NCBI RefSeq assembly: GCF_016065055.1
Contig: NZ_CP065856.1
Location: 1,177,836 to 1,241,835, forward strand
Source: Halosimplex litoreum
GTDB lineage: Archaea; Halobacteriota; Halobacteria; Halobacteriales; Haloarculaceae
DNA length: 64,000 nt
Direction: 5' to 3'
The notes beneath the pieces were generated by a model. It ran no database searches and was not told where the DNA came from. It saw only the letters and a program-made list of their open reading frames with translations. The translations under genes were made by a program, and so were the position numbers. Positions 1 to 64,000 of this stretch are shown piece after piece. The number at the start of each line of letters is the position of its first letter. Positions within the stretch are counted from its first letter, which is position 1.

Positions 1-1029
1 ACGATCCTCGACGAGCCGAAGATGGCCCGTCGGGGCGCCGTGTTGCAGGCGACGGGGCTCGTCGCAGCGATCGCGACGGCGGCCGTCATGGGACTGGTCC
101 TCCAGCAGACCATCCTCGTTCCACCCGGACTCGACATCACGACCATCCCGCAGGTCGCCGAACGGACGAGCCCGAACTTCCTGTCGCTGTTTCTCGCGCT
201 CGGGTCCGGGCTCGCCGGGTCGATCAGCATCATGCGCGGGTCGGGTTCGACCCTGGTCGGCGTCGCGATCGCCGTCGCGCTCGTCCCGCCCGCGGCGACC
301 GCCGGGCTCGGCATCGCCTTCGGCCCGCCCGGCGTCGTCGTCGCGGCGACCGTCCTCGTCGTCGTCAACCTGCTCGCGATCAACGTCTCGGCGCTCGTCC
401 TGTTCTATCTCTCGGGGTTCAAACCGATCGACGCGGGACAGTTCGAAGGCGTCCGCGCCTCGGTGTTCTCCCGCGTCGTCGTCCTCGCCGTCGCGATCGC
501 CGTCCTCTCGATCGCACTCGGCGCCGTCACGTGGACGACCTACCAGACTCAGTCGTTCGAACAGCGCGTCTCGGGCGAACTGCAACAGCGCTTCGACGAG
601 GCCGACGTCGAAGGGGTCGAACTCCTCTCGGTCGGCGTCGACTACGAACCGATCGACCTGATCCTCGGGAACGAGGCGCGGGTGAACGTACTGGTCGGCC
701 TCCCGCGCAACGAGACGGCCCCGCCCGACCTCGCCCAGCGGTGGGACGATCAGCTGTCCGCCGAGTTCGACCGCGAGATGGTCGTTCGCGTCGGCTTCGT
801 CGAGGAGCAACTCTCCGAAGGCGACGTCGCCGGGTCCGAACCGGCGACCGGCGACGGCACGACGTTCGGCGGCGGAACGTTGTCGGAGAGCGAGAGCGGG
901 TTCGGGCCCGACGCACCCACCGCTGGTCTCCGACCCGGACGATCCGAACCGCGGGGTGACGGCGAGTCCGTGGCCGGTCGACCGTCCGTCGATCGAACTG
1001 TGTGGGTACCCTCTCTATTGTGCCAGTGA
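1..1029 (+). CDS. DUF389 (TIGR00341-type) membrane protein, 5' truncated by window edge
   Basis: The reading frame is open from base 1, so the gene begins to the left; about 342 residues are visible. The first ~150 residues form hydrophobic segments with a Gly/Ser-rich loop (GSGLAGSISIMRGSGST) followed by VALVPPAATAGLG, which is the conserved core of DUF389 membrane proteins. A soluble domain of ~100 residues follows the last helix, and the tail is acidic and Gly/Ser-rich. Function of the family is unknown. The stop is 31 bp before the start of the photolyase-like gene on the same strand. Family assignment is from recognised motifs; the start is not visible. Confidence 0.8.
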   Translation, partial: TILDEPKMARRGAVLQATGLVAAIATAAVMGLVLQQTILVPPGLDITTIPQVAERTSPNFLSLFLALGSGLAGSISIMRGSGSTLVGVAIAVALVPPAATAGLGIAFGPPGVVVAATVLVVVNLLAINVSALVLFYLSGFKPIDAGQFEGVRASVFSRVVVLAVAIAVLSIALGAVTWTTYQTQSFEQRVSGELQQRFDEADVEGVELLSVGVDYEPIDLILGNEARVNVLVGLPRNETAPPDLAQRWDDQLSAEFDREMVVRVGFVEEQLSEGDVAGSEPATGDGTTFGGGTLSESESGFGPDAPTAGLRPGRSEPRGDGESVAGRPSVDRTVWVPSLLCQ

Positions 1030-1060
1030 TCGTACCCCGTATATCGGCCCCGTCTCCGCC

Positions 1061-2635
1061 ATGACACAGCTACGCCCGGTCGTCGGCACCCCCGACGAAT
1101 ACGATCTTGACGACTCGAACCGCGTCCCGTGGATCCTCGGGACCCACCTCCACCCCGAGGTCGGGCCGCTCGATCGCGCGCCCTCGGGATCGCGCGTCTG
1201 CATGATCGAAGCCCACGGGTTCGCCCGTCGCAAGCCCTACCACCACCACAAGCTCACACTCGTCTTCGCCGCGATGCGTCACGTCCGCGACGAACTCCGC
1301 GAGGCTGGCTACGAGGTCGAGTACGTGCGGACCGAAACCTTCCGCGAGGGTCTCGCGACGTACTTCGACCGCCACCCCGACGACACGCTCGTCGCCATGC
1401 GCTCGCCGAGCCACCGCAGCGGCGACCGCTTCGCCGATCTGGTCGACGCCGTCGGCGGCGACCTCGAACTCGTCGGCAACGAACTGTTCTGCTCCACCCG
1501 CGCCGCCTTCGACGAGTGGGCCGACGGCGAGACCGACGCCTTCCGCCACGAGGGGTTCTACCGGTGGCTGCGCAGCGAGAGCGGCGTTCTCCTGCGCGAG
1601 GACGGGAGCCCGGTCGGCGGCGAGTGGAACTTGGACGAGGACAATCGCGAGTTCCCGCCCGACGACTGGGCGGCCCCGCCGGTCTACGAGCCCGAACTCG
1701 ACGATCTGACCGCGGAAGTGAGCGAGTGGGTCGCCGCGGAGTTCGACACCTGGGGGTCGACGTCGGACTTTCCCTGGTCGGTCACCCGCGAGGACGCGCT
1801 CGCCGCCCTCGACCACTTCGTCACCGAGCGCTTGCCCGAATTCGGCCCCTATCAGGACGCGATGCGCGCCGACGACCCCGCGATGGCCCACGCGCTGTTG
1901 TCGCCCGCGGTCAACCTCGGCCTGCTCCATCCCTGGGAGGCGGTCACCGCGATCGAGGACGCCTACCGGTCCCGCGACGACGTGCCACTCAACTCCGCAG
2001 AGGGGGCCATCCGCCAGTTCCTCGGCTGGCGGGAGTTCATGCGCCACGTCTACCGCCACGCCATGCCCGACCTGGCCGAAGCGAGCCAGCTGGGCGCCGA
2101 GCGACCGCTACCCGACTTGTTCTGGAGCGGTGAGACCGACATGGCCTGCGTCGGCGGCAGCGTCGGCGACGTGTACGACCGGGGCTACTCCCATCACATC
2201 CAGCGACTGATGGTCCTCTCGAACTTCGCGACGCTGTGGGGGGTCGACCCCGACGAACTCAACGAGTGGTTCCACGCGACCTACGTCGACGCCTACCACT
2301 GGGTGACCACGCCCAACGTCGTCGAGATGGGGAGCTACGGCAGCGGCGTCTTCGCCACCAAACCGTACGTCTCCTCGGCCAACTACGTCGACCGGATGAG
2401 CGACTACTGCGAGGGCTGCGCCTACGACCCCGACCAGACCACCGGCAAGGGCGCCTGCCCGTTCAACGCGCTGTACTGGGACTTCCTCGCACGTAACGAG
2501 GACGACCTGCGCAGTAACCACCGCATGGGCCTGCTGTACGGCCACGTCGACGACAAGCGCGAGGACTGCGAGATGGACGAGATCTACCAGCGCGTCAGCG
2601 AGCTCCGAACGATGGAACGGGAAGGCGAGCTGTAG
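1061..2635 (+). CDS. Cryptochrome/photolyase family protein, Fe-S bacterial type (PhrB/FeS-BCP-like)
   Basis: Predicted flavoprotein of 524 residues related to the (6-4) photolyase/FeS-BCP group, which repairs UV photoproducts using light and FAD. The N-terminal half carries HGFARRKPYHHHKLTLVFAA and the C-terminal half the FAD-binding helical domain (FLGWREFMRHVYR). Four cysteines typical of the [4Fe-4S] cluster are visible: one in MACVGGSVGDVY, a CxxC in YCEGCAY, and one in GACPFNAL. ATG at 1061 is preferred; the open frame extends further upstream but into sequence overlapping the previous gene. UV repair is expected for a sunlit hypersaline habitat. Substrate (6-4 or CPD) cannot be told from sequence. 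Confidence 0.9.
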   Translation: MTQLRPVVGTPDEYDLDDSNRVPWILGTHLHPEVGPLDRAPSGSRVCMIEAHGFARRKPYHHHKLTLVFAAMRHVRDELREAGYEVEYVRTETFREGLATYFDRHPDDTLVAMRSPSHRSGDRFADLVDAVGGDLELVGNELFCSTRAAFDEWADGETDAFRHEGFYRWLRSESGVLLREDGSPVGGEWNLDEDNREFPPDDWAAPPVYEPELDDLTAEVSEWVAAEFDTWGSTSDFPWSVTREDALAALDHFVTERLPEFGPYQDAMRADDPAMAHALLSPAVNLGLLHPWEAVTAIEDAYRSRDDVPLNSAEGAIRQFLGWREFMRHVYRHAMPDLAEASQLGAERPLPDLFWSGETDMACVGGSVGDVYDRGYSHHIQRLMVLSNFATLWGVDPDELNEWFHATYVDAYHWVTTPNVVEMGSYGSGVFATKPYVSSANYVDRMSDYCEGCAYDPDQTTGKGACPFNALYWDFLARNEDDLRSNHRMGLLYGHVDDKREDCEMDEIYQRVSELRTMEREGEL

Positions 2636-2845
2636 CCGGAGACCGGTCCGACCGGTCGGCGAACGCCGGCCCGGCCGGATCTCGGCGGAGACGACCGTGC
2701 CACGCGTACATCGCACGGTGTCTTGAGTCCGGCTACCGTGGCGCTCGCGAACGGTGGCGGTACCGGCGGAGCCGACCGAGAAAGGTGTCCATACTCCCCG
2801 ACGCAGTCGGGACCGCGGCGGTCGGGGCCGTCCGTGCCCGACGCG

Positions 2846-3400
2846 TCACCGGCCGACGCGCCGACGGTCTCCCTGCTCGGATTCGCGAAGCTCGTCGATG
2901 GCGGCGACGACGGCGAGGACGAACGCGTCGTCCTCGCCCGGTACAACCTCGACGCCGTATGTGTCCCGGACGCGGAAATACCGCTTCGAGACGGTGGCGA
3001 TCCGCAGGCCGTCGCGCGTGATCGCGTACTCGTGGTCGAAGACGTTCCCTTGGACGGACAACGGCGGGCCGCCCTCGACCTGTACGTCGAAGCGATCGCG
3101 CAGCGGCGTCACCAGCGCCTTGTGGATAGTCGCCACTCGCTGCCCGTCTCGCTCGATCACCATCGTTTCCCTGAACCGGAGCATGCGCTCCTGAACGCGG
3201 TAGAGCGGAGTCCCCTCTCGGTCCCGGATCTGGATCGTGTCGCGGACCCGGAGCGCCTTTCCGTCGACCCGAAACGCGGGCTGACCCGCCGCCGTCTCGA
3301 TCACGAAGTCGTCGCCGATCGCGAGCAGTCGCTCGCGCATCCGGTAGCGGGTCGGCGTCGCCGTCTGACCGCCCGACCCGACGCCCCGATCGGGTGGCAC
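2846..3400 (-). CDS. LURP-one-related (DUF567, tubby-like) protein
   Basis: About 184 residues. The body RYRMRERLLAIGDDFVIE, followed by FRVDGKALRVRDT and ALVTPLRDRFDV, is the beta-barrel pattern of the LURP-one/tubby C-terminal-like family, common in haloarchaea as an uncharacterised cytosolic protein. A GTG at 3400 gives a short linker before the domain. The frame stays open to 3532, but that extension is an Arg-rich low-complexity stretch that I regard as non-coding; an ATG at 3340 would begin inside the conserved RYRMRERLL segment. Function unknown. Confidence 0.75.
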   Translation of the reverse strand: MPPDRGVGSGGQTATPTRYRMRERLLAIGDDFVIETAAGQPAFRVDGKALRVRDTIQIRDREGTPLYRVQERMLRFRETMVIERDGQRVATIHKALVTPLRDRFDVQVEGGPPLSVQGNVFDHEYAITRDGLRIATVSKRYFRVRDTYGVEVVPGEDDAFVLAVVAAIDELRESEQGDRRRVGR

Positions 3401-3864
3401 TGTGGACGGTGGACCTGGTCCGACACCTCCCCGAGGCGGTGGCGCTGCCGACCCGCCTCGCCTGCTCGCGCGGCGCTGGCGCCTCGCTTCGCGACGCCGC
3501 TGGCGTCGCTCTCGCCCCCCTGGCGGGCTCATCCCCGCACCTCACCGGGTCGCCGTTTCGTTTCGAGAGCTGTCCCGCGGTGCTCTGTGATTCGATTTCG
3601 TATCATGATCGTGGGTCTCGGGTCGAGACGGCGATCCGGGATCGGGTGCCGACGACCCGCGGTCGGTGCGAGTTCGCCGGCCGGTCGCTTCGTAATGTGG
3701 CCGGTTCCAGCCTCTGTCACCGGGGTCCCGCCCGGTATGGTCGGCCTTGTCCGGTGGCGACCACGTGGCGACGCGCGACCGATCGGGTGCGACCGGAGCG
3801 GTCGGGAGATGGCTGAGCATTACAAAACCGTCGGGCCCTGTACCGACCAGTCGGTGACGCTCGG
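3401..3864. other. Intergenic region without a recognised gene
   Basis: Region between the divergently transcribed LURP-one and AI-2E-type genes. Six-frame translations here are Arg/Pro-rich and resemble no protein I know. It should hold both promoters, but I see no convincing TATA box or repeat. Confidence 0.5.
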
Positions 3865-4887
3865 GTGACCGACGGCGACACATCGCGAACTGCTCTCCTC
3901 GCGACGCTGCTCGCGCTCGGCACCCTCTCCGTCCTGATGGTGGTCCCGCTGTTTCAGGCGATCGTCCTGGGGGGGTTGCTGGCCTACCTCGTCGCCCCCG
4001 TCAACGAGCGACTCGCGCGCCGGGCGAACGCGACCGTCGCGGCGCTGGTCACGACCGTCGCGACGACGCTGGTCGTCCTCGTCCCGCTGGCGCTGCTTGT
4101 CGGCGTCGCGGTCGAGCAGGCGGTCTCGCTGGGCCGCGGCGTCGAGGTCCCCGACACCGACAGCCTCGCGGTCGGGCTCCGCGAGTGGCTCGGGACGGCT
4201 CGCGTCCCGGCGATGTCCGACAGCTCGCTCGGGGACCTCGCCAGCGCGGTTCTCGGCGGGCTCACCGGCCGGGTCGCCGGCGTCGTCGGCCTGATCCCGG
4301 GGGCTGCCATCGGCGTGGTGGTGTTCCTGTTCACGTTCTTCTACCTCCTTCGCGACGGCGACGCGCTCCTGACGTGGGTCCGCGCGAACAGTCCGCTAGC
4401 GGAGGCGGAGACAGCGAAGCTGTTCCGCCGCACGGACGACCTGCTGTGGGCGGCCGTCGTCGGCAACGTCGTCGTCGCCGCCCTGCAGGCGGTGCTGACG
4501 GTCCTCGGTCTGGCCGTCGTCGGCTTCGGCGACCTCGTCTTCTGGGGCGTGCTGACGTTCGCGCTCTCCTTGCTCCCGCTCATCGGCGCGTCGGTGGTCT
4601 GGATCCCGGTGGTCGTGTACCTCGCGGTTACGGGCCAGACGGCGGCCGCGGTCGGGTTGACCGTCTACGGGGCCGTCGTCGTGAGCGGCTCGGACAACGT
4701 GGTCAGGCCGTTCGCGATGCGCCGCGGTGCGCGACTCAACCCCGCCCTGCTCGTCGTCGGTATCTTCGGCGGGATCGCCGCCTTCGGCTTTCTGGGCCTG
4801 TTCGTCGGCCCAGTCGTCCTCGGCCTGGCGAAGACCGTCGTCGAACTGCTGGCGGCGGACCGGGACGGCACCGCCGGGGCGGCCTGA
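3865..4887 (+). CDS. AI-2E family transporter (PerM/YdiK type)
   Basis: Polytopic membrane protein of 340 residues starting at a GTG. It shows the family pattern: two N-terminal helices (VLMVVPLFQAIVLGGLLAYLV), an extracytoplasmic segment, then VVVFLFTFFYLLRDGD and the C-terminal helix bundle ending in GLFVGPVVLGLAKTVVELL. Members export varied small molecules or act in Na+/H+ exchange; 'autoinducer-2' is only the founding assignment, and haloarchaeal substrates are unknown. It is convergent with the ATP-grasp gene downstream. Confidence 0.85.
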   Translation: MTDGDTSRTALLATLLALGTLSVLMVVPLFQAIVLGGLLAYLVAPVNERLARRANATVAALVTTVATTLVVLVPLALLVGVAVEQAVSLGRGVEVPDTDSLAVGLREWLGTARVPAMSDSSLGDLASAVLGGLTGRVAGVVGLIPGAAIGVVVFLFTFFYLLRDGDALLTWVRANSPLAEAETAKLFRRTDDLLWAAVVGNVVVAALQAVLTVLGLAVVGFGDLVFWGVLTFALSLLPLIGASVVWIPVVVYLAVTGQTAAAVGLTVYGAVVVSGSDNVVRPFAMRRGARLNPALLVVGIFGGIAAFGFLGLFVGPVVLGLAKTVVELLAADRDGTAGAA

Positions 4888-4925
4888 AGCGAGTGCGTCG
4901 GTGAGGACGACACCGATCGGTCGGC

Positions 4926-6155
4926 TCAGCCTCCGATCTGCAGTCTCGGGACGGCGGGCAACTCGGCGAGGAGCGTCGAGCAGTCCTGGAGAAAGGGGCC
5001 GGGGTCGTCGAGCGAGAGGTAGTCGAACCGCGGGTGTCGATAGGTTGAGACGGCGATATCGCGCAGCGTCGCGGCGTAGCCCGGCCGCTCGACGTGCGGG
5101 GAGTCGAAGCGGAACAGACTCAGCGCGTGGAGGAACTCGCCTTTCACCCAGTGGCAGCCGACGCCGACGTCGTAGGCGGGATCGATCTCGTCGGCCCGGC
5201 CGGTCGCCTGCTGCCAGTAGTACCGGGGGAAGTCCGCGCCCATCGCGACGGTCGAGGCGAGCGACTGCCACATGCGCGGGTTGATCTCCGCGAGGACGAA
5301 CTCGCCGGTGGTCTCGTCTCGCAGGTACTCCAGACAGGCCAGCCCGTGCCACTCGAGGTGGTCGAGCAGGTCCGTCGCCACCGCCTCGAGTTCGGGGATC
5401 GACACCGACTCGCGGTAGGCGCCGCCCGACCCGGTGTAGCGGGTCCCACGGACCTGGCGGTGCTGGAACACGGCCAGTGGCTCCCCGGAGTCGTACAGGG
5501 CTGCGACCATGAACTCCTCGTCGGCCGGGACGAACTCTTGGACGATCGGCTCGACCTGGTGGCGGGCCCGCAGCGAGTCCAGATCCGGCACCACCCCGGC
5601 TTCGAGGTGCTCGATGGTGTCCGAGGTCGCGCTCTCCTCGGGCCCCAGCGAGTCGTCGTAGGTGGCCGTGAGCAGGTTGTACCGGGACTTGGCGAGCAGG
5701 TCGCGCGACCAGTCATCGACCTCGTCCGGTCGGTAGGTCTCTGGCACCGGAACGCCCGCCGCCCGGGCTTCCTCGGCCAGCAACAGCCTGTCGTGGACCC
5801 GCTCCAGTCGCTCGACGTCCGGCACCGGCAGGGAGACGTGCGGTTCGAACGCCGACCGGTATCGCGAGAGAACGTACGCGTCGACCTCGCGGACGGGGAC
5901 GATGGTCCGAACGTCGTCACGAGCCGCCACGTCGAGCAGGTCGTCCCTGTAGGCGAGCAGGTCCGCGCTGGGGTCGGCCGTCGTGACGACCTCGTCACAG
6001 TACTTCGAGGCGAAGGCCTGGGAGGTGGACTTCTCCGAGAGGACGACCGTGTGGATGCCCCGCGGGCCGAGCGAGCGGATCGTGGCGACGGTGCTCGGGA
6101 CGTTCGTGACCGGCACCGCGACCGACGGCCCGTCGGACGTGCTGCCTTCGACCAT
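4926..6155 (-). CDS. ATP-grasp domain carboxylate-amine ligase-like protein
   Basis: Predicted 409-residue ATP-grasp enzyme, which would activate a carboxylate as acyl-phosphate and join it to an amine or thiol. Visible features are an N-terminal Rossmann-like preATP-grasp region (SLGPRGIHTVVLSE), a central ATP-binding domain (EPIVQEFVPADEEFMVAAL) and the catalytic Mg-binding motif FVLAEINPRMWQS near residue 315. ATG 6155 is chosen; the frame runs open to 6254, but the extension lacks homology. Substrate is not deducible. It is monocistronic as far as can be seen, ~250 bp downstream of the DUF7519 gene. Confidence 0.8.
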   Translation of the reverse strand: MVEGSTSDGPSVAVPVTNVPSTVATIRSLGPRGIHTVVLSEKSTSQAFASKYCDEVVTTADPSADLLAYRDDLLDVAARDDVRTIVPVREVDAYVLSRYRSAFEPHVSLPVPDVERLERVHDRLLLAEEARAAGVPVPETYRPDEVDDWSRDLLAKSRYNLLTATYDDSLGPEESATSDTIEHLEAGVVPDLDSLRARHQVEPIVQEFVPADEEFMVAALYDSGEPLAVFQHRQVRGTRYTGSGGAYRESVSIPELEAVATDLLDHLEWHGLACLEYLRDETTGEFVLAEINPRMWQSLASTVAMGADFPRYYWQQATGRADEIDPAYDVGVGCHWVKGEFLHALSLFRFDSPHVERPGYAATLRDIAVSTYRHPRFDYLSLDDPGPFLQDCSTLLAELPAVPRLQIGG

Positions 6156-6407
6156 GCTCGAGCACACGGACGGACGGCTCGTAGTAATCGACCCTGAAAC
6201 GGCCGGTATCGAGACGTTTCGCTGTCGTAAGCCGGGAGTACTCGCCGAGTTCACTCGACGCGGTCGGAGCGGACCGCACCGGCCGGCCCGGTCGCTCCAC
6301 CGCTCGGAACCCCGAGGCCGCTCGACGCGGTGGCGAGCGGAGCGATCCGGCGGTAACCCGAGCGTATCGCTCGGTTACACGCGTCCAGACGCCGCCGGGT
6401 CGGCGCC

Positions 6408-6911
6408 TCACCGGTTCAGCGCGACGACGAGCAGCGTCGCGGCGATCAGGAGGACAAAGAGCGTGGTGACTGGCTGGCGGGTCGGCCCGACCTCGAAGAG
6501 GACGAGCCCGAAGACGGCCGTGAGGAGGCCGACGACGGCACCGACCATCGCGTGGAGATTCTCCGCGCGGACGGTGTCGGCTTGCGCCCCCAGCTGTCGG
6601 CCCAGCGAGACGGCGTTTGTCCCGGTGTCCCAGGCGACGACCGCCGCGACCGTCCCGAACAGGACCGCCGCCGCGGGGGCGTCCGACAGCGCCGCGACGG
6701 CGACGCCGAGGAAGGCCACCAGCCCGCCCGCGTCGACGGCGCGGTGGTTCGCCCTGTGGACGCCCGCGAGCAACGCGAGCGTCCCCAGCGCCGCCACGAC
6801 CGCACCGGTCCCACCGCCGGTCAACGCCATCGCCGCCGCCGTCGCGCCCGCGACGCCAGAGACGACCAACGAGTGCCGCCCCGGCCGACGCGTGATCTCC
6901 GTCCCGCTCAC
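6408..6911 (-). CDS. DUF7519 family membrane protein
   Basis: About 167 residues forming four to five predicted membrane helices, with the family-typical start TEITRRP and a central VAWDTGTNAVSLGRQLG segment. This haloarchaeal family is found with DUF58/DUF4129 genes. The GTG at 6911 gives the expected N-terminus; the frame is open to 7034 but would overlap the DUF58 gene by 56 bp. It is the last gene of a four-gene operon. Role unknown, probably in a MoxR-type membrane-linked assembly system. Confidence 0.75.
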   Translation of the reverse strand: MSGTEITRRPGRHSLVVSGVAGATAAAMALTGGGTGAVVAALGTLALLAGVHRANHRAVDAGGLVAFLGVAVAALSDAPAAAVLFGTVAAVVAWDTGTNAVSLGRQLGAQADTVRAENLHAMVGAVVGLLTAVFGLVLFEVGPTRQPVTTLFVLLIAATLLVVALNR

Positions 6912-6978
6912 GACGACCGCCTCCCGGGCCGCGCCGGCGCCACACGGCTCGTCCGGACCACGGCCGGTCTCGCGCCGC

Positions 6979-8469
6979 TCATCCAGACCACCGCCTGCGT
7001 GCGCGCTCGAGCGCCTCGGCCAGCCGCTCGTCACCGTCCCAGTCGACGACGCGCACGTCGCTGCCCCGCAAGTCGTTCAGCCGGTTCGACCGCTCGACGG
7101 CCGCCAGCCGCCGCCCGGGCGTGTCGCTCATCGTCGGGTCCGGGCTGATGACGGTGACTGCGTGGCCCCGCACGTGCAGCGAGCGGGCGATCACCGTGCT
7201 GGTGTCGTCGGGCATCGGCGAGACGAACACCACCTGCGCGTCGTCGTCGAGTCGCTGGGCCAGCCGACGCAGCTGGAAGCGGACATACACCCGCCCGTCG
7301 GGCGGGAGCGGCGACAGCGCCGAGTGGGTGGACAGCAGTTCACGGGCGCGAGCGCGGTGAGTCGGCCCCGCGCCGGGCGACAGCCAGACGGATTCGGCCG
7401 CGAACGCGGCGATCCCGACGCGGTCGCCCGTGTCGAGCAGCGAGTTGAACACGCGGCGAGCGGCGTCGATGCCCCGGTCGACGGCGTGTTGGCCGTCGTC
7501 GCCGGCCTGGAGGTACGCCTCCGGGCGCAGGTCGAGGACGACCACCACCGTCGCCATGCGCTCCTCGCGGAACTCCATCGTCGTCAGCGTCCGGTCGCGG
7601 GCGAACGTGTTCCAGTCGATCCGCGAGAGGGAGTCGCCGTGCTGGTACTCCCGTAGCGACGAGAACTCGGTCCCCTCGCCCGAGGAGTCCGTCGAGACGC
7701 GGCCGGTGTACGGCGACGTGAGCCCGCGCAACGGGACCGTCGCGGTCGCGTCGACCGGGGCCAGACAGGTGATCGCCGCCGACTCGGTCCCGACGTCGAG
7801 TTCGCGCTCGCGACTGCCGCTGGCGTTGCGGGCGATCACGGTCACCCCCTCGAACCGGTAGGCCCCCCGCCGCGCGAGGACGGTGTATGAGAAGGTCATC
7901 CGCGCGCCCGGGCGGAGCGCGGTCGCCGCCCGCGCCGGTCCGTCGGTGACCGCAAGCGCCTCCGGCACCTGCTCGACGACCCGCAGGTCCGCCAGCGCCG
8001 CCTCGCCCACGTTCTCGACGACGACCGTCACCTCGACGGTGTCCCCCGGCTCCGGGTCCTCCTCGGAGAGGCGCCGCTGGATGGCGAGCTCGGGCTCGGG
8101 CGCCTCGGTCGTGTTCGCGTACGCGAGATACCCGACGCCGACCACCGCCGCGAGCATGAGCGGCCGCGAGCGCAACAGGGCCCCCAGCCCCGCCGAGCCG
8201 AAGACGAGCGTCGCGAACCCTACCCAGTGGTTGGTCGACCGGAGCCGCGACGACCGAACCGTCGCCGCCGCTATCTCCCCGGCCCCGCCCGTGTCCACCG
8301 AGGCGTCGCCCGCGCTCGTCCCGTCGGCCGGCGCCGTCTCCACCGCGTCGTCGTCCCGCTCGGACCCATCGGCCGTCCGACGTTCGTCGTCGACCGCGAC
8401 GGACGGCTCGTCGGCCTCGTCGATCACCGCCCGGCCGCCGTCCGGCCGCTCGGGGCCGTCCTCACTCAT
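6979..8469 (-). CDS. DUF58 domain-containing protein (VWA-like, MoxR-associated)
   Basis: 496 residues: an acidic N-terminal tail, two predicted membrane helices near residues 90-130, a beta-rich BatA-like region (PGDTVEVTVVVENVG), the DUF58 signature REYQHGDSLSRIDWNTFAR near residue 270, and a C-terminal von Willebrand A-like fold (VVVVLDLRPEAYL). DUF58 proteins usually work with a MoxR AAA+ ATPase in protein maturation or metal insertion. The start overlaps the DUF7269 stop by 8 bp, implying translational coupling. Confidence 0.88.
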   Translation of the reverse strand: MSEDGPERPDGGRAVIDEADEPSVAVDDERRTADGSERDDDAVETAPADGTSAGDASVDTGGAGEIAAATVRSSRLRSTNHWVGFATLVFGSAGLGALLRSRPLMLAAVVGVGYLAYANTTEAPEPELAIQRRLSEEDPEPGDTVEVTVVVENVGEAALADLRVVEQVPEALAVTDGPARAATALRPGARMTFSYTVLARRGAYRFEGVTVIARNASGSRERELDVGTESAAITCLAPVDATATVPLRGLTSPYTGRVSTDSSGEGTEFSSLREYQHGDSLSRIDWNTFARDRTLTTMEFREERMATVVVVLDLRPEAYLQAGDDGQHAVDRGIDAARRVFNSLLDTGDRVGIAAFAAESVWLSPGAGPTHRARARELLSTHSALSPLPPDGRVYVRFQLRRLAQRLDDDAQVVFVSPMPDDTSTVIARSLHVRGHAVTVISPDPTMSDTPGRRLAAVERSNRLNDLRGSDVRVVDWDGDERLAEALERARRRWSG

Positions 8470-9076
8470 CGTCGGCCTCCGGTTGGCCGTCGGTCTCGCG
8501 TCGGTCGTCGACCGCCCGCCTGTCGTCTGCCTCCAGCAGCCGTTCGAGCGCGTCGATCGCCCGGACGGCGCGGCGCTTGAACGGCGACTCGCGGTCGAAC
8601 AGCTCCCGGAGGCGGTCGGTCGTCGGCGCCTCGGGCACCCGACCGGTGAAGAAGGCCGCCGCGAACGGGTCGTCGGTCCAGGTCCCCTCGTCGAGCGCCC
8701 GCTGGGCCGCCTCCGCCGAGCCGCGCTCGCGGCGCCGGATCGTCTCGGCGGCCACGCCGCCGATCTCGTCGCGGATGCGGTGGCGTTCGGCCTCGTTGAA
8801 CCGCGTCAGCTGCAGCCGACCGAGCCGCCGGTCCAGGTCGTCGCCCGGCGTCGGCAGGTTGACCGCCAGCTCGGCATCCGGCGTCTCCGCGTACTCGAGG
8901 TCGGTGTGGCGTCGGCGCTGGACCTGCGCCACCGCCCCTAGGAGGAGGACCAACCCGACGATCAGGACGAACGACTCGCCGGTCGGTAGCGGCGTCGTAA
9001 TCGACGGGACGGCGAGCGCGGCGAGCCCGACGACGCCCAGGAGCACCCCCAGCGTCGCCGTGACGCTCCGACTCAT
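8462..9076 (-). CDS. DUF7269 family protein
   Basis: 204 residues with two N-terminal transmembrane helices (LGVLLGVVGLAALAVPSI and FVLIVGLVLLLGAVA) followed by a charged, helical cytosolic region with many Arg/Glu. This is a haloarchaeal family always encoded between DUF4129 and DUF58 genes. It overlaps the upstream DUF4129 gene by 4 bp (ATGA) and the downstream DUF58 gene by 8 bp. Function unknown. Confidence 0.78.
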   Translation of the reverse strand: MSRSVTATLGVLLGVVGLAALAVPSITTPLPTGESFVLIVGLVLLLGAVAQVQRRRHTDLEYAETPDAELAVNLPTPGDDLDRRLGRLQLTRFNEAERHRIRDEIGGVAAETIRRRERGSAEAAQRALDEGTWTDDPFAAAFFTGRVPEAPTTDRLRELFDRESPFKRRAVRAIDALERLLEADDRRAVDDRRETDGQPEADDE

Positions 9077-10092
9077 CGGTCGTTCGCCTCCCCGTCGACA
9101 CCGTCCTCGCCCCGCGACCCCTCGGCGTCCGCGTCGGCGTAGGTCGCCTCGATCCGCCGCAGCGTCTCGACGGCCGCTCGCTCGCGTTCAGCCGTCGGCT
9201 CCTCGCCGCCGTAGCGCACTTCCTCGAAGACCTCTGTGAGCCGGGCCACGTCCGACGGGTCCATCCCCGCGGCCGTCGCGGCGGTCGCGAACTCGGCGGG
9301 CGTGCTCGACTCGGGTCGGTCGACCGCGAGGTGGTCGGTCATCGCCGCCCACGCCCGGTAGACTTCGTTCTCGAACTCGTCGCTCTCCTCGATGCGGTCG
9401 GCCGCCCGCCCCGCGGCCGCGCCGACCGCCCGCATATCCGCGGGCGACTCAGGCTCGGGGTCGTCCTCGTCGCCGCCGCGCTCGTGGTCCTCGCGCTGGT
9501 CGTGGTTACCGGTCAACACCAGCGCGGCGACGGCGACCAGCGTGACGACGACGAGCACGAGCAGCGCGGCCGTCGAGAACGAGGGCGGCGCGACGGTGGC
9601 CTCCCCGCCGAACAGCCCGCCGCCCTCCTGTGCGGGTCGGCCACCGTCGGCGAGCGAGAGCAGCCCCAGGTCCGACCGACAGGTCGTAAAGAGGAGATAC
9701 AGGAAGAAACCGGGGTAACCGACGACGAAGACGGCGGCCAGCCCCGTCGCCGCGTCGTCGAGCCAGCGACCGACCGAGAACACGCCGACGGTCCCGAGCA
9801 CCAACAGCAGCTGGACGAGCGGCTGTTTGAGCCACGGCTGGCAGAACTGCAGCGGCGTCCCCCGCTCGAAGTCGAGGTCGAACAACGAGTCGCGCTGGCT
9901 CCTGCTGTCGCCGGTCGACTCCTCGGCCGGGGTGCGCTCGCCACCCAGCTGGTCGACCGGGCCGGTGTATCCCGCGCCGGCCGACGCGCTCGGGTCAGTC
10001 GTCGAGTCGAGCGTCGCCGCCGCGAACGCGATCACCGCGACGCACAGCACGGCGAGCGCGACCGTCCGCGGGCTCAGGCGTGACGCATCCAC
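9073..10092 (-). CDS. DUF4129 domain-containing membrane protein
   Basis: 339 residues: N-terminal signal/anchor helix, a lumenal acidic segment, further helices (WLKQPLVQLLLVLGTVGVF, AALLVLVVVTLVAVAAL), then the C-terminal DUF4129 domain (NEVYRAWAAMTDHLAV... RLTEVFEEVRYGGE). It is the first gene of the DUF4129-DUF7269-DUF58-DUF7519 operon. DUF4129 is often a transglutaminase-associated or DUF58-associated module; here no transglutaminase domain is present. No moxR gene is adjacent. Confidence 0.85.
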   Translation of the reverse strand: MDASRLSPRTVALAVLCVAVIAFAAATLDSTTDPSASAGAGYTGPVDQLGGERTPAEESTGDSRSQRDSLFDLDFERGTPLQFCQPWLKQPLVQLLLVLGTVGVFSVGRWLDDAATGLAAVFVVGYPGFFLYLLFTTCRSDLGLLSLADGGRPAQEGGGLFGGEATVAPPSFSTAALLVLVVVTLVAVAALVLTGNHDQREDHERGGDEDDPEPESPADMRAVGAAAGRAADRIEESDEFENEVYRAWAAMTDHLAVDRPESSTPAEFATAATAAGMDPSDVARLTEVFEEVRYGGEEPTAERERAAVETLRRIEATYADADAEGSRGEDGVDGEANDR

Positions 10093-10191
10093 ACCCGCCC
10101 TAGCGGGTAGCCGCCCTTAGGGGTACCGCAGAGCGAACCCGACGGGCGGCCCCCTCCCGAACCCGCGGACGGGCGACATCGAACCCCGCAC

Positions 10192-11040
10192 TCACCGGTT
10201 CGTCGACGGTTTGGGCGGCATGTGTCGCTTGTGTCGCGTCGTCGCGCACCACTCTTTCAGCCGGGTCACGACCGAGCGGTCGATCCCCAGACGGTCGGCA
10301 ACCGCCCGCGGCTCGCGGCCCTCGTCGACGTGGAGTCGCAGCGCCCGGTCGACTGTCTCGACGTCGACGTCGAGCCTGTCCGCGTCGGTCGAGTCGTGAG
10401 GCGGCGCGCGCTCGGCCCCTCCGAGCAGGTCGACCGGCAGGTCCATCGCCGCAGCGAGCGCGTGGACCTCCGTCCAGTAGAGATCGCCGAACAGGAAACA
10501 GTCGACGCCCGTCTCGCCGTACTTCGTCGCCGACCCGAGCAGCCGGGCCGTCCGGTCGACCGGCCCGACGACCAGCGACTCCCGACGGTTGGCGAAGTAG
10601 TAGGTCGTCGCCGTCCGGAACCGCTCGACGGCGTTGTCCGTCGCGACGATATCGTCGGCCGGACCGCCGGCGTCGCCCACCGTCTCCTGAAACGCCGCGA
10701 CGACCGGCTGCAGCTGCAGTCGCCGGTGGTCGACGCCGAGCATCTCCGCGACCGTCTCGGCGGTCCGCGCGGTCGCCTCGTCGGTCAACCCCGCGGGCAT
10801 CGTGAGCGCGAGCACGTCTTCGGCGCCGACCGCGTCGACGGCCAGCGCCACCGCCGTCGCGGTGGCGACCCCGCCGTCCAGCGGGACGACCAGCCCCTCG
10901 GCGTCGGCGTCGGTCACTCGGTCGACGAGGAACTCCGGCAACAGCTCCTGCAGTCGTCTGAGCGCGACGGTCGTCGTCGCCAGCCCGGTCTCGTCGCGGG
11001 GCAGGTCCAGCACGCGCGGGTGCCTGGCCGCGTCACTCAC
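10192..11040 (-). CDS. NAD+ synthetase-like (NadE-family) protein with degenerate PP-loop and C-terminal HTH
   Basis: 282 residues. The N-terminal ~190 residues follow the NadE adenine-nucleotide alpha-hydrolase fold, with SATKYGETGVDCFLFGDLY matching the conserved NadE segment that contains SKTE.TGY in active enzymes. The nucleotide P-loop that should read SGGxDS is PLDGGVATATA, so both serines and the aspartate are changed. The last ~70 residues look like a helix-turn-helix (ALRLHVDEGREPRAVADRLGIDRSVVTRLKEW). I infer a regulatory or NAD-sensing paralogue, not an active synthetase. Confidence 0.7.
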   Translation of the reverse strand: MSDAARHPRVLDLPRDETGLATTTVALRRLQELLPEFLVDRVTDADAEGLVVPLDGGVATATAVALAVDAVGAEDVLALTMPAGLTDEATARTAETVAEMLGVDHRRLQLQPVVAAFQETVGDAGGPADDIVATDNAVERFRTATTYYFANRRESLVVGPVDRTARLLGSATKYGETGVDCFLFGDLYWTEVHALAAAMDLPVDLLGGAERAPPHDSTDADRLDVDVETVDRALRLHVDEGREPRAVADRLGIDRSVVTRLKEWCATTRHKRHMPPKPSTNR

Positions 11041-11143
11041 GGCGTACCACCGCCCCGGTCCGTCGGTTCGCGTCGTCGGCGTGGCGTCGTTCGGTCACAC
11101 CTGATCCGGACGACTGGTCACCCTTAGCGGTTATCTACATACC

Positions 11144-11170
11144 TATCATGGGACCCCCGTAGCCATGATA
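11144..11170. promoter_or_regulatory. Inverted repeat TATCATGG-N11-CCATGATA
   Basis: Perfect 8-bp inverted repeat in the 260-bp divergent promoter region between the NadE-like gene and the DHH phosphoesterase gene, about 100 bp upstream of the former and 130 bp upstream of the latter. The position suits a dimeric DNA-binding protein; the HTH-bearing NadE-like protein is a possible ligand but this is inference. Confidence 0.4.
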
Positions 11171-11300
11171 CACCTAATACGCGCTCGGCGGCGGGATCGG
11201 GGGCAGTGGCGGGTAGTGGCCGTCCCTCGAACGTCGGTGGCGTGTGCCGGCCGGGGTGTTTTGTCGGCCGCACGTCTAGACCGTTCGCCCGAACCACACG

Positions 11301-12338
11301 ATGAGCGAGCCATCGACGACGCGCCCCGCCGGCGAGCTTCGCGACCTGCTCGGAGCGGGCGAATCGATCACCATCCTCTGTCACAACAACCCTGACCCCG
11401 ATTGCCTGGCGAGCGCGCTCGCGCTCGGACAGATCGCCGCGTCCGCCGGCGTCGACGAGTGGCAGATCGTCTACAGCGGAGAGATCTCCCACCAGCAGAA
11501 TCGCGCGTTCGTCACCCTGCTCGACATCGACTTAGAGCGGTTCGACCCCGAGACGGTTCGGGACCGGCCCGAAGCGTCGCTGCTCGCGTTCGTCGACCAC
11601 TCGGTCCCCGGCCAGAACAACCGGGTCCCCGAGGGGACTCCCGTCGATATCGTCGTCGACCACCACCCGGCCGACGAGGTCGACGCCCGGTTCGTCGACC
11701 GCCGCGAGGCGGTCGGCGCGACCGCCACCATCTTCACCGAGTACGTCCGCGACCTCGACACGAACCTCGACGCGGACCTCGCGACCGCACTGTTGTTCGC
11801 GATCCGCCGGGAGACCCTGGAGTTCCTCCGCGGGACGACCCGCGCCGAGTACGAGGCCGCCGGCTTCCTCCAGGAACACGCCGACACCGACCTGCTCCGG
11901 CAACTGGCCAGCCCGTCGGCCAGCGGCGCTACGCTCGACGCCATCGCCACCGCCATCGAGAACCGCCGCACCCGCGGCTCGGTGCTCATCTCCCACGTCG
12001 GCCGCACCACCGAACACGACGCCCTCCCCCAGGCCGCCGACTACCTCCAGACGCTCGAAGGCGTCGAGACCGCCATCGTCTTCGGCATCGTCGGCCGCTC
12101 GATCCATCTCAGCGGGCGGACGACCGACCCGCGCATCCACCTCGGCGACGCGCTCGACGACGCCTTCGCCGACGTGGGCACCGCCGGCGGCCACCAGGAC
12201 ATGGCCGGCGGCGAAGTTCCGCTGGGCGTCTTCGCCGACTACACCGCCGACGACGAGCACCTGCTCGCCATGGTCGAAGCGGTCGTCAGCGACCGCCTCG
12301 TCTCCGAGTTGCGGCTTTCCGAGGACTCGTCAGGGTGA
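11301..12338 (+). CDS. DHH/DHHA1 family phosphoesterase (NrnA/RecJ-like)
   Basis: 345-residue Mn-dependent phosphoesterase predicted to cleave short oligonucleotides or cyclic-dinucleotide products. Motifs in order: HNNPDPDCLASALALG (motif I, near residue 32), FVDHSVPGQNN (motif II), VVDHHPADE (the DHH motif, near residue 118), and a C-terminal DHHA1 glycine-rich motif GTAGGHQDMAGG near residue 295. ATG 11301 begins directly at the first plausible codon. Cytosolic. It is divergent from the NadE-like gene. Confidence 0.85.
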   Translation: MSEPSTTRPAGELRDLLGAGESITILCHNNPDPDCLASALALGQIAASAGVDEWQIVYSGEISHQQNRAFVTLLDIDLERFDPETVRDRPEASLLAFVDHSVPGQNNRVPEGTPVDIVVDHHPADEVDARFVDRREAVGATATIFTEYVRDLDTNLDADLATALLFAIRRETLEFLRGTTRAEYEAAGFLQEHADTDLLRQLASPSASGATLDAIATAIENRRTRGSVLISHVGRTTEHDALPQAADYLQTLEGVETAIVFGIVGRSIHLSGRTTDPRIHLGDALDDAFADVGTAGGHQDMAGGEVPLGVFADYTADDEHLLAMVEAVVSDRLVSELRLSEDSSG

Positions 12339-12392
12339 GCGACGCCGGTCGCGGACGACGGGAGCGCGGTCGGGCCGGCTCCCTGAGGACGG

Positions 12393-12910
12393 TCACTCCC
12401 AGAGGAGGAGACACGGGAGGTCCGCACCGGCCAGTCGGAGGAGGCTGTAGCCGATCCCGGGCTCGCCCAGGAACAGCGATTTCGCGTACCAGTTGTCGGT
12501 CTGCCACGGGACGGAGAACTCGCCCCGCTGTTCGGCCCGGTGGACGGCGTCGGTCGCCAGCTCCTCGGCCTGTCGCCAGTACGCGTCGACGTCGAGGACG
12601 CGAGACGCGCGGAGCAGGAACTCGACGCGGCTGAAATTACCGCAGCAGACCTGGTCCTCGCGCGCGAGGCTGTCGTGGTCGAGGCCGCCGAGCGCCCGGT
12701 CGAGGTCTCGGCGCAAGACCGGCCGCCGGTCGGTCTCGAACATCCGCAAGCGTGTGAGTCCGATCCCTGCGCGGCCGGCACACCACCCCTCGCGGTACCG
12801 ATCGAACCGAAAATCAGGCCATCTCGGCTGCTCGGGGACGTAGTGGCGGTCCTCGAACCGCAGCGCCTCGACGGCCGCGGCCGAAAAGCGGCTCTCTCCA
12901 GTGGCGTCAC
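12393..12910 (-). pseudogene. C-terminal remnant of a class II lanthipeptide synthetase (LanM, LanC-like domain)
   Basis: A minus-strand frame open from 12393 to about 12984 encodes the end of a LanM cyclase domain: DATGESRFSAAAVEALRFE, a WCAGRAGIGLTRLRM zinc-ligand motif, a DQVCCGNFSRVEFLL second motif and the terminal GEPGIGYSLLRLAGAD...CLLLWE. The domain normally has ~400 residues preceded by a ~600-residue dehydratase; here homology stops near 12910 and an in-frame TAA lies just upstream at about 12985, so only ~170 residues survive and no proper start exists. The CCG (instead of CHG) ligand motif is that of CCG-type LanM enzymes. No precursor peptide was recognised nearby. Confidence 0.75.
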
Positions 12911-13013
12911 CGAGTCGGTCCGGCGACCGCGGGTGCGGGGGCGCGTTTTCGCGGCCAGTTCGTGATTTTTGATTTGCATCATATTTTTACCTTTCGGCAG
13001 TCACCGCTCTAGC

Positions 13014-13694
13014 ATGAACGGGACGAGTGTCGGACGCCGCCGGTTTCTGTCGGCCGCTGCCCTGTCCGGTCTCGGTGGGCTGGCCGGCTGTCTGGGATCC
13101 GGCGGCGTCTCGGACGCGGGGAAACGTGACGTTTCGTCGAATCCTGTCGCCAGTTCGTTGGACGGGCGTCCCCGACTCGGTCCCGCGCGGTCAGAGACCG
13201 ACATCACGCTCGTGACCTTCGACGACCCCAGCTGTCCGTCGTGTGCCAGCTACCACGGCGGGACGTTCGGGGAGATCGAGTCGAAGTGGGTCGAATCCGG
13301 GAAGGCGACCGTGTACAACCGACTCTACCCGTACGTCGCCCCGTGGGGACGGACGGCTATCCACGCCCTCGTCGCGCTCAACCGCCGGCGACCCGAACAG
13401 TTCTGGTCGCTCAAGTCGAAGTACTACGCCAACCAGGACCGGCTCTCGGCGGACAACATCGTCGAGGAGACCAGGCGGTTCCTCCGGGACACCGATGTCG
13501 ACGCCGACGCCGTCGCGCGGGCCGCGGAGAACGGCGCCAACGAGTCGTACGTATCGACGGAAGTGTCCGACGGGGACGACGCCGGGCTCTACGGTGTCCC
13601 GCTCACCTACCTGTTCGAGGACGGCGAGTTCGTGACGACGATCATGACCGAGAGTTTCGGTACGTTCTCCAGTGCGGTCGAGAGCCATGGGTAG
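13014..13694 (+). CDS. DsbA-like thioredoxin-fold Tat lipoprotein
   Basis: 226 residues. N-terminus GRRRFLSAAALSGLGGLAGC combines a twin-arginine motif with a lipobox, so the protein is probably exported folded and lipid-anchored on the outside. The thioredoxin active site is DDPSCPSCASYHG near residue 80, and the cis-proline region is GLYGVPLTYLFEDG near residue 195. Likely a thiol-disulfide oxidoreductase. An AT-rich TATA-like element (atattttt, around 12980-12990) lies ~25-30 nt before the ATG. The stop overlaps the start of the membrane partner gene by 8 bp. Confidence 0.85.
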   Translation: MNGTSVGRRRFLSAAALSGLGGLAGCLGSGGVSDAGKRDVSSNPVASSLDGRPRLGPARSETDITLVTFDDPSCPSCASYHGGTFGEIESKWVESGKATVYNRLYPYVAPWGRTAIHALVALNRRRPEQFWSLKSKYYANQDRLSADNIVEETRRFLRDTDVDADAVARAAENGANESYVSTEVSDGDDAGLYGVPLTYLFEDGEFVTTIMTESFGTFSSAVESHG

Positions 13695-14277
13695 CCTCTC
13701 GCTGCCGACCAGTTCGACGGACTGGCGCCGAACCGCCCGGACGACTCGGGACGTGCTTCGCTCGCCGCAGTGGCTGGCGGTGGCGGTCCTCGGGGCCGTG
13801 TTGACGGTCACGACGTTCGCCGCGTTCAACAGCCCGGTGTACGTCCGACGGGTCGTCGTCGGCGGCGACCTCTCCGTGGTCGGCCGGGTTCAGGCGCTCG
13901 CCTCGCTGTATCCGCTCGCCGGCCCCAGCACCTACGTGCTACAGGACACGCTCCTGTACGTCATCGCGGCCGTCGTCGGGACGAACCTCGCGGTGGTCGG
14001 GTATCACCTGCGCCGAAACACGGTCGGGCTGCGAAGCGGGACCGGAGGCGCGTTCGGCGTCGTCGTTGGGACCCTCGGTGCCGGCTGTGCCCCCTGCGGT
14101 GCGGCGGTGTTCGCGGGTATCACGTCGGTGTTGGGTGTCACTACGGGGGTTTCCGCGCTCCCGTTGAAAGGCGCCGAGTTCCTAGTGCTTTCGCTGGCCG
14201 TGGCAGTTCTCTCGCTGTACTGGGTCGCCGACGGCGTCAGAATGGCGGACCGCGAGGTGTGCCCCGTCGACCCCTGA
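13687..14277 (+). CDS. Membrane protein with GCxPCG motif, partner of the DsbA-like lipoprotein
   Basis: 196 residues, four to five predicted transmembrane helices. A helix containing LGAGCAPCGAAVFAG carries two cysteines spaced CxxC next to glycines, suggesting redox or metal exchange in the membrane. ATG 13687 overlaps the DsbA-like gene end, so the two are co-translated. The same pairing recurs at 48425-49707 with a GCASCG motif. By analogy with CcdA/DsbD it could pass electrons to the lipoprotein, but it has no clear homology to those that I can see. Confidence 0.7.
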   Translation: MGSLSLPTSSTDWRRTARTTRDVLRSPQWLAVAVLGAVLTVTTFAAFNSPVYVRRVVVGGDLSVVGRVQALASLYPLAGPSTYVLQDTLLYVIAAVVGTNLAVVGYHLRRNTVGLRSGTGGAFGVVVGTLGAGCAPCGAAVFAGITSVLGVTTGVSALPLKGAEFLVLSLAVAVLSLYWVADGVRMADREVCPVDP

Positions 14278-14377
14278 CCGGCGACCCGGCCTCTCCCACC
14301 GGTCGTCCGGGGGAGCGAGGATCCCCGCCCGGTCAGCGAGCCGAACGGGGCCGTCGGGAGTCGACCAACCGGTATTT

Positions 14378-14410
14378 TAATTATATTTAGAAAACCATAT
14401 CATATATCAC
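14378..14410 (+). terminator. AT-rich convergent terminator candidate
   Basis: A local AT-rich stretch (attttaattatattt) lies between the convergent 3' ends of the membrane-protein gene and the lipoprotein array. Haloarchaeal terminators are commonly T-rich runs; there is no strong hairpin. Confidence 0.3.
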
Positions 14411-14446
14411 AACGGTGGGATAACTATCTCGCGAATATTCCGGGTG

Positions 14447-14868
14447 TTAGCACTCTACAGTCTGTTCGGCCCATCGGTCCGAGTCGTTCTGATAGACCAT
14501 TTTTTGACCAGAATGCTGCCAGAGCACGGATCGCGGTCCATTTCGTAGGTTATCGTGTATGGAAATGAATCACACACTATCGTTGTTTCCCCCTGACTTC
14601 CCGATGAATCTATCGTCCCGATGCTATGACGGCAGACGACCGTTCCCTGTTCGTTTTGAACGACTACCGATACGTTTCGGATCGGTTCCCAGTCGCCGGA
14701 AACACCGACTTCCGTCTCGGCACGGATTTCATACCCGGACTCTACCTCACTCACATCGAGTGACCGGACGCTAATCGAGATATTCGAATCAGCCAGACAT
14801 CCCGCAACAGCTACCCCTGCGAGTCCCACTGCGGCCAGAGTTTCGCGTCGAGTCACTCGATCAGTCAT
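14447..14868 (-). pseudogene. Group B partner lipoprotein, frameshifted near the C-terminus
   Basis: Third member of the small lipoprotein family in the array (others 15728-16153 and 14979-15413). It has a lipobox signal (LAGVAVAGC), a beta-rich body with VGVSGDWEPIRNVSVVVQNE and the family motif SFPYTITYEMDRDPC. Compared with the intact copy, one base is missing in the A-run after LVKK (around 14500), so the open frame ends at 14455 with an unrelated tail. Restoring the base gives a tail ending VEC and a TAA at 14447, as in the intact copy. No protease tip precedes it. Could still yield a nearly full-length protein. Confidence 0.7.
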
Positions 14869-14978
14869 TTATCCAATTCGTGCCGGCAAATAGTATAGTT
14901 TCGTAGGGAATGCCGATATCGTTTTTGTGATCGCTACCCGTGTGGAGACCACCCGCTCAATCGTGTACCGCGAACCAA

Positions 14979-15413
14979 TCAGTCGTCACATTCGACGATC
15001 TCCTCCGTCGACCAATCTTCTTCCTCGACGTACACTCGCTTGTGAACGGTGGTATCCCCCCGGCACGGATCACGGTCTAACTCGTACGTGATCGTGTGAG
15101 GGAACTCGTCGCAGGTGAAAGTGACCGGATCGTATTCACCCGATTTTGTGAGGTCACCAATCGGATTCCGACAGACGACGACATCCGCCTCAATTTATAT
15201 TACAACTGATACGTTACGGAATGGTTCCCAATCACCGACGACTCCGACTTCCGGCGTCATCTCAATCGTGTATGTCCCATCTGATTCTGATACGTTGAGT
15301 GAGTCCGTCCCGAGACTCGCTTGAGACCCAGAATCAGGGACACAGCCAGCGAACGAAGCCATCGCTGCCGACACGACAGCGAGCAAACGTCGTCTCGTGA
15401 ATCGGTCAGTCAT
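14979..15413 (-). pseudogene. Group B partner lipoprotein with a premature stop
   Basis: Starts at ATG 15413 with a lipobox (VVSAAMASFAGC) and the family core VGVVGDWEPFRNVSVVI, then hits a TAA at 15197-15195. The same frame continues past it with family-matching sequence (VVVCRNPIGDLTKSG, EFPHTITYELDRDPC, ending IVECDD) to a stop at 14979. Alignment with the siblings puts a Gln at the stop, so CAA to TAA is the likely lesion. Its ATG overlaps the stop of the protease-tip fragment at 15406-15723, reproducing the tip-partner gene order. Confidence 0.8.
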
Positions 15414-15723
15414 TTTTCGATGGGATATCCTCAAAGTCTACCGTGAAGAGTTCCTCAATGCTGAAGACGAAGCGGTCCCCATCGAGGCTATCTGGTCGAC
15501 CAGTCGGTGCCATAATACTCCACACGGAGTCCGGGTTCTGGCTGTTGGGGAAGACGACCTCCTCCCGCGTTTCGTCGTTGCCTCCACCGACGCCAAACTG
15601 ACCGACACAGAAACTACCGCTGTAACACTCGGCGATGTGGCCGGACCCTTTGTCGTCGAGCCAGCCGATTCCCAGGCCGTGGCCGAGTTCGTACATAATC
15701 TCATTGCCTCGCGAATAATCCAC
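15406..15723 (-). pseudogene. C-terminal fragment of group B metalloprotease tip with His-to-Tyr zinc-site change
   Basis: About 105 residues matching the end of the tip encoded at 16146-18269: ELGHGLGIGWLDDKG, HIAECYSGSFCVG, a Met-turn-like WSIMAP and a FSIEELFTVDFEDIPS tail. The first zinc ligand of HELGH reads YELGH, so the site is broken. The rest of the tip and the linker are missing upstream. It directly abuts the intact partner gene that ends at 15728. A dead remnant of an earlier cassette. Confidence 0.8.
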
Positions 15724-15727
15724 GGTA

Positions 15728-16153
15728 TTAACACTCTACATTTTCTGGGGCCCAACTGTCTGTGTCGTCCTGATAGACCATCTTTTTGACTAGAATACTT
15801 TCCGAGCACGGGTCCCGATCCATCTCGTACGTTATCGTATGTGGGAAATGTTCACACGCCATTGTTGTTTCCCCCTGACTTCCCGATGTATTTATCGTTC
15901 CGATGTTTCGACGACATACAACTGTTCCCTGTTCATTTTGAACAACCACCGATGCGTTTCGGATTGGTTCCCAGTCACCGGAAACTCCAACTTTCGTCTC
16001 AACGTGGATCTCGTATTCGGACTCCATTTCGCTCACATTGAGTGATCGGACGCTGATCGAAACATTCGAACCAGGACCGTGACATCCCGAGACAGATACT
16101 CCCGCGAGCACCATAGCGGTCAGGATATCGCGTCGAGTTACTCGATCAGTCAT
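15728..16153 (-). CDS. Group B partner lipoprotein (putative immunity/inhibitor)
   Basis: Intact 141-residue copy. N-terminal Tat-like/Sec signal with lipobox (VSVSGC), then a predicted Ig-like beta sandwich: VGVSGDWEPIRNASVVVQNE, FPHTITYEMDRDPC and a C-terminal VEC. Its ATG at 16153 overlaps the stop of the upstream metalloprotease-tip gene by 8 bp, so the two are translationally coupled. I infer an outward-facing lipid-anchored protein that binds and neutralises the neighbouring tip. Base composition is lower in GC than flanking chromosomal genes. No known family was recognised. Confidence 0.75.
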   Translation of the reverse strand: MTDRVTRRDILTAMVLAGVSVSGCHGPGSNVSISVRSLNVSEMESEYEIHVETKVGVSGDWEPIRNASVVVQNEQGTVVCRRNIGTINTSGSQGETTMACEHFPHTITYEMDRDPCSESILVKKMVYQDDTDSWAPENVEC

Positions 16154-18269
16154 CTGTCGAAGGGATGTCCTCGAAGTCGATAGTCAGTACTTCTTCGATA
16201 CTGAACCCATACATATTATTCCTGATCGGTTCCGGATCATCGGTGGGGGCCATAACACTCCAGACCTCTTGTCTATTCCCTCCGAGGACTACTTCCTCGG
16301 GGGTTTCATCGTTGCCATCGCCAACACCGAAGGCACCGACACAGAAACTCCCGCTGTAACACTCGGCGATGTGGCCGGGCCCTTTGTCGTCGAGCCAGCC
16401 GATTCCCAGGCCGTGGCCGAGTTCGTGCATCGTCGTGCTCTTCAACGTCTCGACGTCGCTTAATTCTGGTTGGTCGGCCAGTATGACTGATCCATACGGT
16501 GCGGTCGGGATCAGATTGCGTTGGCCCGGTGAGCCAGTGTGACCTTCGAGTCCGTCGACGTCGGAATCGATAAAGGGGTCGTGAGTCGACAATATCGGTG
16601 TGTCAGCCGCGTAGTTCGTCGCGAACAGGATGTGATGTCTACTGGTGTCGTCGTGGTACTGATCTTCTACCTTGTCGAGTTCGTGCGCGTTCAACCCAGG
16701 AAGGGTGACTGTGCCACCGCAGGTAGGTCCGGGCCCAGCTATAGGCTGTTTGCAGACACTAGTTACGTTGGCAGTCGTGAGGCGGTCGTCCCGGTGGAAG
16801 ACGATATTGAGTCCATAGAGGGCATAGTTGTCCTCGATCGAGTCGAGCAGACGCTGCCCGCCGATGGTCTCGTTGTACGGGTTTTGTCCTTCGATCCAGT
16901 CCACCTCGACGTGCAGAGTCGTTCGCTGGTCCAGACTGGGTGTCGGCGTTTCCGGGACGGTCCCCCAGTGGAGTTCACCGATGTGGGTATTCGAGTGTTC
17001 GAGGTTGTTGTCGCCGTCGATGTCCGCACCTGTAATCGGACTCGAAACGTTGTGGATTCCGACCTGTTCGGAGACGATTTCGTCGCCTTCGATCCCATCT
17101 CCAGTTGAAAGATGCTCCTGGTACAGAACGACGTTATCAGACCACTCTACCCCGTAGACCCCTATCCAGCCGTCCCAGTACCCGTCACCGTCGGTGTCGG
17201 CATCCGCCGGGTCGGTCCCGTAACTCACGCTCTCGTCAGTCTTGACGACACTCCGGCCGTTGACCTTCGTCAGCCCGTGGACTTCTTGACCGTCGGTCAA
17301 GCCGTCGTCGTCCGTGTCGGGATCCCAGACACCCAGCTCGCCCGCGTTGAACACCTCCCAGTCGAGTTCCTCCCCGTTCGACAGCCACGTGTCGGTCCGG
17401 GTCGTCCCGTCCAGCGCCGTGAAGTCGAGCCGGTCGACGAAGTTCTTCCCGTCGTCGGGCCGCACGAAGTCGAAGTCGTCGGTCCGGTCGGACAACTCCA
17501 GCGACGACAATTGCTCGCGATTGTCGACGATGTGGGCGCCGATCGCCACCCTGGCACGGCCGTCCGCTTCGAGACGTTCGACGAGGTCCTGATGTCGCTC
17601 GGTCAGTTCGTACGTTACCTCGGCTCTGGGGTCGGTAAACGTGGTCGCTTTCTCGACGCCGTCGACGAGACCGTCACCGTCGGTGTCACGGTCCAGCGGA
17701 TCCGACGCGACGTGTAGACTTCCGAGCGTTCGCCCACTCTTCGGTGGATCACTCTTCGAACGATTGTAGTACCGGAACGGGTCGCCGTTGGCCGTCTCGA
17801 CGACGGTGATGTTCCACCCTCTGAACTCGTCGTCTAATGCGCCATCACCGTCGGTGTCCGGGTCCGTCGGATGTGTCGTCGAGTTGGCGACCAACCGCGC
17901 TGTCTCGCGCGTCTCGTTCGCGGGTAATCGCCGCACCGAGTACTCCTGGCTGTCCAACACACCGTCGTCGTCAGTGTCCGGGTCCTGCCAGGACGTGTTG
18001 AACGTCTGTGTCGGTCGAATCCGCCCGGTCGTACGGCCCGAATCCGTCGCCGCCCCGTGCTCGTACGTGTAGGTCTTGTTCTCCCAGCCGTTCCACAGCC
18101 CGTCACCATCCGTGTCCGTCCGCGTCGTCACCTGCAACCGCGTCGAGACGTTCGCCGACACCGCCCGCACCGTCACGTCAGTGCCCGGCTGGAACGCGTC
18201 GAACGAGACATATTGGCGCACCGTGCCGACCGTCCCCATGGTCAGATTGCACTCCTTCGAGAGCGGCAA
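16146..18269 (-). CDS. Orphan cassette B: DxDGDG-repeat linker plus HELGH metalloprotease tip, lacking the N-terminal part
   Basis: 707-codon open frame from a weak TTG. Residues ~8-500 match the linker of the 1622-residue protein (from its residue ~938): GTVGTVRQY, DTDGDGLWNGWENKTY, DTDGDGYWDGWIGVYG. The last ~300 residues are different, with MHELGHGLGIGWLDD at about residue 614, a WSVMAP Met-turn-like motif and FSIEEVLTIDFEDIPS. There is no signal peptide or promoter: homology begins abruptly at ~18247 right after the previous partner gene. Probably a silent donor or an unexpressed tip, unless translated by re-initiation. Confidence 0.75.
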   Translation of the reverse strand: MPLSKECNLTMGTVGTVRQYVSFDAFQPGTDVTVRAVSANVSTRLQVTTRTDTDGDGLWNGWENKTYTYEHGAATDSGRTTGRIRPTQTFNTSWQDPDTDDDGVLDSQEYSVRRLPANETRETARLVANSTTHPTDPDTDGDGALDDEFRGWNITVVETANGDPFRYYNRSKSDPPKSGRTLGSLHVASDPLDRDTDGDGLVDGVEKATTFTDPRAEVTYELTERHQDLVERLEADGRARVAIGAHIVDNREQLSSLELSDRTDDFDFVRPDDGKNFVDRLDFTALDGTTRTDTWLSNGEELDWEVFNAGELGVWDPDTDDDGLTDGQEVHGLTKVNGRSVVKTDESVSYGTDPADADTDGDGYWDGWIGVYGVEWSDNVVLYQEHLSTGDGIEGDEIVSEQVGIHNVSSPITGADIDGDNNLEHSNTHIGELHWGTVPETPTPSLDQRTTLHVEVDWIEGQNPYNETIGGQRLLDSIEDNYALYGLNIVFHRDDRLTTANVTSVCKQPIAGPGPTCGGTVTLPGLNAHELDKVEDQYHDDTSRHHILFATNYAADTPILSTHDPFIDSDVDGLEGHTGSPGQRNLIPTAPYGSVILADQPELSDVETLKSTTMHELGHGLGIGWLDDKGPGHIAECYSGSFCVGAFGVGDGNDETPEEVVLGGNRQEVWSVMAPTDDPEPIRNNMYGFSIEEVLTIDFEDIPSTDD
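17091..17483. repeat. Long direct repeat, copy 1 (linker of cassette B)
   Basis: About 390 bp almost identical to 19664-20056 (offset 2573), with only scattered substitutions and no gaps seen. It encodes the segment from LDGTTRTDTWLSN to DGYWDGWIGVYG. Such identity in the middle of divergent tips suggests recent duplication or gene conversion. Confidence 0.85.
17567..18247. repeat. Long direct repeat, cassette B copy of the full gene's linker
   Basis: About 680 bp colinear and highly similar to 23807-24487 (offset 6240), covering the region from NLTxGTVGTVRQY to EVTYELTE. The upstream limit near 18247 is abrupt and marks the left junction of the orphan cassette. Confidence 0.8.
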
Positions 18270-18321
18270 GCAATTCTGAGGCCCAGTAGTCGGTTCGCCT
18301 CTGATCGTGGGTTTCCCGCGG

Positions 18322-18786
18322 TCAGTACTCTGGATCGTAGTCCGAATATGTCCTGTATCGGTGGATTCCTTCGTATTTATCGGTCAAACGTAAACCGATA
18401 GCGTCCCCAGCCGCGTTAGACGGTTGACTCAGTGAGTCGTACTTGAAATTGATATAGTGGGGGCGCTGGGGGAGTACAACGCTGAAATTGTGGTACCCCG
18501 TTCCACGTTCGTTGGCCATCGTTCCGAGGCTGTGGCTCTCGATGACACGCCTATTAGCGGAGAGGAAGACGGCTTTTACGCCTGTGAGTTTTACACCATC
18601 TCCCTGCCCCTGAATAGAGAGAGTTACTGTCATGTTGATCCCGGTATCCATCTGAGAGATTCGTTCCACATCGCCTTCCAGTGTCCACGATTGGGGACTG
18701 GCGTGACACCCAGCTACAACGACCAATAGACAGATCCCTGCTGTGAGGCTTATATCGTTACGAACCATCGTTTTCAACTGTGGCAA
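18322..18786 (-). CDS. Group A partner lipoprotein (putative immunity/inhibitor)
   Basis: 154 residues, or ~148 if the second Met (MVRNDISL) is used. Signal with lipobox CLLVVVAGC, then a beta-rich domain: VKLTGVKAVFLSANRRVIE, SLGTM, RPHYINFKYDSLSQPS, GLRLTDKYEG and a Tyr-rich end RYRTYSDYDPEY. It is clearly homologous to the partner of the full-length gene (21976-22419), which shows VVLNGVKVVFLTQN, RPYYINLRYDS and RYVTYAEYTATY. The start overlaps the end of the preceding tip gene by 29 bp. Predicted membrane-anchored binder of that tip. Confidence 0.75.
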   Translation of the reverse strand: MPQLKTMVRNDISLTAGICLLVVVAGCHASPQSWTLEGDVERISQMDTGINMTVTLSIQGQGDGVKLTGVKAVFLSANRRVIESHSLGTMANERGTGYHNFSVVLPQRPHYINFKYDSLSQPSNAAGDAIGLRLTDKYEGIHRYRTYSDYDPEY

Positions 18787-20106
18787 TGTTGCGCAGTTCG
18801 ACGGATAGTAGCTCCTCGATACTATATGCCATGTACGAACCGTTCATCGGGTGGGCAGCCGCTTCATCTACCCATCCGGAAGACATGACGCTCCATCTTG
18901 GATCGTCGAATACGGGCCTTCCAACGGCTTCGAGAGTCCGATCTACTGGAGGGTTCTCACTGCCGCTGTATACTTCACCGAACGGATTGAGTCCCACACC
19001 ATCATCTTTCCGTCCAGCACCGATGATATGGCCGACTTCGTGTACTATCGTCTTTTGTAGATGATGTGCACGCTTGTGATTTGGATTCTGAGACTGGTCG
19101 TGATCCGCGGTGAATATGAGTACGCCCCATCCAAATCCAGCACTGTTCCCGTTTGTAGAAGCGATCCCCTCATCAAAACTTTGAACGATGAATTCAGAGT
19201 TATTCCCACCTTCCGTTGTCACGAACATATAGAGTTTCGACGGCTCGTCGTGATACATCTGCTCCAGAGCGACGCTCTCTTTGTAATCTATCGGCAAGCC
19301 GACTTTCCCATATTGCAGTAGTTTAGTCCGGAGATAAGAGCGGGAAAACGTATCGGAGCTTGTGAACGTGATGTTGAATCCGTATAACGCGTAGTTGTTG
19401 CTAACGTTCTCGAACAACTGTTCGAACCCGATCGGATGAGCGGAAGCGTTCTCGTACCGGTCGACTTCGACAGCGAGGTCGAGGTCGGGTTCCGAACCTG
19501 CGTCTATCGGATCTGCCGAATGGCCCGCTTTGCCGTCCCAGTACGTCTCGCCCAGATGGATATTCGAGTGTTCGCGTTTGCCGTCGCTGTCGACATCTGC
19601 ACCTGGCACTGGACTCGAAACGTGATGGGTGCCGATCTGTTCGGGCACTACTTCTTCACCTTCGATCCCATCTCCAGTTGAAAGATGCTCCTGGTACAGA
19701 ACGACGTTATCAGACCACTCTACCCCGTAGACCCCTATCCAGCCGTCCCAGTACCCGTCACCGTCGGTGTCGGCATCCGCCGGGTCGGTCCCGTAACTCA
19801 CGCTCTCGTCGGTCTTGACGACACTCCAGCCGTTGACCTTCGTCAGCCCGTGGACTTCTTGACCGTCGGTCAAGCCGTCGTCGTCCGTGTCGGGATCCCA
19901 GACACCCAGCTCGCCCGCGTTGAACACCTCCCAGTCGAGTTCCTCCTCGTTCGAGAGCCACGTGTCGGTCCGGGTCGTCCCGTCCAGTGCCGTGAAGTCG
20001 AGTCGGTCGACGAAATTCGTCCCGCCGTCGGGCCGCACGAAGTCGAAGTCGTCGGTCCGGTCAGTCAACACGAGATCGTCGACGCGCCCGCGCCGCTCGA
20101 CGATGT
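18758..20106 (-). CDS. Orphan cassette A2: linker plus HEVGH metalloprotease tip, no N-terminus
   Basis: The frame is open from 20347, but homology to the linker starts only at ~20105 (DIVERRGRVDDLVLTDRTDDFDF), so codons upstream are junction sequence overlapping the previous partner gene. Linker repeats DPDTDDDGLTDGQEV and DTDGDGYWDGWIGVYG are followed by a tip closely related to the full-length gene's tip: NASAHPIGFEQLFENVSNNYAL, TIVHEVGHIIGAGRKDDG, RWSVMSSGWVD, YSIEELLSVELRNIATV. No signal peptide or obvious start codon. The cognate partner follows at 18322-18786. Confidence 0.75.
19664..20056. repeat. Long direct repeat, copy 2 (linker of cassette A2)
   Basis: Nearly identical partner of 17091-17483. 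The two cassettes sharing it carry different tips, so the repeat is exactly where recombination could swap tips. Confidence 0.85.
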
Positions 20107-20108
20107 CC

Positions 20109-20681
20109 TTACCATGCCACCTTGCTGCCTGTTCTAGCCAAGGTAAGGTCCATAGTACGGAGTGCCGCTGGATTGAGCAGTCCAGTATTCGGCGAGGTCT
20201 TCGTTGACGTTCTGTGAAATTTCGGGAATTCTGCCTTCGAAGAGGCCCATTTTGACTGGTAGTTGGGCTGCCCGTCGAACATTCCCGCTTTGTAGTAGTA
20301 GAGGGTTTGAATATTAGACCGGGACCAAAAGTCAGGAGAGTCGACAATCACGTACTTTGGCGCGGTTTCGACCCGTACCGAAACGTTTAGTCTACTATTG
20401 AGTTCTCCGACTCCCCGTTTCTCTAATAATTCTCCGTCTTCAGAGTAGAAATAGACCGAGATATTTTCGATCCCTGGTTCCGAGTAAGGATTTGGGATAA
20501 TCGCACCATGCATCTGAAATCGATCTCCAACCATTTCGAACTGGCCGTCAAACTCAACATCGGTCCCAGGTCCGGGGGAGATCGCGGCAGAAAACAGGAC
20601 GAGGTAGATGACGGCAGCGACTACCAGTGCCAAGCAACCGAACAGTAAGTACCGAGGGGGGATATCTGTATCAGCAGTCAT
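20109..20681 (-). CDS. Group C partner protein, N-terminally membrane-anchored
   Basis: 190 residues. A single N-terminal transmembrane helix (YLLFGCLALVVAAVIYLVLFS) replaces the lipoprotein signal of the other partners. The body has the same strand pattern as the others (IENISVYFYSEDGELLEKRGVGEL, APKYVIVDSPDFW) but little sequence identity. Its ATG overlaps the stop of the group C tip gene by 4 bp (ATGA). The last ~50 residues look like junction sequence created where cassette A2 begins, so the native end may lie upstream. Predicted partner of the group C tip only. Confidence 0.65.
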   Translation of the reverse strand: MTADTDIPPRYLLFGCLALVVAAVIYLVLFSAAISPGPGTDVEFDGQFEMVGDRFQMHGAIIPNPYSEPGIENISVYFYSEDGELLEKRGVGELNSRLNVSVRVETAPKYVIVDSPDFWSRSNIQTLYYYKAGMFDGQPNYQSKWASSKAEFPKFHRTSTKTSPNTGLLNPAALRTMDLTLARTGSKVAW

Positions 20682-21880
20682 GGCTTTTCGATACTCAGAA
20701 GCTCTTCGATAGAGTAAACGTAGTACCCGACACTATCGGATTCGAAGACTGTTCCGCTCCTCCAACCTTTACTCATCACACTCCACCGAGCACCCGGGCG
20801 ATTGGCCAGTGTCTCGGTTGTTGAGTCCCCATCTCCGCCGGTGTATACTTCTGAGAACGGCAACGGACCGACATGGTCGTCAGCCAAACCGATGTCGAAC
20901 GAGTGGCCCAGTTCGTGCAGTTCTGTTTTCGCTGCGTAGAGCTCAGTCTCTGTATTATACGGAGAAACGGAGACGTGAGCCTGTCCGTTCTTGTAGTCGT
21001 CCTGTGCGAGCGTTTGCGCGTAGATCATGTGTCCGTTGAGTGGTATCGGTGCCGGCACCACTGAAGCGTCGAGATTATATCCGGTTGAATCTCCTGCAAT
21101 ATTATTTTTCTTCACCACAGATAAGTGGAGATCTGTATTCATGTCGGACTCGATACCAGTGAGAGCAGCTACCTCGGTGACGGTATCATCGCGTTTGAGG
21201 TCCAGATCGATCCCGTAAAGAGCGAGATTTTGTTCGATCCCCGCTTCCCAGACACTGTTGTTGAGGCGGTTTTCTGGAAGTCCAGCGATGAAGTCCGCTT
21301 CGACGGATATGCTGAGGTTCGGTGTGCTACCCCCTGTAGGATCCGTATGCCACTGCAACTCACCGATGTGAACGTTCGAGTGTTCCCGAGTACCATCCCG
21401 GTCGATGTCTGCGCCGATCGAAGACGACTGAAGCATGTCGTGAATGCCGACCTGCTTTTGAACGATTTCAGTACTATCGATCCCACCGCCAGTCAGCAGA
21501 TTTTCACGATAAAGCACAACATTGGTTGTGAACTCCGAACTCACGTTGTAGACTCCGATCCAGCCATCCCAGTACCCGTCGCCGTCCGTGTCCGGATCCG
21601 TCGGATCCGTGTCGTAGCTCACCGACTCGTCTATCTCGACGAGATCGGAACTCACTGCTTCTGTCACATCGTGAACTTCCTGACCGTCGGTCAACCCGTC
21701 GTCGTCAGAGTCCGGATCCCACGGGTTGACGCTCCGCTTAAACACGAGCGATTTGTCGACCTCCTCTTCGTTCGACAGCCACGTGTCCGTCCGCACGACC
21801 GAATCCAGCGCGTGGAAGTCCACTCTGGCCAGGTCCTAGCCGAACGTCGGCCGGACGAAATCGAAGTCGTCGGTATCGGT
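20678..21880 (-). pseudogene. Orphan cassette C: linker with nonsense codon plus HELGH tip
   Basis: Homology to the linker of the full-length protein begins near 21880 (TDDFDFVRPTFG), and an in-frame TAG at 21838-21836 replaces a Gln codon of the full gene (FGQDLARVDF). Downstream the frame is open from GTG 21823 for 381 codons: DPDSDDDGLTDGQEV, DTDGDGYWDGWIGVYN, then a third kind of tip with LHELGHSFDIGLADDH near codon 303 of that frame, RWSVMSKGW and YSIEELLSIEKP. Without a signal peptide or promoter, it could only act as a recombination donor; donated 3' sequence would be intact. Confidence 0.75.
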
Positions 21881-21975
21881 GCTCAACGGGCCCGAGAAGA
21901 ATTGGACGGTATCGATGGTTCGACCGTCCGTCGGCTCGTCCATATCGAGGGGAGCGGTTCGCGGCCAGACGGCTA

Positions 21976-22419
21976 TCAGTACGTCGCCGTGTACTCCGCG
22001 TAGGTGACGTACCGGTACTGGCTTTCTCCACTACCCATGAGCCGTAATCCGACGACGCCGCCGTCAGCGTCGGTCGGTCGATCGACGCTGTCGTACCGTA
22101 GGTTGATGTAGTACGGTCGCGTCGGCGTGGTAACGGTAAACGACCGACCCCCACCCCAGTCGATCTCGACGGTTCCTAGGCCGGTTTCGTTGAGGACAGT
22201 TTCGTTTTGAGTGAGGAACACGACTTTGACGCCGTTCAGAACCACCGGACTCGCGTTCCCCTCCAAGGTGAACTGAACGGTCGTCGAGTGCCCGTCGTCG
22301 GTCTGGACACTGTCTGAGACTTCCGGAGCGACTGTCCACCCCTTCGATTCGTTCCCGACCTCGTGGCAACCGGCAGTCAAGACGAGAAGAACGACGAGAT
22401 ACTTCGCGTAACGAGTCAT
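21976..22419 (-). CDS. Group A partner lipoprotein of the full-length protein (putative immunity/inhibitor)
   Basis: 147 residues with a typical lipoprotein signal (YLVVLLVLTAGC), then a ~120-residue beta-rich domain ending RYVTYAEYTATY. Begins 10 bp after the stop of the 1622-residue gene, so both are expected on one transcript. Homologous to 18322-18786, whose neighbouring tip is also homologous. The location on the outer membrane face is where a secreted self-protease would have to be blocked. Function inferred from context only. Confidence 0.75.
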   Translation of the reverse strand: MTRYAKYLVVLLVLTAGCHEVGNESKGWTVAPEVSDSVQTDDGHSTTVQFTLEGNASPVVLNGVKVVFLTQNETVLNETGLGTVEIDWGGGRSFTVTTPTRPYYINLRYDSVDRPTDADGGVVGLRLMGSGESQYRYVTYAEYTATY

Positions 22420-22429
22420 CGTCTATGTA

Positions 22430-25400
22430 CTAGTCCCTCCTCACAGTCGCGATGTTATTGAATTCGATCGTCGATAGCTCCTCGAGGCTGAATGCGATGT
22501 AGTTCCCGTTCATCGGTGGGGCGTTGAGGTCGTCAACCCAGCCGCGAGTCATCACGCTCCAACGTGGGTCATTGTACCCGGGTATTCCGGAGTATTCCAA
22601 AGTCTCGTCAATTCCGTTTCTCTGAGCACCGCTGTATATTTCGCCAAATGGATTGAGTCCCTTCCCATCGTCTGCTCTACCCGCTCCGAGTATGTGCCCG
22701 ATTTCGTGGGTGATGGTCTTCTGGAGATGAGTCGAACGACTGTGGTTTCTCGATCCGTTGTGATCCCGTGTAAACACGAGGACACCCCATCCGAATCCAC
22801 CCACATCGTTTCCGTTCGTCGAAGCGATGCCTTGGGTACCGTTGAAGCTCGGAGCGAGGTACCCGGAGTTCTCGGCGCCTTTCGTTGTCACGAAGGTGTA
22901 GAGCTTAGACTTATCATCGTGCTCGATCTGCTCCAAAGCGACACTCTCTTCGTAACCTATCGGTAGTCCCACCTTTCCGTAGGGGAGTAGTTTGGTTCGA
23001 AGGCGGGAGCGGGAAAACGTATCAGACATAGTGAACGTGACATTGAATCCGTACAGTGCGTAGTTGTTGCTAACGTTCTCGAACAATTGTTCGAACCCGA
23101 TCGGATGGGCGGAAGCGTTCTCGTACCGGTCGACTTCGACAGCGAGGTTGAGGTCGGGTTCGGATCCTGCGCCCATCGGATCTGCCGAATGTCCCGCTTT
23201 GCCGTCCCAGTACGTCTCGCCCAGGTGGATGTTCGAGTGTTCGCGTTTGCCGTCGCTGTCGACATCTGCGCCCGGTACCGGTCCTGAAACGTGATGTGTG
23301 CCGACCTGTTGTGGGACCACCTCGTCGCCTTCGACCCCGTCACCGGTGTAGAGATGTTCCTGATACAGGATCACGTTGTCGCTCCAGTCGACACCGTACA
23401 CCCCGATCCAGCCGTCCCAGTACCCATCGCCGTCCGTGTCCGGGTCCGTCGGATCCGTCTCGTAACTCACCGACTCGTCCATCTCGACGAGGCCGGCACT
23501 GACGGTTTCCGTCACCCCGTGGATTTCCTGCCCGTCGGTCAGCCCGTCGTCGTCCGAGTCAGGATCCCACGGATTGACGCTCCCGTTGAACACGACCGAT
23601 TTGTCGACTTCTTCCTCGTTCGAGAGCCACGTGTCCGTCCGCACGACCGAATCCAGCGCGTGGAAGTCCACTCTGGCGAGATCTTGCCCGAACGTCGGCC
23701 GGACGAAGTCGAAGTCGTCGGTCCGGTCGGTCAACTCCAGCGACGACAATTGCCCACGGCGCTCGACGATATGCGCGCCGATAGCCACACCCGCACGGCC
23801 ATCCGCTGCCAGATCCTCGATGAGGTCTTGATGCTGCTCGGTCAGTTCGTACGTTACCTCCGACTTGGGGTCGGTGAACGTGGTCGCTTTCTCGACCCCG
23901 TCGACGAGACCGTCGCCGTCAGTGTCACGGTCCAGCGGGTCCGAAGCGACGTGTAGGCTCTCGACCGTTCGTCCGCTCTCCGGTGGATCGCTTTTCGAAC
24001 GGTTGTAGTACCGATACGGGTCGCCACTTGCGGTTTCGACGACGGTAATGTTCCAGCCGCGGAACTCGTCGTCCAGCAAGCCGTCGCCGTCGGTATCGGG
24101 CATCGTCGGATGGGTCGTCGAATTGGCGACCAGCCGCACCGTCTCGCGCGTCTCGTTCGCGGGCAGTCGCCGCACCGAATACTCCTGACCGTCGGCAACC
24201 CCGTCGTCGTCAGTGTCCGGGTCTTTCCAGGACGTGTTGAACGTCTGGGTCGGCCGTATCCGCCCGGTCGTGCGGCCCGAATCCGTCGCCGCCCCGTGCT
24301 CGTACGTGTAGGTCTTGTTCTCCCAGCCGTTCCACAGCCCGTCGCCATCGGTGTCCGTCCGCGTCGTCACCTGCAGCCGCGTCGAGACGTTCGCCGACAC
24401 CGCCCGCACCGTCACGTCAGTGCCCGGCTGGAACGCGTCCAGCGGAAGGTACTGGCGCACCGTCCCGACCGTCCCCAGCGTCAGATTGTACCGTTCGGTA
24501 ATCTGACGGCGATTCCGCGGGTCGGCCGCCTGCTCGTACCCGCTCACGACCACCGTCGCGTTGGGGTCGATCCCCGTCTGCTCGGTCTGGTAGGTCAGGT
24601 CCAGCCCGCGGTCGCCGACCGCCGACGGCACGTCGTAACTCCATTCGAGCGAGCCGTTCATCGCGCGGTCGGAACCGCTGGCCTGCTCCCGCGTCTCGGG
24701 CACTTCGATGGTGATCGGCTCGTCCACGTCGAGACTGACGTTGCGCGGGTCAGTCGCCTGGCCGGTGAGGAACTGCCAATCGGTGATTTCGCCCGTCGTC
24801 AGCGGTTCGAGTCGCGCGGCACTGCCGAACGCCGACGCGACGGTAAACGTCGAGTTGACCAGCCCGCCGCGGTAGGCGCCGCCGTCGGTGTTTTGCCCGT
24901 TCCAGGTCCAATCGGGGTCCATCCCGTCGTCGGAGTAGTCGTCTTTCGCGGGTAGCTGGTCGTCTCTGACGACCCACCGGCCCTCTTCAGTCGGAAGCCC
25001 CGAGATATCGAGCGATGCCGCGCCACCCGACCCGTCGTTCGGAAGATCGTGAACCGTGACGAGGCTCAGTCCGTTGGGGCCCGCCCAGAAGAACAACCGA
25101 CTCGTATCACTCGCCGCGACCGGGAGCGGCGAGTTGAGTTGCGCGCTCCCGTAGTTGTAGAATTTCTGGATCGATTGACCGTTACTCAGCGGCACGACCG
25201 AGAACTCCCGGTCGCCCTGCCGGACCACGATCTCCCTGGCGTCCGGCGTCCCGCCCAGCGTCGCCGTCGCGTTCGTCACGTTGCAATCGCCCGAACACGA
25301 GAGCCGACCCGCGTCCCGTTCGGTCTCGAGATCGACCGGCGCGACGCCGTCGACCCGGCGAGCCGACCGCCAGCTGTCCACGTCGATGACCGTGTAGTAC

Positions 25401-27298
25401 GAGAACGAATCGGTCGTCACCGTCGCCGTCCCGTTCGCCCGGTCGAACGTAGCGCCAACGTTGTGCCAGTCGCCGCCGCGCGTCCCGTCCCACTTGTACA
25501 CCGCCAGGTCGTCGTACTCGGACGGGTCGCGCGAGTTCGCGATCGCCAGTGTGAGCGTCGCGCTTTGGAAGCTCGTCCGGTTCTCGATGTGGACCGTTGG
25601 CCCGGCGCTGACGGTCTCGTTGCCCAGCGGACTCGGCGTCTCCTCGACCGTGACACCGCTGGCGACGTTCCCCGCGCCCGTTACCGACAGCGAGACGCCG
25701 ATCGTCTCGTTCTCGATCCGCGTCGTGTACGTCTCGTTGCCGTCGTCGACGCCGTCGCCGTCGGTATCGGGGTCGAGCGGGTCGGTCTCGAACGGCGCGG
25801 TCGGCTCCTCGGCGTCGGTGAGGCCGTCGCCGTCCGAATCGGCGTCGAGCGGGTCCGTCCCGTTGGCCAACTCGGCAGGGTCGGAGACGCCGTCGGCGTC
25901 GCCGTCGGCGAACAGCGGCGCGGTTCCCTCGGCGACCTCCTCGGCGTTGGTCAGTCCGTCGCCGTCGGGGTCCTCCGCGCCGTCGACGGTCCCGTCGTCG
26001 TCCGTGTCCGCCACGAGTGGGTCGGTCTCGGTCAGGAACTCCTCGCGGTCGGTCAGGCCGTCACCGTCCGTGTCGGCGTCGAGCGGATCGGTCCCGATGT
26101 CGTGTTCGGTCAGTGTCCCGAGCGAGTCGTCGTCGAAGTCCGCCCGACCGTCGATCGTCCCGTCGTCGGCCTCGTCGGCGCCGGTCGCCGACGAGTCGCT
26201 GTCGGGGTCGAGCGGGTCCGTCCCGAGGACTTCGGTCTCGTAGGTCGCGTTCAGGCCGTCACCGTCGAGCCTGAGTGTCGCGTTCGCGCCGGTCGTTCCG
26301 TTGTTCCCGGCGACGGTCACACGAACGCGGTTCCCGCCCGCGTCGAGCGGCACCGAGACGGCGACCGGGAGACTTCGGTTCTCGGTGACGGTCAGGCCGG
26401 AGAGGTTCCGTTCGGCGACGCGCTCGCCGTCGACTGCGGCCGCGAGCGTCTCCAGCGAGACCGGACCGTCCGCCGAGACGTTCACGCCGACGGTGTAGTT
26501 GCCGGGTTCGCTCCGGTTCCGGATCGGGTCGTTTCTGGAGAGGACCGTCGCCGAGACGTTCCCGTCGAGCCGTCCGTCGGTCTCGTTGCCGTCACCAGCG
26601 CCAGTCTCGTTGCCCTCGCCGATGGTCCCGACAGGCAACGTCGCGTTCGTCCGCTCGACCGCCCGTTCGACGACGAAGTGGGCCTGTCGCCATGTCTCTC
26701 GCAACTGCCGGATCGCGCTCGCACGCAACCGGAGCGCCCGCCGTCCGTCTACGTCGCGCGCCCGAGACATCGTCTCCTCGGCGCGGTCGTAGGTCCGCTC
26801 GGCGTTGTCCAGATGCGCCTCCATACTGCGGACGATCCCCTCGTTGTCGATCGCTTCGCGAGAGTCGTTCAGCAGCCGTCGGGCATCGGTTATCTCCTGG
26901 GAGGCAGTCCGGTTATCCATCCGCACGACAGCGTCTGCGACCGCCGTCGCGTTGGCCTCCGTGTCGGTCCCGGCGAACGCCCGCAACGCTTGGATCCCCT
27001 TCGCGTCGTGATTGAACAGTTTCGTCGAGGACGCGCGGACCGGTCCGCGATAGTGTCGCCGCGAATCGTTGAATCGGCCGACAGCGCGGTCGCGCGCCGA
27101 CTCGAACCGTCCCTTCGTCGCGGTCAGTTCCCTCGTGTCGTCGACCGCCTGTGCCTTCAGTGACTGGGGCGCGTTGTCCGCCGTGATTGATTCGTTGCCA
27201 CCCGCCTCGACCACCCCGACCGAGACCAGCGGCGCGAACGTCGCCGTCACCAGCAGGTAGGCAGCCACCACTGCCCCCAGGCGACCAATAGATCCCAT
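22430..27298 (-). CDS. Large secreted DxDGDG-repeat protein with C-terminal metalloprotease-like domain (polymorphic-toxin-like)
   Basis: 1622 residues from ATG 27298. In order: Sec signal peptide (residues 1-33); Arg/Glu-rich helical, probably coiled-coil region (~45-215); beta-rich segment; six or more DxDxDG calcium-type (thrombospondin-3-like) repeats (~360-510, e.g. DTDGDGLTDREE); a large beta-rich middle; further repeats (DTDGDGLWNGWENK, DSDDDGLTDGQE, DTDGDGYWDGWIG, ~960-1290); and a variable tip with THEIGHILGAGRADD at ~1530, Met-turn-like WSVMTRGW and SLEELSTIEFNNIATV. HExxH plus the Met-turn suggest a zinc peptidase; the usual third metzincin His is absent, with DD nearby instead. 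Its partner gene follows at 22419. Confidence 0.8.
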   Translation of the reverse strand: MGSIGRLGAVVAAYLLVTATFAPLVSVGVVEAGGNESITADNAPQSLKAQAVDDTRELTATKGRFESARDRAVGRFNDSRRHYRGPVRASSTKLFNHDAKGIQALRAFAGTDTEANATAVADAVVRMDNRTASQEITDARRLLNDSREAIDNEGIVRSMEAHLDNAERTYDRAEETMSRARDVDGRRALRLRASAIRQLRETWRQAHFVVERAVERTNATLPVGTIGEGNETGAGDGNETDGRLDGNVSATVLSRNDPIRNRSEPGNYTVGVNVSADGPVSLETLAAAVDGERVAERNLSGLTVTENRSLPVAVSVPLDAGGNRVRVTVAGNNGTTGANATLRLDGDGLNATYETEVLGTDPLDPDSDSSATGADEADDGTIDGRADFDDDSLGTLTEHDIGTDPLDADTDGDGLTDREEFLTETDPLVADTDDDGTVDGAEDPDGDGLTNAEEVAEGTAPLFADGDADGVSDPAELANGTDPLDADSDGDGLTDAEEPTAPFETDPLDPDTDGDGVDDGNETYTTRIENETIGVSLSVTGAGNVASGVTVEETPSPLGNETVSAGPTVHIENRTSFQSATLTLAIANSRDPSEYDDLAVYKWDGTRGGDWHNVGATFDRANGTATVTTDSFSYYTVIDVDSWRSARRVDGVAPVDLETERDAGRLSCSGDCNVTNATATLGGTPDAREIVVRQGDREFSVVPLSNGQSIQKFYNYGSAQLNSPLPVAASDTSRLFFWAGPNGLSLVTVHDLPNDGSGGAASLDISGLPTEEGRWVVRDDQLPAKDDYSDDGMDPDWTWNGQNTDGGAYRGGLVNSTFTVASAFGSAARLEPLTTGEITDWQFLTGQATDPRNVSLDVDEPITIEVPETREQASGSDRAMNGSLEWSYDVPSAVGDRGLDLTYQTEQTGIDPNATVVVSGYEQAADPRNRRQITERYNLTLGTVGTVRQYLPLDAFQPGTDVTVRAVSANVSTRLQVTTRTDTDGDGLWNGWENKTYTYEHGAATDSGRTTGRIRPTQTFNTSWKDPDTDDDGVADGQEYSVRRLPANETRETVRLVANSTTHPTMPDTDGDGLLDDEFRGWNITVVETASGDPYRYYNRSKSDPPESGRTVESLHVASDPLDRDTDGDGLVDGVEKATTFTDPKSEVTYELTEQHQDLIEDLAADGRAGVAIGAHIVERRGQLSSLELTDRTDDFDFVRPTFGQDLARVDFHALDSVVRTDTWLSNEEEVDKSVVFNGSVNPWDPDSDDDGLTDGQEIHGVTETVSAGLVEMDESVSYETDPTDPDTDGDGYWDGWIGVYGVDWSDNVILYQEHLYTGDGVEGDEVVPQQVGTHHVSGPVPGADVDSDGKREHSNIHLGETYWDGKAGHSADPMGAGSEPDLNLAVEVDRYENASAHPIGFEQLFENVSNNYALYGFNVTFTMSDTFSRSRLRTKLLPYGKVGLPIGYEESVALEQIEHDDKSKLYTFVTTKGAENSGYLAPSFNGTQGIASTNGNDVGGFGWGVLVFTRDHNGSRNHSRSTHLQKTITHEIGHILGAGRADDGKGLNPFGEIYSGAQRNGIDETLEYSGIPGYNDPRWSVMTRGWVDDLNAPPMNGNYIAFSLEELSTIEFNNIATVRRD
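23807..24487. repeat. Long direct repeat, full-length gene copy
   Basis: Counterpart of 17567-18247 within the intact gene, at the start of the linker shared by all cassettes. Crossing-over here would replace everything downstream of residue ~938 by cassette B. Confidence 0.8.
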
Positions 27299-27331
27299 GA
27301 CACGAACGAGAACCGCCCCGGTACAAAACAC

Positions 27332-27343
27332 TACCTATATTAC
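27332..27343 (-). promoter_or_regulatory. TATA-box candidate for the large secreted protein gene
   Basis: Minus-strand taatatagg lies 34-45 nt upstream of ATG 27298, a usual distance in haloarchaea with very short leaders. No comparable element precedes the orphan cassettes. Confidence 0.45.
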
Positions 27344-27504
27344 ACGTTACCGGAACAGGTTTGTGTAGTGATTGGCGAGAGAACAGGCGTATCGCTGCCG
27401 ACCAGCAGCGGCGCTGTCGAGCTCGATTCGAGCCGCCCCAGCGACGTCCGGACGGCCCAGCCCCGAATTCGGCACTGTCGACCGTCGCGTCCGCCGCAGA
27501 CCGG

Positions 27505-28107
27505 TCACATCGTCGTGTAGCGGTCCTCGGCCCAGGGATTGGCGGTGTTGGAGTAGCCGCGTTTCTCCCAGTAGCCTCGCTGGGGTTCGGTGAGGAAGGT
27601 GACGCCGTCGACCCACTTGGCGCCCTTGTAGGCGTACTTGTGGGGAGTGACCACACGCAGCGGGCCGCCGTGGTCTGAGGGGAGCGGGTCGCCGTCGAGC
27701 TCGCGGACGAACAGGACCTCCTGTCGCATGCACTCGTCGAGTGGGAGGTTCGTCGTGTAGCCGTCCATCGCGCCGAACATGACGTGGACGGCGTCGTCGG
27801 CCACCCCGGCGCGCTCGGCGATCTCCGGGAACGGCACGCCCACGAACTCGTTGTCGAAGCGACTCCAGCCGGTGACGCAGTGGAAGTCCTGGCGCTGGGT
27901 GTCGGTGGGAAGGTCGCGGAACTCGTCCCAGGAGTAGGTCAGTTCTTCCTCGACGGCGCCGCGGACGGTGAACGTCCACTCGTCGGGATCGAAGTCGGGG
28001 GTGTCTTTCAGCGAGAGGACGGGGAACCGCTCGGTCTCGCGCTGGCCCGGCGGGAGCCGGTCGCCGTCGAACTCCTCGTGGATGTCGGTCACGTCGCGGA
28101 TGCCCAT
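27505..28107 (-). CDS. Sulfite oxidase-like molybdopterin oxidoreductase (YedY/MsrP-type domain)
   Basis: 200 residues comprising a single oxidoreductase molybdopterin-binding domain. The Mo-ligand cysteine is in RQDFHCVTGWSRFDNEFVGV near residue 77; other family motifs are GYTTNLPLDEC, GGPLRVVTPHKYAYKGAKWV and GYWEKRGYS. There is no signal peptide, so it is likely cytosolic, unlike bacterial MsrP. Substrate may be a sulfoxide or sulfite but cannot be fixed. It faces the upstream gene of the array with a 200-bp gap. Confidence 0.85.
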   Translation of the reverse strand: MGIRDVTDIHEEFDGDRLPPGQRETERFPVLSLKDTPDFDPDEWTFTVRGAVEEELTYSWDEFRDLPTDTQRQDFHCVTGWSRFDNEFVGVPFPEIAERAGVADDAVHVMFGAMDGYTTNLPLDECMRQEVLFVRELDGDPLPSDHGGPLRVVTPHKYAYKGAKWVDGVTFLTEPQRGYWEKRGYSNTANPWAEDRYTTM

Positions 28108-28234
28108 GGACCTCCTTGTGCGGGACGGCCCCTAAGCGACCGGTCTGAGAACGCCGCGTGCCGTCGCCACCGAAGCCTGCGGCGGCCGGCCGACGGTTTA
28201 TGGGTCCGGCGCCGATACGTCCGGGCGACCCGCG

Positions 28235-28498
28235 ATGCCCGTCATCAGACTCGAAGCCGACTCGCCCGAGCGCACCCAGATCGGCGAGGGGCTCGTCAAG
28301 TTCGCCGTCCAGGCCGGTCGCCTGGAGACCGGCCGCGAGGAGGGGCGGTACTTTCTGGGCCACGGCGACGGCTGCGCCGTCGACGGCCGGCGGATCGCCC
28401 CCGGCGACCCGTTCGCTTTCGACACCGAATCCGGGGAGATCCGCTGTCTCGACCACGTCGAAGAGGGAACTGCGACCGCCCGTACCGAGCGCGAGTGA
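28235..28498 (+). CDS. Small conserved-looking hypothetical protein
   Basis: 87 residues, acidic, beta-rich (RYFLGHGDGCAVDGRRIAPGDPFAF). It starts at ATG 28235, is divergent from the YedY-like gene and convergent with the next minus-strand gene. Codon use and acidic composition match haloarchaeal coding sequence. Family and function not recognised. Confidence 0.65.
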   Translation: MPVIRLEADSPERTQIGEGLVKFAVQAGRLETGREEGRYFLGHGDGCAVDGRRIAPGDPFAFDTESGEIRCLDHVEEGTATARTERE

Positions 28499-28525
28499 GG
28501 ACGGACCGGGTACACCGACCGCCGC

Positions 28526-28909
28526 TCACTCGAGCGACGCCAGCACTGCCCCGAACGTCGCTATCGCTGGCTCGATCTCGGCGGCGACCTCGACGAACAC
28601 GAGCGTCCGCGGCGGTCTCGTCGCTTTCGGTCGAACGCGCAGTCCCGCGTCCGTCGCCGCAGTAGCCGCTTTTTCGGGCGCGACACGGAACTCGACGCGT
28701 AGCCGCTCGGGATGTACGGAGACGTCCGCGAGCGTTCGCGATCCGGCCGCCACCGCGTAGGCGACCGTTCCGTCGACCGTCGGGTCCGGCTCGACCCGCT
28801 CGTCGACGACCGACAGCTCTCCGTCGTCGACGACCCCCGGGTCAGCGGTCGCGACCGCGTCCGCGAATCGCCGCGCGAGCGCTCGCCCGTCCAGCGGTTC
28901 CGAGACCAT
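28526..28909 (-). CDS. Hypothetical protein, 127 residues
   Basis: ATG 28909 gives MVSEPLDGRALARRFADAVA and a mixed alpha/beta acidic domain with strands (RTLVFVEVAAEIEPAIATF) and no membrane segments. The frame extends to 29011, but upstream codons are Arg-rich and overlap the promoter of the divergent gene. No family recognised. Confidence 0.6.
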   Translation of the reverse strand: MVSEPLDGRALARRFADAVATADPGVVDDGELSVVDERVEPDPTVDGTVAYAVAAGSRTLADVSVHPERLRVEFRVAPEKAATAATDAGLRVRPKATRPPRTLVFVEVAAEIEPAIATFGAVLASLE

Positions 28910-29031
28910 ATCCGGGATCGGTGTGGCGGCCCGAAAAGGACCCCGCTCGGCCGCTCGGCGGCGGGACGGCGATCGACGGGTGCTCCACCAGCGGTTAGAA
29001 GATGTCTCCACGCGTCTCTCTCGTACGGACC

Positions 29032-30336
29032 ATGGACACGACAGGGGGGCTGGGAGCGCTCGTGCGGAGCGCGCGGGTGAACGCGGCGATAGCCTGGGCC
29101 TTGCTGGTCGGGGTAGTCCTGCTCGCGGTCGGTCACACCGTCAGCGGCCGGGTCCTGTGGCTCGGGTTCGCCGCGGCAGTCCTCGCGCTCGCGGTCGTCC
29201 CACCGCTGGCCGCCCGGACCGCCTCCGAGATGCTCCCGTGGGAGGTGCTGGCGGTGACGGTCCTGCCGCTCGCCGGGGGGGTCGCGCTCCCGGCGGCGAC
29301 CCGGCCGCTGGCTGCACACCTCGCGGTCGCGGCGCTGGCGCTCGTCCTCGCGGTCGAACTCCACCTGTTCACGGCCGTCCGACTGTCCGACCGATTCGCC
29401 GTCGTCTTCGTCGTGGTCGCGACGCTGGCGACGGCGGGCGTCTGGGCTGTCGCCGCGTGGCTCTCGGATCTGTTGCTCGGGACGGCGCTCGTGCCGAGCT
29501 TGCGGGCGCTGATGATAGATTTCACCGCCGCGACGGTCGCCGGCGTCGCCGCCAGCGTCGGCTTCACCGCCTACGTGCGACGGCTTGGCGCCGCGAACGC
29601 GCGGGTCCCCTGGGATCCGCCGTCGAATCCGGCCGTCACCGCCGCCGCGGACTCGACTCCGGCGTCGACCACGCCCGACACCGCGGTGCCGTCGCGCCGG
29701 ATCCGCGACCGGCTCGGCGTCACCGAGCGTCGCCAGCGCCTGCTCGCCCGAACGCTCCAGCTCGCGCTCGTCGCGCTGCTGGTCGCCGGGCTCGTGGACC
29801 GACATCTGGGCGTCGTGGTCAACTGCGCGGCCGCACTGGTCGTCACCGAACTCCCGGCCGCCCTCGAACGGGACTACCGGCTGGCGGCGGACCCCGGACT
29901 CGTCCTCTGGATCACGGGGGCCGTGTTCGTCCACGCGGTGGGCATCGCCGGCCCCTACGACAACGTCTGGTGGTACGACCACCTCGCCCACGCGCTGTCG
30001 GCGTCGGTCGTCGCCGCCGTCGGGTACACCGCCGTCCGTGCCGTCGTGGACCACTCCGACTCCGTGTCGGTCCCGCCGCGATTGCTCGCGGTGTTCGTCG
30101 TGCTGGTCGTCGTCGCGGCCGGCGTCGTCTGGGAAGTCGTCGAGTTCCTCGTCGCCGAGTTCGCCCGGGCCACCGGCGTCGGCGACGTGCTGATCCAGTA
30201 CGGCCTGACCGACACGATGCTCGATCTGGTCTTCGACGTGGCCGGTGGACTCGTCGTCGCGCTGTGGGGCCACGCCTCCCTCGCCGGCCCGGTCGAGACG
30301 CTGATCCGGTGGCTCGACGAGCGAAGCGCCCGCTGA
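29032..30336 (+). CDS. Multispanning membrane protein, C-terminal YjdF/DUF2238-like domain
   Basis: 434 residues with about ten predicted helices. The C-terminal half resembles the YjdF/DUF2238 family: FVHAVGIAGPYDNVWWYDHLAHALSAS near residue 305 and VVWEVVEFLVAEFARATGVG with DTMLDLVFDVAGG near residue 395, conserved His, Asp and Glu residues in membrane-facing positions. ATG 29032 (MDTTGG) is preferred over the upstream ATG 29002. Function unknown. Confidence 0.7.
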   Translation: MDTTGGLGALVRSARVNAAIAWALLVGVVLLAVGHTVSGRVLWLGFAAAVLALAVVPPLAARTASEMLPWEVLAVTVLPLAGGVALPAATRPLAAHLAVAALALVLAVELHLFTAVRLSDRFAVVFVVVATLATAGVWAVAAWLSDLLLGTALVPSLRALMIDFTAATVAGVAASVGFTAYVRRLGAANARVPWDPPSNPAVTAAADSTPASTTPDTAVPSRRIRDRLGVTERRQRLLARTLQLALVALLVAGLVDRHLGVVVNCAAALVVTELPAALERDYRLAADPGLVLWITGAVFVHAVGIAGPYDNVWWYDHLAHALSASVVAAVGYTAVRAVVDHSDSVSVPPRLLAVFVVLVVVAAGVVWEVVEFLVAEFARATGVGDVLIQYGLTDTMLDLVFDVAGGLVVALWGHASLAGPVETLIRWLDERSAR

Positions 30337-30397
30337 ATCGCGCTAGACTCCGTCCGAACCACGGACGGCTCGCGGCGACCCCACCTTGCCGGGTCGC

Positions 30398-31435
30398 TCA
30401 GTCCCCGGGCTCCGCGGGGACCGATTCCGGTTCCGCCGAGACCGGGTCGTTCGACTCGAGCCACGTCTCGGCGTCGAGCGCGGCCATGCTGCCCATGCCG
30501 GCGGCGGTGACGGCCTGCTGGTACTCGCGGTCCATCACGTCGCCTGCGGCGAAGACGCCGTCGGTCGCTGTCGCCGTCGTGGCCCACGCGTCGACGCCGT
30601 CGGCAGTGCGCACGTAGCCGCCCCCGTCGAGTTCGACCGGGGTGTCCCGCAGGAACTCGGTGTTCGGTTCGTGGCCGATAGCGTAGAAGACGCCGCCGAT
30701 ATCGACCTCTTCGACGGTGACGTCCTCGCCGGCCTCGCGTTGCTCCGTCGGGTACCCGTCGGGGTGTGAGACGAGCCTCGCACCGGTGACGCCCGCCTCC
30801 TGGGAGCCCTGGACGGCGAGCAGTTCCGTGTTCCATCGGAACTCGACGTCGTCGTGCTCGCGCGCGCGGTCGGCCATGATCTCCGAGGCCCGCAGCTCCT
30901 CGCGGCGGTGCAGCACCGTCACGGAGTCGGCGAACTTCGCGAGGAACAGGGCCTCTTCCATCGCGCTGTCGCCACCGCCGACGACGAGTACGTCGTCGCC
31001 CCTGTGGAAGGCGCCGTCGCAGGTGGCACACGTCGACAGGCCGTAGCCCATCAGTTCGTCCTCGCCGTCGGCGCCGACCCAGCGGGCGCTCGCGCCGGTC
31101 GCGACGACGAGCGCGCGCGTTCGCAGCCGCTCGCCCGTCGACAACTCCAGCAGCTTGGGCTGGCCGGTGAGGTCGGCCGACTCGATGGTGCCGTGGCGGA
31201 ACTCCGCACCGAACCGCTCGGCCTGCTCGCGGCCCCGCTGGACGAGGTCCATCCCGCCGACGCCCTCGGGGAACCCGAGGTAGTTCTCGACGTCGGTCGT
31301 GAGCGTCAGCTGCCCGCCGGGCTCGTCGCCCTCCAGTACGAGCGGGTCGAGGTCGGCCCGCGCCGCGTAGACGGCCGCCGAGAGCCCGGCGACGCCGGAC
31401 CCGGCGATCACCAGGTTCCTGGTGCCCTCGCTCAT
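30398..31435 (-). CDS. trxB: Thioredoxin-disulfide reductase-like FAD/NAD(P) oxidoreductase
   Basis: 345 residues. FAD site GSGVAGLSAAVYAARA at the N-terminus, redox CATC (LSTCATCDGAFHRGDD) near residue 137, a second nucleotide site VVGGGDSAMEEALFLA near residue 152, and a C-terminal GVFAAGDVMDREYQQAVTAAG FAD motif. It would reduce thioredoxin in the cytosol. The gene starts at the base following the thioredoxin stop, so trxA-trxB form an operon. Electron donor (NADPH, NADH or other) is not certain in archaea. Confidence 0.92.
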   Translation of the reverse strand: MSEGTRNLVIAGSGVAGLSAAVYAARADLDPLVLEGDEPGGQLTLTTDVENYLGFPEGVGGMDLVQRGREQAERFGAEFRHGTIESADLTGQPKLLELSTGERLRTRALVVATGASARWVGADGEDELMGYGLSTCATCDGAFHRGDDVLVVGGGDSAMEEALFLAKFADSVTVLHRREELRASEIMADRAREHDDVEFRWNTELLAVQGSQEAGVTGARLVSHPDGYPTEQREAGEDVTVEEVDIGGVFYAIGHEPNTEFLRDTPVELDGGGYVRTADGVDAWATTATATDGVFAAGDVMDREYQQAVTAAGMGSMAALDAETWLESNDPVSAEPESVPAEPGD

Positions 31436-31795
31436 CTATTCGGCGTACCTCCCGATCAGCGCTCGGAGCTGGTCCTCGCCCTGGACGCCCACGACCTCCT
31501 CGACCTGCTCGCCGTCGGCGAACAGCACGAGCGTCGGGACGCCGCGGACGCCGTAGGCGCCGGCGAGCTGCTGGTTCGCGTCGACGTCGACCTTCGCGAC
31601 CGCGGCCTCGGTCTCGGCCGCGAGCGTCTCGACGACCGGCTCGAGCATCTGGCACGGCCCGCACCAGTCGGCGTAGAAGTCCGCGAGGACGACGTCGTTG
31701 TCCGCGACGAACTCGTCCAGGGCGGCCCGCCCGTCGACCTGACGGGGCGCCTCGGGCGCGGTAGCGTCTGCATCGGGAGCTGATTCGACTGTCAT
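31436..31795 (-). CDS. trxA: Thioredoxin
   Basis: 119 residues; WCGPC active site in ADFYADWCGPCQMLEPVVE and cis-Pro region GVRGVPTLVLFADGE. Acidic N-terminal extension typical of halophiles. First gene of a two-gene operon with the reductase; lies at the left edge of the sulfur/redox island, so it may supply electrons to persulfide-handling enzymes. Confidence 0.93.
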   Translation of the reverse strand: MTVESAPDADATAPEAPRQVDGRAALDEFVADNDVVLADFYADWCGPCQMLEPVVETLAAETEAAVAKVDVDANQQLAGAYGVRGVPTLVLFADGEQVEEVVGVQGEDQLRALIGRYAE

Positions 31796-32009
31796 CGATC
31801 CTCGCTACGCGCCGTCAGTAATTAAGAGTTTTGGACATAGTATGCAAGACCATCGTCCGCTCGACGACCGGCGCGGTCCGAGCTGGACGACAGACCGGAT
31901 ACGGGAGCGAAGCGGCCAGGACGAGCCGGACGGTCGAGAGCGCGGCGACGAGGCGACCGGGTAGAACGGTGGGAGAACGCGGGGAGCGGGAGGCGAGCGA
32001 ACGAGTCGG

Positions 32010-32414
32010 TCAGCTCTCGGCCGAGCTGGCGGCCACGTCGGTCCCCTCGTACTTCGTCTCGAACTCCTGGATGAGCTGGCCCATCTTGGCGTACCAGTCG
32101 TTGAGCATGCGCTGCATGTCGTCGGCGATCTTGTCGGGATCGGTCGGTTTGTAGACGTGGTAGTAGCCACCCTGGTCGTAGTTGACCTGCTCTTTCTGGA
32201 TGAATCCGGACTGGAGCAGCCGCTGAACGGCACGGTAGGCGGTCGAACGCTCGCGGTCGACCGCGTCGGCGACCTCGTCGACGGTGAGCGGTTCGTCGGT
32301 GGAGACCAGCGCCTGAAAGACGTCCCTGTCGAGCTGTTTGAGCCCGTGGAAGCACTCTAACAGCCCCTCGCACTCCATGTCCTGCTGCAGTTGTTCCGAC
32401 ATCGAATCTGGCAT
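32010..32414 (-). CDS. Winged-helix transcriptional regulator (TrmB-like), paralogue 1
   Basis: ~134 residues. Core wHTH: VDEVADAVDRERSTAYRAVQRLLQSGFIQKEQ, followed by VNYDQGGYYHVYKPTDPDKIADDMQRMLNDWYAKMGQLI, an oligomerisation or sensing tail. Cys in MECEGLLECFHGLK could sense redox or sulfur state. ATG 32414 is chosen; GTG 32423 and ATG 32402 are alternatives. A paralogue with the same layout is at 49765-50205. Likely controls the surrounding sulfur genes; a perfect palindrome sits ~40 nt upstream of its own start. Confidence 0.8.
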   Translation of the reverse strand: MPDSMSEQLQQDMECEGLLECFHGLKQLDRDVFQALVSTDEPLTVDEVADAVDRERSTAYRAVQRLLQSGFIQKEQVNYDQGGYYHVYKPTDPDKIADDMQRMLNDWYAKMGQLIQEFETKYEGTDVAASSAES

Positions 32415-32453
32415 CTGTATCACTCGAAGTTAAGCAATACGCGACCATAAGAC

Positions 32454-32472
32454 TTGTGCATAGATTGCACAA
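32454..32472. promoter_or_regulatory. Perfect inverted repeat TTGTGCA-N5-TGCACAA
   Basis: 7-bp arms with 5-bp spacer, located 40-58 bp upstream of the regulator start at 32414, the position of an autoregulatory operator around a haloarchaeal TATA box. Confidence 0.5.
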
Positions 32473-32554
32473 TTTCATCCACGAGTCGGGGGGACGACGA
32501 GCGGGAGGAGGCGGGGAGTCGGTCCGGGGCGGCGACCGGACGCGGAGGCGGTCG

Positions 32555-33592
32555 TCAGTCCGCGGTGGTGGTCGAGTAGCCGGTCTCCGACCGGAGGGCC
32601 CGGACCGAACTGACGACGACTGCGCCGGAGACGAGCGCGGCCGCGCCGAGGATGACGACCAGCGAGACCGTCTGGAGGACGGGGACGTCCGCGAACTCTC
32701 CGACCTTGCGGATCGCGACGGCCAGCGCGCCCAGCAGGAGCATCACGCCGAAGTACACCTTGATCTCGTCCTCGTCGACGAGGTCGGTCGCCGCGGCGCC
32801 CAGCCGCGCGCCGAGGGCGCTCCCGGCCAGCAGCGGGACGACGATCGACAGGTCGACCGCCCCGTCGATCGCGTAGAGGAAGCTCCCGATCCCGCCCGAG
32901 AAGACGATCTCGAAGAGGTCGGTCCCGACGGCGACCGGGACCGGCACGCCGATGAGATAGAACAGCGCGGGCATGCGGATGAACCCGCCACCGACACCGA
33001 GGAACCCCGACAGCAGGCCGGTCGCGAACGCCACCCCGAGGATCATCCACAGCGACACGGAGATGCCACCGCGGAGGTTCATCATCGGGGGCACCCGGTA
33101 GGACTGGATCTTCTTGGCGATGTCGGGGATGTCCTCGTCGTCGACGTCGGCCTCGCCCTCCGCGTCGTGGCTGATGCCGCCACCGCCACCACCCCGCGTC
33201 GCGGTGTAGGTGATGAACACGCCGATACCGCCCAGCAGGGCGACGTAGATGACGCTGACGACGGTGTCGGCCAGCCCGATGTCCTGCAGCCAGTGCAGCC
33301 CCAGCTTCCCGACCTCGATCCCCGCGGTCGTCCCGGCGATCATGAGGACGCCGAGCTTGTAGTCGACCTGGCCGAGGTCGCGGTGTTTGAGCGTCGCGAT
33401 CACCGACGTGGCGAACACGAACGCCAGCCCGGAGGCGACGGCCACGTCCGTCTCGTAGCCCATCACCATCAGCGCGGGCGTGACGAGAAAGGACCCCCCC
33501 ATCCCGAAGAAGCCGAAGAGGAGACCGATCAGTACCCCGAAGCCGGCGAACAACGCGAGCAGGGTGACTGCGACGCCGAACAGCTCCATCAC
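32555..33592 (-). CDS. Sulfite exporter TauE/SafE family permease
   Basis: 345 residues, eight to nine predicted helices in two repeats: GVLIGLLFGFFGMGGSFLVTPALM near residue 20 and GLLSGFLGVGGGFIRMPALFYLIGVP near residue 195, both with the family's G-x-G-G-G turn. A polar loop (~145-175) separates the halves. Members export sulfite, sulfoacetate or related anions. The ATG overlaps the stop of the upstream DUF7512 gene by one base. Confidence 0.9.
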   Translation of the reverse strand: MMELFGVAVTLLALFAGFGVLIGLLFGFFGMGGSFLVTPALMVMGYETDVAVASGLAFVFATSVIATLKHRDLGQVDYKLGVLMIAGTTAGIEVGKLGLHWLQDIGLADTVVSVIYVALLGGIGVFITYTATRGGGGGGISHDAEGEADVDDEDIPDIAKKIQSYRVPPMMNLRGGISVSLWMILGVAFATGLLSGFLGVGGGFIRMPALFYLIGVPVPVAVGTDLFEIVFSGGIGSFLYAIDGAVDLSIVVPLLAGSALGARLGAAATDLVDEDEIKVYFGVMLLLGALAVAIRKVGEFADVPVLQTVSLVVILGAAALVSGAVVVSSVRALRSETGYSTTTAD

Positions 33593-33741
33593 GAATCACC
33601 CCGCAGCGCCGCGACGAGCCGCGGGCCGACCAGGCGTTCGAGGAACCCGTAGCCGACGTACAGGACGATCGCCTCCACCAGTACGACCCCGATCACGAGC
33701 GCGGCACCGTCGACGCCGGCCGCGCTCTCAAGCCCGAACAT
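33592..33741 (-). CDS. DUF7512-type micro-protein (single transmembrane helix)
   Basis: 49 residues, shorter than most gene callers accept: MFGLESAAG, one hydrophobic helix (ALVIGVVLVEAIVLYVGYGF), then LERLVGPRLVAALRGDS. Its TGA shares a base with the ATG of the TauE/SafE gene (TGATG), so the two are translationally coupled. Haloarchaeal DUF7512 proteins occur in this position; it may be a small subunit of the exporter. Confidence 0.75.
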
Positions 33742-34114
33742 TCGTCGACACCTCGATCGATATTGCGCGTTTCATGGATTTCTACTCACGTCCCGGTAGT
33801 CGACTACTACATTTAACGGTTTTGGGACCGCAATACAATATTACTGCAGCGGATGGCATCGCTAACTCACCCGAATATTTCCGTACGTTATGGAGATATT
33901 CGGTCGCGAACGGTCGGTTCGAGGGGGGCTCGAAACGGTGCAGGTGTCGCTCGCGCGCGGATCGGTGCGAGTGGGCCCGAGCGGGTTCGCCGACAGATCT
34001 CGACCGGGTCGGATCCGGTCGATCGGCCCGTCGGCGAGCGACGTGGGACGCGTTTCGGCGCACCTGTATTGTTTAATCCAAACAATATTATACGAGCGAC
34101 GCGTCGGTCCGATC
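33742..34114. other. 373-bp divergent promoter region rich in inverted repeats
   Basis: AT-richer than its surroundings. Contains a 12-bp near-perfect inverted repeat (33871-33903), a GCAATACAATATTACTGC element (33834-33851) and acaatattata at 34082-34092, ~22-33 nt before the universal stress gene start. No gene seen. Confidence 0.5.
33871..33903. promoter_or_regulatory. Inverted repeat CCGAATATTTCC-N9-GGAGATATTCGG
   Basis: 12-bp arms with one mismatch between the divergent TauE/DUF7512 and universal-stress genes, 130 bp from the former start and 210 bp from the latter. Could be an operator or a transcript hairpin. Confidence 0.4.
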
Positions 34115-34951
34115 ATGAGAGCGATCTACGCGACGGACCTCTCGGCGGCGAGCGAGGCGGCCATCGAGAACGAGACCTGTCTGGAGTGTCTCGAACGGAT
34201 CGGCGTCGAGACGATCCACCTGGTGACGGTCGTCCCCTCGAACGTCCATCCGGGGATGCCGGGACTGGACCTGGAGGGGCGCCGCGAGCGCGCGCTCGAC
34301 CGTTACCGCGGCGTGATGGAGGCGGCGGGCTTCGGCGTCGAGACCCACGTCGTCCGGGGGACCCCCTACCGGCGCATCAACGGGATCGCGGAGACGGTGC
34401 GGGCGGACCTGACGATCGTCGGCTCGCGGGGACAGAGCCCGCTGGCCAACCGCGTCATCGGCTCGACCGCCCGGAATCTCGCGCGGACGACCGTCGTCCC
34501 GCTGCTGGTCAACCGCGTCGAACGCGAGGACGACCAGCCGGCGGTGCTCCGCGAGCACCTGTTCCAGCGGGTGCTCTACGCCACCGACTTCTCCGAGAAC
34601 GCCGAACGGGCCTTCGACGCGTTCTCGTACCTCCGTCACGCGACCCAGGAGGCGACGCTCGTCCACGTCGAATCGCCGAAAGATCAGGGCGAGACGGACC
34701 CCGAGGGGCGCCTCGCCGAACTCGCCGAGACGCTCGACGACTGGGACATCGAGACGGCGATCGAGGTCCGACGTGGCGACCCCGCCGAGGAGATCCTCGA
34801 CGTCGAGACGGCGGTGACGCCGACCACGACGCTGGTCGGGTCGCGCGGGCAGAGTCGGATCCGCCGGCTGATGCTCGGGAGCGTCTCCGAGGACCTGGTC
34901 GCCCGGGCCAGCGGGAACGTCTACCTGGTCCCGCCGCCCCGGACGACCTGA
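34115..34951 (+). CDS. Universal stress protein, tandem UspA domains
   Basis: 278 residues made of two Usp folds: MRAIYATDLSAASEAAIENE ... LTIVGSRGQSPLANRVIGSTARNLART (ATP-binding G-x2-G-x9-G-type motif) and FQRVLYATDFSENAERAFDAF ... TTLVGSRGQSRIRRLMLGSVSEDLV. Probably binds ATP; role in stress response. ATG 34115 is directly downstream of a TATA-like acaatattata. Isolated unit convergent with the PiT gene. Confidence 0.88.
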   Translation: MRAIYATDLSAASEAAIENETCLECLERIGVETIHLVTVVPSNVHPGMPGLDLEGRRERALDRYRGVMEAAGFGVETHVVRGTPYRRINGIAETVRADLTIVGSRGQSPLANRVIGSTARNLARTTVVPLLVNRVEREDDQPAVLREHLFQRVLYATDFSENAERAFDAFSYLRHATQEATLVHVESPKDQGETDPEGRLAELAETLDDWDIETAIEVRRGDPAEEILDVETAVTPTTTLVGSRGQSRIRRLMLGSVSEDLVARASGNVYLVPPPRTT

Positions 34952-35027
34952 CGAGCCGTCCGTCTCGACGGATCGGCGGACCGCCACGGCACGATTTTCG
35001 GGAAGGAAGTCGTGAGGAGCAGCCGGT

Positions 35028-36203
35028 TCAGACCGGCAACACGGCGATCGAGCCGTAGCCGAGTACGAACGCGAGCGCGAACGACCCCGCCCAGGCGCCG
35101 ACGGTCACGGCGATCTTGCGCGCGCTGACCGCGTCGCTGCCGCCGACGGCGGCACCGCTGCCGATGATCGCGCTGACCACGATCTCGTTGAACGAGACCG
35201 GGACGCCCAGCAGCACGGCGAGCTGTGCGATCAGGAAGGAAGGGACCAGCGCGGCGATCGACCGGCGCGGACCCAGCGAGGAGTAGTCCCGCGCCAGCGA
35301 CTTGATCATCCGCGGGGCGCCGGTCCACGAGCCGACGAGGATCCCGAGTCCGCCGCCGACGAGCACGGCCGCTACCGGGACCATCTCCACCGAGTCGAGC
35401 AACGGGAGCAGCGGCCCGACGGCGAGGCCGACCTGACTCCCGCCCGCGGAGAAGGCGACGAGCGACCCGAGCGCGAGCAGCACGCGCCGGAGCCCGCCGC
35501 TCGTGTCCCGTCGGACGTCCCACCAGACGAGGACACCGATCGAGAGCGCGACGACCCCCGAGACCGCGACCGGCCCGACCGTCGCGACGTCGATGGTTCG
35601 CCCGGCGAGCCCGACGAACGAGCCCGCCGTCTTCCCCGGACCGACGTACGCGAACTCGACGTTCGCAAGGACGGCGCCGACGAGCGCGGCCAGCGTCGCG
35701 ACGCTGTAGCGTTCGGGCACGTCGACCCGCGGGAGGACGCTCGCGATCGCGTAGGCCAGCCCGCCGCCGACGAACGGCGTCAGCAGCCAGACCGCGCCGA
35801 TCTGCAGGTACTTCGACGGGACGGGCGAGCCACCCAGCGCCAGCCCGACGCCGACGACCGAGCCGGTGACGGTGAACGCCGTCGCGATCGGGTAGCCGGT
35901 CCGGATCCCGACCGCCATCAACCCCGCGCCGATCGCGAGGACGACGATGACGCCAGTCACCGGGAGGGAGATGCCGCCGACGAGGCCGCGACCGACCGCC
36001 TCGGAGACGTTCGCCCCCTGGACGACCGCGCCCGCGAACCCGAAGATCCCCACGACGAAGGCCGCTCGCATCGTCGAGATGGCGTTGGCACCGACCGCGG
36101 GGGCGAAGGGAGTCGCACCGCTCGACCCCGCGCCGATCACCCACGCCATGAACAGGCTCGCGGCTCCGGCGACGAGGAACAGGCCGACGACAGATGGATC
36201 CAT
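35028..36203 (-). CDS. PiT-family anion permease
   Basis: 391 residues, ~10-11 helices with the duplicated PiT signature: FMAWVIGAGSSGATPFAPAVGANAIST near the N-terminus and GVPVSFNEIVVSAIIGSGAAVGG near residue 330. Classical PiT proteins import phosphate, but family members in sulfur loci (CysP type) carry sulfate or thiosulfate. Here it is followed in the region by YeeE/YedE and persulfide genes, which favours a sulfur anion; sequence alone does not decide. Confidence 0.85.
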   Translation of the reverse strand: MDPSVVGLFLVAGAASLFMAWVIGAGSSGATPFAPAVGANAISTMRAAFVVGIFGFAGAVVQGANVSEAVGRGLVGGISLPVTGVIVVLAIGAGLMAVGIRTGYPIATAFTVTGSVVGVGLALGGSPVPSKYLQIGAVWLLTPFVGGGLAYAIASVLPRVDVPERYSVATLAALVGAVLANVEFAYVGPGKTAGSFVGLAGRTIDVATVGPVAVSGVVALSIGVLVWWDVRRDTSGGLRRVLLALGSLVAFSAGGSQVGLAVGPLLPLLDSVEMVPVAAVLVGGGLGILVGSWTGAPRMIKSLARDYSSLGPRRSIAALVPSFLIAQLAVLLGVPVSFNEIVVSAIIGSGAAVGGSDAVSARKIAVTVGAWAGSFALAFVLGYGSIAVLPV

Positions 36204-36225
36204 GAGCGAAGCGTGCGAACCGGTG

Positions 36226-36687
36226 TCAGTCCGCTCCCGACGGTGCGGGGGCGGTGTCGGCCGCGCGACTCCGCCAGTATCCCTGGACGTACGCGCCGAG
36301 GAACATCCCGGCGAGCGCCCAGAGGATGGTCACGTTGCCGGTTCCGAGGCTGGCGTAGGCGGCGCCCGGACAGATACCCGACAGCCCCCAGCCGACGCCG
36401 AAGACGGCGCCGCCGACCAGGACGTTCCGGTCGAACGGCTTCAGCCGTCGCTCGTAGGGGTCGCCCGTCAGCGGTGCGGCGTCCCGGATCCGGGGCAACA
36501 GCGCGAACGCGACCCCGGAGACGATCGCGGCCCCGAACATCACGAACGGCAGCCCGAGGTCCTCGAACTGGAGGAAATTCAGCACGACCTCCGGCCGCGC
36601 CATGTGGCTGAACCCGAGGCCGAACCCGAAGACGATGCCGCCGGCGAAGACCAGCGGCTTGAACAGCGGATGTCGGTCCGCGCTCAC
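36226..36687 (-). CDS. YeeE/YedE-type (DUF6691) sulfur transport subunit
   Basis: 153 residues beginning at GTG 36687; four hydrophobic segments. LVGGAVFGVGWGLSGICPGAAYASLGTGN is the family signature with the conserved Cys in SGICPGAA. It forms one half of a split YeeE/YedE channel with the next gene upstream (36746-37303), and is predicted to import thiosulfate or sulfide-derived sulfur. Confidence 0.85.
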   Translation of the reverse strand: MSADRHPLFKPLVFAGGIVFGFGLGFSHMARPEVVLNFLQFEDLGLPFVMFGAAIVSGVAFALLPRIRDAAPLTGDPYERRLKPFDRNVLVGGAVFGVGWGLSGICPGAAYASLGTGNVTILWALAGMFLGAYVQGYWRSRAADTAPAPSGAD

Positions 36688-36745
36688 GTGTCGCTCCCTC
36701 CGGTCGCTCCCGTTCGCGCAGTTCGAGACGCAAGCGTCTCGCGCA

Positions 36746-37303
36746 TTACGGGCTCACCCCCAGCGCCGCGACGATCTGGGCGGTCCCGATCGCCACCGTC
36801 AGGAACGTCACTACGCCGACCAGCGACGTCTTCGACGCCGAACCGACGCCGCAGACGCCGTGGCCGGACGTGCAGCCCTTCCCGATGCGGGTGCCGACAC
36901 CGACCAGGATACCGCCCAGGAACAGCCGCCAGGGCTGGACCGCGGTCGACCACAGCGTCACGCCGGCGACCTCGTAGAGCTGGCCGGTCGTCCCGGGCTC
37001 GTACAGCGAACTCGTGACTACGCCGGACTGAACCGTCGCGGCGAACGCCAGCCCGCCCAGGACGATCCCGGCCGTGAACACGAGCCGCCAGTCACGCGAG
37101 CCGACGTACTGCTGGAACCGCGACTGGCCGGAGACGTACGACAGCGTCGACTCCAGGAACGTGCTCGCCCCGGCCGGGATGCCCGTACCGACGTAGATCA
37201 CGACGGTCCCGAGCCCGACCAGCAGGCCGCCGACGGCGTAGCGACTGACGCCGTTGGGGAACAGGTCGGCGGCCGCCTGCAGCGCGACTGGATCAGCTAC
37301 CAT
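36746..37303 (-). CDS. YeeE/YedE-type sulfur transport subunit
   Basis: 185 residues with conserved GTRIGKGCTSGHGVCGVGSASKTSL near residue 140 (Cys pair of the YeeE thiosulfate pathway) and VGLGTVVIYVGTGIPAG near the N-terminus. The first gene after the rhodanese-MBL gene, 8 bp downstream of it, so all three are likely one transcript that starts at 38505. Confidence 0.88.
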   Translation of the reverse strand: MVADPVALQAAADLFPNGVSRYAVGGLLVGLGTVVIYVGTGIPAGASTFLESTLSYVSGQSRFQQYVGSRDWRLVFTAGIVLGGLAFAATVQSGVVTSSLYEPGTTGQLYEVAGVTLWSTAVQPWRLFLGGILVGVGTRIGKGCTSGHGVCGVGSASKTSLVGVVTFLTVAIGTAQIVAALGVSP

Positions 37304-37311
37304 GGGTCCGT

Positions 37312-38505
37312 TCAGTCACCCGCGAGCGATTCCTGGCTGGCGGCACAGTTGTTCGGCCCCAGTTCGAGCGTGAACGCCGCCTCGTCGTCGACGGCGTTCT
37401 GGCCGAGGTTCGTCGCGATTATCTCCTCGTAGTTGGCCGGCCGGGGCGGCATGTCCGAGAGGATCAGCTCGACGAACCCGTCTTCGTCCATGGTGAGGGC
37501 GTCCATCTCGTCGACCAGCTGGCCGATCGGCGCCGTGTAGGTGCCGTCGTCGGCCGGCTCGGCGGCGTCGCTGAAGTGCGCGCCGCCGACGAGCGTGTCG
37601 TCGGGCAGCGCCAGGACCCGTTCCTGCAGCGACTCGTAGAGCATCCGCGCCGCGTCGGGCGCGCCGTCGTCACCCTCTTCGAGGTCGGGGCGGGCGACGC
37701 TCTCGACGAACAGCCCGTCGCCCGTGGCGAGCAGACCGTCGTCGAGCAGGTAGGAGGTCATCCCGGTCGTGTGGCCGGGCGTGTGGACGGCCTCGATCGT
37801 CGCGTCGCCGACTTCGAAGGTGTCGCCGTCGGCGGCGGTCGTCAGCTCGTCCGCGTAGGTGACGCCGCGGTCGACCGCGGCCTCGGGGACGACGCCCTCG
37901 ACGCCCTCGGTGTCGAGGTCGCGCACGCCCGAGATGTGGTCGGCGTGAACGTGGGTGTCGAGCGCGTACTTCAGATCGACACCGAGGTCGTCGGTATCGG
38001 AGAGATAGCGGTCGGTGAACGCGCGCAGCGGGTCGACGACGGCGGCCTCGCCGTCGTCGTAGAGCAGGTAGCCCAGACAGCCCGAGGACGGGCGCTGATA
38101 CTGCAACAGCGTCCCCGCGCCGTCGTAGCGCTCGACTTCGACCGCCTCGTAGATGCGCGCCCAGCCGTTCATGCCGTCTTCGAGGTGGTTCACGTCGTAC
38201 CCGCGCTCGGCGAGCGTCCCCGCGACGAACTCGCTGGCGCCGCCTTTCGCACAGAGGACGGTCACCTCGCGGTCGTCGGGGATCCGATCGAGGGCGTCCG
38301 CGTCGATATCGTCCTCGAGGAACTCGAAGTACGGGACGTTGACCGACGTGACGTTCTCGCCGTCGATGCGCCACTCTTCGTAGTCGGAACCCATCCGCGC
38401 GTCGAGCAGCGTCACGTCCTCGCCCGCGTCGATGCGATCCTTCAGCGTCTCCGGGGCGACCGTCGCCACGTCGGCGTCCGGAGTCGGGAAGTCGTCTGCG
38501 TTCAT
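37312..38505 (-). CDS. Rhodanese - metallo-beta-lactamase fusion (persulfide dioxygenase-like)
   Basis: 397 residues. N-terminal rhodanese domain with active-site loop VLCAKGGASEF (catalytic Cys near residue 92), then an MBL domain with the metal motif DTHVHADHISGVRDL near residue 187, HTPGHTTGM, and LLATGDGLFVESVARPDL. C-terminal tail ends GPNNCAASQES. In ETHE1/BLH-type enzymes the MBL oxidises glutathione persulfide to sulfite and the rhodanese moves sulfane sulfur; halophiles lack glutathione, so another thiol is expected. Sulfite formed could leave through TauE/SafE. Confidence 0.88.
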   Translation of the reverse strand: MNADDFPTPDADVATVAPETLKDRIDAGEDVTLLDARMGSDYEEWRIDGENVTSVNVPYFEFLEDDIDADALDRIPDDREVTVLCAKGGASEFVAGTLAERGYDVNHLEDGMNGWARIYEAVEVERYDGAGTLLQYQRPSSGCLGYLLYDDGEAAVVDPLRAFTDRYLSDTDDLGVDLKYALDTHVHADHISGVRDLDTEGVEGVVPEAAVDRGVTYADELTTAADGDTFEVGDATIEAVHTPGHTTGMTSYLLDDGLLATGDGLFVESVARPDLEEGDDGAPDAARMLYESLQERVLALPDDTLVGGAHFSDAAEPADDGTYTAPIGQLVDEMDALTMDEDGFVELILSDMPPRPANYEEIIATNLGQNAVDDEAAFTLELGPNNCAASQESLAGD

Positions 38506-38565
38506 GAGTGTACCCCCACCTACCGGGTGGACACACTAAAGAGTTTGCATAGAAATCCACCAACC

Positions 38566-38576
38566 ACACAATATAG
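38566..38576 (-). promoter_or_regulatory. CAATATA element upstream of the persulfide gene
   Basis: Plus-strand acacaatatag, ~61-71 nt upstream of ATG 38505, is one of the recurring CAATA-type elements of this island; could be a TATA/BRE or an operator. A related gatattgtgc sits at 38710-38719, upstream of the divergent tusA gene. Confidence 0.35.
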
Positions 38577-38755
38577 TTCGCGGCACAGTCGACCCCGAAG
38601 CACGCATATAAGCATACGTGCGCGGAATAGGGCGCATTTTCACCGTGTTCCCAGAGACCAGTTGTTTGTATACTGCGCAAGAACCAACATTCTTTTAACC
38701 ACGTAGCCGATATTGTGCGTTAGCTCCAAGACAGACCAACGGAGCGGACACAACA

Positions 38756-39001
38756 ATGAGTGCAGAATACGACATCGCGGAGACGCTCGACGTGAAAGGC
38801 GCATCGTGCCCGATGCCGGTCGTCAAGACCAAATCGGCCATCGACGACCTCGGCGCCGACGAGGTCCTGGAAGTACTCGCCACCGACTCCGGCAGCATGA
38901 GCGACATCGACGGCTGGGCCGACGGCACCGAGGGCGTCGAACTGCTCGGACAGGAGGAGAGCGGTGACGTGTACAAACACTACGTGCGCAAGACGGAGTG
39001 A
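38756..39001 (+). CDS. TusA-family sulfurtransferase
   Basis: 81 residues with the TusA active site KGASCPMPVVKTKSAI (CPxP motif, Cys near residue 20). TusA carries sulfane sulfur as a persulfide between proteins. It starts a plus-strand unit followed 2 bp later by a DsrE-type gene, a combination found in dissimilatory sulfur oxidation and sulfur trafficking. Confidence 0.92.
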   Translation: MSAEYDIAETLDVKGASCPMPVVKTKSAIDDLGADEVLEVLATDSGSMSDIDGWADGTEGVELLGQEESGDVYKHYVRKTE

Positions 39002-39003
39002 CG

Positions 39004-39600
39004 ATGAGCACGGACACGTCAGACACGCCGGCCGACGACGCCCCCGACGCGGCCGAGAGTGACGCGCCCTCCCGTGCGGAACTGGCCGCGCGCGTCGCGG
39101 AACTCGAGGAGTCACTCGCCGAGGCGACCGACGACGACGACGGCAAGAAGATGTCCATCATCGCCACCAAGGGGACGCTGGACATGGCCTACCCGCCGCT
39201 GATCCTCGCCAGCACCGCCGCCGCCTTCGGCTACGAGGTGACGGTCTTCCACACGTTCTGGGGACTGGACATCCTCCACGAGGAGCGGTCGAAGAACCTC
39301 AAGCTCAGTTCCGTCGGCAACCCCAACATGCCCGTGCCCAACGCGGTCGCCGCCCTCCCCGGCATGGACCGGGTGACCACGAAGATGATGGAGAAGAAGA
39401 TCGACGACAACGACACCGCCACGATCGAGGAACTCCTCGAGACGAGCCTCGACATGGGCGTGGAGTTCCAGGCCTGCCAGATGACCATCGAGTTGATGGA
39501 CTACGACGAGGCGGAGTTCTACGACGGCGTCACCACCGGCGTCGGCGCGGCGACCGCGCTACAGGACATGGCCGACGCCGACATCCAGCTGCTGGTCTAA
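39004..39600 (+). CDS. DsrE/DsrF-like sulfur carrier protein
   Basis: 198 residues. Acidic N-terminal ~45-residue extension, then KKMSIIATKGTLDMAYPPLILASTAAAFGYEVTVFHTFWG (DsrE-like fold) and a C-terminal segment with MGVEFQACQMTIELMDY; the Cys in ACQM (near residue 159) matches the persulfide-carrying Cys of the DsrE2/DsrE3 group. Probably accepts sulfur from the TusA encoded just upstream. ATG 39004 preferred over GTG 38998. Confidence 0.88.
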   Translation: MSTDTSDTPADDAPDAAESDAPSRAELAARVAELEESLAEATDDDDGKKMSIIATKGTLDMAYPPLILASTAAAFGYEVTVFHTFWGLDILHEERSKNLKLSSVGNPNMPVPNAVAALPGMDRVTTKMMEKKIDDNDTATIEELLETSLDMGVEFQACQMTIELMDYDEAEFYDGVTTGVGAATALQDMADADIQLLV

Positions 39601-39606
39601 CCTCCG

Positions 39607-39825
39607 ATGGGCGAGCTCGAGAATCCGATTTCACGCATCTCCGACGCCGTCGGCGAGGCAGAGGGCACCGGTGCGGTCGACCTCAAGCCGCCACGCACGG
39701 AGATCATCGATCCGGACGCGCTCGGAACGTTTCTCGAAGATACGACGCCGTCTGGACTCGAAGTTCGCTTCACGTATCGTGGTCACGACGTCGTCGACGA
39801 GAGCGGTCACGTCCGAGTCGGCTGA
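39607..39825 (+). CDS. Stand-alone HalOD1 output-domain protein
   Basis: 72 residues: ISDAVGEAEGTGAVDLKPPRTEIIDPDALGTFLED followed by GLEVRFTYRGHDVVDESGHVRV, which fits the HalOD1 domain of haloarchaeal signalling proteins. Starts 6 bp after the DsrE-like stop, so probably in the same operon. Role unknown; may be a protein-protein adaptor. Confidence 0.72.
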   Translation: MGELENPISRISDAVGEAEGTGAVDLKPPRTEIIDPDALGTFLEDTTPSGLEVRFTYRGHDVVDESGHVRVG

Positions 39826-39970
39826 AGCGGACCGTCTTCTCTCTCGCCGTACCCTGTTCCTCACAGGACACGCCCGCAGCGTCGCTGGTTGGTTTCCACG
39901 GATGCCCGGCGACGAGAGCGGTCGTGTGTCTGCCTGTGCAAGTTGTTTCGCAAGGGTCGATCTGGGAAGT

Positions 39971-40972
39971 TCACTCCCCGTACCCCTCACTTTCTATCGG
40001 CCCGCTGAAGACGCCGTAGAGGAACTTGAAGTACCACAGCACCAGCAACAGTACCGGGAAGCCGAGGACAGTCACGAGGTTCAGCGCCAGCGGCGAGACG
40101 ACCGCTTCTCTAACCAACAGCCCGGTCGGCGGATAGATCGTCGGGTACAGCAGAATTGCGACCAGGATCGTCAACAGTGTGGGCAGCGCCAGCGCGCTCA
40201 CGAGCCAGGCTCGGTACCGGCCGCGTCTGGCCAGTACGCTCCCGCCCAGCCCGACGGCGACCGAGAGAGCGACGACTGCAGCGACGGGCAGCGAGAGCAC
40301 CGCGTCGGCAGCGCCGCCCGCATCGGTCAGGACGACGGTTCCCAGCAGCACGACCACACCGCCGAGGTACGCCAGTGTCGCACCGATGCCGTACGTGCGT
40401 AGCTCCGCCGCCAGACCGGGCTCGGTCTTGGCCGCGAGAAACGCTGCACCCGTGAGTATCGAGACGGCGACCAGCCCGACGCCAGTCAGCGCCACTGGTA
40501 GCGTCGCCCCGCCGAACAGCCAGCGACCCGCGAGCATCCCCAACAGGAGCGGCGCGAACACACTCCCGCCGATGAACGCGTAGTCGGTGTAGCGCTTCCA
40601 GCGCTCGTCGTCGCGCTGCTCGCGGAGTTCCGGACCGAGGCCGCGGAACACCAGCGCGACGACGAACCCGAGCGCGAGCAGATAGTTGTCCGCCAGCAGG
40701 CGGGAGTACACCCGCGGGAACGCCGCCAGCAGCATCGTTCCGAAGGCGACGATCCACACCTCGTTCGCGTCCCAGATCGGTCCGAACGCCGCCAGGAACG
40801 CCTCCCGCTCGCGTTCGTCCGTCCGGATCGCGTACAGCATCCCGATACCGAAGTCGAACCCGTCGAGGACGACGTACATCCCCAACGCGAACAGCACGGC
40901 CCCGAACCAGATCTCCGGCAGCGATTCGACGAGATACGCGTCGACGGGCAGCAGCTGGTCAGTCATCGCCAC
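39971..40972 (-). CDS. cydB: Cytochrome bd-type quinol oxidase subunit II
   Basis: 333 residues with ~9 helices; the N-terminal IWFGAVLFALGMYVVLDGFDFGIGMLYAI and GPIWDANEVWIVAFGTMLLAAFP segments are CydB signatures. It pairs with CydA to reduce O2 to water using quinol at the cytoplasmic membrane. Start overlaps the cydA stop by 14 bp. No CydX-like ORF was recognised. Confidence 0.93.
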   Translation of the reverse strand: MAMTDQLLPVDAYLVESLPEIWFGAVLFALGMYVVLDGFDFGIGMLYAIRTDEREREAFLAAFGPIWDANEVWIVAFGTMLLAAFPRVYSRLLADNYLLALGFVVALVFRGLGPELREQRDDERWKRYTDYAFIGGSVFAPLLLGMLAGRWLFGGATLPVALTGVGLVAVSILTGAAFLAAKTEPGLAAELRTYGIGATLAYLGGVVVLLGTVVLTDAGGAADAVLSLPVAAVVALSVAVGLGGSVLARRGRYRAWLVSALALPTLLTILVAILLYPTIYPPTGLLVREAVVSPLALNLVTVLGFPVLLLVLWYFKFLYGVFSGPIESEGYGE

Positions 40973-42407
40973 TCACCCACGGAATCGGGCCGTGCCAGCG
41001 GCTCTCGTTCGATTCTCGGACGCCGAGTGACCGGAGTTCTTCCCGGACTAGCCACTTCAGAATATACAGGGCTGTCAGCACCAACCCGACGTAGACGACG
41101 ACGAACCCGCCCAGGGTCAGTGTCGCCTCGGCACCGGTGAGCGTCGACGACACCGCCTCGCTCGTCTTGAGCTCGCCCTGGATGACCCACGGCTGCCGAC
41201 CGATCTCGGTGACGTACCAGCCGGTGAGCAACGCGGCGTACCCGAGAGGCGATGCGGCGATCATCGCCTTCAGGTACCGTGTGCTGTCAGACAGCCGCCC
41301 GCGGTACACGAGGTAACCGCCCCACAGTGCCAGCCCGATGAACAGGAATCCGAGCCCCACCATGAAGCGGAACGACCAGAACACGAGTGCGACCGGCGGG
41401 TTCTCCTCGTACTCGTTCAAGCCGACGACCTCGGCGCCGAAGTCCCCGCCACTGGCGAGATACGATCCGACTGCGGGGAGACTCACCGTGAAGAGGTTCT
41501 CGGCCCGTGGATCAGTGAGTGCGTCGGTGGACTTCGGGAACGCGAGCAGGTGCAGGTCGGCCTGCCCCGTCTCGTAGTGAGCCTCCATCGCGGCGAACTT
41601 CTGGGGTTGCGTATCCTCGACGTGACGACCGTATGCGTCGCCGTGAACCGCCTGGAACGGCGCCGAGACGAGTAGCAGGACGACGGCGAGCCTGAGCGCT
41701 GAGTTCCAGGCGTCCGTCTCCGGCCGCTTCCAGACGATGTACGCCGAGACGCCCGCGACGAGCAGTGCGACCGAGATCACCGAGGCGTTCATCATGTGGA
41801 GGTACATCCAGGGCATTCGCGGGGTGAGGAACGCGGCGACCGGGTCGGTCAGTTTGGCGACCTCCATCCCGTTGCGGGTGACCATCTCGTAGCCCCGTGG
41901 GGTCTGCATCCAGGCGTTGACGATCAGGATCCAGAACCCCGAGAGCCAGGCGCCGAGGCCGACCAGTACCGACGAGAGGACGTACGTTCGGTCCCCGACG
42001 CGGTCGCGACCGTACAGCAACACGCCGAGAAAGACGGCCTCCAGGAAGAACGCCATCTTCGCCTCGAACGCGAGTGGCCCGCCGATCAGTTCTCCGGCCA
42101 CCTCGGCGAACTGTGGGAAGTTCGTGCCGAACTGGAAGCTCATCGGGATCCCGGTGACCGTCCCCATCACGAACCCGGCGGCGAACACCTTCACCCAAAA
42201 CGAGCGCAATCGCGCGTACCGTTGCTCGTTCGTCCGGACGTCTCTCCAGGTGAAGTAGACGATAAACGGTGCAAGCCCGATCGAGAGCGACGCGAAGATG
42301 ATGTGCACGGAGATGGTCCATCCAAATTGCATTCGACTCGCGATCTCTGGAGAGAGCAACGCTGCCCACCCCAGGTCGACGGCGGATAGCAGTAGCGGTG
42401 GACCCAT
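40959..42407 (-). CDS. cydA: Cytochrome bd-type quinol oxidase subunit I
   Basis: 482 residues. N-terminal RMQFGWTISVHIIFASLSIGLAPFIVYF carries the heme-ligand His; GFWILIVNAWMQTPRGYE and GWYVTEIGRQPWVIQGELKTSEAV (GRQPW) are diagnostic. The Q loop is short (CIO/cyanide-insensitive-like type). ATG 42407 is preferred to GTG 42428. Located in the sulfur island; bd oxidases resist sulfide, which would fit growth with H2S or persulfides. Confidence 0.93.
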   Translation of the reverse strand: MGPPLLLSAVDLGWAALLSPEIASRMQFGWTISVHIIFASLSIGLAPFIVYFTWRDVRTNEQRYARLRSFWVKVFAAGFVMGTVTGIPMSFQFGTNFPQFAEVAGELIGGPLAFEAKMAFFLEAVFLGVLLYGRDRVGDRTYVLSSVLVGLGAWLSGFWILIVNAWMQTPRGYEMVTRNGMEVAKLTDPVAAFLTPRMPWMYLHMMNASVISVALLVAGVSAYIVWKRPETDAWNSALRLAVVLLLVSAPFQAVHGDAYGRHVEDTQPQKFAAMEAHYETGQADLHLLAFPKSTDALTDPRAENLFTVSLPAVGSYLASGGDFGAEVVGLNEYEENPPVALVFWSFRFMVGLGFLFIGLALWGGYLVYRGRLSDSTRYLKAMIAASPLGYAALLTGWYVTEIGRQPWVIQGELKTSEAVSSTLTGAEATLTLGGFVVVYVGLVLTALYILKWLVREELRSLGVRESNESRWHGPIPWVSGDD

Positions 42408-42717
42408 GCGCCCGACGGTACGGGACACGAGCTAATGAGTCGTCCCGGGATCCCCGCGTTGCAGCATTCGACGCGAAACCTTTTATCCCTCGTATCGTAC
42501 GTTTACTGTTGTTCAGAACAACCCAGTTTTTGATACACCGACGGTCGTTTGGAAACACGCGAGAGGAACGGGATCGAGCCTCTCGAGGCGGCGATACTGT
42601 GAGAAGCAAGCCAGTCCCGTCGTAGGTGGTAGCGGGAGATCGGCTGTGAGAGCCCGGACATCCCCGCCGCGCCGACGACGAGTACCGACAAAGCGCGACC
42701 GTCCGAGTGCAGATCGT
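42408..42717. other. Intergenic region upstream of cydAB
   Basis: 310 bp between cydA and a membrane-protein gene, both on the minus strand. It holds the cydA TATA candidate (ggataaaagg, 42479-42488) and a perfect palindrome at 42508-42522. The remaining part to 42717 shows no convincing gene. Confidence 0.5.
42508..42522. promoter_or_regulatory. Palindrome GTTGTTC-A-GAACAAC upstream of the cydA TATA box
   Basis: Perfect 7-bp arms around one base, centred ~30 bp upstream of the TATA-like ggataaaagg. This is where haloarchaeal activators bind, so a redox/oxygen-responsive regulator of cydAB is the likely ligand (inference). Confidence 0.5.
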
Positions 42718-43206
42718 TTAGAGAGTCTGTTCGTCGGTGAGAAACGTGCGGTGTTCTGCGAGGGAGTCGTAGACACCACCGAGGACCATTCCGTAGATCA
42801 CGTAGGCCACCAGTGTTACGGCCAAGAACGGGAGATCCCCGACGAGGGTTTCGTTCCCGACGGAGATATTCAACAGGTCGCCGACGACGTATCCGGACCA
42901 GAGAACGAGCCCGAATACCGCCCCGTGAGCGAGTCCCGATTCGCCCGGTAATCCCCACGTGAAGCCGCCGAAGAGGAGCGGCCAGGCCACCGCGAAGAGG
43001 AGTGCGAACCAGAGAAACGTAATCACCGTCGCGGTGAGCGTCCCGAGTTCGCAATAGGGCGGGCCCCCAACTGCACAGAGACTCGTAAAGGTCGCAAACA
43101 CGAAGAGGTTGGTTCCCGCGAGCAAGAGATCCGCAACCGAGAGAAATATCAGTAGCGTGACCGTCGCTGCGATTCCCCCGCCGAGGCTACTTCGGACTGG
43201 TTCCAT
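42718..43206 (-). CDS. Uncharacterised four-helix membrane protein
   Basis: 162 residues from ATG 43206. Helices: GIAATVTLLIFLSVADLLLAG, TLTATVITFLWFALLFAVAW, AHGAVFGLVLWSGYVVG and LPFLAVTLVAYVIYGMVLGGVYDSL. Polar ends, no catalytic motif seen. Lower GC than neighbours. Family not recognised. Confidence 0.65.
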   Translation of the reverse strand: MEPVRSSLGGGIAATVTLLIFLSVADLLLAGTNLFVFATFTSLCAVGGPPYCELGTLTATVITFLWFALLFAVAWPLLFGGFTWGLPGESGLAHGAVFGLVLWSGYVVGDLLNISVGNETLVGDLPFLAVTLVAYVIYGMVLGGVYDSLAEHRTFLTDEQTL

Positions 43207-43409
43207 GGATTCATTCTGTCTGCCCGACTGAAAATTCTGAGTATGACCCGTGTGTCTCGTACGTTCCTCGAAGGTTCGTTCGATTCGAGGATGCAGATCA
43301 GCTGGTTGCGTACTACACGATCCAGCGCCCACGAGCGGCTAGATACGACGGACGCGGTCAAAGCGCGAGACCGGAATCGAGTGGGAAAGGGACGAATCGA
43401 AGGGCCCCA

Positions 43410-44036
43410 CTACTGTGACTCGCCGGTGGAATGAGCACGGCCGAGGGCGCCTGCGAGCGCCAGCAGGTAGCCCAGCCCGTACTGGACGTCCGGATCGCGT
43501 ACTCCGCGAAGCAGGCCGACGGCTCCGACCTGCTCGGGGGAGGTCCGTTCCGCTTCACCGACGCTCTCCAGCAGCCGTTCGATGCCGTCACGAGTGTCGT
43601 CGTCGGACGCCGTCTGCGCGACCTCGCCGAGCGCGGCGCCGGTACCGGCCAGTGACGTGACCATCTCGTCGTCGAGCGCCGCGGTCGCCAGCGACCCGAC
43701 CTCCGCGAGTTCGGCCAGTTCGTCGAGCGTACCGCTGCGCTGGAGCGCGAGCAACGTGTCGAGTGCCGCACGCAGTTCGTCCCCGTTCTCTCCGACCGTC
43801 TCGGCCAGCGCCACGGTCTCGTCGGTCGCCAGGCCGTCGGCCGACTCCGCCAGCGTCGATCCCGTCGCCGAGAGCTCCCGGACCATCTCGTCGTCGAGTG
43901 CGCTTTCGCCCAGCGAGAGCACGTCCAGGAGCCCGTTGACGGCGTCGAGGTGGTCCACGAACTCGGCGACCGCCTCGGGGTTCCGTTCGATCGCCGCCGC
44001 TAGCTCGGACCGCTCGGGATTCTGCTGTTCAGCCAT
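43410..44036 (-). CDS. DUF1641 domain protein
   Basis: 208 residues, almost entirely helical and Ala/Glu/Leu-rich, with two similar halves (LGESALDDEMVRELSATGSTLAE and AALDDEMVTSLAGTGAALGEV). The C-terminal RGVRDPDVQYGLGYLLALAGALG is the DUF1641 motif. The family is typically encoded beside sulfide:quinone reductase-like enzymes, as here (2 bp downstream). Possibly a membrane-association or quinone-docking subunit. Confidence 0.85.
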   Translation of the reverse strand: MAEQQNPERSELAAAIERNPEAVAEFVDHLDAVNGLLDVLSLGESALDDEMVRELSATGSTLAESADGLATDETVALAETVGENGDELRAALDTLLALQRSGTLDELAELAEVGSLATAALDDEMVTSLAGTGAALGEVAQTASDDDTRDGIERLLESVGEAERTSPEQVGAVGLLRGVRDPDVQYGLGYLLALAGALGRAHSTGESQ

Positions 44037-44038
44037 GA

Positions 44039-45184
44039 TCAGAGTAATCCTCGTGCAGTCAGCCAGTAGGACTCGTTGTAGGCCAGCTTCGACCAGTGGA
44101 GCTTCTCGGAGGGCGGCGCCGGCGACGGCGGGCGCTCGTAGTCGAACTCGACGAACGACGCCGCGTCCATCCCCGTCTCGACGAAACACAGCGTCTTGCC
44201 GTCGTAGGTCGCCGTGGCCGGGCGACCTCGGATCTGGCTGGCGATCCGCTGGCCGACGACACCGGCCTGGTAGTGGGCGACGCTTCCGGCGTTCGGGACG
44301 CCCGTCGCGGCCGTGTCGCCGAGCGCGTAGACGTTCTCGGCGGCCTCGGCCTCGAGGGTGTGCTTGTCGACGTCGACCCAGCCGTCGTCGCCGAGCCCCG
44401 CCTCCTCGATCAGGTCGATACCGCGGTGGGGCGGGATGGCCACGAGCAGGTCGTAGTCGATATCGGTTCCCTCCATCGAGGTTATCGTCCCGGCGTCGGG
44501 GTCGACCGACTCCGCGTTGAAGAACGTCTCCACCTCGATGTCGCGCTCGTCCATCAGCGGCCGCGCCCACTCGGCGATATGGGGATTGCCGTGGACGCGC
44601 TGTATCGGGTACGTGTACGTGATGTCGACGTCCTCGCGCAGGCCGCGCTCGCGGAGCCAGTCGTCGGCCATGAACACGAACTCCAGAGGCGCCGCCGGGC
44701 ACATGTGGGGCGTCCCGACGACGCTCAACACGAGGTGGCCCTCGGTGAACGAGAGCAGTTCCTCCCGGAGGGCCTCGGCGCCCGACTCGCTGTAGTAGTC
44801 GTGGCCACCCTCGGCGAGTCCGGGGATCTCCTCCGGCGCGAGCGTCGACCCGGTCGCGAGCACGAGGTAGTCGTAGTCGATCGGCTCCGGCGCCTCGTGG
44901 TATCGGACCTGCCCGGCGTCGGTGTCGATGTCGGTCACGCGGTCGACCCGGACGGCGACGCGGTCGTCGACCAGCTCGCGCAGTCGCCGGCGTCCGTCCT
45001 CGGGTTCGCGCTGGCCGAAGGGGACGTACAGCCACACCGGTTTGTAGACGTGGTCGGGGCCGTCGTTGACCAGCGTTACCTCGACGTCTCCGGCGTCGAT
45101 CTCCGCGCCGAGCCGGTCCGCGAGGTCGTTGGCCAGGACGGTCCCCCCGGTGCCACCGCCGACGACGATGACGCGCTCGGTCAT
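44039..45184 (-). CDS. Sulfide:quinone oxidoreductase-like FAD flavoprotein
   Basis: 381 residues from ATG 45184: FAD site RVIVVGGGTGGTVLANDLA, a central LVLATGSTLAPEEIPGL, and AENVYALGDTAATGVPNAG near residue 285. Architecture and context (DUF1641 downstream, TusA upstream) point to an SQR-type enzyme feeding sulfide electrons to quinone. Only a few cysteines are visible (for example HMCPAAPLEF near residue 160), so catalytic details need checking. The start overlaps the tusA stop by 4 bp. Confidence 0.85.
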   Translation of the reverse strand: MTERVIVVGGGTGGTVLANDLADRLGAEIDAGDVEVTLVNDGPDHVYKPVWLYVPFGQREPEDGRRRLRELVDDRVAVRVDRVTDIDTDAGQVRYHEAPEPIDYDYLVLATGSTLAPEEIPGLAEGGHDYYSESGAEALREELLSFTEGHLVLSVVGTPHMCPAAPLEFVFMADDWLRERGLREDVDITYTYPIQRVHGNPHIAEWARPLMDERDIEVETFFNAESVDPDAGTITSMEGTDIDYDLLVAIPPHRGIDLIEEAGLGDDGWVDVDKHTLEAEAAENVYALGDTAATGVPNAGSVAHYQAGVVGQRIASQIRGRPATATYDGKTLCFVETGMDAASFVEFDYERPPSPAPPSEKLHWSKLAYNESYWLTARGLL

Positions 45185-45423
45185 GCTTTCTCCACGTAGA
45201 ACGCGTGGTGGTCGTCGCCCTCTTCGGTCGCGAGCAGCTCGTTGTCGGTCTCCTCGACCCACTCGGGGACGTCCGTCAGCGACCGCTCGGTGTCGCTCAA
45301 CAGCCGGACGACTGCGCCCGATTCGGCGCCCCGGACCGCACCGATCAGGTCCATCAGCGGCCCCGGGCACGCCGCCCCGCGCGCGTCGACGGTCGTTTCG
45401 GGCTCGATATCGGTCTGGCTCAT
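45181..45423 (-). CDS. TusA-family sulfurtransferase (second copy)
   Basis: 80 residues; DARGAACPGPLMDLIGAVRG contains the CPxP active site. C-terminal DDHHAFYVEKA resembles the other TusA's VYKHYVRKTE. First gene of the tusA-SQR-DUF1641 operon. An AT-rich caatattaat promoter element lies ~33-42 nt upstream. Confidence 0.9.
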   Translation of the reverse strand: MSQTDIEPETTVDARGAACPGPLMDLIGAVRGAESGAVVRLLSDTERSLTDVPEWVEETDNELLATEEGDDHHAFYVEKA

Positions 45424-45455
45424 TGGTACGTGTGTATCTCCGCGCCGAACGCCAT

Positions 45456-45465
45456 TAATATTGTG
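45456..45465 (-). promoter_or_regulatory. CAATATTA promoter element of the tusA-SQR-DUF1641 operon
   Basis: Minus strand cacaatatta, 33-42 nt before ATG 45423, suits a TATA box; it is also a copy of the CAATA-type element shared by promoters in the island. CCAAGATTGTGG at 45474-45485 just upstream is partly palindromic. Confidence 0.4.
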
Positions 45466-45547
45466 CTGCTATTCCAAGATTGTGGAAAAGCGTCCGGGTA
45501 CACCGCCCGGACGTAGCGCGTCGCGCCCCGGACACCTCGGACCGCCC

Positions 45548-45946
45548 CTAGACGCGTTCGCGTTCGAACACGACGCCGTCGTGGTACGGCGGTAACTCGT
45601 GGCGGTCCGCGAGGGCGAACGGTGCGGCGTCCGTGACGATGTCGGCGTCGAGGGCACTCGTCGGGTTCCGGGCGTCGCAGTGGACGGCGACGACGTTGTC
45701 GATCCCCTGTCGGTCCGCGAGGCGTTCGAGTTCGCCCAGCAGCGACTCGTCGAGGTCGAGCCCGTACGTCCGGGCGGGCGCGGTGACCCGCGCGGTGGGG
45801 AGCGCGAGGTAACCGTTGCCCGACCCGACTTCGGCGAGCGTGTCGCCCGAAGAGAGCCCGAGACTCCGGAGCGTGGCCCCGGGCGTCGGCCACAGCCGCT
45901 CCCACCGGTCCCAGTCGGGCTAGCCCGTGTTCCGAAAGCGCTCCAC
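45548..45946 (-). pseudogene. SAM-dependent methyltransferase remnant
   Basis: A minus-strand frame from GTG 45946 reads VERFRNTG, then an in-frame TAG (45922-45920), then PDWDRWERLWPTPGATLRSLGLSSGDTLAEVGSGNGYLALPTARV (SAM-binding GSGNG motif) and NVVAVHCDARNPTSA. About 60 residues of the usual core are then missing, before the family-typical end ELPPYHDGVVFERERV. Both a nonsense change (probably CAG to TAG) and an internal deletion make it non-functional. It starts immediately after the DUF2892 stop. Confidence 0.72.
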
Positions 45947-45947
45947 C

Positions 45948-46157
45948 TCACGTGGTGTCGACACCGACGAGTTCGTACAGGAGGCAGACGTTCGCCAACG
46001 CGGTCCCGAGCAAGACCGCACCGAGGAGCAGCGCCACCCCCCCGACGACCGGCCCGAGACTCGATACCCCGGCGAACACGGCGACGCCCGACACCGCCAG
46101 CACGGTGCCGACGACCAGTCTCACCGTCCTATCCGTCGACCCAATATTGGACTTCAT
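45948..46157 (-). CDS. DUF2892 (YgaP transmembrane-like) protein
   Basis: 69 residues: MKSNIGSTDRTVRLVVGTVLAVSG opens the DUF2892 family, followed by a second hydrophobic hairpin and ALANVCLLYELVGVDTT with a conserved Cys. In bacteria this domain is fused to rhodanese (YgaP), fitting the sulfur context. ATG 46157 is preferred over the upstream start at 46184. Confidence 0.85.
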   Translation of the reverse strand: MKSNIGSTDRTVRLVVGTVLAVSGVAVFAGVSSLGPVVGGVALLLGAVLLGTALANVCLLYELVGVDTT

Positions 46158-46253
46158 ACCCACTTCTATGCACGATATACTCATAAACGTTGCCTGGAGC
46201 GGTCGGGGTCCGGTCTCGGGCCCGCCACGCCGACGCGGGGGCGCGGCAGGCCG

Positions 46254-47501
46254 TCAGGTCGTCGCCGCGCTGTCGGCGAACGCGCGGGGGAGCGACGCGT
46301 AGACGAGGGCGTTGTCGACGAGCGCGTCGACGGTCGTGTACTCGTCGACCGCGTGGACGGTGTCGGTGCCGAACGCGAACTCGACGGTCGGGATGTCGGC
46401 CGCCCGGAGTCGCTTCGCGTCGCCGCCGCCGGTCGCGCTCCGACGGTAGACCCGCTCGCCGCCGACCGCTTCCGCCGTCGACGCGACGGCGTCGACGAGC
46501 GGGCTGTCGATCGGTTCGACCGAGCCGACGCTCCAGGACACGTCCGCGATCGTGATCCCCTCACAGTCGGCGACGCAGGACCGGATCTCCGCGAGCATCT
46601 CGTCCGTCTCGACGCCCGCCGTCAGCCGGATATCCACTTCTGCCCGGGCGGACTGGGGCACGCTGTTTATCGCCTCCCCGCCTTCGACGGTTCCGAGGTT
46701 GATCGAAGGCGTCTCGAAGAGGTCGCGAGCGGTCGTCTCGCCCATCGACGGGGCGTAGAACGCGACCGACTCGTCGACGATCGGCGCCATCTCCGGCCCG
46801 ACGTCGAGGTCGCGCCGGCCGAACCGCTGGCGGAGCGTCTCGACGGCGCCGTAGAGCCGGTCGATCGCGTTCTCGCCGAGTGTCGGTCGCGACCCGTGGG
46901 CCGCCTCGCCGCTGGCGTCGAGGGTGAGCCAGATGCTCCCCCGGTCGGCGACGGTCACGGAGTGGCGCCCCAGTTCACAGGTCGGCTCGCCGATGACGCA
47001 GGCCGCGGCGTCGAGTCGATCCGCCGCCAGCAACGCGGGGAGGCCGGCGTCGCCGCCGACCTCCTCGTCGCTGACGAACGCGAACTGCAGCGTCACCGGC
47101 GGTGTCGTCCCGGTCTCGGCGAACGCGACGATCGCGAACACCATCGCCGCGAGCGGCCCCTTCATGTCCGTGGCCCCGCGACCGTAGACGCGGTCGTCGA
47201 CGCGCTCGCCGAGCGGCGACCGAGTCCACTGCTCGGCGTCGAACGGAACCGTATCGAGATGACCGTTGTACAGGAGCCGCTCCCCGCGCTCGCCGGGCAC
47301 GGTCACCAGCAGGTTCGGCTTCGCCGGGTCGACGGTGACCCGCTCGACTTCGACCGCGTGCTCGGCGAGATAGTCCTCGATCAGGTCGGCGAGGTCGGTC
47401 GTGTCGCCCGGCGGGTTCGACGTGTCCACCGCCAGCAGGTCGAGCGCCAGCTCGGCGAGGTCGTCGCCGTGGGCCTCGACGTATTCGGTCGGATCCGACA
47501 C
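46254..47501 (-). CDS. M20 family metallopeptidase (ArgE/DapE-like)
   Basis: 415 residues from GTG 47501 (GTG 47507 is possible). Metal motifs: LLYNGHLDTVPFD, RGATDMKGPLAAMV, SDEEVGGDAG and VIGEPT; the C-terminal FAFGTDTVHAVDEYTTVDAL completes the di-zinc site. Cytosolic amidohydrolase for N-acyl amino acids or dipeptides. The open frame continues to 47759, but the extension is not homologous. Not obviously connected to sulfur metabolism. Confidence 0.88.
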   Translation of the reverse strand: MSDPTEYVEAHGDDLAELALDLLAVDTSNPPGDTTDLADLIEDYLAEHAVEVERVTVDPAKPNLLVTVPGERGERLLYNGHLDTVPFDAEQWTRSPLGERVDDRVYGRGATDMKGPLAAMVFAIVAFAETGTTPPVTLQFAFVSDEEVGGDAGLPALLAADRLDAAACVIGEPTCELGRHSVTVADRGSIWLTLDASGEAAHGSRPTLGENAIDRLYGAVETLRQRFGRRDLDVGPEMAPIVDESVAFYAPSMGETTARDLFETPSINLGTVEGGEAINSVPQSARAEVDIRLTAGVETDEMLAEIRSCVADCEGITIADVSWSVGSVEPIDSPLVDAVASTAEAVGGERVYRRSATGGGDAKRLRAADIPTVEFAFGTDTVHAVDEYTTVDALVDNALVYASLPRAFADSAATT

Positions 47502-47709
47502 CGTCACACCCCCTCCGACGGCCGGGACGACCGGTCCGCACAGTACGCGCACACCGCACCGGGACCGGCGAACCGACCGCGCGACTGACCGTTCATGTGA
47601 ACACGTTGGTTCGCGACCGTCTAAAGTATTTTGCAGATCATACAATACTGATGGCGGTGGAGGAACCACGGCCGGCGCGGTCGCGTGGGCGGTCGGCGGC
47701 GAGGGCCGG

Positions 47710-47958
47710 TCAGTCGGCCGACCGCCGCCGCGAGAGCCGGGCGATACCGGCGAGGGCACCGACCGTCAGGGCCGTCACGGCGACCTGGACGAGACCGCCG
47801 CCGAGCGCCGCCGTCGTCCCGCCGGCGGCGGCGCCGCTCGCGGCCCCCGTCGTCGCCGGCGCGACCAACAGGCAACAGAGACTCGCGAGCCCGCCGATGC
47901 CGAGGACCGACCACCGAGCGCCACTCTCCTCGTCCGTGCTCTCCTCCGAAGTCGTCAT
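47710..47958 (-). CDS. Small two-helix membrane protein with CC motif
   Basis: 82 residues from ATG 47958: acidic N-terminus, helix GLASLCCLLVAPATTGAAS with adjacent cysteines, and helix LVQVAVTALTVGALAGIARL. The cysteine pair resembles metal- or thiol-binding membrane peptides (MerT-like), but no family was assigned. It lies downstream of the GCPICN membrane-protein gene, 56 bp away, and may belong to the same operon that starts at 49707. Confidence 0.6.
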   Translation of the reverse strand: MTTSEESTDEESGARWSVLGIGGLASLCCLLVAPATTGAASGAAAGGTTAALGGGLVQVAVTALTVGALAGIARLSRRRSAD

Positions 47959-48014
47959 CTGTCGGGTCGTTGGCGGACGCGTCTGTTGAATCTTGCCCAG
48001 CGAGGCGCCGTCAG

Positions 48015-48428
48015 TCAACACGCCTCGCACCGCCGCCGCTGGTAGTAGAGCAGGCCAGCGAACGACAGGACCGAGACGGTTCCCAGCAGCGGACGGAGCG
48101 GGTCAAAGTGGGTCATCAGCGCCGACGAACTGAACAGCGCGAGCAACACGGCGTTGCAGATCGGACAGCCGAACGCGAGGAACCCCCCCACGAGGCCGCC
48201 GGCCGCGTACCGGTCGCCGATCGGGTCCGCGGTCAGCGACCGCTGGTAGGTGAAGGCCCCGGCGAAAGTGGCCGTCGCGGTCAGAAACAGGTAGTCCGCG
48301 GGCGTCCGGGCGACCATGCGGACGTACACCGGATTCGGCACCAGACCGGTCACGACACCGAACAGCAGGAAGGCGCCGGCGCCGACGCCGAGGCTCCGGA
48401 GCAGGCGCGGTCGCGGGAAGTCGGTCAT
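48015..48428 (-). CDS. Membrane protein with GCPxCN motif
   Basis: 137 residues, four helices. VGGFLAFGCPICNAVLLALFSSSALM has a CxxC in a membrane helix, and the C-terminus is RRRCEAC. Overlaps the end of the upstream GCASCG membrane-protein gene by 4 bp (ATGA). Together with 48425-48973 and the DsbA-like gene it forms a redox operon. Function inferred only. Confidence 0.7.
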   Translation of the reverse strand: MTDFPRPRLLRSLGVGAGAFLLFGVVTGLVPNPVYVRMVARTPADYLFLTATATFAGAFTYQRSLTADPIGDRYAAGGLVGGFLAFGCPICNAVLLALFSSSALMTHFDPLRPLLGTVSVLSFAGLLYYQRRRCEAC

Positions 48429-48973
48429 CGGTCGCCCCCGATCGAGCACGTCAGCGGGTCGCCCGTTCGGCCGAGGAAAAACAGGAGCAGCGCGATCCCG
48501 CCGAGCCGCAGGAGGTTGCCCTGGAACGGCAGCGCCGCCATCGCCCCGACGAATCCCAGCGCGCCGAGGACGCCGGCGCCGCAGCTCGCACAGCCGGCCG
48601 CGAGCACGCCCGGGACCACGCCGAGCGCCGTCGACGCACCCGCCCGCTGGGCGCGTCCGAGCAGCGCGACCGCGTTGGTGAGCGCGACGCCGGCCAGCAC
48701 CGCGTAGGCCGCGACCAGCGCCAGCCCGACCCAGCCGACGGTCAGATACGTCTCCCGGGTGAGCGCGGCCACCGCGTAGGGGAGATGAGTCGGGTCGCTC
48801 GCGAGCGTCTGGACGGTAAACCCCGGGAACGTGCTCAGGACCAGCACGGCGTAGGTGACGGTAGTCGCGAGCGCGGCGCCCAGGAGCCGCGCGTTCGACG
48901 TGAGCGGGTGGACGAGCGCGTCGGGAACTCCTCGCGCCCACCTGGGGACGGCGACGCCGAACGCGCTGGTCAC
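48425..48973 (-). CDS. Membrane protein with GCASCG motif, DsbA partner
   Basis: 182 residues from GTG 48973, about five helices. VPGVLAAGCASCGAGVLGALGFVGAMAALPFQG is similar in pattern to the GCAPCG helix of the 13687-14277 protein. Overlaps the DsbA-like stop by 4 bp. Predicted to exchange electrons or a metal with the adjacent lipoprotein. Confidence 0.7.
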   Translation of the reverse strand: MTSAFGVAVPRWARGVPDALVHPLTSNARLLGAALATTVTYAVLVLSTFPGFTVQTLASDPTHLPYAVAALTRETYLTVGWVGLALVAAYAVLAGVALTNAVALLGRAQRAGASTALGVVPGVLAAGCASCGAGVLGALGFVGAMAALPFQGNLLRLGGIALLLFFLGRTGDPLTCSIGGDR

Positions 48974-49707
48974 GCCGCTAACACCCGGTCGAGCGAGTCG
49001 GAGAAGGTGTCGAACGGGTGCGCGTCGACCAGCTTCCCCGCCGCGTCGGCGTCGCGATTGTACAGCACGAAACTCGGCGTCCCCCGGACGCCGGCCGACT
49101 GCGCGACACCGAGGTTGGTCTCGACGGCGTCGCGGATCGACCCGGCGCTGGCGCTCCGACAGCTGTCGACCGCCTCGGTCGGGACACCCTCCGTCCGCTC
49201 GGTGATCCGGCCGAACGTTTCCTCGTCCGCCCAGTCGGTGCCCGACTCCGGCTGGGCGTCGAAGGCCGCCCCGTGCCACCGCCAGAACGCCGTCGGGTCG
49301 CTCTCCGCGACCTGACGCCACACGCACCGACCCCAGACCGCCGCAGGCATCGAGTACGACCCGATGTTCGGGTACGGCAGGACGACGACCCTCGCCTCGC
49401 CGGTGTCGACGTACTCCCGTCCGACGGCCGGGAGCGTCTCGGTCTCGAACCGCTTGCAGAACGGACACAGGTAGTCGGTCCAGTAGTAGATATCCACCGG
49501 CGCCCCGCGGTCGCCCGCGATCGGCCGACCGCCGAGTTCGACCCCGAACGCCGTCGCCCCCTCGCCGGTGTGAAACGACTCGGGAACGTAGCCGGATTCG
49601 CCGGATTCGGACCGGGTCGCGAGATACGCGACACCGCCGCCGAACAGCGCCGTCGCGCCGCCGGCCGCGATCGCCCGGCGTCGCGTGATCTTGTCCTTCG
49701 AGCCCAT
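48970..49707 (-). CDS. DsbA-like thioredoxin-fold protein with Tat signal
   Basis: 245 residues. Tat motif ITRRRAIAAGGATALFGGGVAYLA, active site YWTDYLCPFCKRFETE near residue 82, cis-Pro GVRGTPSFVLYNRD near residue 210. Exported thiol oxidoreductase. A perfect GCAATATTGC palindrome lies 7 nt before its ATG. First gene of an operon with two CxxC membrane proteins. Confidence 0.87.
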   Translation of the reverse strand: MGSKDKITRRRAIAAGGATALFGGGVAYLATRSESGESGYVPESFHTGEGATAFGVELGGRPIAGDRGAPVDIYYWTDYLCPFCKRFETETLPAVGREYVDTGEARVVVLPYPNIGSYSMPAAVWGRCVWRQVAESDPTAFWRWHGAAFDAQPESGTDWADEETFGRITERTEGVPTEAVDSCRSASAGSIRDAVETNLGVAQSAGVRGTPSFVLYNRDADAAGKLVDAHPFDTFSDSLDRVLAA

Positions 49708-49713
49708 TTTGAC

Positions 49714-49723
49714 GCAATATTGC
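49714..49723. promoter_or_regulatory. Palindrome GCAATATTGC at the DsbA promoter
   Basis: Perfect 10-bp palindrome 7-16 nt upstream of ATG 49707, close to the expected transcription start, so binding there would block initiation. Same core as other CAATA elements of the island. Confidence 0.45.
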
Positions 49724-49764
49724 TCGCACCGTTCATGCGTCTTTCGACCGCGCCCGACGATCCG

Positions 49765-50205
49765 CTACGACGAGTCGGCGGGGACCGACCCCGTCTCCCC
49801 GCGAGGACCGCCGTACCGGTCGTCGAACTCCCCGACGAGTCGCCCGACCTGCGCGTACCAGTCGTTGAGCAGGCGCCGCATGTCGTCGGCCACTTCGCGC
49901 GACGAGCGGGGCCGATAGACGTGATAGTAGCCGCCGTGGTCGTAGTTCACCTGTTCGCTCGCCACGAACCCCGCTTCCGCGAGCCGAGAGATCGACCGAT
50001 AGGCGGTCGACCGCTCGCAACCCACCCGGTCGGCGACCGCGTCGACGGTCAGCCCGCCGTCAGCGTCGGTCAGCGCGCGAAACACCGCCGTGTCCCGACC
50101 GTTCATTCCATGGACGCACTCGAGCAGGTCGACGCACTCGAGGTCCCGCTGCAGGTATTCGGCGATGGCGTCTGCCATATGCGGATCTAGCGAATGGCTG
50201 TCCAT
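49765..50205 (-). CDS. Winged-helix transcriptional regulator (TrmB-like), paralogue 2
   Basis: 146 residues from ATG 50205 (ATG 50178 is possible). VDAVADRVGCERSTAYRSISRLAEAGFVASEQVNYDHGGYYHVYRP mirrors paralogue 1 at 32010, as does ADDMRRLLNDWYAQVGRLV; cysteines in LECVDLLECVHG align with MECEGLLECFHG. Likely sensor-repressor or activator of sulfur genes. ctttataatg (50236-50245) is its TATA candidate, giving a leaderless or nearly leaderless mRNA. Confidence 0.82.
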   Translation of the reverse strand: MDSHSLDPHMADAIAEYLQRDLECVDLLECVHGMNGRDTAVFRALTDADGGLTVDAVADRVGCERSTAYRSISRLAEAGFVASEQVNYDHGGYYHVYRPRSSREVADDMRRLLNDWYAQVGRLVGEFDDRYGGPRGETGSVPADSS

Positions 50206-50223
50206 AAAGTTGTTCTTGGTTTT

Positions 50224-50237
50224 CCCAATACTATACA
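50224..50237 (+). promoter_or_regulatory. CCCAATACTNTACA element, copy 1
   Basis: cccaatactataca between the regulator TATA box and its ATG; 13 of 14 bases match copy 2 (50358-50371), which is just before the DUF302 start. The pair in a divergent promoter suggests joint control by the adjacent regulator. Confidence 0.5.
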
Positions 50238-50357
50238 TTATAAAGGCACACCGCGCAGCCCGTCCCGAGCGCGCGGGCGACGGGAGCGACTCGTCGGCGG
50301 TCGAGTCGACCGGGGCGGTCAGTGACGGTCGGACCCGAAAGGGATTTGTCTGAACGG

Positions 50358-50371
50358 CCCAATACTCTACA
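50358..50371 (+). promoter_or_regulatory. CCCAATACTNTACA element, copy 2
   Basis: cccaatactctaca ending 4 bp before the DUF302 ATG at 50375. Confidence 0.5.
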
Positions 50372-50374
50372 GGA

Positions 50375-50815
50375 ATGACGCTTCCGATCGACCCGACCGA
50401 GATCGACCCCGAGGACTTCGGGGAAGCACAGACGACCCTGGAGATGGACCACGAGGAAGCGATCGAGCACGTCCGCGAGGTGTTCACCGACGCCGGGTTC
50501 GGCGTCCCCGTCGAGTTCTCCCCGTCGGAGATGCTCAACGAGAAGGTCGACGCGGACCGGGACCCCTACTACGTGCTAGGAGCCTGCAACCCGGCGATCG
50601 CCGACAGGGCACTGGACGCGACCGACGACAAACTCGGCGCGCTGATGCCCTGTAACGTCGTCGTCTGGGAGGAAGAACCCGGCGTCCAGCGCGTCTACCA
50701 CGTCTCGATCATGCGCATCGCCCGACTGCTCGGGATGGTGTCCGACGAGGCGGCGATGGACGAGCTCGTCGCCGAGACCGGCGAACTCGTCGACGAAGCC
50801 TTCGCGAACCTCTGA
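50375..50815 (+). CDS. DUF302 domain protein
   Basis: 146 residues: DHEEAIEHVREVFTDAGFGVPVEF, YYVLGACNPAIADRALDATDDKLGALMPCNVVVWEE. The two conserved cysteines (ACNP and MPCN) and the fold match DUF302, which is often found with sulfur carriers and heavy-metal loci. Divergent from the regulator gene, sharing its promoter element. Confidence 0.88.
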   Translation: MTLPIDPTEIDPEDFGEAQTTLEMDHEEAIEHVREVFTDAGFGVPVEFSPSEMLNEKVDADRDPYYVLGACNPAIADRALDATDDKLGALMPCNVVVWEEEPGVQRVYHVSIMRIARLLGMVSDEAAMDELVAETGELVDEAFANL

Positions 50816-50883
50816 GACCGGGAAATCGCACTCCCCCAGCGGTCCGTTTTCGCCGCGTTGCCGATCCTGAAGTCGTACACACA

Positions 50884-50891
50884 TTTATATA
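50884..50891 (+). promoter_or_regulatory. TATA box of the glycosyltransferase gene
   Basis: tttatata 28-35 nt upstream of ATG 50919, consistent with a leaderless transcript. Confidence 0.5.
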
Positions 50892-50918
50892 CGAGCGGCG
50901 TGCGACGGTCGAGATACG

Positions 50919-52310
50919 ATGCGTCCCCGAAACGCCCTTCCCTCCGTTAGCACCGGCCCTCGCCGTCTGCGCCGAACGCTCCGGCGCGTCGGCGCCGCGG
51001 CCCGAACACTCCGCCCGAGATCCCTACGCGAGGCGGCCGACGCGACCGCGTACGTCGGCCTCGTCGCCGTCGTCGTCGTCGCCGGCTACCTCCAGGGCGG
51101 CATGACGGTCGTCGTCGCGGTCCCGACCGTGCTCGGGCTCGGCCTCGGCAGTATCGTCGTCGTGCAGGCGGTGATGGCCTGTTTCACCGTCTCCGGGATG
51201 TTCGGCTGCTCGGCGCTCGCGCTGTTCGGCCAGCGCGCCGTGGAGACGACCGACCGCCGCCCGGCGACCGGCCCGACCGTCACCGCCGTCGTCCCCGTCC
51301 ACCGCGACGCCGAAGTCCTGGACCGCAGCGTCGAGAGCCTGCTCGGTGGGCGCTACGAGGACCTCAGAGTGGTCGTCGTCGCCGAACCGGACGACGAGGC
51401 CTCGATCGCGCGCGCACGCGAATACGCCGCCCGCGAGGAGCGCGTCGACCTGCTGGTCAACACCCGCTACCCCGGCAGCAAGGCCGGCGCTATCAACTAC
51501 GCCGCCGAAGTGACCGACTCGGAACACCTCGCCGTCTTCGACGCCGACGAGCGGGTCGACCCGCGGTTCGTCTCGACGGCCGTCGCCCGCCTCGACGACT
51601 GCGACGTGGTGCAGGGCCGGACCGTCCCCGAGCCCGACGGCCTCGTCGAGACGGTCGCCTACTACGAGTCGGTCGTGCTGGGCGACCTGAGCCAGCGGCT
51701 GCTCACGCTGGTCACCGACTTCACGATGGCCGCCAGCCGCACCGTCGTCGTGCGCCGGTCGGCCTTCGAGGCCGTCGGCGGCTACGACCCCGCGATGCTC
51801 ACCGAGGACTACGCCTTCGCATTCGACTGCTACGAGGCCGATCTGGACGTGGTCGAGTTGCTCTCCCGGACCTCGACCATCGAAGGCGCCCACTCGGTCA
51901 CCGACTGGTGGGGCCAGCGCAAGCGCTGGATGACCGGCTACGCACAGACGCTCCACGACCTCCTGGTCGAGTGTCGCTCGCCCCGGAACTACCGGACGCT
52001 GCTCGCCCCGCTGCTCTGTGCGGGCTCGGTGTTCGGCAACGTCTTCATGCTCTCGCTGGTCTCGAAGGCCGCCGTCCTCGTCGTCAGCGGCGCGGCCACC
52101 TGGCTCGCGCTCCCCGTCGCGACGCTCGCCGGCGCCGCGCTGGCGCTGCGGGTAAGCGACGCTCGGCGAGGGCGGGTCGACTCCGTCGGCCTCGGATGGC
52201 TCGCGACGCCGCTCGTCCTCCCGCTGTACAGCCTCGTCGGCATCCGCGCCGCCGTCGCCTACCTGTTCACCTGGGACGGTGAGTGGTACAGCGTCGCCAA
52301 GGGGGTCTAA
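50919..52310 (+). CDS. Family 2 glycosyltransferase, membrane-bound
   Basis: 463 residues: two N-terminal helices, a GT-A catalytic domain and three to four C-terminal helices, like cellulose/hyaluronan-synthase-type processive enzymes. Motifs: TVTAVVPVHRDAEVLDRSVESL, AVFDADERVDPRF (DxD near residue 210), MLTEDYAFAFDCYEADLD and WGQRKRWMTGYAQ (Q-x-x-R-W near residue 332). Synthesises or transfers a surface polysaccharide; sugar donor unknown. Has its own TATA box. Confidence 0.88.
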   Translation: MRPRNALPSVSTGPRRLRRTLRRVGAAARTLRPRSLREAADATAYVGLVAVVVVAGYLQGGMTVVVAVPTVLGLGLGSIVVVQAVMACFTVSGMFGCSALALFGQRAVETTDRRPATGPTVTAVVPVHRDAEVLDRSVESLLGGRYEDLRVVVVAEPDDEASIARAREYAAREERVDLLVNTRYPGSKAGAINYAAEVTDSEHLAVFDADERVDPRFVSTAVARLDDCDVVQGRTVPEPDGLVETVAYYESVVLGDLSQRLLTLVTDFTMAASRTVVVRRSAFEAVGGYDPAMLTEDYAFAFDCYEADLDVVELLSRTSTIEGAHSVTDWWGQRKRWMTGYAQTLHDLLVECRSPRNYRTLLAPLLCAGSVFGNVFMLSLVSKAAVLVVSGAATWLALPVATLAGAALALRVSDARRGRVDSVGLGWLATPLVLPLYSLVGIRAAVAYLFTWDGEWYSVAKGV

Positions 52311-52371
52311 CCACCGAGACGCCGCGACGACGGCTGCCTCCGCCATCCCGGACCGCCCGCGCCCGCGGCGC

Positions 52372-53586
52372 TCACGCGCCCAGCGCGTAGAGCCGGTCGC
52401 CGACGGCGGCGAACAGCCCGTCCTCGACGACGGCCGGCGACGAGACGCCGATCGGCGACGGCGGAAGCGCGTCCCCCTCGTAGGACTGCGAGCGGTCGAA
52501 CTGCCACAGGAACTCGCCCGACGAGCGGTCGTACGCGGCGATCCGTCCCGTACGCCGCTCGGGCCGACCCCCGACGTACACCGTCTCGTCGGTCACCGTC
52601 GGCGCCGTCGTCGCCGACGCCTCGGTCTCCCACCGCCGCTCGCCCGTCGCCGCGTCGAGCGCCAGCAGTCGCGCGGCCCGCGGATCGGCGTCGTCCTCAG
52701 CTCCCCTGGCGACGACGTAGAGCGTCCCGTCGGCGACCGCGACACCGGCGACGCCTCCGACACGGCGCCACCACCGTGGCGACCCGTCCACCGTCGCGAA
52801 CGCCTGGAGCGGACCGTCGGTCACCGACTGCGCGAAGACCGTCTCCTCCCCGACGACGAGCGTCCCGAAACGGCCCCCGCGGTCGCTCTGCCAGAGCAGC
52901 GAGCCGTCGGCCGCGTCGAGCGCGTACAGTCGCTCGGCGGTCGGGTCCCCGACGAACACCGAGCCGTCCGCGACCGCGACCGGCGCGACCGCGTTCTCGC
53001 CCGTTCTCGCGGTCCAGCGGTGGTCGCCGGAGTCCGCGTCGAACGCGGCGACCCGCAGCGGTGCCGCGTCGGCCTCGCCCAGTTTCACCGTCGTGTAGAT
53101 CACCCCGTCGGCCAGGGTCGGCGTCCCGCCGGCGAGGACGCCGTCGGGCGGCGCGGTCGCCCACTCGACCTCGCCGGTGTCGGCCGACAGCGCGTGCAGT
53201 CGCCGCTCGCCGTCGACCTCGGCAGTGAGGGAGGCCAGCCCGTCGCCGAGGACGAGCCGGTCGAACTGGGCCGGGAACGGCATCGACCACAGCTGGTTCC
53301 CGTCGGGCTGGTCGTAGGCGCCGAGCGGGAGGTACGTCCGCCCGTCGCCGACCGTCGACGGTCCCGACGTGAGGGGCATCGACCCCGCCGAGACGTCCAG
53401 CGTCCAGTACACCCGCCGCGACTCCCGGGGTCCCGTCGTCGGGTTGTACCCCGTGTTTGCCGCGTCGTACCGCGGTTGCGGGTAGCTTCCGGACGACGCC
53501 AGCGACCGGAACGACCGGGCGACCCCACAGCCCGCCAGCGACGCGAGGCCGACGGCGGTCGTCCCGAGCAGTGCCCGACGGCGCAT
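52372..53586 (-). CDS. PQQ-like beta-propeller lipoprotein
   Basis: 404 residues from ATG 53586. MRRRALLGTTAVGLASLAGC has Arg-rich n-region and lipobox (Tat-like), so the protein is surface-anchored. At least six propeller blades of the PQQ/WD type: ALSADTGEVEWAT, AFDADSGDHRWTA, ALDAADGSLLWQS, ALDAATGERRWETE, AYDRSSGEFLWQF. No PQQ-dehydrogenase active-site residues are evident; probably a binding or scaffold protein (BamB-like). Confidence 0.87.
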   Translation of the reverse strand: MRRRALLGTTAVGLASLAGCGVARSFRSLASSGSYPQPRYDAANTGYNPTTGPRESRRVYWTLDVSAGSMPLTSGPSTVGDGRTYLPLGAYDQPDGNQLWSMPFPAQFDRLVLGDGLASLTAEVDGERRLHALSADTGEVEWATAPPDGVLAGGTPTLADGVIYTTVKLGEADAAPLRVAAFDADSGDHRWTARTGENAVAPVAVADGSVFVGDPTAERLYALDAADGSLLWQSDRGGRFGTLVVGEETVFAQSVTDGPLQAFATVDGSPRWWRRVGGVAGVAVADGTLYVVARGAEDDADPRAARLLALDAATGERRWETEASATTAPTVTDETVYVGGRPERRTGRIAAYDRSSGEFLWQFDRSQSYEGDALPPSPIGVSSPAVVEDGLFAAVGDRLYALGA

Positions 53587-53654
53587 TGGTTTCCGATGAC
53601 AGGACGGGCACAAAGAGGTTGTGACGGCGACCGGAAGCCCGCGCACGGGTGCGG

Positions 53655-53957
53655 TTACGCCCGGACGGGGTCGGGCGCGGGGTACAGCGAGCGCACCAGC
53701 AGCGCGAACCCGGGCGCGACGAGCAATCCCTGCACGAGCAGCGTCGATTCGGCGTCGAGTCCGAGTGCGACCGCGCCGAGCGCACCGACCAGCGGGCCGA
53801 GCGCGACCGCGCCGAGACCGTAACTGAGCAGCTGTAGCGAGCGCGACGACGTTCGATCGGCCGCACGATAGGCGAGCGAGGCGACGACCCCGCCGAAGAC
53901 GACGGCGGCCGTCGTCACGACGAGCGTCGCGACCGTCAGCGTGGTATGCGTGGACAT
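53655..53957 (-). CDS. Small membrane protein, three helices (DUF7521-like)
   Basis: 100 residues: MSTHTTLTVATLVVTTAAVVFGGVVASLAYRAADRT, LLSYGLGAVALGPLVGALGAVAL, LLVQGLLVAPGFALLVRSLY. Resembles small haloarchaeal three-TM proteins, tentatively DUF7521. Downstream of it is the propeller lipoprotein gene on the same strand (68 bp gap). Confidence 0.65.
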   Translation of the reverse strand: MSTHTTLTVATLVVTTAAVVFGGVVASLAYRAADRTSSRSLQLLSYGLGAVALGPLVGALGAVALGLDAESTLLVQGLLVAPGFALLVRSLYPAPDPVRA

Positions 53958-54266
53958 GGGGTATCACCGTCGGGGAGCGACTCGCCGTCCGCCCGTCGCC
54001 CCGCGGCGAGCGACGGCGGCGGTCGGACCGCGATCGGTCCCCGGCCGTGTGCGGATCTACCACGGAAACTGTCTTCAAGCCCCGACGGGCTTCTCGCCGG
54101 CCGGGAACGGTGGGGGAGGGGCCGCACGCGGCCCGGAGACGATCCGCCGGGTCTCGACGTGCTGTGCCGGGAAGACGCCGAATGCGTCGCTTCGACGGTA
54201 CGCGACCGCTCCCAGCGGCTGGGAATCACGACACGGCTTATCCACCCGCTGGGGCAACGTCGGTGT

Positions 54267-54797
54267 ATGGCGACGCGAGAGCTCGAATCACAGGTGTTCG
54301 GTCGGGACGTTGAGTTCACCTACTCGGAGACGTGGATCGGCTACGCGCTGTTCGGACTGCGTCTCATCATGGGCTGGACGCTGTTTTACGCCGGGATCAC
54401 GAAGGTGGTCGACCCCGAGTGGAGCGTCCGCGGATTCCTGCTGTACGCGATCCCCGAAGGCAACCCGCTGACCGGCCTGTGGACGACGATGGCCAACGAC
54501 TGGGCGTGGCTGCTGACGCCGCTGAACCAGCTCGGCCTGACGCTGGTGGGCCTCGCGCTGATCCTCGGACTGTTCGTCCGATTCAGCGCGTTCTGGGGCG
54601 CCACCATGATGCTGTTCTACTGGCTGGCTTCGTACCCCTTCGACAACGCCCTGCTCATCGACTACCACATGGTGTACGTGTTCCTCCTGTTCGGCCTCGG
54701 CGCGTTCGGCTCCGGCCGCATCCTCGGCCTCGACGCCCGTATCGAACGGCTCGATATCGTCGACCGGTACCCGCAGCTCCGGCTGTTCCTCGGATAA
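54267..54797 (+). CDS. DoxX family membrane protein
   Basis: 176 residues from ATG 54267, with four helices: GYALFGLRLIMGWTLFYAGITKVVDPEW is the DoxX signature, then LNQLGLTLVGLALILGLFVRF and YHMVYVFLLFGLGAFGSGRI. Relatives include DoxD/TQO thiosulfate:quinone oxidoreductase subunits and MauE-type proteins. The frame is open upstream to 53946, but the added residues do not look homologous. Confidence 0.85.
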   Translation: MATRELESQVFGRDVEFTYSETWIGYALFGLRLIMGWTLFYAGITKVVDPEWSVRGFLLYAIPEGNPLTGLWTTMANDWAWLLTPLNQLGLTLVGLALILGLFVRFSAFWGATMMLFYWLASYPFDNALLIDYHMVYVFLLFGLGAFGSGRILGLDARIERLDIVDRYPQLRLFLG

Positions 54798-54957
54798 CTC
54801 GGGCACGTCGACCGGCTTCGACGGTCCGCAGTTTCCGGCTTCCGCCGCGGTCGCGACCGGCGACCGCGGCCGCCGCTCGCCTCTTAACTCTTGCCGTGTC
54901 CACCGCCTGCGTGGAAGCTGGCACAGACGTATTCGATGGAGTCGCGAACGGACACAC

Positions 54958-56403
54958 ATGGACGACGAATCCGGAGTGTCCAGCGACCTGAAGGAGACGC
55001 TCCAGCGCCACCGCCGCGGCAGCGGCTCGGACGGGACGCTGGTGTTGAGCGACCAGGAGGGGTACGTCGGCGACGAGATCACCCTGAAGGGCCGCAACTT
55101 CCCGGCCGACGAGGAGTACGAACTGCTGTGGAACTCGACGGAGGGCCGATGGGGCGTCCTGGAAGGCAACGAGGTGGTCGGCCCGCAGTACCAGCCCCGG
55201 ACCGACCAGATCGCGACCGTGAGGACCGACGGCGACGGCGCCTTTGACGAGCACTGGACGGTCCCCAGAGACTACGGCGGCGCCCACCGTATCCAGGTCC
55301 AGAACGGCGACGGCAACGTCGTCGCGCGCGACGAGTTCTCCGTCACGCCCCACTTCGAGATCGACCGCACGGAGGCGCCGCTGGGCGAAGCGTTCACGAT
55401 CACCGGCTACGGCATCGGCCCGAACGTCGTCACGAACAACTACCAGGTCTCCTGGGACAACGGCAACGTCGGCTTTATGACCGGCGTGATGAACCGCGGG
55501 ACCGCCACCGCCGAGATCCGCGCCGTCGGCCCGCCCGGCGAGCACGTGATCCAGGTGTGGCGCAACTACAAGGGCGTCCCCTACCTCCAGAACAACACCC
55601 AGTCGCCGTACGGCCCGGTCGCGGGCGGCCGCCAGTCCGTCTGGACCGTCGAGGTGACCGAGCGCGACGACGACCCCCGGACCGCCTGGGTCGACCCGCT
55701 GCTCGACGAGCAGCCGATGAGCGTCCACTACCCCGAGATCGACGCCGACTCCGAGGCCGAGTTGGAGATCTCCCCGCCCTCCGGCCAGGCCGGGACGACC
55801 GCCGTCATCACCGGCCGGGACTTCCCCGCGGAGACCGAGGTCGACCTGATCTGGTACCGCCACGAGGGCCACCGCGTCAAGGGGATCCCGATCACCCCCG
55901 AGCCCAAGCCCGACGTGCTCCCGACCGTCGAGACCGATTCGGAGGGCGGCTTCCAGACGGAGATCGCCGTCCCCCGCGCCGAGGGGTCGACGCGGCCGAT
56001 CACCGCCGCCGTCGACGGCCGCGAGGTCGCAGTGACGGGGTTCATGATGCAGCCCTCCATCGAGACGTTCGCGCCCGTCCGCGGCCCCGTCGGCACGGAG
56101 ATCGACATCGAGCTGTCGGGGATCGGCTGGACGATCTACGAGAACGCCCCCTTCTTCGTCTACGACAACACGCCGCTGGGCTACGTCTGTGGCACCGCCG
56201 GCGACGACAAGCAGGGCACCGTCCACGCCCGGATCCGCGCGGCCGGCGAACCGGGCTGGCACTTCCTCGATATCTACCCCAGCCTCTTCGACATGCAGGA
56301 GGAGAAACCCGTCTTCGAGGTGCGTCCGCACCTCTCGTATCTCGACAACCACCCCGTCCGGCCGCTGCCGGCGCTGCACATGGCCTTCGAGGTCACCGAG
56401 TGA
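54958..56403 (+). CDS. Multi-Ig-like (IPT/TIG-type) hypothetical protein
   Basis: 481 acidic residues with no signal peptide or membrane segment. Four repeated Ig-like modules begin with similar strands: EGYVGDEITLKGRNFPADEEYELLWN, EAPLGEAFTITGYGIGPN, SGQAGTTAVITGRDFPAETEVDLIWY and RGPVGTEIDIELSGIGWTIYEN, a pattern like IPT/TIG domains. Its stop overlaps the start of the next gene (TGATG), so the two proteins are co-translated and probably partners. Function unknown; maybe recognises a substrate for the neighbouring binding-fold protein. Confidence 0.7.
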   Translation: MDDESGVSSDLKETLQRHRRGSGSDGTLVLSDQEGYVGDEITLKGRNFPADEEYELLWNSTEGRWGVLEGNEVVGPQYQPRTDQIATVRTDGDGAFDEHWTVPRDYGGAHRIQVQNGDGNVVARDEFSVTPHFEIDRTEAPLGEAFTITGYGIGPNVVTNNYQVSWDNGNVGFMTGVMNRGTATAEIRAVGPPGEHVIQVWRNYKGVPYLQNNTQSPYGPVAGGRQSVWTVEVTERDDDPRTAWVDPLLDEQPMSVHYPEIDADSEAELEISPPSGQAGTTAVITGRDFPAETEVDLIWYRHEGHRVKGIPITPEPKPDVLPTVETDSEGGFQTEIAVPRAEGSTRPITAAVDGREVAVTGFMMQPSIETFAPVRGPVGTEIDIELSGIGWTIYENAPFFVYDNTPLGYVCGTAGDDKQGTVHARIRAAGEPGWHFLDIYPSLFDMQEEKPVFEVRPHLSYLDNHPVRPLPALHMAFEVTE

Positions 56404-57374
56404 TGGCCCTGAACCTCTCGCTCGCCGTCCACCCCTACGCCTGGACGCAGCCCCTGCGCGACGGCCGCGTCGAACCCGAGGGCGTGAACCTCTCCGCGGT
56501 CAACTACCCCAACCCCGTCCGCTTCTCGCGGATGGTCCGGGACCTGGAGTTCGACGCCTGCGAGCTGTCGATGGGCACCTACCTCGCCACCCGCCGCGAC
56601 GTCGACCGCTTCCCGTTCACCGCGATCCCGGTCTTCCCCTTCCGCAAGTTCCGCCACGCGTACATGTACGTCCGCGAGGGCGCCGGGATCGACTCGGTCG
56701 CGGATCTCTCGGGCGCCCGCGTCGGCATCGTCAACTGGCAGACCACGACGGGCATCTGGCAGCGCGGCACCCTCGCCGACCGCCACGGCCTCGATCTGGG
56801 CTCGGTCGAGTGGGTCGCCGGCGGGTCGGAGATCGTCGATATCGACGTACCCGAGCGGTTCGACGTCGAGTACGTCGGCCACCAGGGCTCGACGATCGGC
56901 CTCTTAGAGGACATGATCGAGCGCGGCGAGATCGACGCGATCTTCCACCCGGTCGACGCCGGGATCGAAAACGCCCGGCGGCTGTTCGACGACGCGAAGG
57001 GCGTCGAACAGACCTACTACCGCGAGACCGGGATCTTTCCGATCATGCACGCGATCGTCGTCCGCGACGACGTGCTGGCCGAGCACCCGTGGGTCGTCCA
57101 GCCGCTGTACGACGCCTTCGAGCGCGCCAAGGAGATCGGGCTGACGGCGCTGGAGCGACCCCGCGAACTGCCCCTGGTGTGGGCCGACGTGTACGCAGAC
57201 GAACAGCGGGCGGTGCTGGGCGAGGACCCCTGGGAGTACGGCCTCACCGACGACAACGTCACCGCCGTCGAGACCCTCGCCGGGTACGCCCGCGACCAGG
57301 GCGTCGCCGCCGAGCGCTACGACGCCGACGACCTGTTCGCGACCGACCACCTCGACACCGACTACTACGCGTAG
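56403..57374 (+). CDS. Periplasmic-binding-fold protein, 4,5-dihydroxyphthalate decarboxylase-like
   Basis: 323 residues, two-lobed PBP type II fold. LSLAVHPYAWTQPLRDGRVEPEGVNL, ELSMGTYLATRRDV, FPFRKFRHAYMYVREGAGIDSVADLSGARVGI and GEIDAIFHPVD match the 4,5-dihydroxyphthalate decarboxylase (Pht5)/NMT1-like family. There is no signal peptide, so it is cytosolic and either an enzyme acting on an aromatic acid or an orphan ligand binder. Coupled to the Ig-like gene upstream. Confidence 0.78.
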   Translation: MALNLSLAVHPYAWTQPLRDGRVEPEGVNLSAVNYPNPVRFSRMVRDLEFDACELSMGTYLATRRDVDRFPFTAIPVFPFRKFRHAYMYVREGAGIDSVADLSGARVGIVNWQTTTGIWQRGTLADRHGLDLGSVEWVAGGSEIVDIDVPERFDVEYVGHQGSTIGLLEDMIERGEIDAIFHPVDAGIENARRLFDDAKGVEQTYYRETGIFPIMHAIVVRDDVLAEHPWVVQPLYDAFERAKEIGLTALERPRELPLVWADVYADEQRAVLGEDPWEYGLTDDNVTAVETLAGYARDQGVAAERYDADDLFATDHLDTDYYA

Positions 57375-57424
57375 GTCGGCAGGGCCGAACGCGGTTCGAA
57401 CGGCCTGAAACACTCGATAGGACT

Positions 57425-57637
57425 GTGGCCGAGCGCCCACACGACAGACACCTGGGCGCGCCTCTCCCGCGTCGAACGGGAACGGACCTTCGGCGGGGAC
57501 GCCGGGAGTGCGGTCTCACCGACTGCACCGTCCCCGAACTGGAGACGTTCCGGGCGTACGCCGACGGTCGGGGGCAGACCCGCGAACTGGACGGCCTCGA
57601 CGACCCGTTCGTCGACGCTCCGGTCGCACGGAACTGA
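57425..57637 (+). CDS. Possible small protein, 70 codons
   Basis: GTG start; the second half (TVPELETFRAYADGRGQTRELDGLDDPFVDAPV) has acidic composition like real haloarchaeal protein, but the first half is Arg-rich and looks random. May be a small gene or a remnant lying in the 307-bp gap between the convergent units. No other element seen in the gap. Confidence 0.25.
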   Translation: MAERPHDRHLGAPLPRRTGTDLRRGRRECGLTDCTVPELETFRAYADGRGQTRELDGLDDPFVDAPVARN

Positions 57638-57681
57638 CGCGGTCGAGTCACTCGACTCGGCCGGGGTCCTCCGGCCACCGG

Positions 57682-58791
57682 TCAGGACTCGGCCTCGTAG
57701 ACCTGCAGGGCCTTGGGCTGGAACTGGAGGTTGATCCCGTCGCCGCGGTCGAACTGCCGGTTGCTCTCGGTGTGGACGACCAGCGTCGCGTCGGTGTCGT
57801 CGATCCGAACCGTCAGCTCGTAGCGGTCGCCGATGATACCCTCGGCGACGACCGTCCCCGACAGCTCGATACGGCCGTCGACCTCGCCCGCGAACTGGCC
57901 TATCTCGATATCGTCGGGTCGGAGGAAACACGCCACCTCCTCGGTCTCACCGCCGTTTTCGACGTAATCGACGTTGCCCAGCGGGAAGTCGACGAACGCC
58001 GTCCGGACGACCCGGCCGCCGTCGCCGTTCGACTCCGTCCGCCCGGTGAAGCGGTTACGGACGCCGACGAACTGCCGGGTGAACGGTGACTCGGGCCGCC
58101 GGTACAGCGCCTCGGGCTCGCCGCGCTCGACGACCTCCCCGTCGTTCATGACGAGCACCCGGTCGGCGAGGTAAAAGGCCTCCTGCTGGTCGTGAGTCAC
58201 GTACAGCACGCTGAGCCCGAGCTCGTGTTGGAGCCGCTGGAGCTCGTAGCGCATGTGCTTGCGAAGCTCCTTGTCGAGGTTGCTCAGCGGCTCGTCCAGC
58301 AACAGCAGTCCGGGGTCGTGGACGATCGCGCGAGCGAGCGCCGTCCGCTGTTGCTGGCCCCCGCTCAGGTCGGTCGCCGGCGACTCGGCGAGATCTGCGA
58401 TCTCCATCAGCTCGAGCACGTCCGCGACGCGCTCGTCGTACTCGTCGCTGGGCACGTCAGTCGCGTGTTCGAGCGGGAAGACGACGTTCTCGTGGACGGT
58501 CTTGTGGGGCCAGATCGCGTAGTTCTGGTAGACCATCCCCAGGTCCCGTCGCTCCGGCGGCAGCGACCGCTCCCCGTCGAAGACGGGCTCGCCGTCGATG
58601 GCGATCTCGCCGCCGTCGGGCGTCTCGACGCCGGCGACACAGCGGAGGACCGTCGTCTTGCCGCAGCCGCTCGGGCCGAGCAAGGCGACGATCTCGTCGG
58701 CGCCGACGGTCACGTCGACCCCCGAGAGGTGGAACTCGCTGCCGAACCCCTTCTCTAAGTCCCGTACCGTCAGTCGCGTGTCGCTGTCCAT
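57682..58791 (-). CDS. ABC transporter ATP-binding protein (CUT1/FbpC-PotA type)
   Basis: 369 residues from ATG 58791. Walker A LLGPSGCGKTTVLR, Q-loop GMVYQNYAIWPH, signature LSGGQQQRTALARAI, Walker B LLLLDEPLSNLD, H-loop VTHDQQEAFYLADR. A C-terminal TOBE-like domain (~250-369) follows. Third gene of the importer operon (binding protein, permease, ATPase). Confidence 0.92.
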   Translation of the reverse strand: MDSDTRLTVRDLEKGFGSEFHLSGVDVTVGADEIVALLGPSGCGKTTVLRCVAGVETPDGGEIAIDGEPVFDGERSLPPERRDLGMVYQNYAIWPHKTVHENVVFPLEHATDVPSDEYDERVADVLELMEIADLAESPATDLSGGQQQRTALARAIVHDPGLLLLDEPLSNLDKELRKHMRYELQRLQHELGLSVLYVTHDQQEAFYLADRVLVMNDGEVVERGEPEALYRRPESPFTRQFVGVRNRFTGRTESNGDGGRVVRTAFVDFPLGNVDYVENGGETEEVACFLRPDDIEIGQFAGEVDGRIELSGTVVAEGIIGDRYELTVRIDDTDATLVVHTESNRQFDRGDGINLQFQPKALQVYEAES

Positions 58792-58978
58792 AGCTGTGGT
58801 CGTGTCCCTGGCGGGCCGGCGACCGGGCGTCTCGGCCCGGCGGCCCGCCGCTCTCACGTGTCGGGTTACCGCCCGTACACATTAACCCTCACCGCAGATT
58901 TCTACGCCGTGGGAATCGGGGGCTTCGGGACTCCGTGCCGGGGCGGTGGGCGGGAGAGCGTCGGGCGTGGGCGATAGC

Positions 58979-60751
58979 TCAGTGCTGTCCGAGTTCGTAG
59001 AAGGTGATCCCGCAGACCCGCATGGCGAGCACGAAGACGACAGTCAGCCCGATGAACACGGTCGAGATGGCGGCGACCAGCGACAGCGCCGGCTCGTACA
59101 TGTACAGCTGGAACAGCTCGACGGGGATGACGACCGTATCAGAAGAGTATGTCATCCACGGGATCGACAGCAGCTGGAAGACGTGGACCGCCAGGAAGAA
59201 CCAGAGGACGACCGCCGTGTTGCGGAACAGCGGGAGGAAGACCTCCCGGAGCTGGCGGAGCCAGGAGGCGCCGGCGACCCGCGCGGCCTCCTCCAGCACC
59301 GAGTGGATCTGGACGACGTTCCCGACCGCGATACGCGAGGAGACGGGGAGGAAGACGATGACCGAGCCCAGCGCGATGATTGCGAGGGTCCCGTAGAGGG
59401 TGACCCCCGGTAGCTTGCCGAGCCAGAGACTCAGGAAGATCAGGCCGGCGCCGGTGATGATCCCCGGCACCGCCAGCGGCGTGAGCGTCAGGAAATCGAC
59501 CGCGCCGCGGAAACGGCCGTCGGTCCGCTCGGTGTAGTAGGCCGCGCCGACGACGAGGACCGTCCCGACCGTCGCCGCGCCGACCGCGACCACGACGCTG
59601 TTGCCGAACGCCTCGCGCAGCCCCGGGCTCGTGACCGCCGTGACGTAGTGTTCGAGCGAGAGCCCCGAGAGCCGGACCTGGCCCGTCCACGTCGAGTGCA
59701 GGGACGTGAGCGCGAGCGCGAGGATCGGCAGGAGCCACACCAGGGTGACGACCGTCCATAGCCCGCCGGCGATCGGCCACCGCCACCGCCCGAGGTCCCA
59801 GGTCCGCCGTCGCCCGCTCCGGCCGGTCAGCGTCATGAACTCCCGCTTGCGGCTCGTCACCCGCCGGTAGTAATAGACGAGGACGCCCGTCGCGAGCAGC
59901 AGGCTACAGGAAAGCGCCGCGGCCTCGCCGTAGGCCGGGGGGAACCGCGAGTTGATCGCCGAGCCGATCACCGTCGAGTACACGTCGAACCCGTGGCGCG
60001 ATCCCAGCACCGAGACGATGGCGAACTCCCCCATGCCGTAGAGGAAGACGGTGATGACCGCCGAGAGCAGCGCCGGCTTGACCAGCGGGAGCGTGACCGA
60101 CCGCAGCGTCTCGGTGACGCTCGCCCCGTGGATCCGGCTCACCTCCTCGAACGACGCGTCCATGTCCTGCAGCGCCGGCACCGTCAGCAGATACGCCGTC
60201 GAGACGACGTTGACGCCCGCGACGAACGCGACTCCCCACGGGGTGAACAGACCGACCGAGAGTGACCCCAGCCCCAGTGCGTCGGCGACGGCGACCGAGA
60301 CGAGCCCGTTCTGCGGTCCGTAGGCGGTGATGTACATGATCCCGAAGACGTACCCCGGGATCGCCTGCCCGGACAGCAACACCAGCTCCAGGCCGCCTTT
60401 CGTCGGGAGATTCGTCCGCACGAACAGCCAGGCCAGCGTCAGCCCGAGCGCGACGCCGGTGACCGTCATCCCCACCGCGACGACGAGGGTGTTCGCCAGC
60501 AGCGTCGGGACGTCGAAGAATTCCTCGCGATACACCGCGAGGAAGTGCGCGGGTGTGAACGAGCCGCCGATCTCGCCGGGGTAGCCCGACCAGACGCTCG
60601 TCCAGAGGAGAAAGACGAGCGGCACCAGCGTCAGGACGGTGACGCCCGCGACGACCGTCCCGAGGACGAGCCGCTCGGCCGAGACCCGGCGGTCCGTGAG
60701 CCCGCCGACGCCGCCCCGTAGCGCGGCGGCTACCTCGTCGCGGACGCTCAT
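58979..60751 (-). CDS. ABC transporter permease, fused two-domain (FbpB/ThiP type)
   Basis: 590 residues with ~12 helices; two BPD-type permease halves, each with an EAA-like loop: EEVSRIHGASVTETLRSVTLPLVKPALLSA near residue 205 and EEAARVAGASWLRQLREVFLPLFRNTA near residue 495. Fused permeases of this type import Fe(III), thiamine, phosphonates or polyamines. Start is 88 bp after the binding-protein stop. Confidence 0.9.
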   Translation of the reverse strand: MSVRDEVAAALRGGVGGLTDRRVSAERLVLGTVVAGVTVLTLVPLVFLLWTSVWSGYPGEIGGSFTPAHFLAVYREEFFDVPTLLANTLVVAVGMTVTGVALGLTLAWLFVRTNLPTKGGLELVLLSGQAIPGYVFGIMYITAYGPQNGLVSVAVADALGLGSLSVGLFTPWGVAFVAGVNVVSTAYLLTVPALQDMDASFEEVSRIHGASVTETLRSVTLPLVKPALLSAVITVFLYGMGEFAIVSVLGSRHGFDVYSTVIGSAINSRFPPAYGEAAALSCSLLLATGVLVYYYRRVTSRKREFMTLTGRSGRRRTWDLGRWRWPIAGGLWTVVTLVWLLPILALALTSLHSTWTGQVRLSGLSLEHYVTAVTSPGLREAFGNSVVVAVGAATVGTVLVVGAAYYTERTDGRFRGAVDFLTLTPLAVPGIITGAGLIFLSLWLGKLPGVTLYGTLAIIALGSVIVFLPVSSRIAVGNVVQIHSVLEEAARVAGASWLRQLREVFLPLFRNTAVVLWFFLAVHVFQLLSIPWMTYSSDTVVIPVELFQLYMYEPALSLVAAISTVFIGLTVVFVLAMRVCGITFYELGQH

Positions 60752-60838
60752 CGCTGGCCTCCGTGCGCGTTCGAGAGGTCGGTGCCGTCCATGGGTATCG
60801 GTCGCGGATCGCAGTCGCGTGGCCCGCTCGCTACCGTG

Positions 60839-62158
60839 CTACGGCTCGAACATGCCGGTGTCGACGGCTTCCTGGCCGAGCGTGGAGTACTCGGCGGACT
60901 CCCAGAACCCGATCGGGTACAGGTTCGCGTTCAGGCGCCGCTTCGTGTAGGGGTCGACGTCGATCCCCGACAGATCCAGGTCGGTCCGGGCGGGCACCTG
61001 GTCGGTCACGTCGGTCAGTATCCGGCGCTGGACCGATTTTTCGAGCATCGCGCTGACGAAGTAGCGAGCGACCCACGGGTGCGGGGCGTTCCGGTTGATG
61101 CTCAGGCCGCCCTCGGTTGCGTTGCGCTTGGCCGGGTCGGTGAAGATCCCCTCTACCGCGAGATCCTCGTTCTTGACGAACGGCGCGGCCGACCACGGCC
61201 AGTTGTACAGCATCATCGCGGCGTTGCCCGTCCCGACCTCGCGCATCCCCGCCGAGTGGGAGTTGACCCCGACCACCTCGAACCGATCCATCAAGCTCCG
61301 GATCCACTCCATCTCGCCCATGTCGGTCTGGGCGGCGTGGTAGCGAGCGATCCAGCCGATCATCCCCGGGCTGACGTAGCCGGAGAAAGCCACTTCGAGC
61401 CCCTCGTACTGGTCGTCGAACAGATCGTTGTACGTCTCGGGGTAGTCCAGCCCCCGTTCCTCGAAAACGTCCGTGCTCACCGGGAGGACGACGCCGGCGC
61501 CGCCGTTGAACCCCGACACCAGGAACGGGAGCACGCGTTTTTCCGGCAGAGCGTCGGCGAACCAGAAGTTCTCGTCGACCCCCCACTCGAACCACTCCTT
61601 CGCGTAGGCGGTCCCTTCCTCGCGGCCCTTCTGTTTGATCCGGTCGCGGAGGTTCGACGCGCCGCTGATCACGTCGGCCGTGTCCTCGCCGGCCTGGCGC
61701 TCCTGGAGGAGCCGCTGGGAGACGGCCGCGCCGTCGCTGGCGAACACCGTCGCCTCGATGGTCGTCCCGAACTCGTCGTTGATCACGTCGACGAGGTCGT
61801 ACCACTGCTGAGAGTCACCCGTCCCCGCGTAGACGGTGATCTCGGCCCCGTCGTCGACGTAGTCGGCGAGCTGTTCCGTCGTCCACGGCGGCTCGGGCTC
61901 GCCGGCCGCCGACGCGGTCCCGCCGGCGACCGACGCGGTTCCGCCAGGCGTCGATCCGCCCCCGCTGCCGGCCGCTCCATCGCCCACATCGGGCGTCGAG
62001 GTCACCGGTGAGTCCGAAGCGAGACACCCCACGAGCGACGCCGCCGAGACCGCCGCTCCCGTCGCGAGAAACGCCCGTCGCGAGGGGAGACCGGTCCGCC
62101 GCCGGTCGTCGCGCCCGTCGCGTCCTCGGTCGGCGTCGGCCGAACGCTGTTCCGTCAT
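60839..62158 (-). CDS. ABC transporter extracellular solute-binding lipoprotein
   Basis: 439 residues from ATG 62158. An acidic/Arg-rich leader precedes the Tat motif SRRAFLATGAAVSAASLVGC with lipobox, then a Gly/Ser/Thr-rich linker and a two-lobed PBP fold (ITVYAGTGDSQQWYDLVDVINDEFG, SMAMLYNWPWSAAPFVKNEDLAVEG pattern). Related to AfuA/FbpA-type iron-binding proteins. Upstream gene of permease and ATPase in the operon. Confidence 0.88.
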   Translation of the reverse strand: MTEQRSADADRGRDGRDDRRRTGLPSRRAFLATGAAVSAASLVGCLASDSPVTSTPDVGDGAAGSGGGSTPGGTASVAGGTASAAGEPEPPWTTEQLADYVDDGAEITVYAGTGDSQQWYDLVDVINDEFGTTIEATVFASDGAAVSQRLLQERQAGEDTADVISGASNLRDRIKQKGREEGTAYAKEWFEWGVDENFWFADALPEKRVLPFLVSGFNGGAGVVLPVSTDVFEERGLDYPETYNDLFDDQYEGLEVAFSGYVSPGMIGWIARYHAAQTDMGEMEWIRSLMDRFEVVGVNSHSAGMREVGTGNAAMMLYNWPWSAAPFVKNEDLAVEGIFTDPAKRNATEGGLSINRNAPHPWVARYFVSAMLEKSVQRRILTDVTDQVPARTDLDLSGIDVDPYTKRRLNANLYPIGFWESAEYSTLGQEAVDTGMFEP

Positions 62159-62282
62159 ACACGCAGCTACCCCACGTTCGGATAAACGGGTATCGTAGAT
62201 TGTTATTCGATGGGAAGACGTCGGTCGAACGGCGGCGACTGCGGGCCGGTCGGCCACGGCGAGCCCGCGGTCGCGACCCCGG

Positions 62283-62828
62283 TCAGTCCTCGCTCTCGAC
62301 GAGCTCGGTGAGGTTCCCGAAGTAGGAGTCGATGTCCCGTTCGACGATGGGGCGCAACACCGACGGGGTGAGCGTGGCGGCGCCGCCGGTGTAGGTCACC
62401 TCGGCGGTGTAGGCCAGTTTCGCCCCGTAGCGGTCGCCGTCTTGGATCTCCATGGCGGCGAGCACGTCGAACTCGCTGCCGGTCGTCGAGTCGAAGGCGG
62501 TCGCGCTCGTGACGACGTGGTCCGGCGGGTCCATCTCGACGAACTCCGCCTCGCCCGACAGGGAGACCGTGAGCCTGCTCACGCCCCTGGTGATCTCGAC
62601 GGAGTAGCGCCGCTCGGACAGTCGTTCGATCGACTCGGCGCCGGGCACGCACTCGGTGAGCGTCGCCGGGTCCGAGAGGTGGTCCCACAGCTCACCGGGC
62701 GCGGCGTCGACGTAGACGGCGTCGGCGAACTCCAGGCGCTCGCCGCCGGTGTCGTCCGACGGCGGGTCGTCGCCGCGCTCGTCGCCGGTCGGTTCCTCGC
62801 TCTGTCGCGTGTCGTCGGAGTGGCTCAT
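62283..62828 (-). CDS. CoxG/SRPBCC family protein
   Basis: 181 residues: acidic N-terminal tail, then SRPBCC fold VYVDAAPGELWDHLSDPATLTECVPGAESIERLSERRYSVEI, typical of the CO dehydrogenase subunit G family (CoxG), which helps in membrane anchoring or maturation of molybdenum hydroxylases. No Mo hydroxylase genes appear in the window. 30 bp downstream of the Tat lipoprotein gene on the same strand. Confidence 0.82.
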   Translation of the reverse strand: MSHSDDTRQSEEPTGDERGDDPPSDDTGGERLEFADAVYVDAAPGELWDHLSDPATLTECVPGAESIERLSERRYSVEITRGVSRLTVSLSGEAEFVEMDPPDHVVTSATAFDSTTGSEFDVLAAMEIQDGDRYGAKLAYTAEVTYTGGAATLTPSVLRPIVERDIDSYFGNLTELVESED

Positions 62829-62858
62829 TGGTGAAAGGCGGCGAGCGACGGCGGGTCG

Positions 62859-63878
62859 CTACACTTCGATGATGGTGAACTGGTTCGAGGCGATCCCGAC
62901 GTCGTGGAAGTTCGCCTCCCCGTCGGTGACGACCACGTCGTAGCCGTAACTACCGGGGTCGAGCGACTCCGTCTCCAGCGTGCCGGTCCACTGGGCGGTC
63001 GTCTCCTCGCCGCTCTCCTGCCAGGACAGTTCGACGGGGTCGAAGGCGCCGTCGGTCGACTCCACCGTCACCGAGTCGAGCGCGTCGCCACCGATCAGGT
63101 CGCCGCTGGCGCCGTCGTAGATCCCGACGGAGAAGGTCACGTCCATCTCGCCGCTGAACTGCCGCTCGGGCGCGCAGCCGCCGACGAAGCCGCCCGCGGA
63201 CTCGACGGGCGCGCCGTTCCAGAACGTCTCGGTCGTGACGACGTAGTTCGTGGGGTTGGAGTACTCGATGACCTCGATGGCGTCCTCGAGGATGCCGACC
63301 GCCCGGAAGTTCGCGTCGCCGTCGGTGACCTCGACCGTGTAGGCGTAGGTGCCCGTCGAGATATCACTCGGGAGCTCCCAGGAGCCGCCCCACTCTTGGG
63401 CGGGGTTCTCCTCGTCGTCGCCGGCCCAACCCAGTTCTACCTCGGGGCCGCCGTCGACGTTCACGACGACGCTGTCGAGGTCCTCGTCGGTGAGCTGGTC
63501 GCCCGTCTCGGGGTCGTAGATGCCGACGTAGAACACCGCCAGCATGCCGGGGACGAACCTGCGGGTAGCCGAACACGCCGACGCGAACGCCGCGCCCTCG
63601 GGGACCGAGCCGGTCCCGGTCTCGGCGGTCACGACGTAGTTCTCCGGCTGGGGCTCGGGCGTCGCCGTCGGCGTGTCGGTCGGCGCCTCGGTGTCCGTGT
63701 CCTGGGCCGGCTCGGCGGTGTCGGTCTCGCCGCCGTCGCTCGGACAGCCGGCGAGCGCGACGGTCGCCCAGCTGGCTGCTCCGCCGGCGAGCACGCGTCT
63801 ACGGGTCGCCCCGTCGTCGCCGTCGTCGGACCCGGCGAGCGATTCTTCCTCGGTCGAGTAGCTGCTGTCGCGGCTCAT
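62859..63878 (-). CDS. Tat lipoprotein with duplicated beta-rich domain
   Basis: 339 residues. TRRRVLAGGAASWATVALAGC is a Tat signal with lipobox; a Thr/Asp/Pro-rich linker (~50-80) leads to two homologous domains of ~125 residues. Each starts NYVVT-E, has one Cys (ACSATRRFVPG; GCAPERQFSG), VGIYD--[ST]GD-L, an LDSV-V strand, then YxYxVxVTDGxANF--VGI. Surface protein of unknown function, likely ligand-binding. First of a minus-strand run including CoxG and the importer genes. Confidence 0.72.
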   Translation of the reverse strand: MSRDSSYSTEEESLAGSDDGDDGATRRRVLAGGAASWATVALAGCPSDGGETDTAEPAQDTDTEAPTDTPTATPEPQPENYVVTAETGTGSVPEGAAFASACSATRRFVPGMLAVFYVGIYDPETGDQLTDEDLDSVVVNVDGGPEVELGWAGDDEENPAQEWGGSWELPSDISTGTYAYTVEVTDGDANFRAVGILEDAIEVIEYSNPTNYVVTTETFWNGAPVESAGGFVGGCAPERQFSGEMDVTFSVGIYDGASGDLIGGDALDSVTVESTDGAFDPVELSWQESGEETTAQWTGTLETESLDPGSYGYDVVVTDGEANFHDVGIASNQFTIIEV

Positions 63879-63986
63879 CGTACACGTCGAACTCCACGAG
63901 GTGTCGACAAAACCCTCTCCGTAGTTCCTACTCGCTGGGAGAGACGCCGGTCGTTTTAGCGGAACCTCCCCGAAGTCCCTAACGAG

Positions 63987-64000
63987 ATGGCCGAAGACAC
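63987..64000 (+). CDS. Start of the next gene, cut by the window edge
   Basis: ATG at 63987 with MAED visible, 108 bp from the divergent lipoprotein start. The acidic opening fits a haloarchaeal protein, but nothing more can be said. Confidence 0.3.

What the first reader, a model, noticed from the sequence alone, without database searches (positions are those of the whole stretch)
14447..27298. Haloarchaeal polymorphic secreted metalloprotease locus with an orphan tip-partner cassette array
Seen: one complete gene (22430-27298, signal peptide, DxDGDG repeats, HExxH tip) is followed on the same strand by at least four 5'-truncated copies that each begin inside the repeat linker and end in an HExxH/WSVM/SIEEL tip, and each tip is followed by a small lipoprotein or membrane-anchored gene overlapping or abutting it. 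Established: Rhs, CDI and similar polymorphic toxins show one full gene plus orphan toxin-tip/immunity pairs; archaeal polymorphic toxins have been predicted before. Inference: this is such a system with zinc-peptidase effectors and surface-anchored immunity (or a protease with inhibitors), using Ca-repeat linkers as recombination substrates.
Basis: partly seen in the sequence, partly recalled or inferred. Interest (0 to 1): 0.92.

Follow-up and report, generated by a model that had tools for sequence, protein, structure and literature searches.

The report
Haloarchaeal toxin array with protease tips
A salt-loving archaeon carries one complete gene for a secreted stalk protein ending in a predicted protein-cutting tip, followed by spare tips each paired with a predicted surface-anchored protector protein, and comparison with related genomes shows this is a swappable-warhead toxin system used by many haloarchaea.

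Summary
On the minus strand lie one full-length gene (22430-27298), four 5'-truncated copies and six small partner genes: five directly after tips (one broken by a stop), one alone. Of 61 tips with a complete end in related genomes, 59 are followed within a few bases by the same partner family, mostly lipoproteins. Tips and partners co-diverge, beyond permutations within loci. The array sits between two neighbour genes that lie about 40 bp apart in two sister species and flank different-sized arrays in two others. Linkers 97% identical carry tips 31% identical, and the reverse. Most decisively, the same N-terminal trunk carries other C-termini elsewhere (ExK/Mrr-like nucleases, BECR-like RNases, a metallo-beta-lactamase fold), three of them each with its own cytosolic-type partner family; arrays can mix classes. 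I conclude this is a polymorphic toxin system: a Ca-repeat stalk with metzincin-like protease tips and membrane-anchored Ig-like immunity proteins. Toxicity, proteolysis and partner binding are inferred, not shown. The zincin assignment rests on motifs and sub-threshold profile hits; the tip's predicted fold was poor. Archaeal polymorphic toxins were predicted in 2019 (paper not readable here), so I file this as a new variant of a known kind.

The parts
22430..27298 (-). Full-length chassis-toxin gene, 1622 aa: signal sequence, N1 helical head, TSP3 Ca repeats, linker, metzincin-like tip A
   Evidence: only N1 head in the genome
26663..27283 (-). N1 head domain (constant; marker of the chassis in 56/391 Halobacteria genomes)
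25724..26110 (-). TSP3-type calcium-binding repeats (DxDGDG)
   Evidence: PF18884 E 1.8e-17
23429..24505 (-). Second Ca-repeat linker (L5), shared by the orphans; recombination substrate
22433..23416 (-). Tip A, HEIGHxLGxGxxDD ... EIYSG ... WSVM
   Evidence: alignment; sub-threshold zincin/metzincin hits
21976..22419 (-). Partner 1 (lipobox TAGC), predicted surface-anchored immunity protein for tip A
20678..21823 (-). Orphan tip B (linker + tip, HELGH), no signal sequence
20109..20681 (-). Partner 2 (N-terminal membrane segment), overlaps tip B stop; C-terminal tail runs into the next cassette
18758..20347 (-). Orphan tip A copy (73% to full tip region), HEVGH
18322..18786 (-). Partner 3 (lipobox VAGC)
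16146..18269 (-). Orphan tip C with longest linker (707 aa), HELGH
   Evidence: dN/dS 0.19-0.22 vs H. pelagicum and H. aquaticum copies
15728..16153 (-). Partner 4 (lipobox VSGC); folded as an 8-strand beta sandwich, pLDDT 95
15406..15723 (-). Minimal orphan: 105 aa from just before HELGH to the C-terminus (tip C type)
14982..15434 (-). Partner 5, interrupted by an in-frame stop at 15195-15197
14455..14868 (-). Partner 6, intact lipoprotein without a tip upstream (75% to partner 4 mature region)
27505..28107 (-). Conserved flank (molybdopterin oxidoreductase-like) marking the insertion site
11301..12338 (+). Conserved other flank (DHH-type phosphoesterase-like); lies about 40 bp from the previous gene in array-free sisters

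Best explanation
A haloarchaeal polymorphic toxin locus. The full gene makes a secreted (Sec signal) stalk stiffened by calcium-binding TSP3-type repeats that presents a C-terminal zinc-protease tip of metzincin-like type to neighbouring cells. The adjacent gene makes an Ig-like, membrane-anchored lipoprotein that sits on the outer face of the producer's membrane and blocks the cognate tip; its location implies the protease acts outside the cytoplasm (surface layer or surface proteins of rivals). Truncated tip-partner cassettes are a reservoir: recombination in the near-identical linker swaps a new tip and partner behind the constant trunk, and retained downstream partners keep the cell immune to earlier tips and to relatives. 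Shown: anatomy, pairing, co-divergence, linker/tip recombination pattern, hypervariable insertion site, and the same trunk carrying other toxin-like tips with other partner families. Inferred: toxicity, proteolysis, inhibition, target, expression.
For: 59 of 61 complete-ended tips followed by one partner family, start codon mostly -8/-4/+1 from the tip stop; 52/59 with lipobox. Tip and partner distances correlate (Mantel r 0.50, permutation maximum 0.147 of 5000; within-locus shuffles maximum 0.40, none reach). Linker 97% / tip 31% and linker 51% / tip 72% pairs. Flanks adjacent in two sisters, different arrays between them in three. Trunk with at least 20 C-terminal clusters (singletons included) in a 59-protein set; ExK cluster with partner family 1 (8/8), Mrr-like with family 2 (6/7), BECR-like with family 3; mixed arrays, e.g. 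L031 BECR-type full gene followed by a metzincin orphan and lipoprotein. Partners of non-metzincin tips: 0/34 N-terminally hydrophobic versus 44/59. Orphan tips under purifying selection, dN/dS 0.14-0.22. HExGH and Met-turn-like WSxM conserved.
Against: No functional data. Tip fold model poor (pLDDT 49) and the PDB fold search inconclusive; all zincin/metzincin profile hits are below cut-off. The third metzincin zinc ligand (His at +6) is absent; 2 of 23 tips have EExxH. One complete full-length tip (L024) has no detectable partner. Class assignments of other tips are also mostly sub-threshold. Orphan purifying selection could partly reflect recombination.
Confidence: 0.83

Rival explanations
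1. A family of secreted surface proteases with dedicated lipoprotein inhibitors or chaperones, used for the cell's own surface processing or nutrition, duplicated by ordinary tandem duplication; not a weapon.
For: Partner is an Ig-like beta sandwich and one of many generic Foldseek matches is the Bacillus protease inhibitor BsuPI (3isy, prob 0.91, E 0.019); tips are proteases by motif.
Against: Same trunk carries nuclease-like, RNase-like and MBL tips with unrelated cytosolic-type partners; tip classes mix in one array; hypervariable island at a fixed site, patchy distribution 20/391 genomes; orphan partners without tips; silent truncated tips.
Confidence: 0.1
2. A surface diversity system for adhesion, kin recognition or anti-phage surface variation (like VARTIG proposals), in which the tips are binding rather than killing modules.
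For: Array architecture resembles VARTIG in Thermococcales, for which adhesion, complement-like and self-recognition roles were proposed (PMC8416519); two tips lack the first catalytic His.
Against: HExxH, DD, WSxM otherwise near-invariant in 23 tips; enzyme-like tips on the same trunk elsewhere.
Confidence: 0.05
3. Decaying paralogue cluster in a mobile island with no current function.
For: Low GC (53-56% against about 70%), one partner with a nonsense stop, truncated copies, no signal sequences on orphans.
Against: dN/dS 0.14-0.22 for orphan tips, 0.16-0.44 for most diverged partners; intact start/stop overlaps in dozens of pairs.
Confidence: 0.02

Closest known systems
Bacterial polymorphic toxin systems (Rhs, CDI, MafB and others; Zhang et al. 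2012, PMC3482391)
   Same: Constant secreted N-terminus, variable C-terminal tip, immunity gene directly downstream, orphan tip-immunity cassettes; metallopeptidase tips (Tox-MPTase1-5) exist there
   Different: Stalk is TSP3 Ca repeats plus a haloarchaeal N1 head, not Rhs/filamentous haemagglutinin; partner is an extracytoplasmic Ig-like lipoprotein; the 2012 survey credits haloarchaea only with PVC-delivered toxins
Archaeal polymorphic toxins of Makarova et al. 2019 (mBio 10:e00715-19)
   Same: Predicted archaeal PTS including toxin and immunity genes; this trunk may be among its groups
   Different: Paper not held here, so whether the TSP3 trunk or the metzincin/lipoprotein class is described could not be checked
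VARTIG modules of Thermococcales (PMC8416519)
   Same: Large first gene, co-directed array of C-terminal relatives with cognate membrane proteins
   Different: Ig domains without recognisable enzymes; different lineage and proteins
Haloarchaeal CIS/T6SS toxin-immunity pairs (PMC11566945)
   Same: Haloarchaeal toxin with protecting downstream gene, shown by experiment
   Different: Delivered by a contractile injection machine; DUF4157 proteins; here a Sec signal and no DUF4157 hit
Metzincins (reprolysins, matrixins, fragilysin group)
   Same: HExGHxxG and Met-turn-like WSxM; top weak profile hits
   Different: Third His replaced by variable residue, invariant Asp two residues later; no significant hit

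Membership tests
Polymorphic toxin system | Export signal and constant N-terminal trafficking region | tested here: met
   Signal sequence read from the sequence (no predictor run); N1 head shared by 56/391 genomes
Polymorphic toxin system | Variable C-terminal tips on the same trunk, of unrelated type | tested here: met
   At least 20 C-terminal clusters, singletons included, among 59 chassis proteins; several enzyme-like
Polymorphic toxin system | Cognate small gene directly downstream of each tip | tested here: met
   59/61; co-divergence; tip-class-specific partner families
Polymorphic toxin system | Orphan tip-immunity cassettes lacking the N-terminus | tested here: met
   Four in the window; many in relatives
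Polymorphic toxin system | Recombination between cassettes and trunk | tested here: met
   Linker/tip identity discordance; pattern only, no event observed
Polymorphic toxin system | Tip toxicity and neutralisation by the partner | not testable with these tools
   Needs expression in Haloferax volcanii
Rhs / CDI (named bacterial types) | Rhs/YD or filamentous haemagglutinin repeats | tested here: not met
   Pfam finds only TSP3_bac above cut-off
CIS/T6SS (eCIS) effector | DUF4157/eCIS_core domain | tested here: not met
   No Pfam hit in the protein; genome search negative but its control did not ring
Metzincin peptidase | HExxHxxGxxH/D zinc motif | tested here: not met
   HExGH present, but residue +6 varies; Asp at +8 invariant
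Metzincin peptidase | Met-turn and metzincin fold | tested here: inconclusive
   WSxM near-invariant; fold pLDDT 49, no significant match
Lipoprotein (partner) | Signal with lipobox Cys | tested here: met
   52/59 partners by pattern; the rest mostly membrane segments

The most novel reading that the evidence does not exclude
Haloarchaea use a class-wide stalk chassis with swappable warheads, and the window's class is aimed at the target's cell surface: a metzincin-like protease with an unusual third zinc ligand, neutralised by a membrane-anchored Ig-like inhibitor. Immunity is worn on the outside, the first polymorphic toxin class directed at the archaeal envelope.
Probability: 0.5. Interest if true: 0.82.

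Novelty: new variant of a known kind. Interest (0 to 1): 0.7.

Why it matters
Contact or surface toxins of archaea are barely known experimentally. This gives a complete, chromosomally mapped system with natural empty sites in sister species, cognate pairs to cross-test, and a rule (partner compartment follows tip class) that predicts where each toxin acts. It also names an uncharacterised metalloprotease family and its likely specific inhibitors, and a trunk that can be used to find dozens of other archaeal toxins.

Tried and rejected
Tip structure: 23-sequence alignment gave pLDDT 49, and the PDB fold search returned nothing significant apart from scattered weak metzincin rows; not used as proof. 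Haloarchaeal Reprolysin_3 proteins for a profile-profile test: none found, control silent. eCIS/DUF4157 delivery: no support. PADLOC: nothing. Pfam on partners: nothing consistent. Nearest-neighbour agreement of tips and partners is only 12/48, so pairing is better described as correlated divergence than as exact tree match. The second Pfam call on cytosolic partners failed on coordinates and was not repeated. Makarova 2019 could not be opened. Several relatives have stretches masked as N next to arrays (L018, L025, L033, L096, L099); these were left alone.

Full report
What is there. The window lies in a 4.16 Mb single-contig haloarchaeal genome whose nearest named relatives are Halosimplex species. 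Between 14455 and 27298 on the minus strand are one full-length gene, four truncated copies and six partner genes. The 1622-aa protein reads: signal sequence; N1 helical head (about residues 6-212); a poorly conserved stretch; TSP3-type repeats (about 397-525, PF18884 E 1.8e-17); a conserved post-repeat domain (529-643); a domain D4 shared with other surface proteins (665-876); a second Ca-repeat linker (932-1290); and a 328-aa tip. The region is 53-56% GC over much of its length against about 70% around it.

Tips. All five window tips belong to one family. A 23-member alignment has HExGHxxxxGxxDD, E-Y-S-G and WSxM as invariant or near-invariant blocks. Aligned without gaps to metzincins the third His position (+6) is variable (R, W, L, E and others) and an Asp at +8 is invariant. 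The weak profile hits point mainly to zincins, above all metzincins (BFT group E 0.2, MMP-12 E 0.28, Reprolysin_3 E 0.009, Zincin_1 E 5e-4), none above cut-off. AlphaFold gave a poor model (pLDDT 49, pTM 0.51). I therefore call the tip 'metzincin-like', as inference.

Partners. Profile iteration over the loci recovers one partner family of about 120-190 aa. Of 61 tips with a complete C-terminal end, 59 are followed by it, the start codon usually at -8, -4 or +1 relative to the tip stop. By pattern 52 of 59 carry a lipobox; most others have a hydrophobic N-terminal segment. The mature domain is predicted with high confidence as an eight-strand Ig-like sandwich (pLDDT 95, pTM 0.85); structure matches are generic Ig-like folds, among them a Bacillus protease inhibitor, which is only a hint. 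Partners diverge faster than tips (median identity 19% against 37%). Tip and partner distances correlate (r 0.50; none of 5000 free or within-locus shuffles reach it).

A swappable, hypervariable locus. Two flanking genes (27505-28107 and 11301-12338) are convergent and about 40 bp apart in two sister genomes, G002 and G006. In the window 15.2 kb lie between them, in H. pelagicum 12.8 kb, in H. carlsbadense 4.2 kb, with different tip orders. Orphans 18758-20347 and 16146-18269 share 97% of the last linker stretch but only 31% of the tip, whereas tip B and its H. carlsbadense counterpart share 72% of the tip but 51% of the linker. This is the pattern expected if the linker is the crossover substrate. 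Orphan tips show dN/dS of 0.14-0.22, so they are not simply decaying.

The trunk carries other warheads. The metzincin tip occurs in 20 of 391 sampled Halobacteria genomes (10 of 86 genera), but the N1 head in 56 of 391 (28 genera). The 59 chassis proteins collected fall into at least 20 C-terminal clusters, counting singletons and a few incomplete ends: metzincin (12), two ExK/Mrr-like nuclease clusters (8 and 7), a BECR-like cluster (4), a five-member cluster that I think resembles NAD-glycohydrolase toxins (my reading of the sequence, not a database hit), a metallo-beta-lactamase/ComEC-like tip (E 2.8e-15), and others. The ExK, Mrr-like and BECR-like clusters each have their own downstream partner family (8/8, 6/7, and the BECR group including two outliers). 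None of 34 partners beside non-metzincin tips has a hydrophobic N-terminus, against 44 of 59 metzincin partners at the same threshold (rows are related, so the p-value of 7e-14 overstates independence). Classes mix in arrays: in L031 a BECR-tipped full gene with two family-3 partners is followed by a metzincin orphan fragment and its lipoprotein; L025 and L028 show the reverse.

Interpretation. These facts match the definition of a polymorphic toxin system. The partner's compartment changes with tip type, as expected if partners are immunity proteins placed where the toxin acts: cytosol for nuclease-like tips, outer face of the membrane for the protease tips. The likely targets are surface proteins of competing haloarchaea; that step is inference. 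Experimental precedent for haloarchaeal toxins with protective downstream genes exists for a contractile-injection system (PMC11566945), with a different chassis.

Limits. Loci were gathered by similarity to the window, the class scan is a sample, gene starts were chosen mechanically, masked stretches hid some neighbouring genes, and L024 is an exception without a recognisable partner. No binding, activity or toxicity has been tested. Prior art: Zhang 2012 credits haloarchaea with PVC-delivered toxins only; Makarova 2019 predicted many archaeal polymorphic toxins but could not be read here, so novelty is claimed only as a variant.

Noticed in passing
L100-L136 and L031, L035, L041, L042, L046, L048: Class-wide family of N1/TSP3 trunk proteins with nuclease-, RNase-, MBL-like and unknown C-termini plus partner families; a ready list of candidate haloarchaeal toxins and immunity proteins.
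   Followed up: partly
L107, L110, L125, L127, L130: A five-member C-terminal cluster (FVRVH...W...YVSDV.VP.G...G.V..NFGG..GATQF) without a convincing Pfam or NCBIfam hit where scanned; looks like an NADase-type toxin, partner about 110-140 aa.
   Followed up: no
L038, L039, L040: The N1 head domain also occurs at the C-terminus of 5'-nucleotidase-like secreted proteins in Halosimplex, so it is a general surface module.
   Followed up: no
L026:6312-10967 and L018:12146-14779: Two tips have EEIGH instead of HExGH: loss of a zinc ligand in otherwise conserved tips.
   Followed up: no
L004: The array on a contig binned as Salinivenus (a bacterium) looks like a mis-binned haloarchaeal contig or a transfer.
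   Followed up: no
window 12969-14277: DsbA-like and VKOR-like membrane genes lie inside the same insertion, next to the array; the first has no close counterpart in the genus.
   Followed up: partly
window 24671-25306 (domain D4); L036: Domain D4 of the trunk also heads PKD-rich surface proteins of about 1200 aa in other haloarchaea; no Pfam family.
   Followed up: no
L018, L025, L033, L096, L099: Stretches masked as N lie where a full-length gene would be expected beside arrays; left alone.
   Followed up: no

What the first reader, a model, noticed from the sequence alone, without database searches (positions are those of the whole stretch)
17091..20056. Near-identical 390-bp linker repeats between cassettes that carry different tips
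17091-17483 and 19664-20056 are almost identical base for base while adjacent tip sequence differs completely. 17567-18247 similarly matches 23807-24487 of the full gene. This points to recent duplication or gene conversion and gives a direct route for tip switching by homologous recombination in a polyploid archaeon.
Basis: seen in the sequence. Interest (0 to 1): 0.7.

Follow-up and report, generated by a model that had tools for sequence, protein, structure and literature searches.

The report
Archaeal toxin-tip cassette swapping locus

Summary
The repeat is real: 17091-17483 and 19664-20056 agree at 384/393 bases (97.7%). The second pair is off by one base and only 87.4% identical. The identity exceeds protein constraint (four-fold sites agree 58/62 between orphan cassettes B and C, 17/34 between the full gene and B) and ends at a sharp mosaic junction (19651/19652, permutation p 1e-4). 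It is younger than the split from Halosimplex pelagicum.

The locus is most likely a haloarchaeal polymorphic toxin system. A secreted TSP3-repeat stalk carries a C-terminal zincin-like tip. Every intact tip but one in about 30 Haloarculaceae loci is followed within about 25 bases by an exported, mostly lipobox-bearing protein, the putative immunity protein. Tip and immunity distances covary (rho 0.56); tip and linker distances barely do (0.15). The same cassettes occur in other order in sister species. A second, smaller exchange point appears to lie at the HExxH codons.

The near-identical pair joins two orphan cassettes, not the full gene, so by itself it does not load a new tip. Toxicity, immunity and switching within one culture are inferred, not shown. 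Polymorphic toxins are a known kind; this looks like a variant of it.

The parts
22430..27331 (-). Full-length gene A (1633 aa; likely start ATG at 27298): signal-like hydrophobic N-terminus, helical region, TSP3 repeats, linker, C-terminal HExxH tip
   Evidence: start supported by the matching MGSTGRVGAVVA remnant in H. carlsbadense L047
23240..24640 (-). Linker of the full gene; nucleotide conservation between genomes peaks at DTDGDGYWDGWIGVY (23396-23440)
22430..23239 (-). Tip A, zincin-like HEIGH...DD...YSG...WSVM
21976..22419 (-). Putative immunity A, lipobox protein, predicted Ig-like beta sandwich
   Evidence: 85% identical to the H. carlsbadense copy
20678..21874 (-). Orphan cassette D: linker from 21874, tip D 20678-21385; 88% to the full gene over 21548-21874
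   Evidence: tip ~75-78% to the H. carlsbadense tip on the 761-aa ORF
20109..20681 (-). Putative immunity D, membrane-anchored, overlaps the tip D stop
18758..20110 (-). Orphan cassette B: mosaic; distal linker C-like (19659-20062), then A-like from 19651 down through the tip
18322..18768 (-). Putative immunity B, lipobox protein
16146..18252 (-). Orphan cassette C: linker from 18252, tip C 16146-17000; immB-C adjacency conserved in H. pelagicum (85%)
15728..16153 (-). Putative immunity C, lipobox protein
17086..17489 (.). Near-identical linker block in C (395/404 to 19659-20062)
19659..20062 (.). Near-identical linker block in B; mosaic junction at 19651/19652
15406..15735 (-). Mini-cassette: only the tip C-terminus, homology starts at the active site (15550-15696 vs 16284-16430, 87%); HExxH is YELGH here
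14979..15437 (-). Frame-broken immunity-like gene following the mini-cassette
14455..14868 (-). Further immunity-like lipobox gene (80% DNA to immunity C)

Best explanation
A haloarchaeal polymorphic toxin locus. One full gene makes an exported TSP3-repeat stalk ending in a zincin-like protease tip. The gene downstream encodes an exported Ig-like lipoprotein that most likely protects the producer from that tip at its own surface. Three orphan linker+tip+immunity cassettes, plus tip/immunity remnants, lie downstream as displaced or stored modules without signal peptide or stalk. Tip+immunity units are acquired and exchanged by homologous recombination in the conserved linker DNA; the 97.7% block is a recent conversion or duplication tract between orphans B and C. 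A second, smaller exchange point probably lies at the HExxH active-site codons, swapping the tip C-terminus together with the immunity gene. Shown by sequence: anatomy, pairing, mosaicism, linker-bounded shared modules between species. Inferred: toxicity, immunity, direction of exchange, secretion route.
For: Every intact tip but one (L062) in the surveyed Haloarculaceae loci is followed within about 25 nt by a 138-190 aa exported protein, nearly all with a lipobox. Mantel rho: tip-immunity 0.56 (p 0.0005), tip-linker 0.15, immunity-linker 0.11, n=28. One genome (G073) has three full genes whose stalks are mostly 80-100% identical until about column 1000-1100, then fall to ~27-48% or less at the tips. 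H. carlsbadense at the same site (between a sulfite-oxidase-like gene and a DHH gene) has tip D + immD on the long ORF and a tip A fragment + immA downstream, the reverse of the window. G009/G036 share a module ~99% identical over ~1.4 kb, with both ends in TSP3 linkers. B/C mosaic and silent-site data. Tips and immunity genes are 49-59% GC against 68% for the stalk and 67% for the window, as expected of imported modules. Fourteen of 23 tip fragments begin at profile positions 165-187, around HExxH at 179.
Against: No experiment shows toxicity or immunity. The tip fold was not confirmed: model pLDDT 51, no significant PDB match. Tip C pairs with different immunity families in the window and H. 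pelagicum although the tips are 85% identical; the difference is confined to the tip's last ~50 aa. The clustering of fragments at HExxH may be partly a local-alignment effect. Correlations share related sequences, so p values are approximate.
Confidence: 0.8

Rival explanations
1. Plain tandem duplication and divergence of a secreted protease gene, without exchange between lineages.
For: The modules are tandem and on one strand; tips A and B are ~70-74% identical.
Against: Tips C and D are closest to tips in other species while linkers are closer within the genome; linker-bounded shared modules between genomes; lower GC of tips and immunity genes; abrupt mosaic junction.
Confidence: 0.08
2. 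The pair is a nutritional or surface-remodelling protease with a dedicated inhibitor or chaperone, diversified for substrate range and not for conflict.
For: HExxH tips look like exported zincins; the partner is exported and could be an inhibitor or folding partner.
Against: Pairing with rapid diversification, orphan arrays without export signals and sister-species reshuffling are the pattern of toxin-immunity systems described in PMC3482391 and PMC3150448; a nutritional role would not explain stored tips that cannot be exported.
Confidence: 0.15
3. The near-identical B/C linker is an assembly artefact.
For: Repeats of this kind are prone to misassembly.
Against: The blocks are 97.7% identical, not 100%, lie in a single-contig genome, and the C copy is syntenic and orthologous in H. 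pelagicum.
Confidence: 0.03

Closest known systems
CdiA-CT/CdiI and Rhs-CT/RhsI orphan modules (PMC3150448; PMC3967940)
   Same: Full gene followed by orphan tip+immunity fragments that keep varying lengths of upstream homology; in Salmonella, recombination across a 522 bp, 95% identical block is the proposed and partly evidenced way of loading the orphan tip.
   Different: No RHS or haemagglutinin repeats found by Pfam here; stalk is TSP3; tip is protease-like and the partner is exported, suggesting action outside the cytoplasm.
Archaeal polymorphic toxin systems (Makarova et al. 2019, mBio 00715-19, not readable here; PMC8416519 cites it and names arCOG07560 multidomain secreted proteins 'often associated with PTS')
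   Same: Predicted haloarchaeal secreted multidomain proteins linked to polymorphic toxins; this family may be among them.
   Different: I could not check whether this tip/immunity family or its exchange points were described.
VARTIG, Thermococcales (PMC8416519)
   Same: Large surface protein with a C-terminus that varies by recombination between species.
   Different: VARTIG has Ig-domain tips and no recombination within loci was detected; here the tip is HExxH protease-like and intralocus conversion is visible.
Metzincin peptidases (M12B reprolysin-like, matrixin, M54)
   Same: HExxH with following G and a W-S-V-M Met-turn-like motif; weak profile hits (best E 0.005).
   Different: No H/D at the +10 third-ligand position; a conserved DD lies at +12/+13; all hits below curated cut-offs.

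Membership tests
Polymorphic toxin system | Conserved N-terminal part with variable C-terminal tip among homologues | tested here: met
   G073 paralogues: stalk mostly 80-100% aa, tips mostly 27-48% or less
Polymorphic toxin system | Specific gene immediately downstream of each tip | tested here: met
   (gene position and covariation only, not protective function)
Polymorphic toxin system | Standalone tip/immunity cassettes with homology upstream of the tip | tested here: met
Polymorphic toxin system | Exported trafficking region | tested here: inconclusive
   TSP3_bac E 2e-17; signal-like start judged by eye only, no predictor run
Polymorphic toxin system | Tip is toxic and partner protects | not testable with these tools
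   needs expression and competition assays
Rhs/CDI | RHS/YD or filamentous haemagglutinin repeats | tested here: not met
   no such Pfam family at E up to 1
Rhs/CDI | VENN or DPxGL boundary motif | not tested
   no scan was made
Metzincin | HExxHxxGxxH/D zinc motif | tested here: not met
   HExxHxxG present, no H/D at +10; DD at +12/+13; four full tips have EExxH
Metzincin | Met-turn and zincin fold | tested here: inconclusive
   WSVM conserved; model too weak to place the fold

The most novel reading that the evidence does not exclude
A two-level modular exchange system in archaea: whole tip+immunity cassettes swap through TSP3 linker DNA, and smaller units (tip C-terminus + immunity) swap through the active-site codons, leaving arrays of mini-cassettes as a record; the weapon is an extracellular protease countered by membrane-anchored inhibitors.
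Probability: 0.35. Interest if true: 0.75.

Novelty: new variant of a known kind. Interest (0 to 1): 0.6.

Why it matters
Archaeal polymorphic toxins were said in PMC8416519 (2021) not to have been characterised experimentally; since then injection-system toxin-immunity pairs have been tested in one haloarchaeon (PMC11566945). This locus, with relatives in cultured Halosimplex, Haloarcula and Halomicrobium, gives concrete tip/immunity pairs, a mapped recombination tract and sister-species rearrangements, so tip switching and surface-acting antagonism in archaea can be tested directly. The genes are annotated as hypothetical proteins in Halomicrobium mukohataei.

Tried and rejected
Plasmid DNA search of the locus (megablast): no match. 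Tip protein in phages: none; in plasmids only the Halomicrobium mukohataei megaplasmid at 30%. PADLOC: none. Rfam, tRNA: none, so no tRNA- or RNA-linked integration site was seen. Fold of tip: Foldseek and VIA gave no credible match on a weak model, and no metzincin was among the 50 VIA rows shown; this says nothing against it. Immunity fold: Ig-like sandwich, best Z 9.8, 2.4 A over 95 residues, to a domain of Brr2; generic, no functional inference drawn. Testing whether the tip C-terminus alone covaries best with immunity: not supported (partial correlation 0.23 vs 0.35 for the N-half). In H. pelagicum the ~4.9 kb where the full gene would lie reads N, so it could not be compared; it was not pursued. 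Makarova 2019 was not held.

Full report
OBSERVATION. The first pair of repeats is real: 17091-17483 and 19664-20056 agree at 384 of 393 bases, best block 404 bp with 395 matches. The second pair is off by one base; in the right register it is 87.4% identical, with one near-exact tract at about 18034-18200. In the distal linker, four-fold degenerate sites agree 58/62 between orphan cassettes B and C but 17/34 between the full gene A and B and between A and C, so protein constraint cannot explain the identity. B is a mosaic: C-like down to 19652, A-like from 19651 through the tip (max-chi2 198, permutation p 1e-4). B and C are each about 90.5% identical to the single H. pelagicum C linker, so the B/C event is younger than that split. 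Because C keeps its neighbour immB in H. pelagicum, C is the likelier donor (inference).

ANATOMY. All elements are on the minus strand. The 1633-aa gene has a hydrophobic signal-like start, TSP3 repeats (Pfam E 2e-17), a linker and an HExxH tip. Downstream follow immunity A, cassette D + immunity D, cassette B + immunity B, cassette C + immunity C, a tip-C-terminus mini-cassette with a frame-broken immunity gene, and one more immunity-like gene. The orphan cassettes begin close behind the preceding immunity gene and, read by eye, lack a signal peptide. Tips and immunity genes are 49-59% GC, linkers 57-65%, stalk 68%.

RELATIVES. The protein has strong homologues in 35 of 146 Haloarculaceae genomes; the tip profile hits 19 of 391 Halobacteria genomes, 16 of them in this family. 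The locus sits at the same chromosomal place in H. pelagicum and H. carlsbadense. H. carlsbadense carries tip D and immunity D on the long ORF (which has lost the stalk but keeps the first codons) and a tip A fragment with immunity A behind it, the reverse of the window order. Each intact tip but one (L062, where none was found) is followed at -23 to +13 nt by a 138-190 aa exported protein. Over 28 cassettes, tip distance correlates with immunity distance (rho 0.56) but hardly with linker distance (0.15). One genome with three full genes shows conserved stalks and divergent tips. Two Haloarculaceae genomes of one genus share a tip+immunity module at ~99% whose both ends drop off inside TSP3 linkers. 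The DNA of the linker motif DTDGDGYWDGWIGVY is the best conserved part of the cassette between genomes (84%).

A SECOND EXCHANGE POINT. Fourteen of 23 partial tips start at profile positions 165-187, around HExxH at 179. In H. pelagicum vs H. aquaticum identity rises from ~86% (linker) to ~95% (tip N-part) to ~99-100% from just after HExxH through the immunity gene. In the window, tip C matches H. pelagicum until about 130 nt past HExxH, after which tip end and immunity gene are different. This suggests that the C-terminal tip part and immunity gene can be replaced together at the active-site codons. A global test that the C-terminus alone best predicts immunity was not supportive, so this remains a proposal.

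MECHANISM AND LIMITS. Best reading: polymorphic toxin-immunity modules exchanged by homologous recombination in the linker, as evidenced for Salmonella Rhs (PMC3967940) and proposed for CDI (PMC3150448). Efficient gene conversion is known in Haloferax volcanii (PMC8223754) and polyploidy in several haloarchaea (PMC4056108), but neither was tested for this species. The near-identical pair itself is orphan-orphan and cannot re-tip the full gene; A-D, A-C and A-B homologies could. The exported partner suggests action at the cell surface. The immunity model is an Ig-like sandwich; the tip fold is unresolved. No toxicity or protection has been shown.

Noticed in passing
L059, L061, L064, L043:10146-12779: Four full tips have EExxH in place of HExxH, two of them on long genes; they may be inactive or use another metal arrangement.
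   Followed up: no
L047:13356-15638: H. carlsbadense long ORF at this site keeps the first codons of the full gene fused directly to a late region: the stalk has been deleted.
   Followed up: partly
12969-14277: A thioredoxin/DsbA-like lipoprotein gene and a CxxC-type membrane protein gene lie between the array and the DHH gene; this stretch was not compared with the sister species.
   Followed up: no
L069:6032-9089: Four tandem tip-C-terminus mini-cassettes, each with its own lipobox or membrane-anchored immunity-like gene; one unit with its immunity gene is ~98-100% identical to one in L054 (another species).
   Followed up: partly
L043:1245-6122: Reads N in the collection exactly where the H. 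pelagicum full gene would lie; left alone.
   Followed up: no
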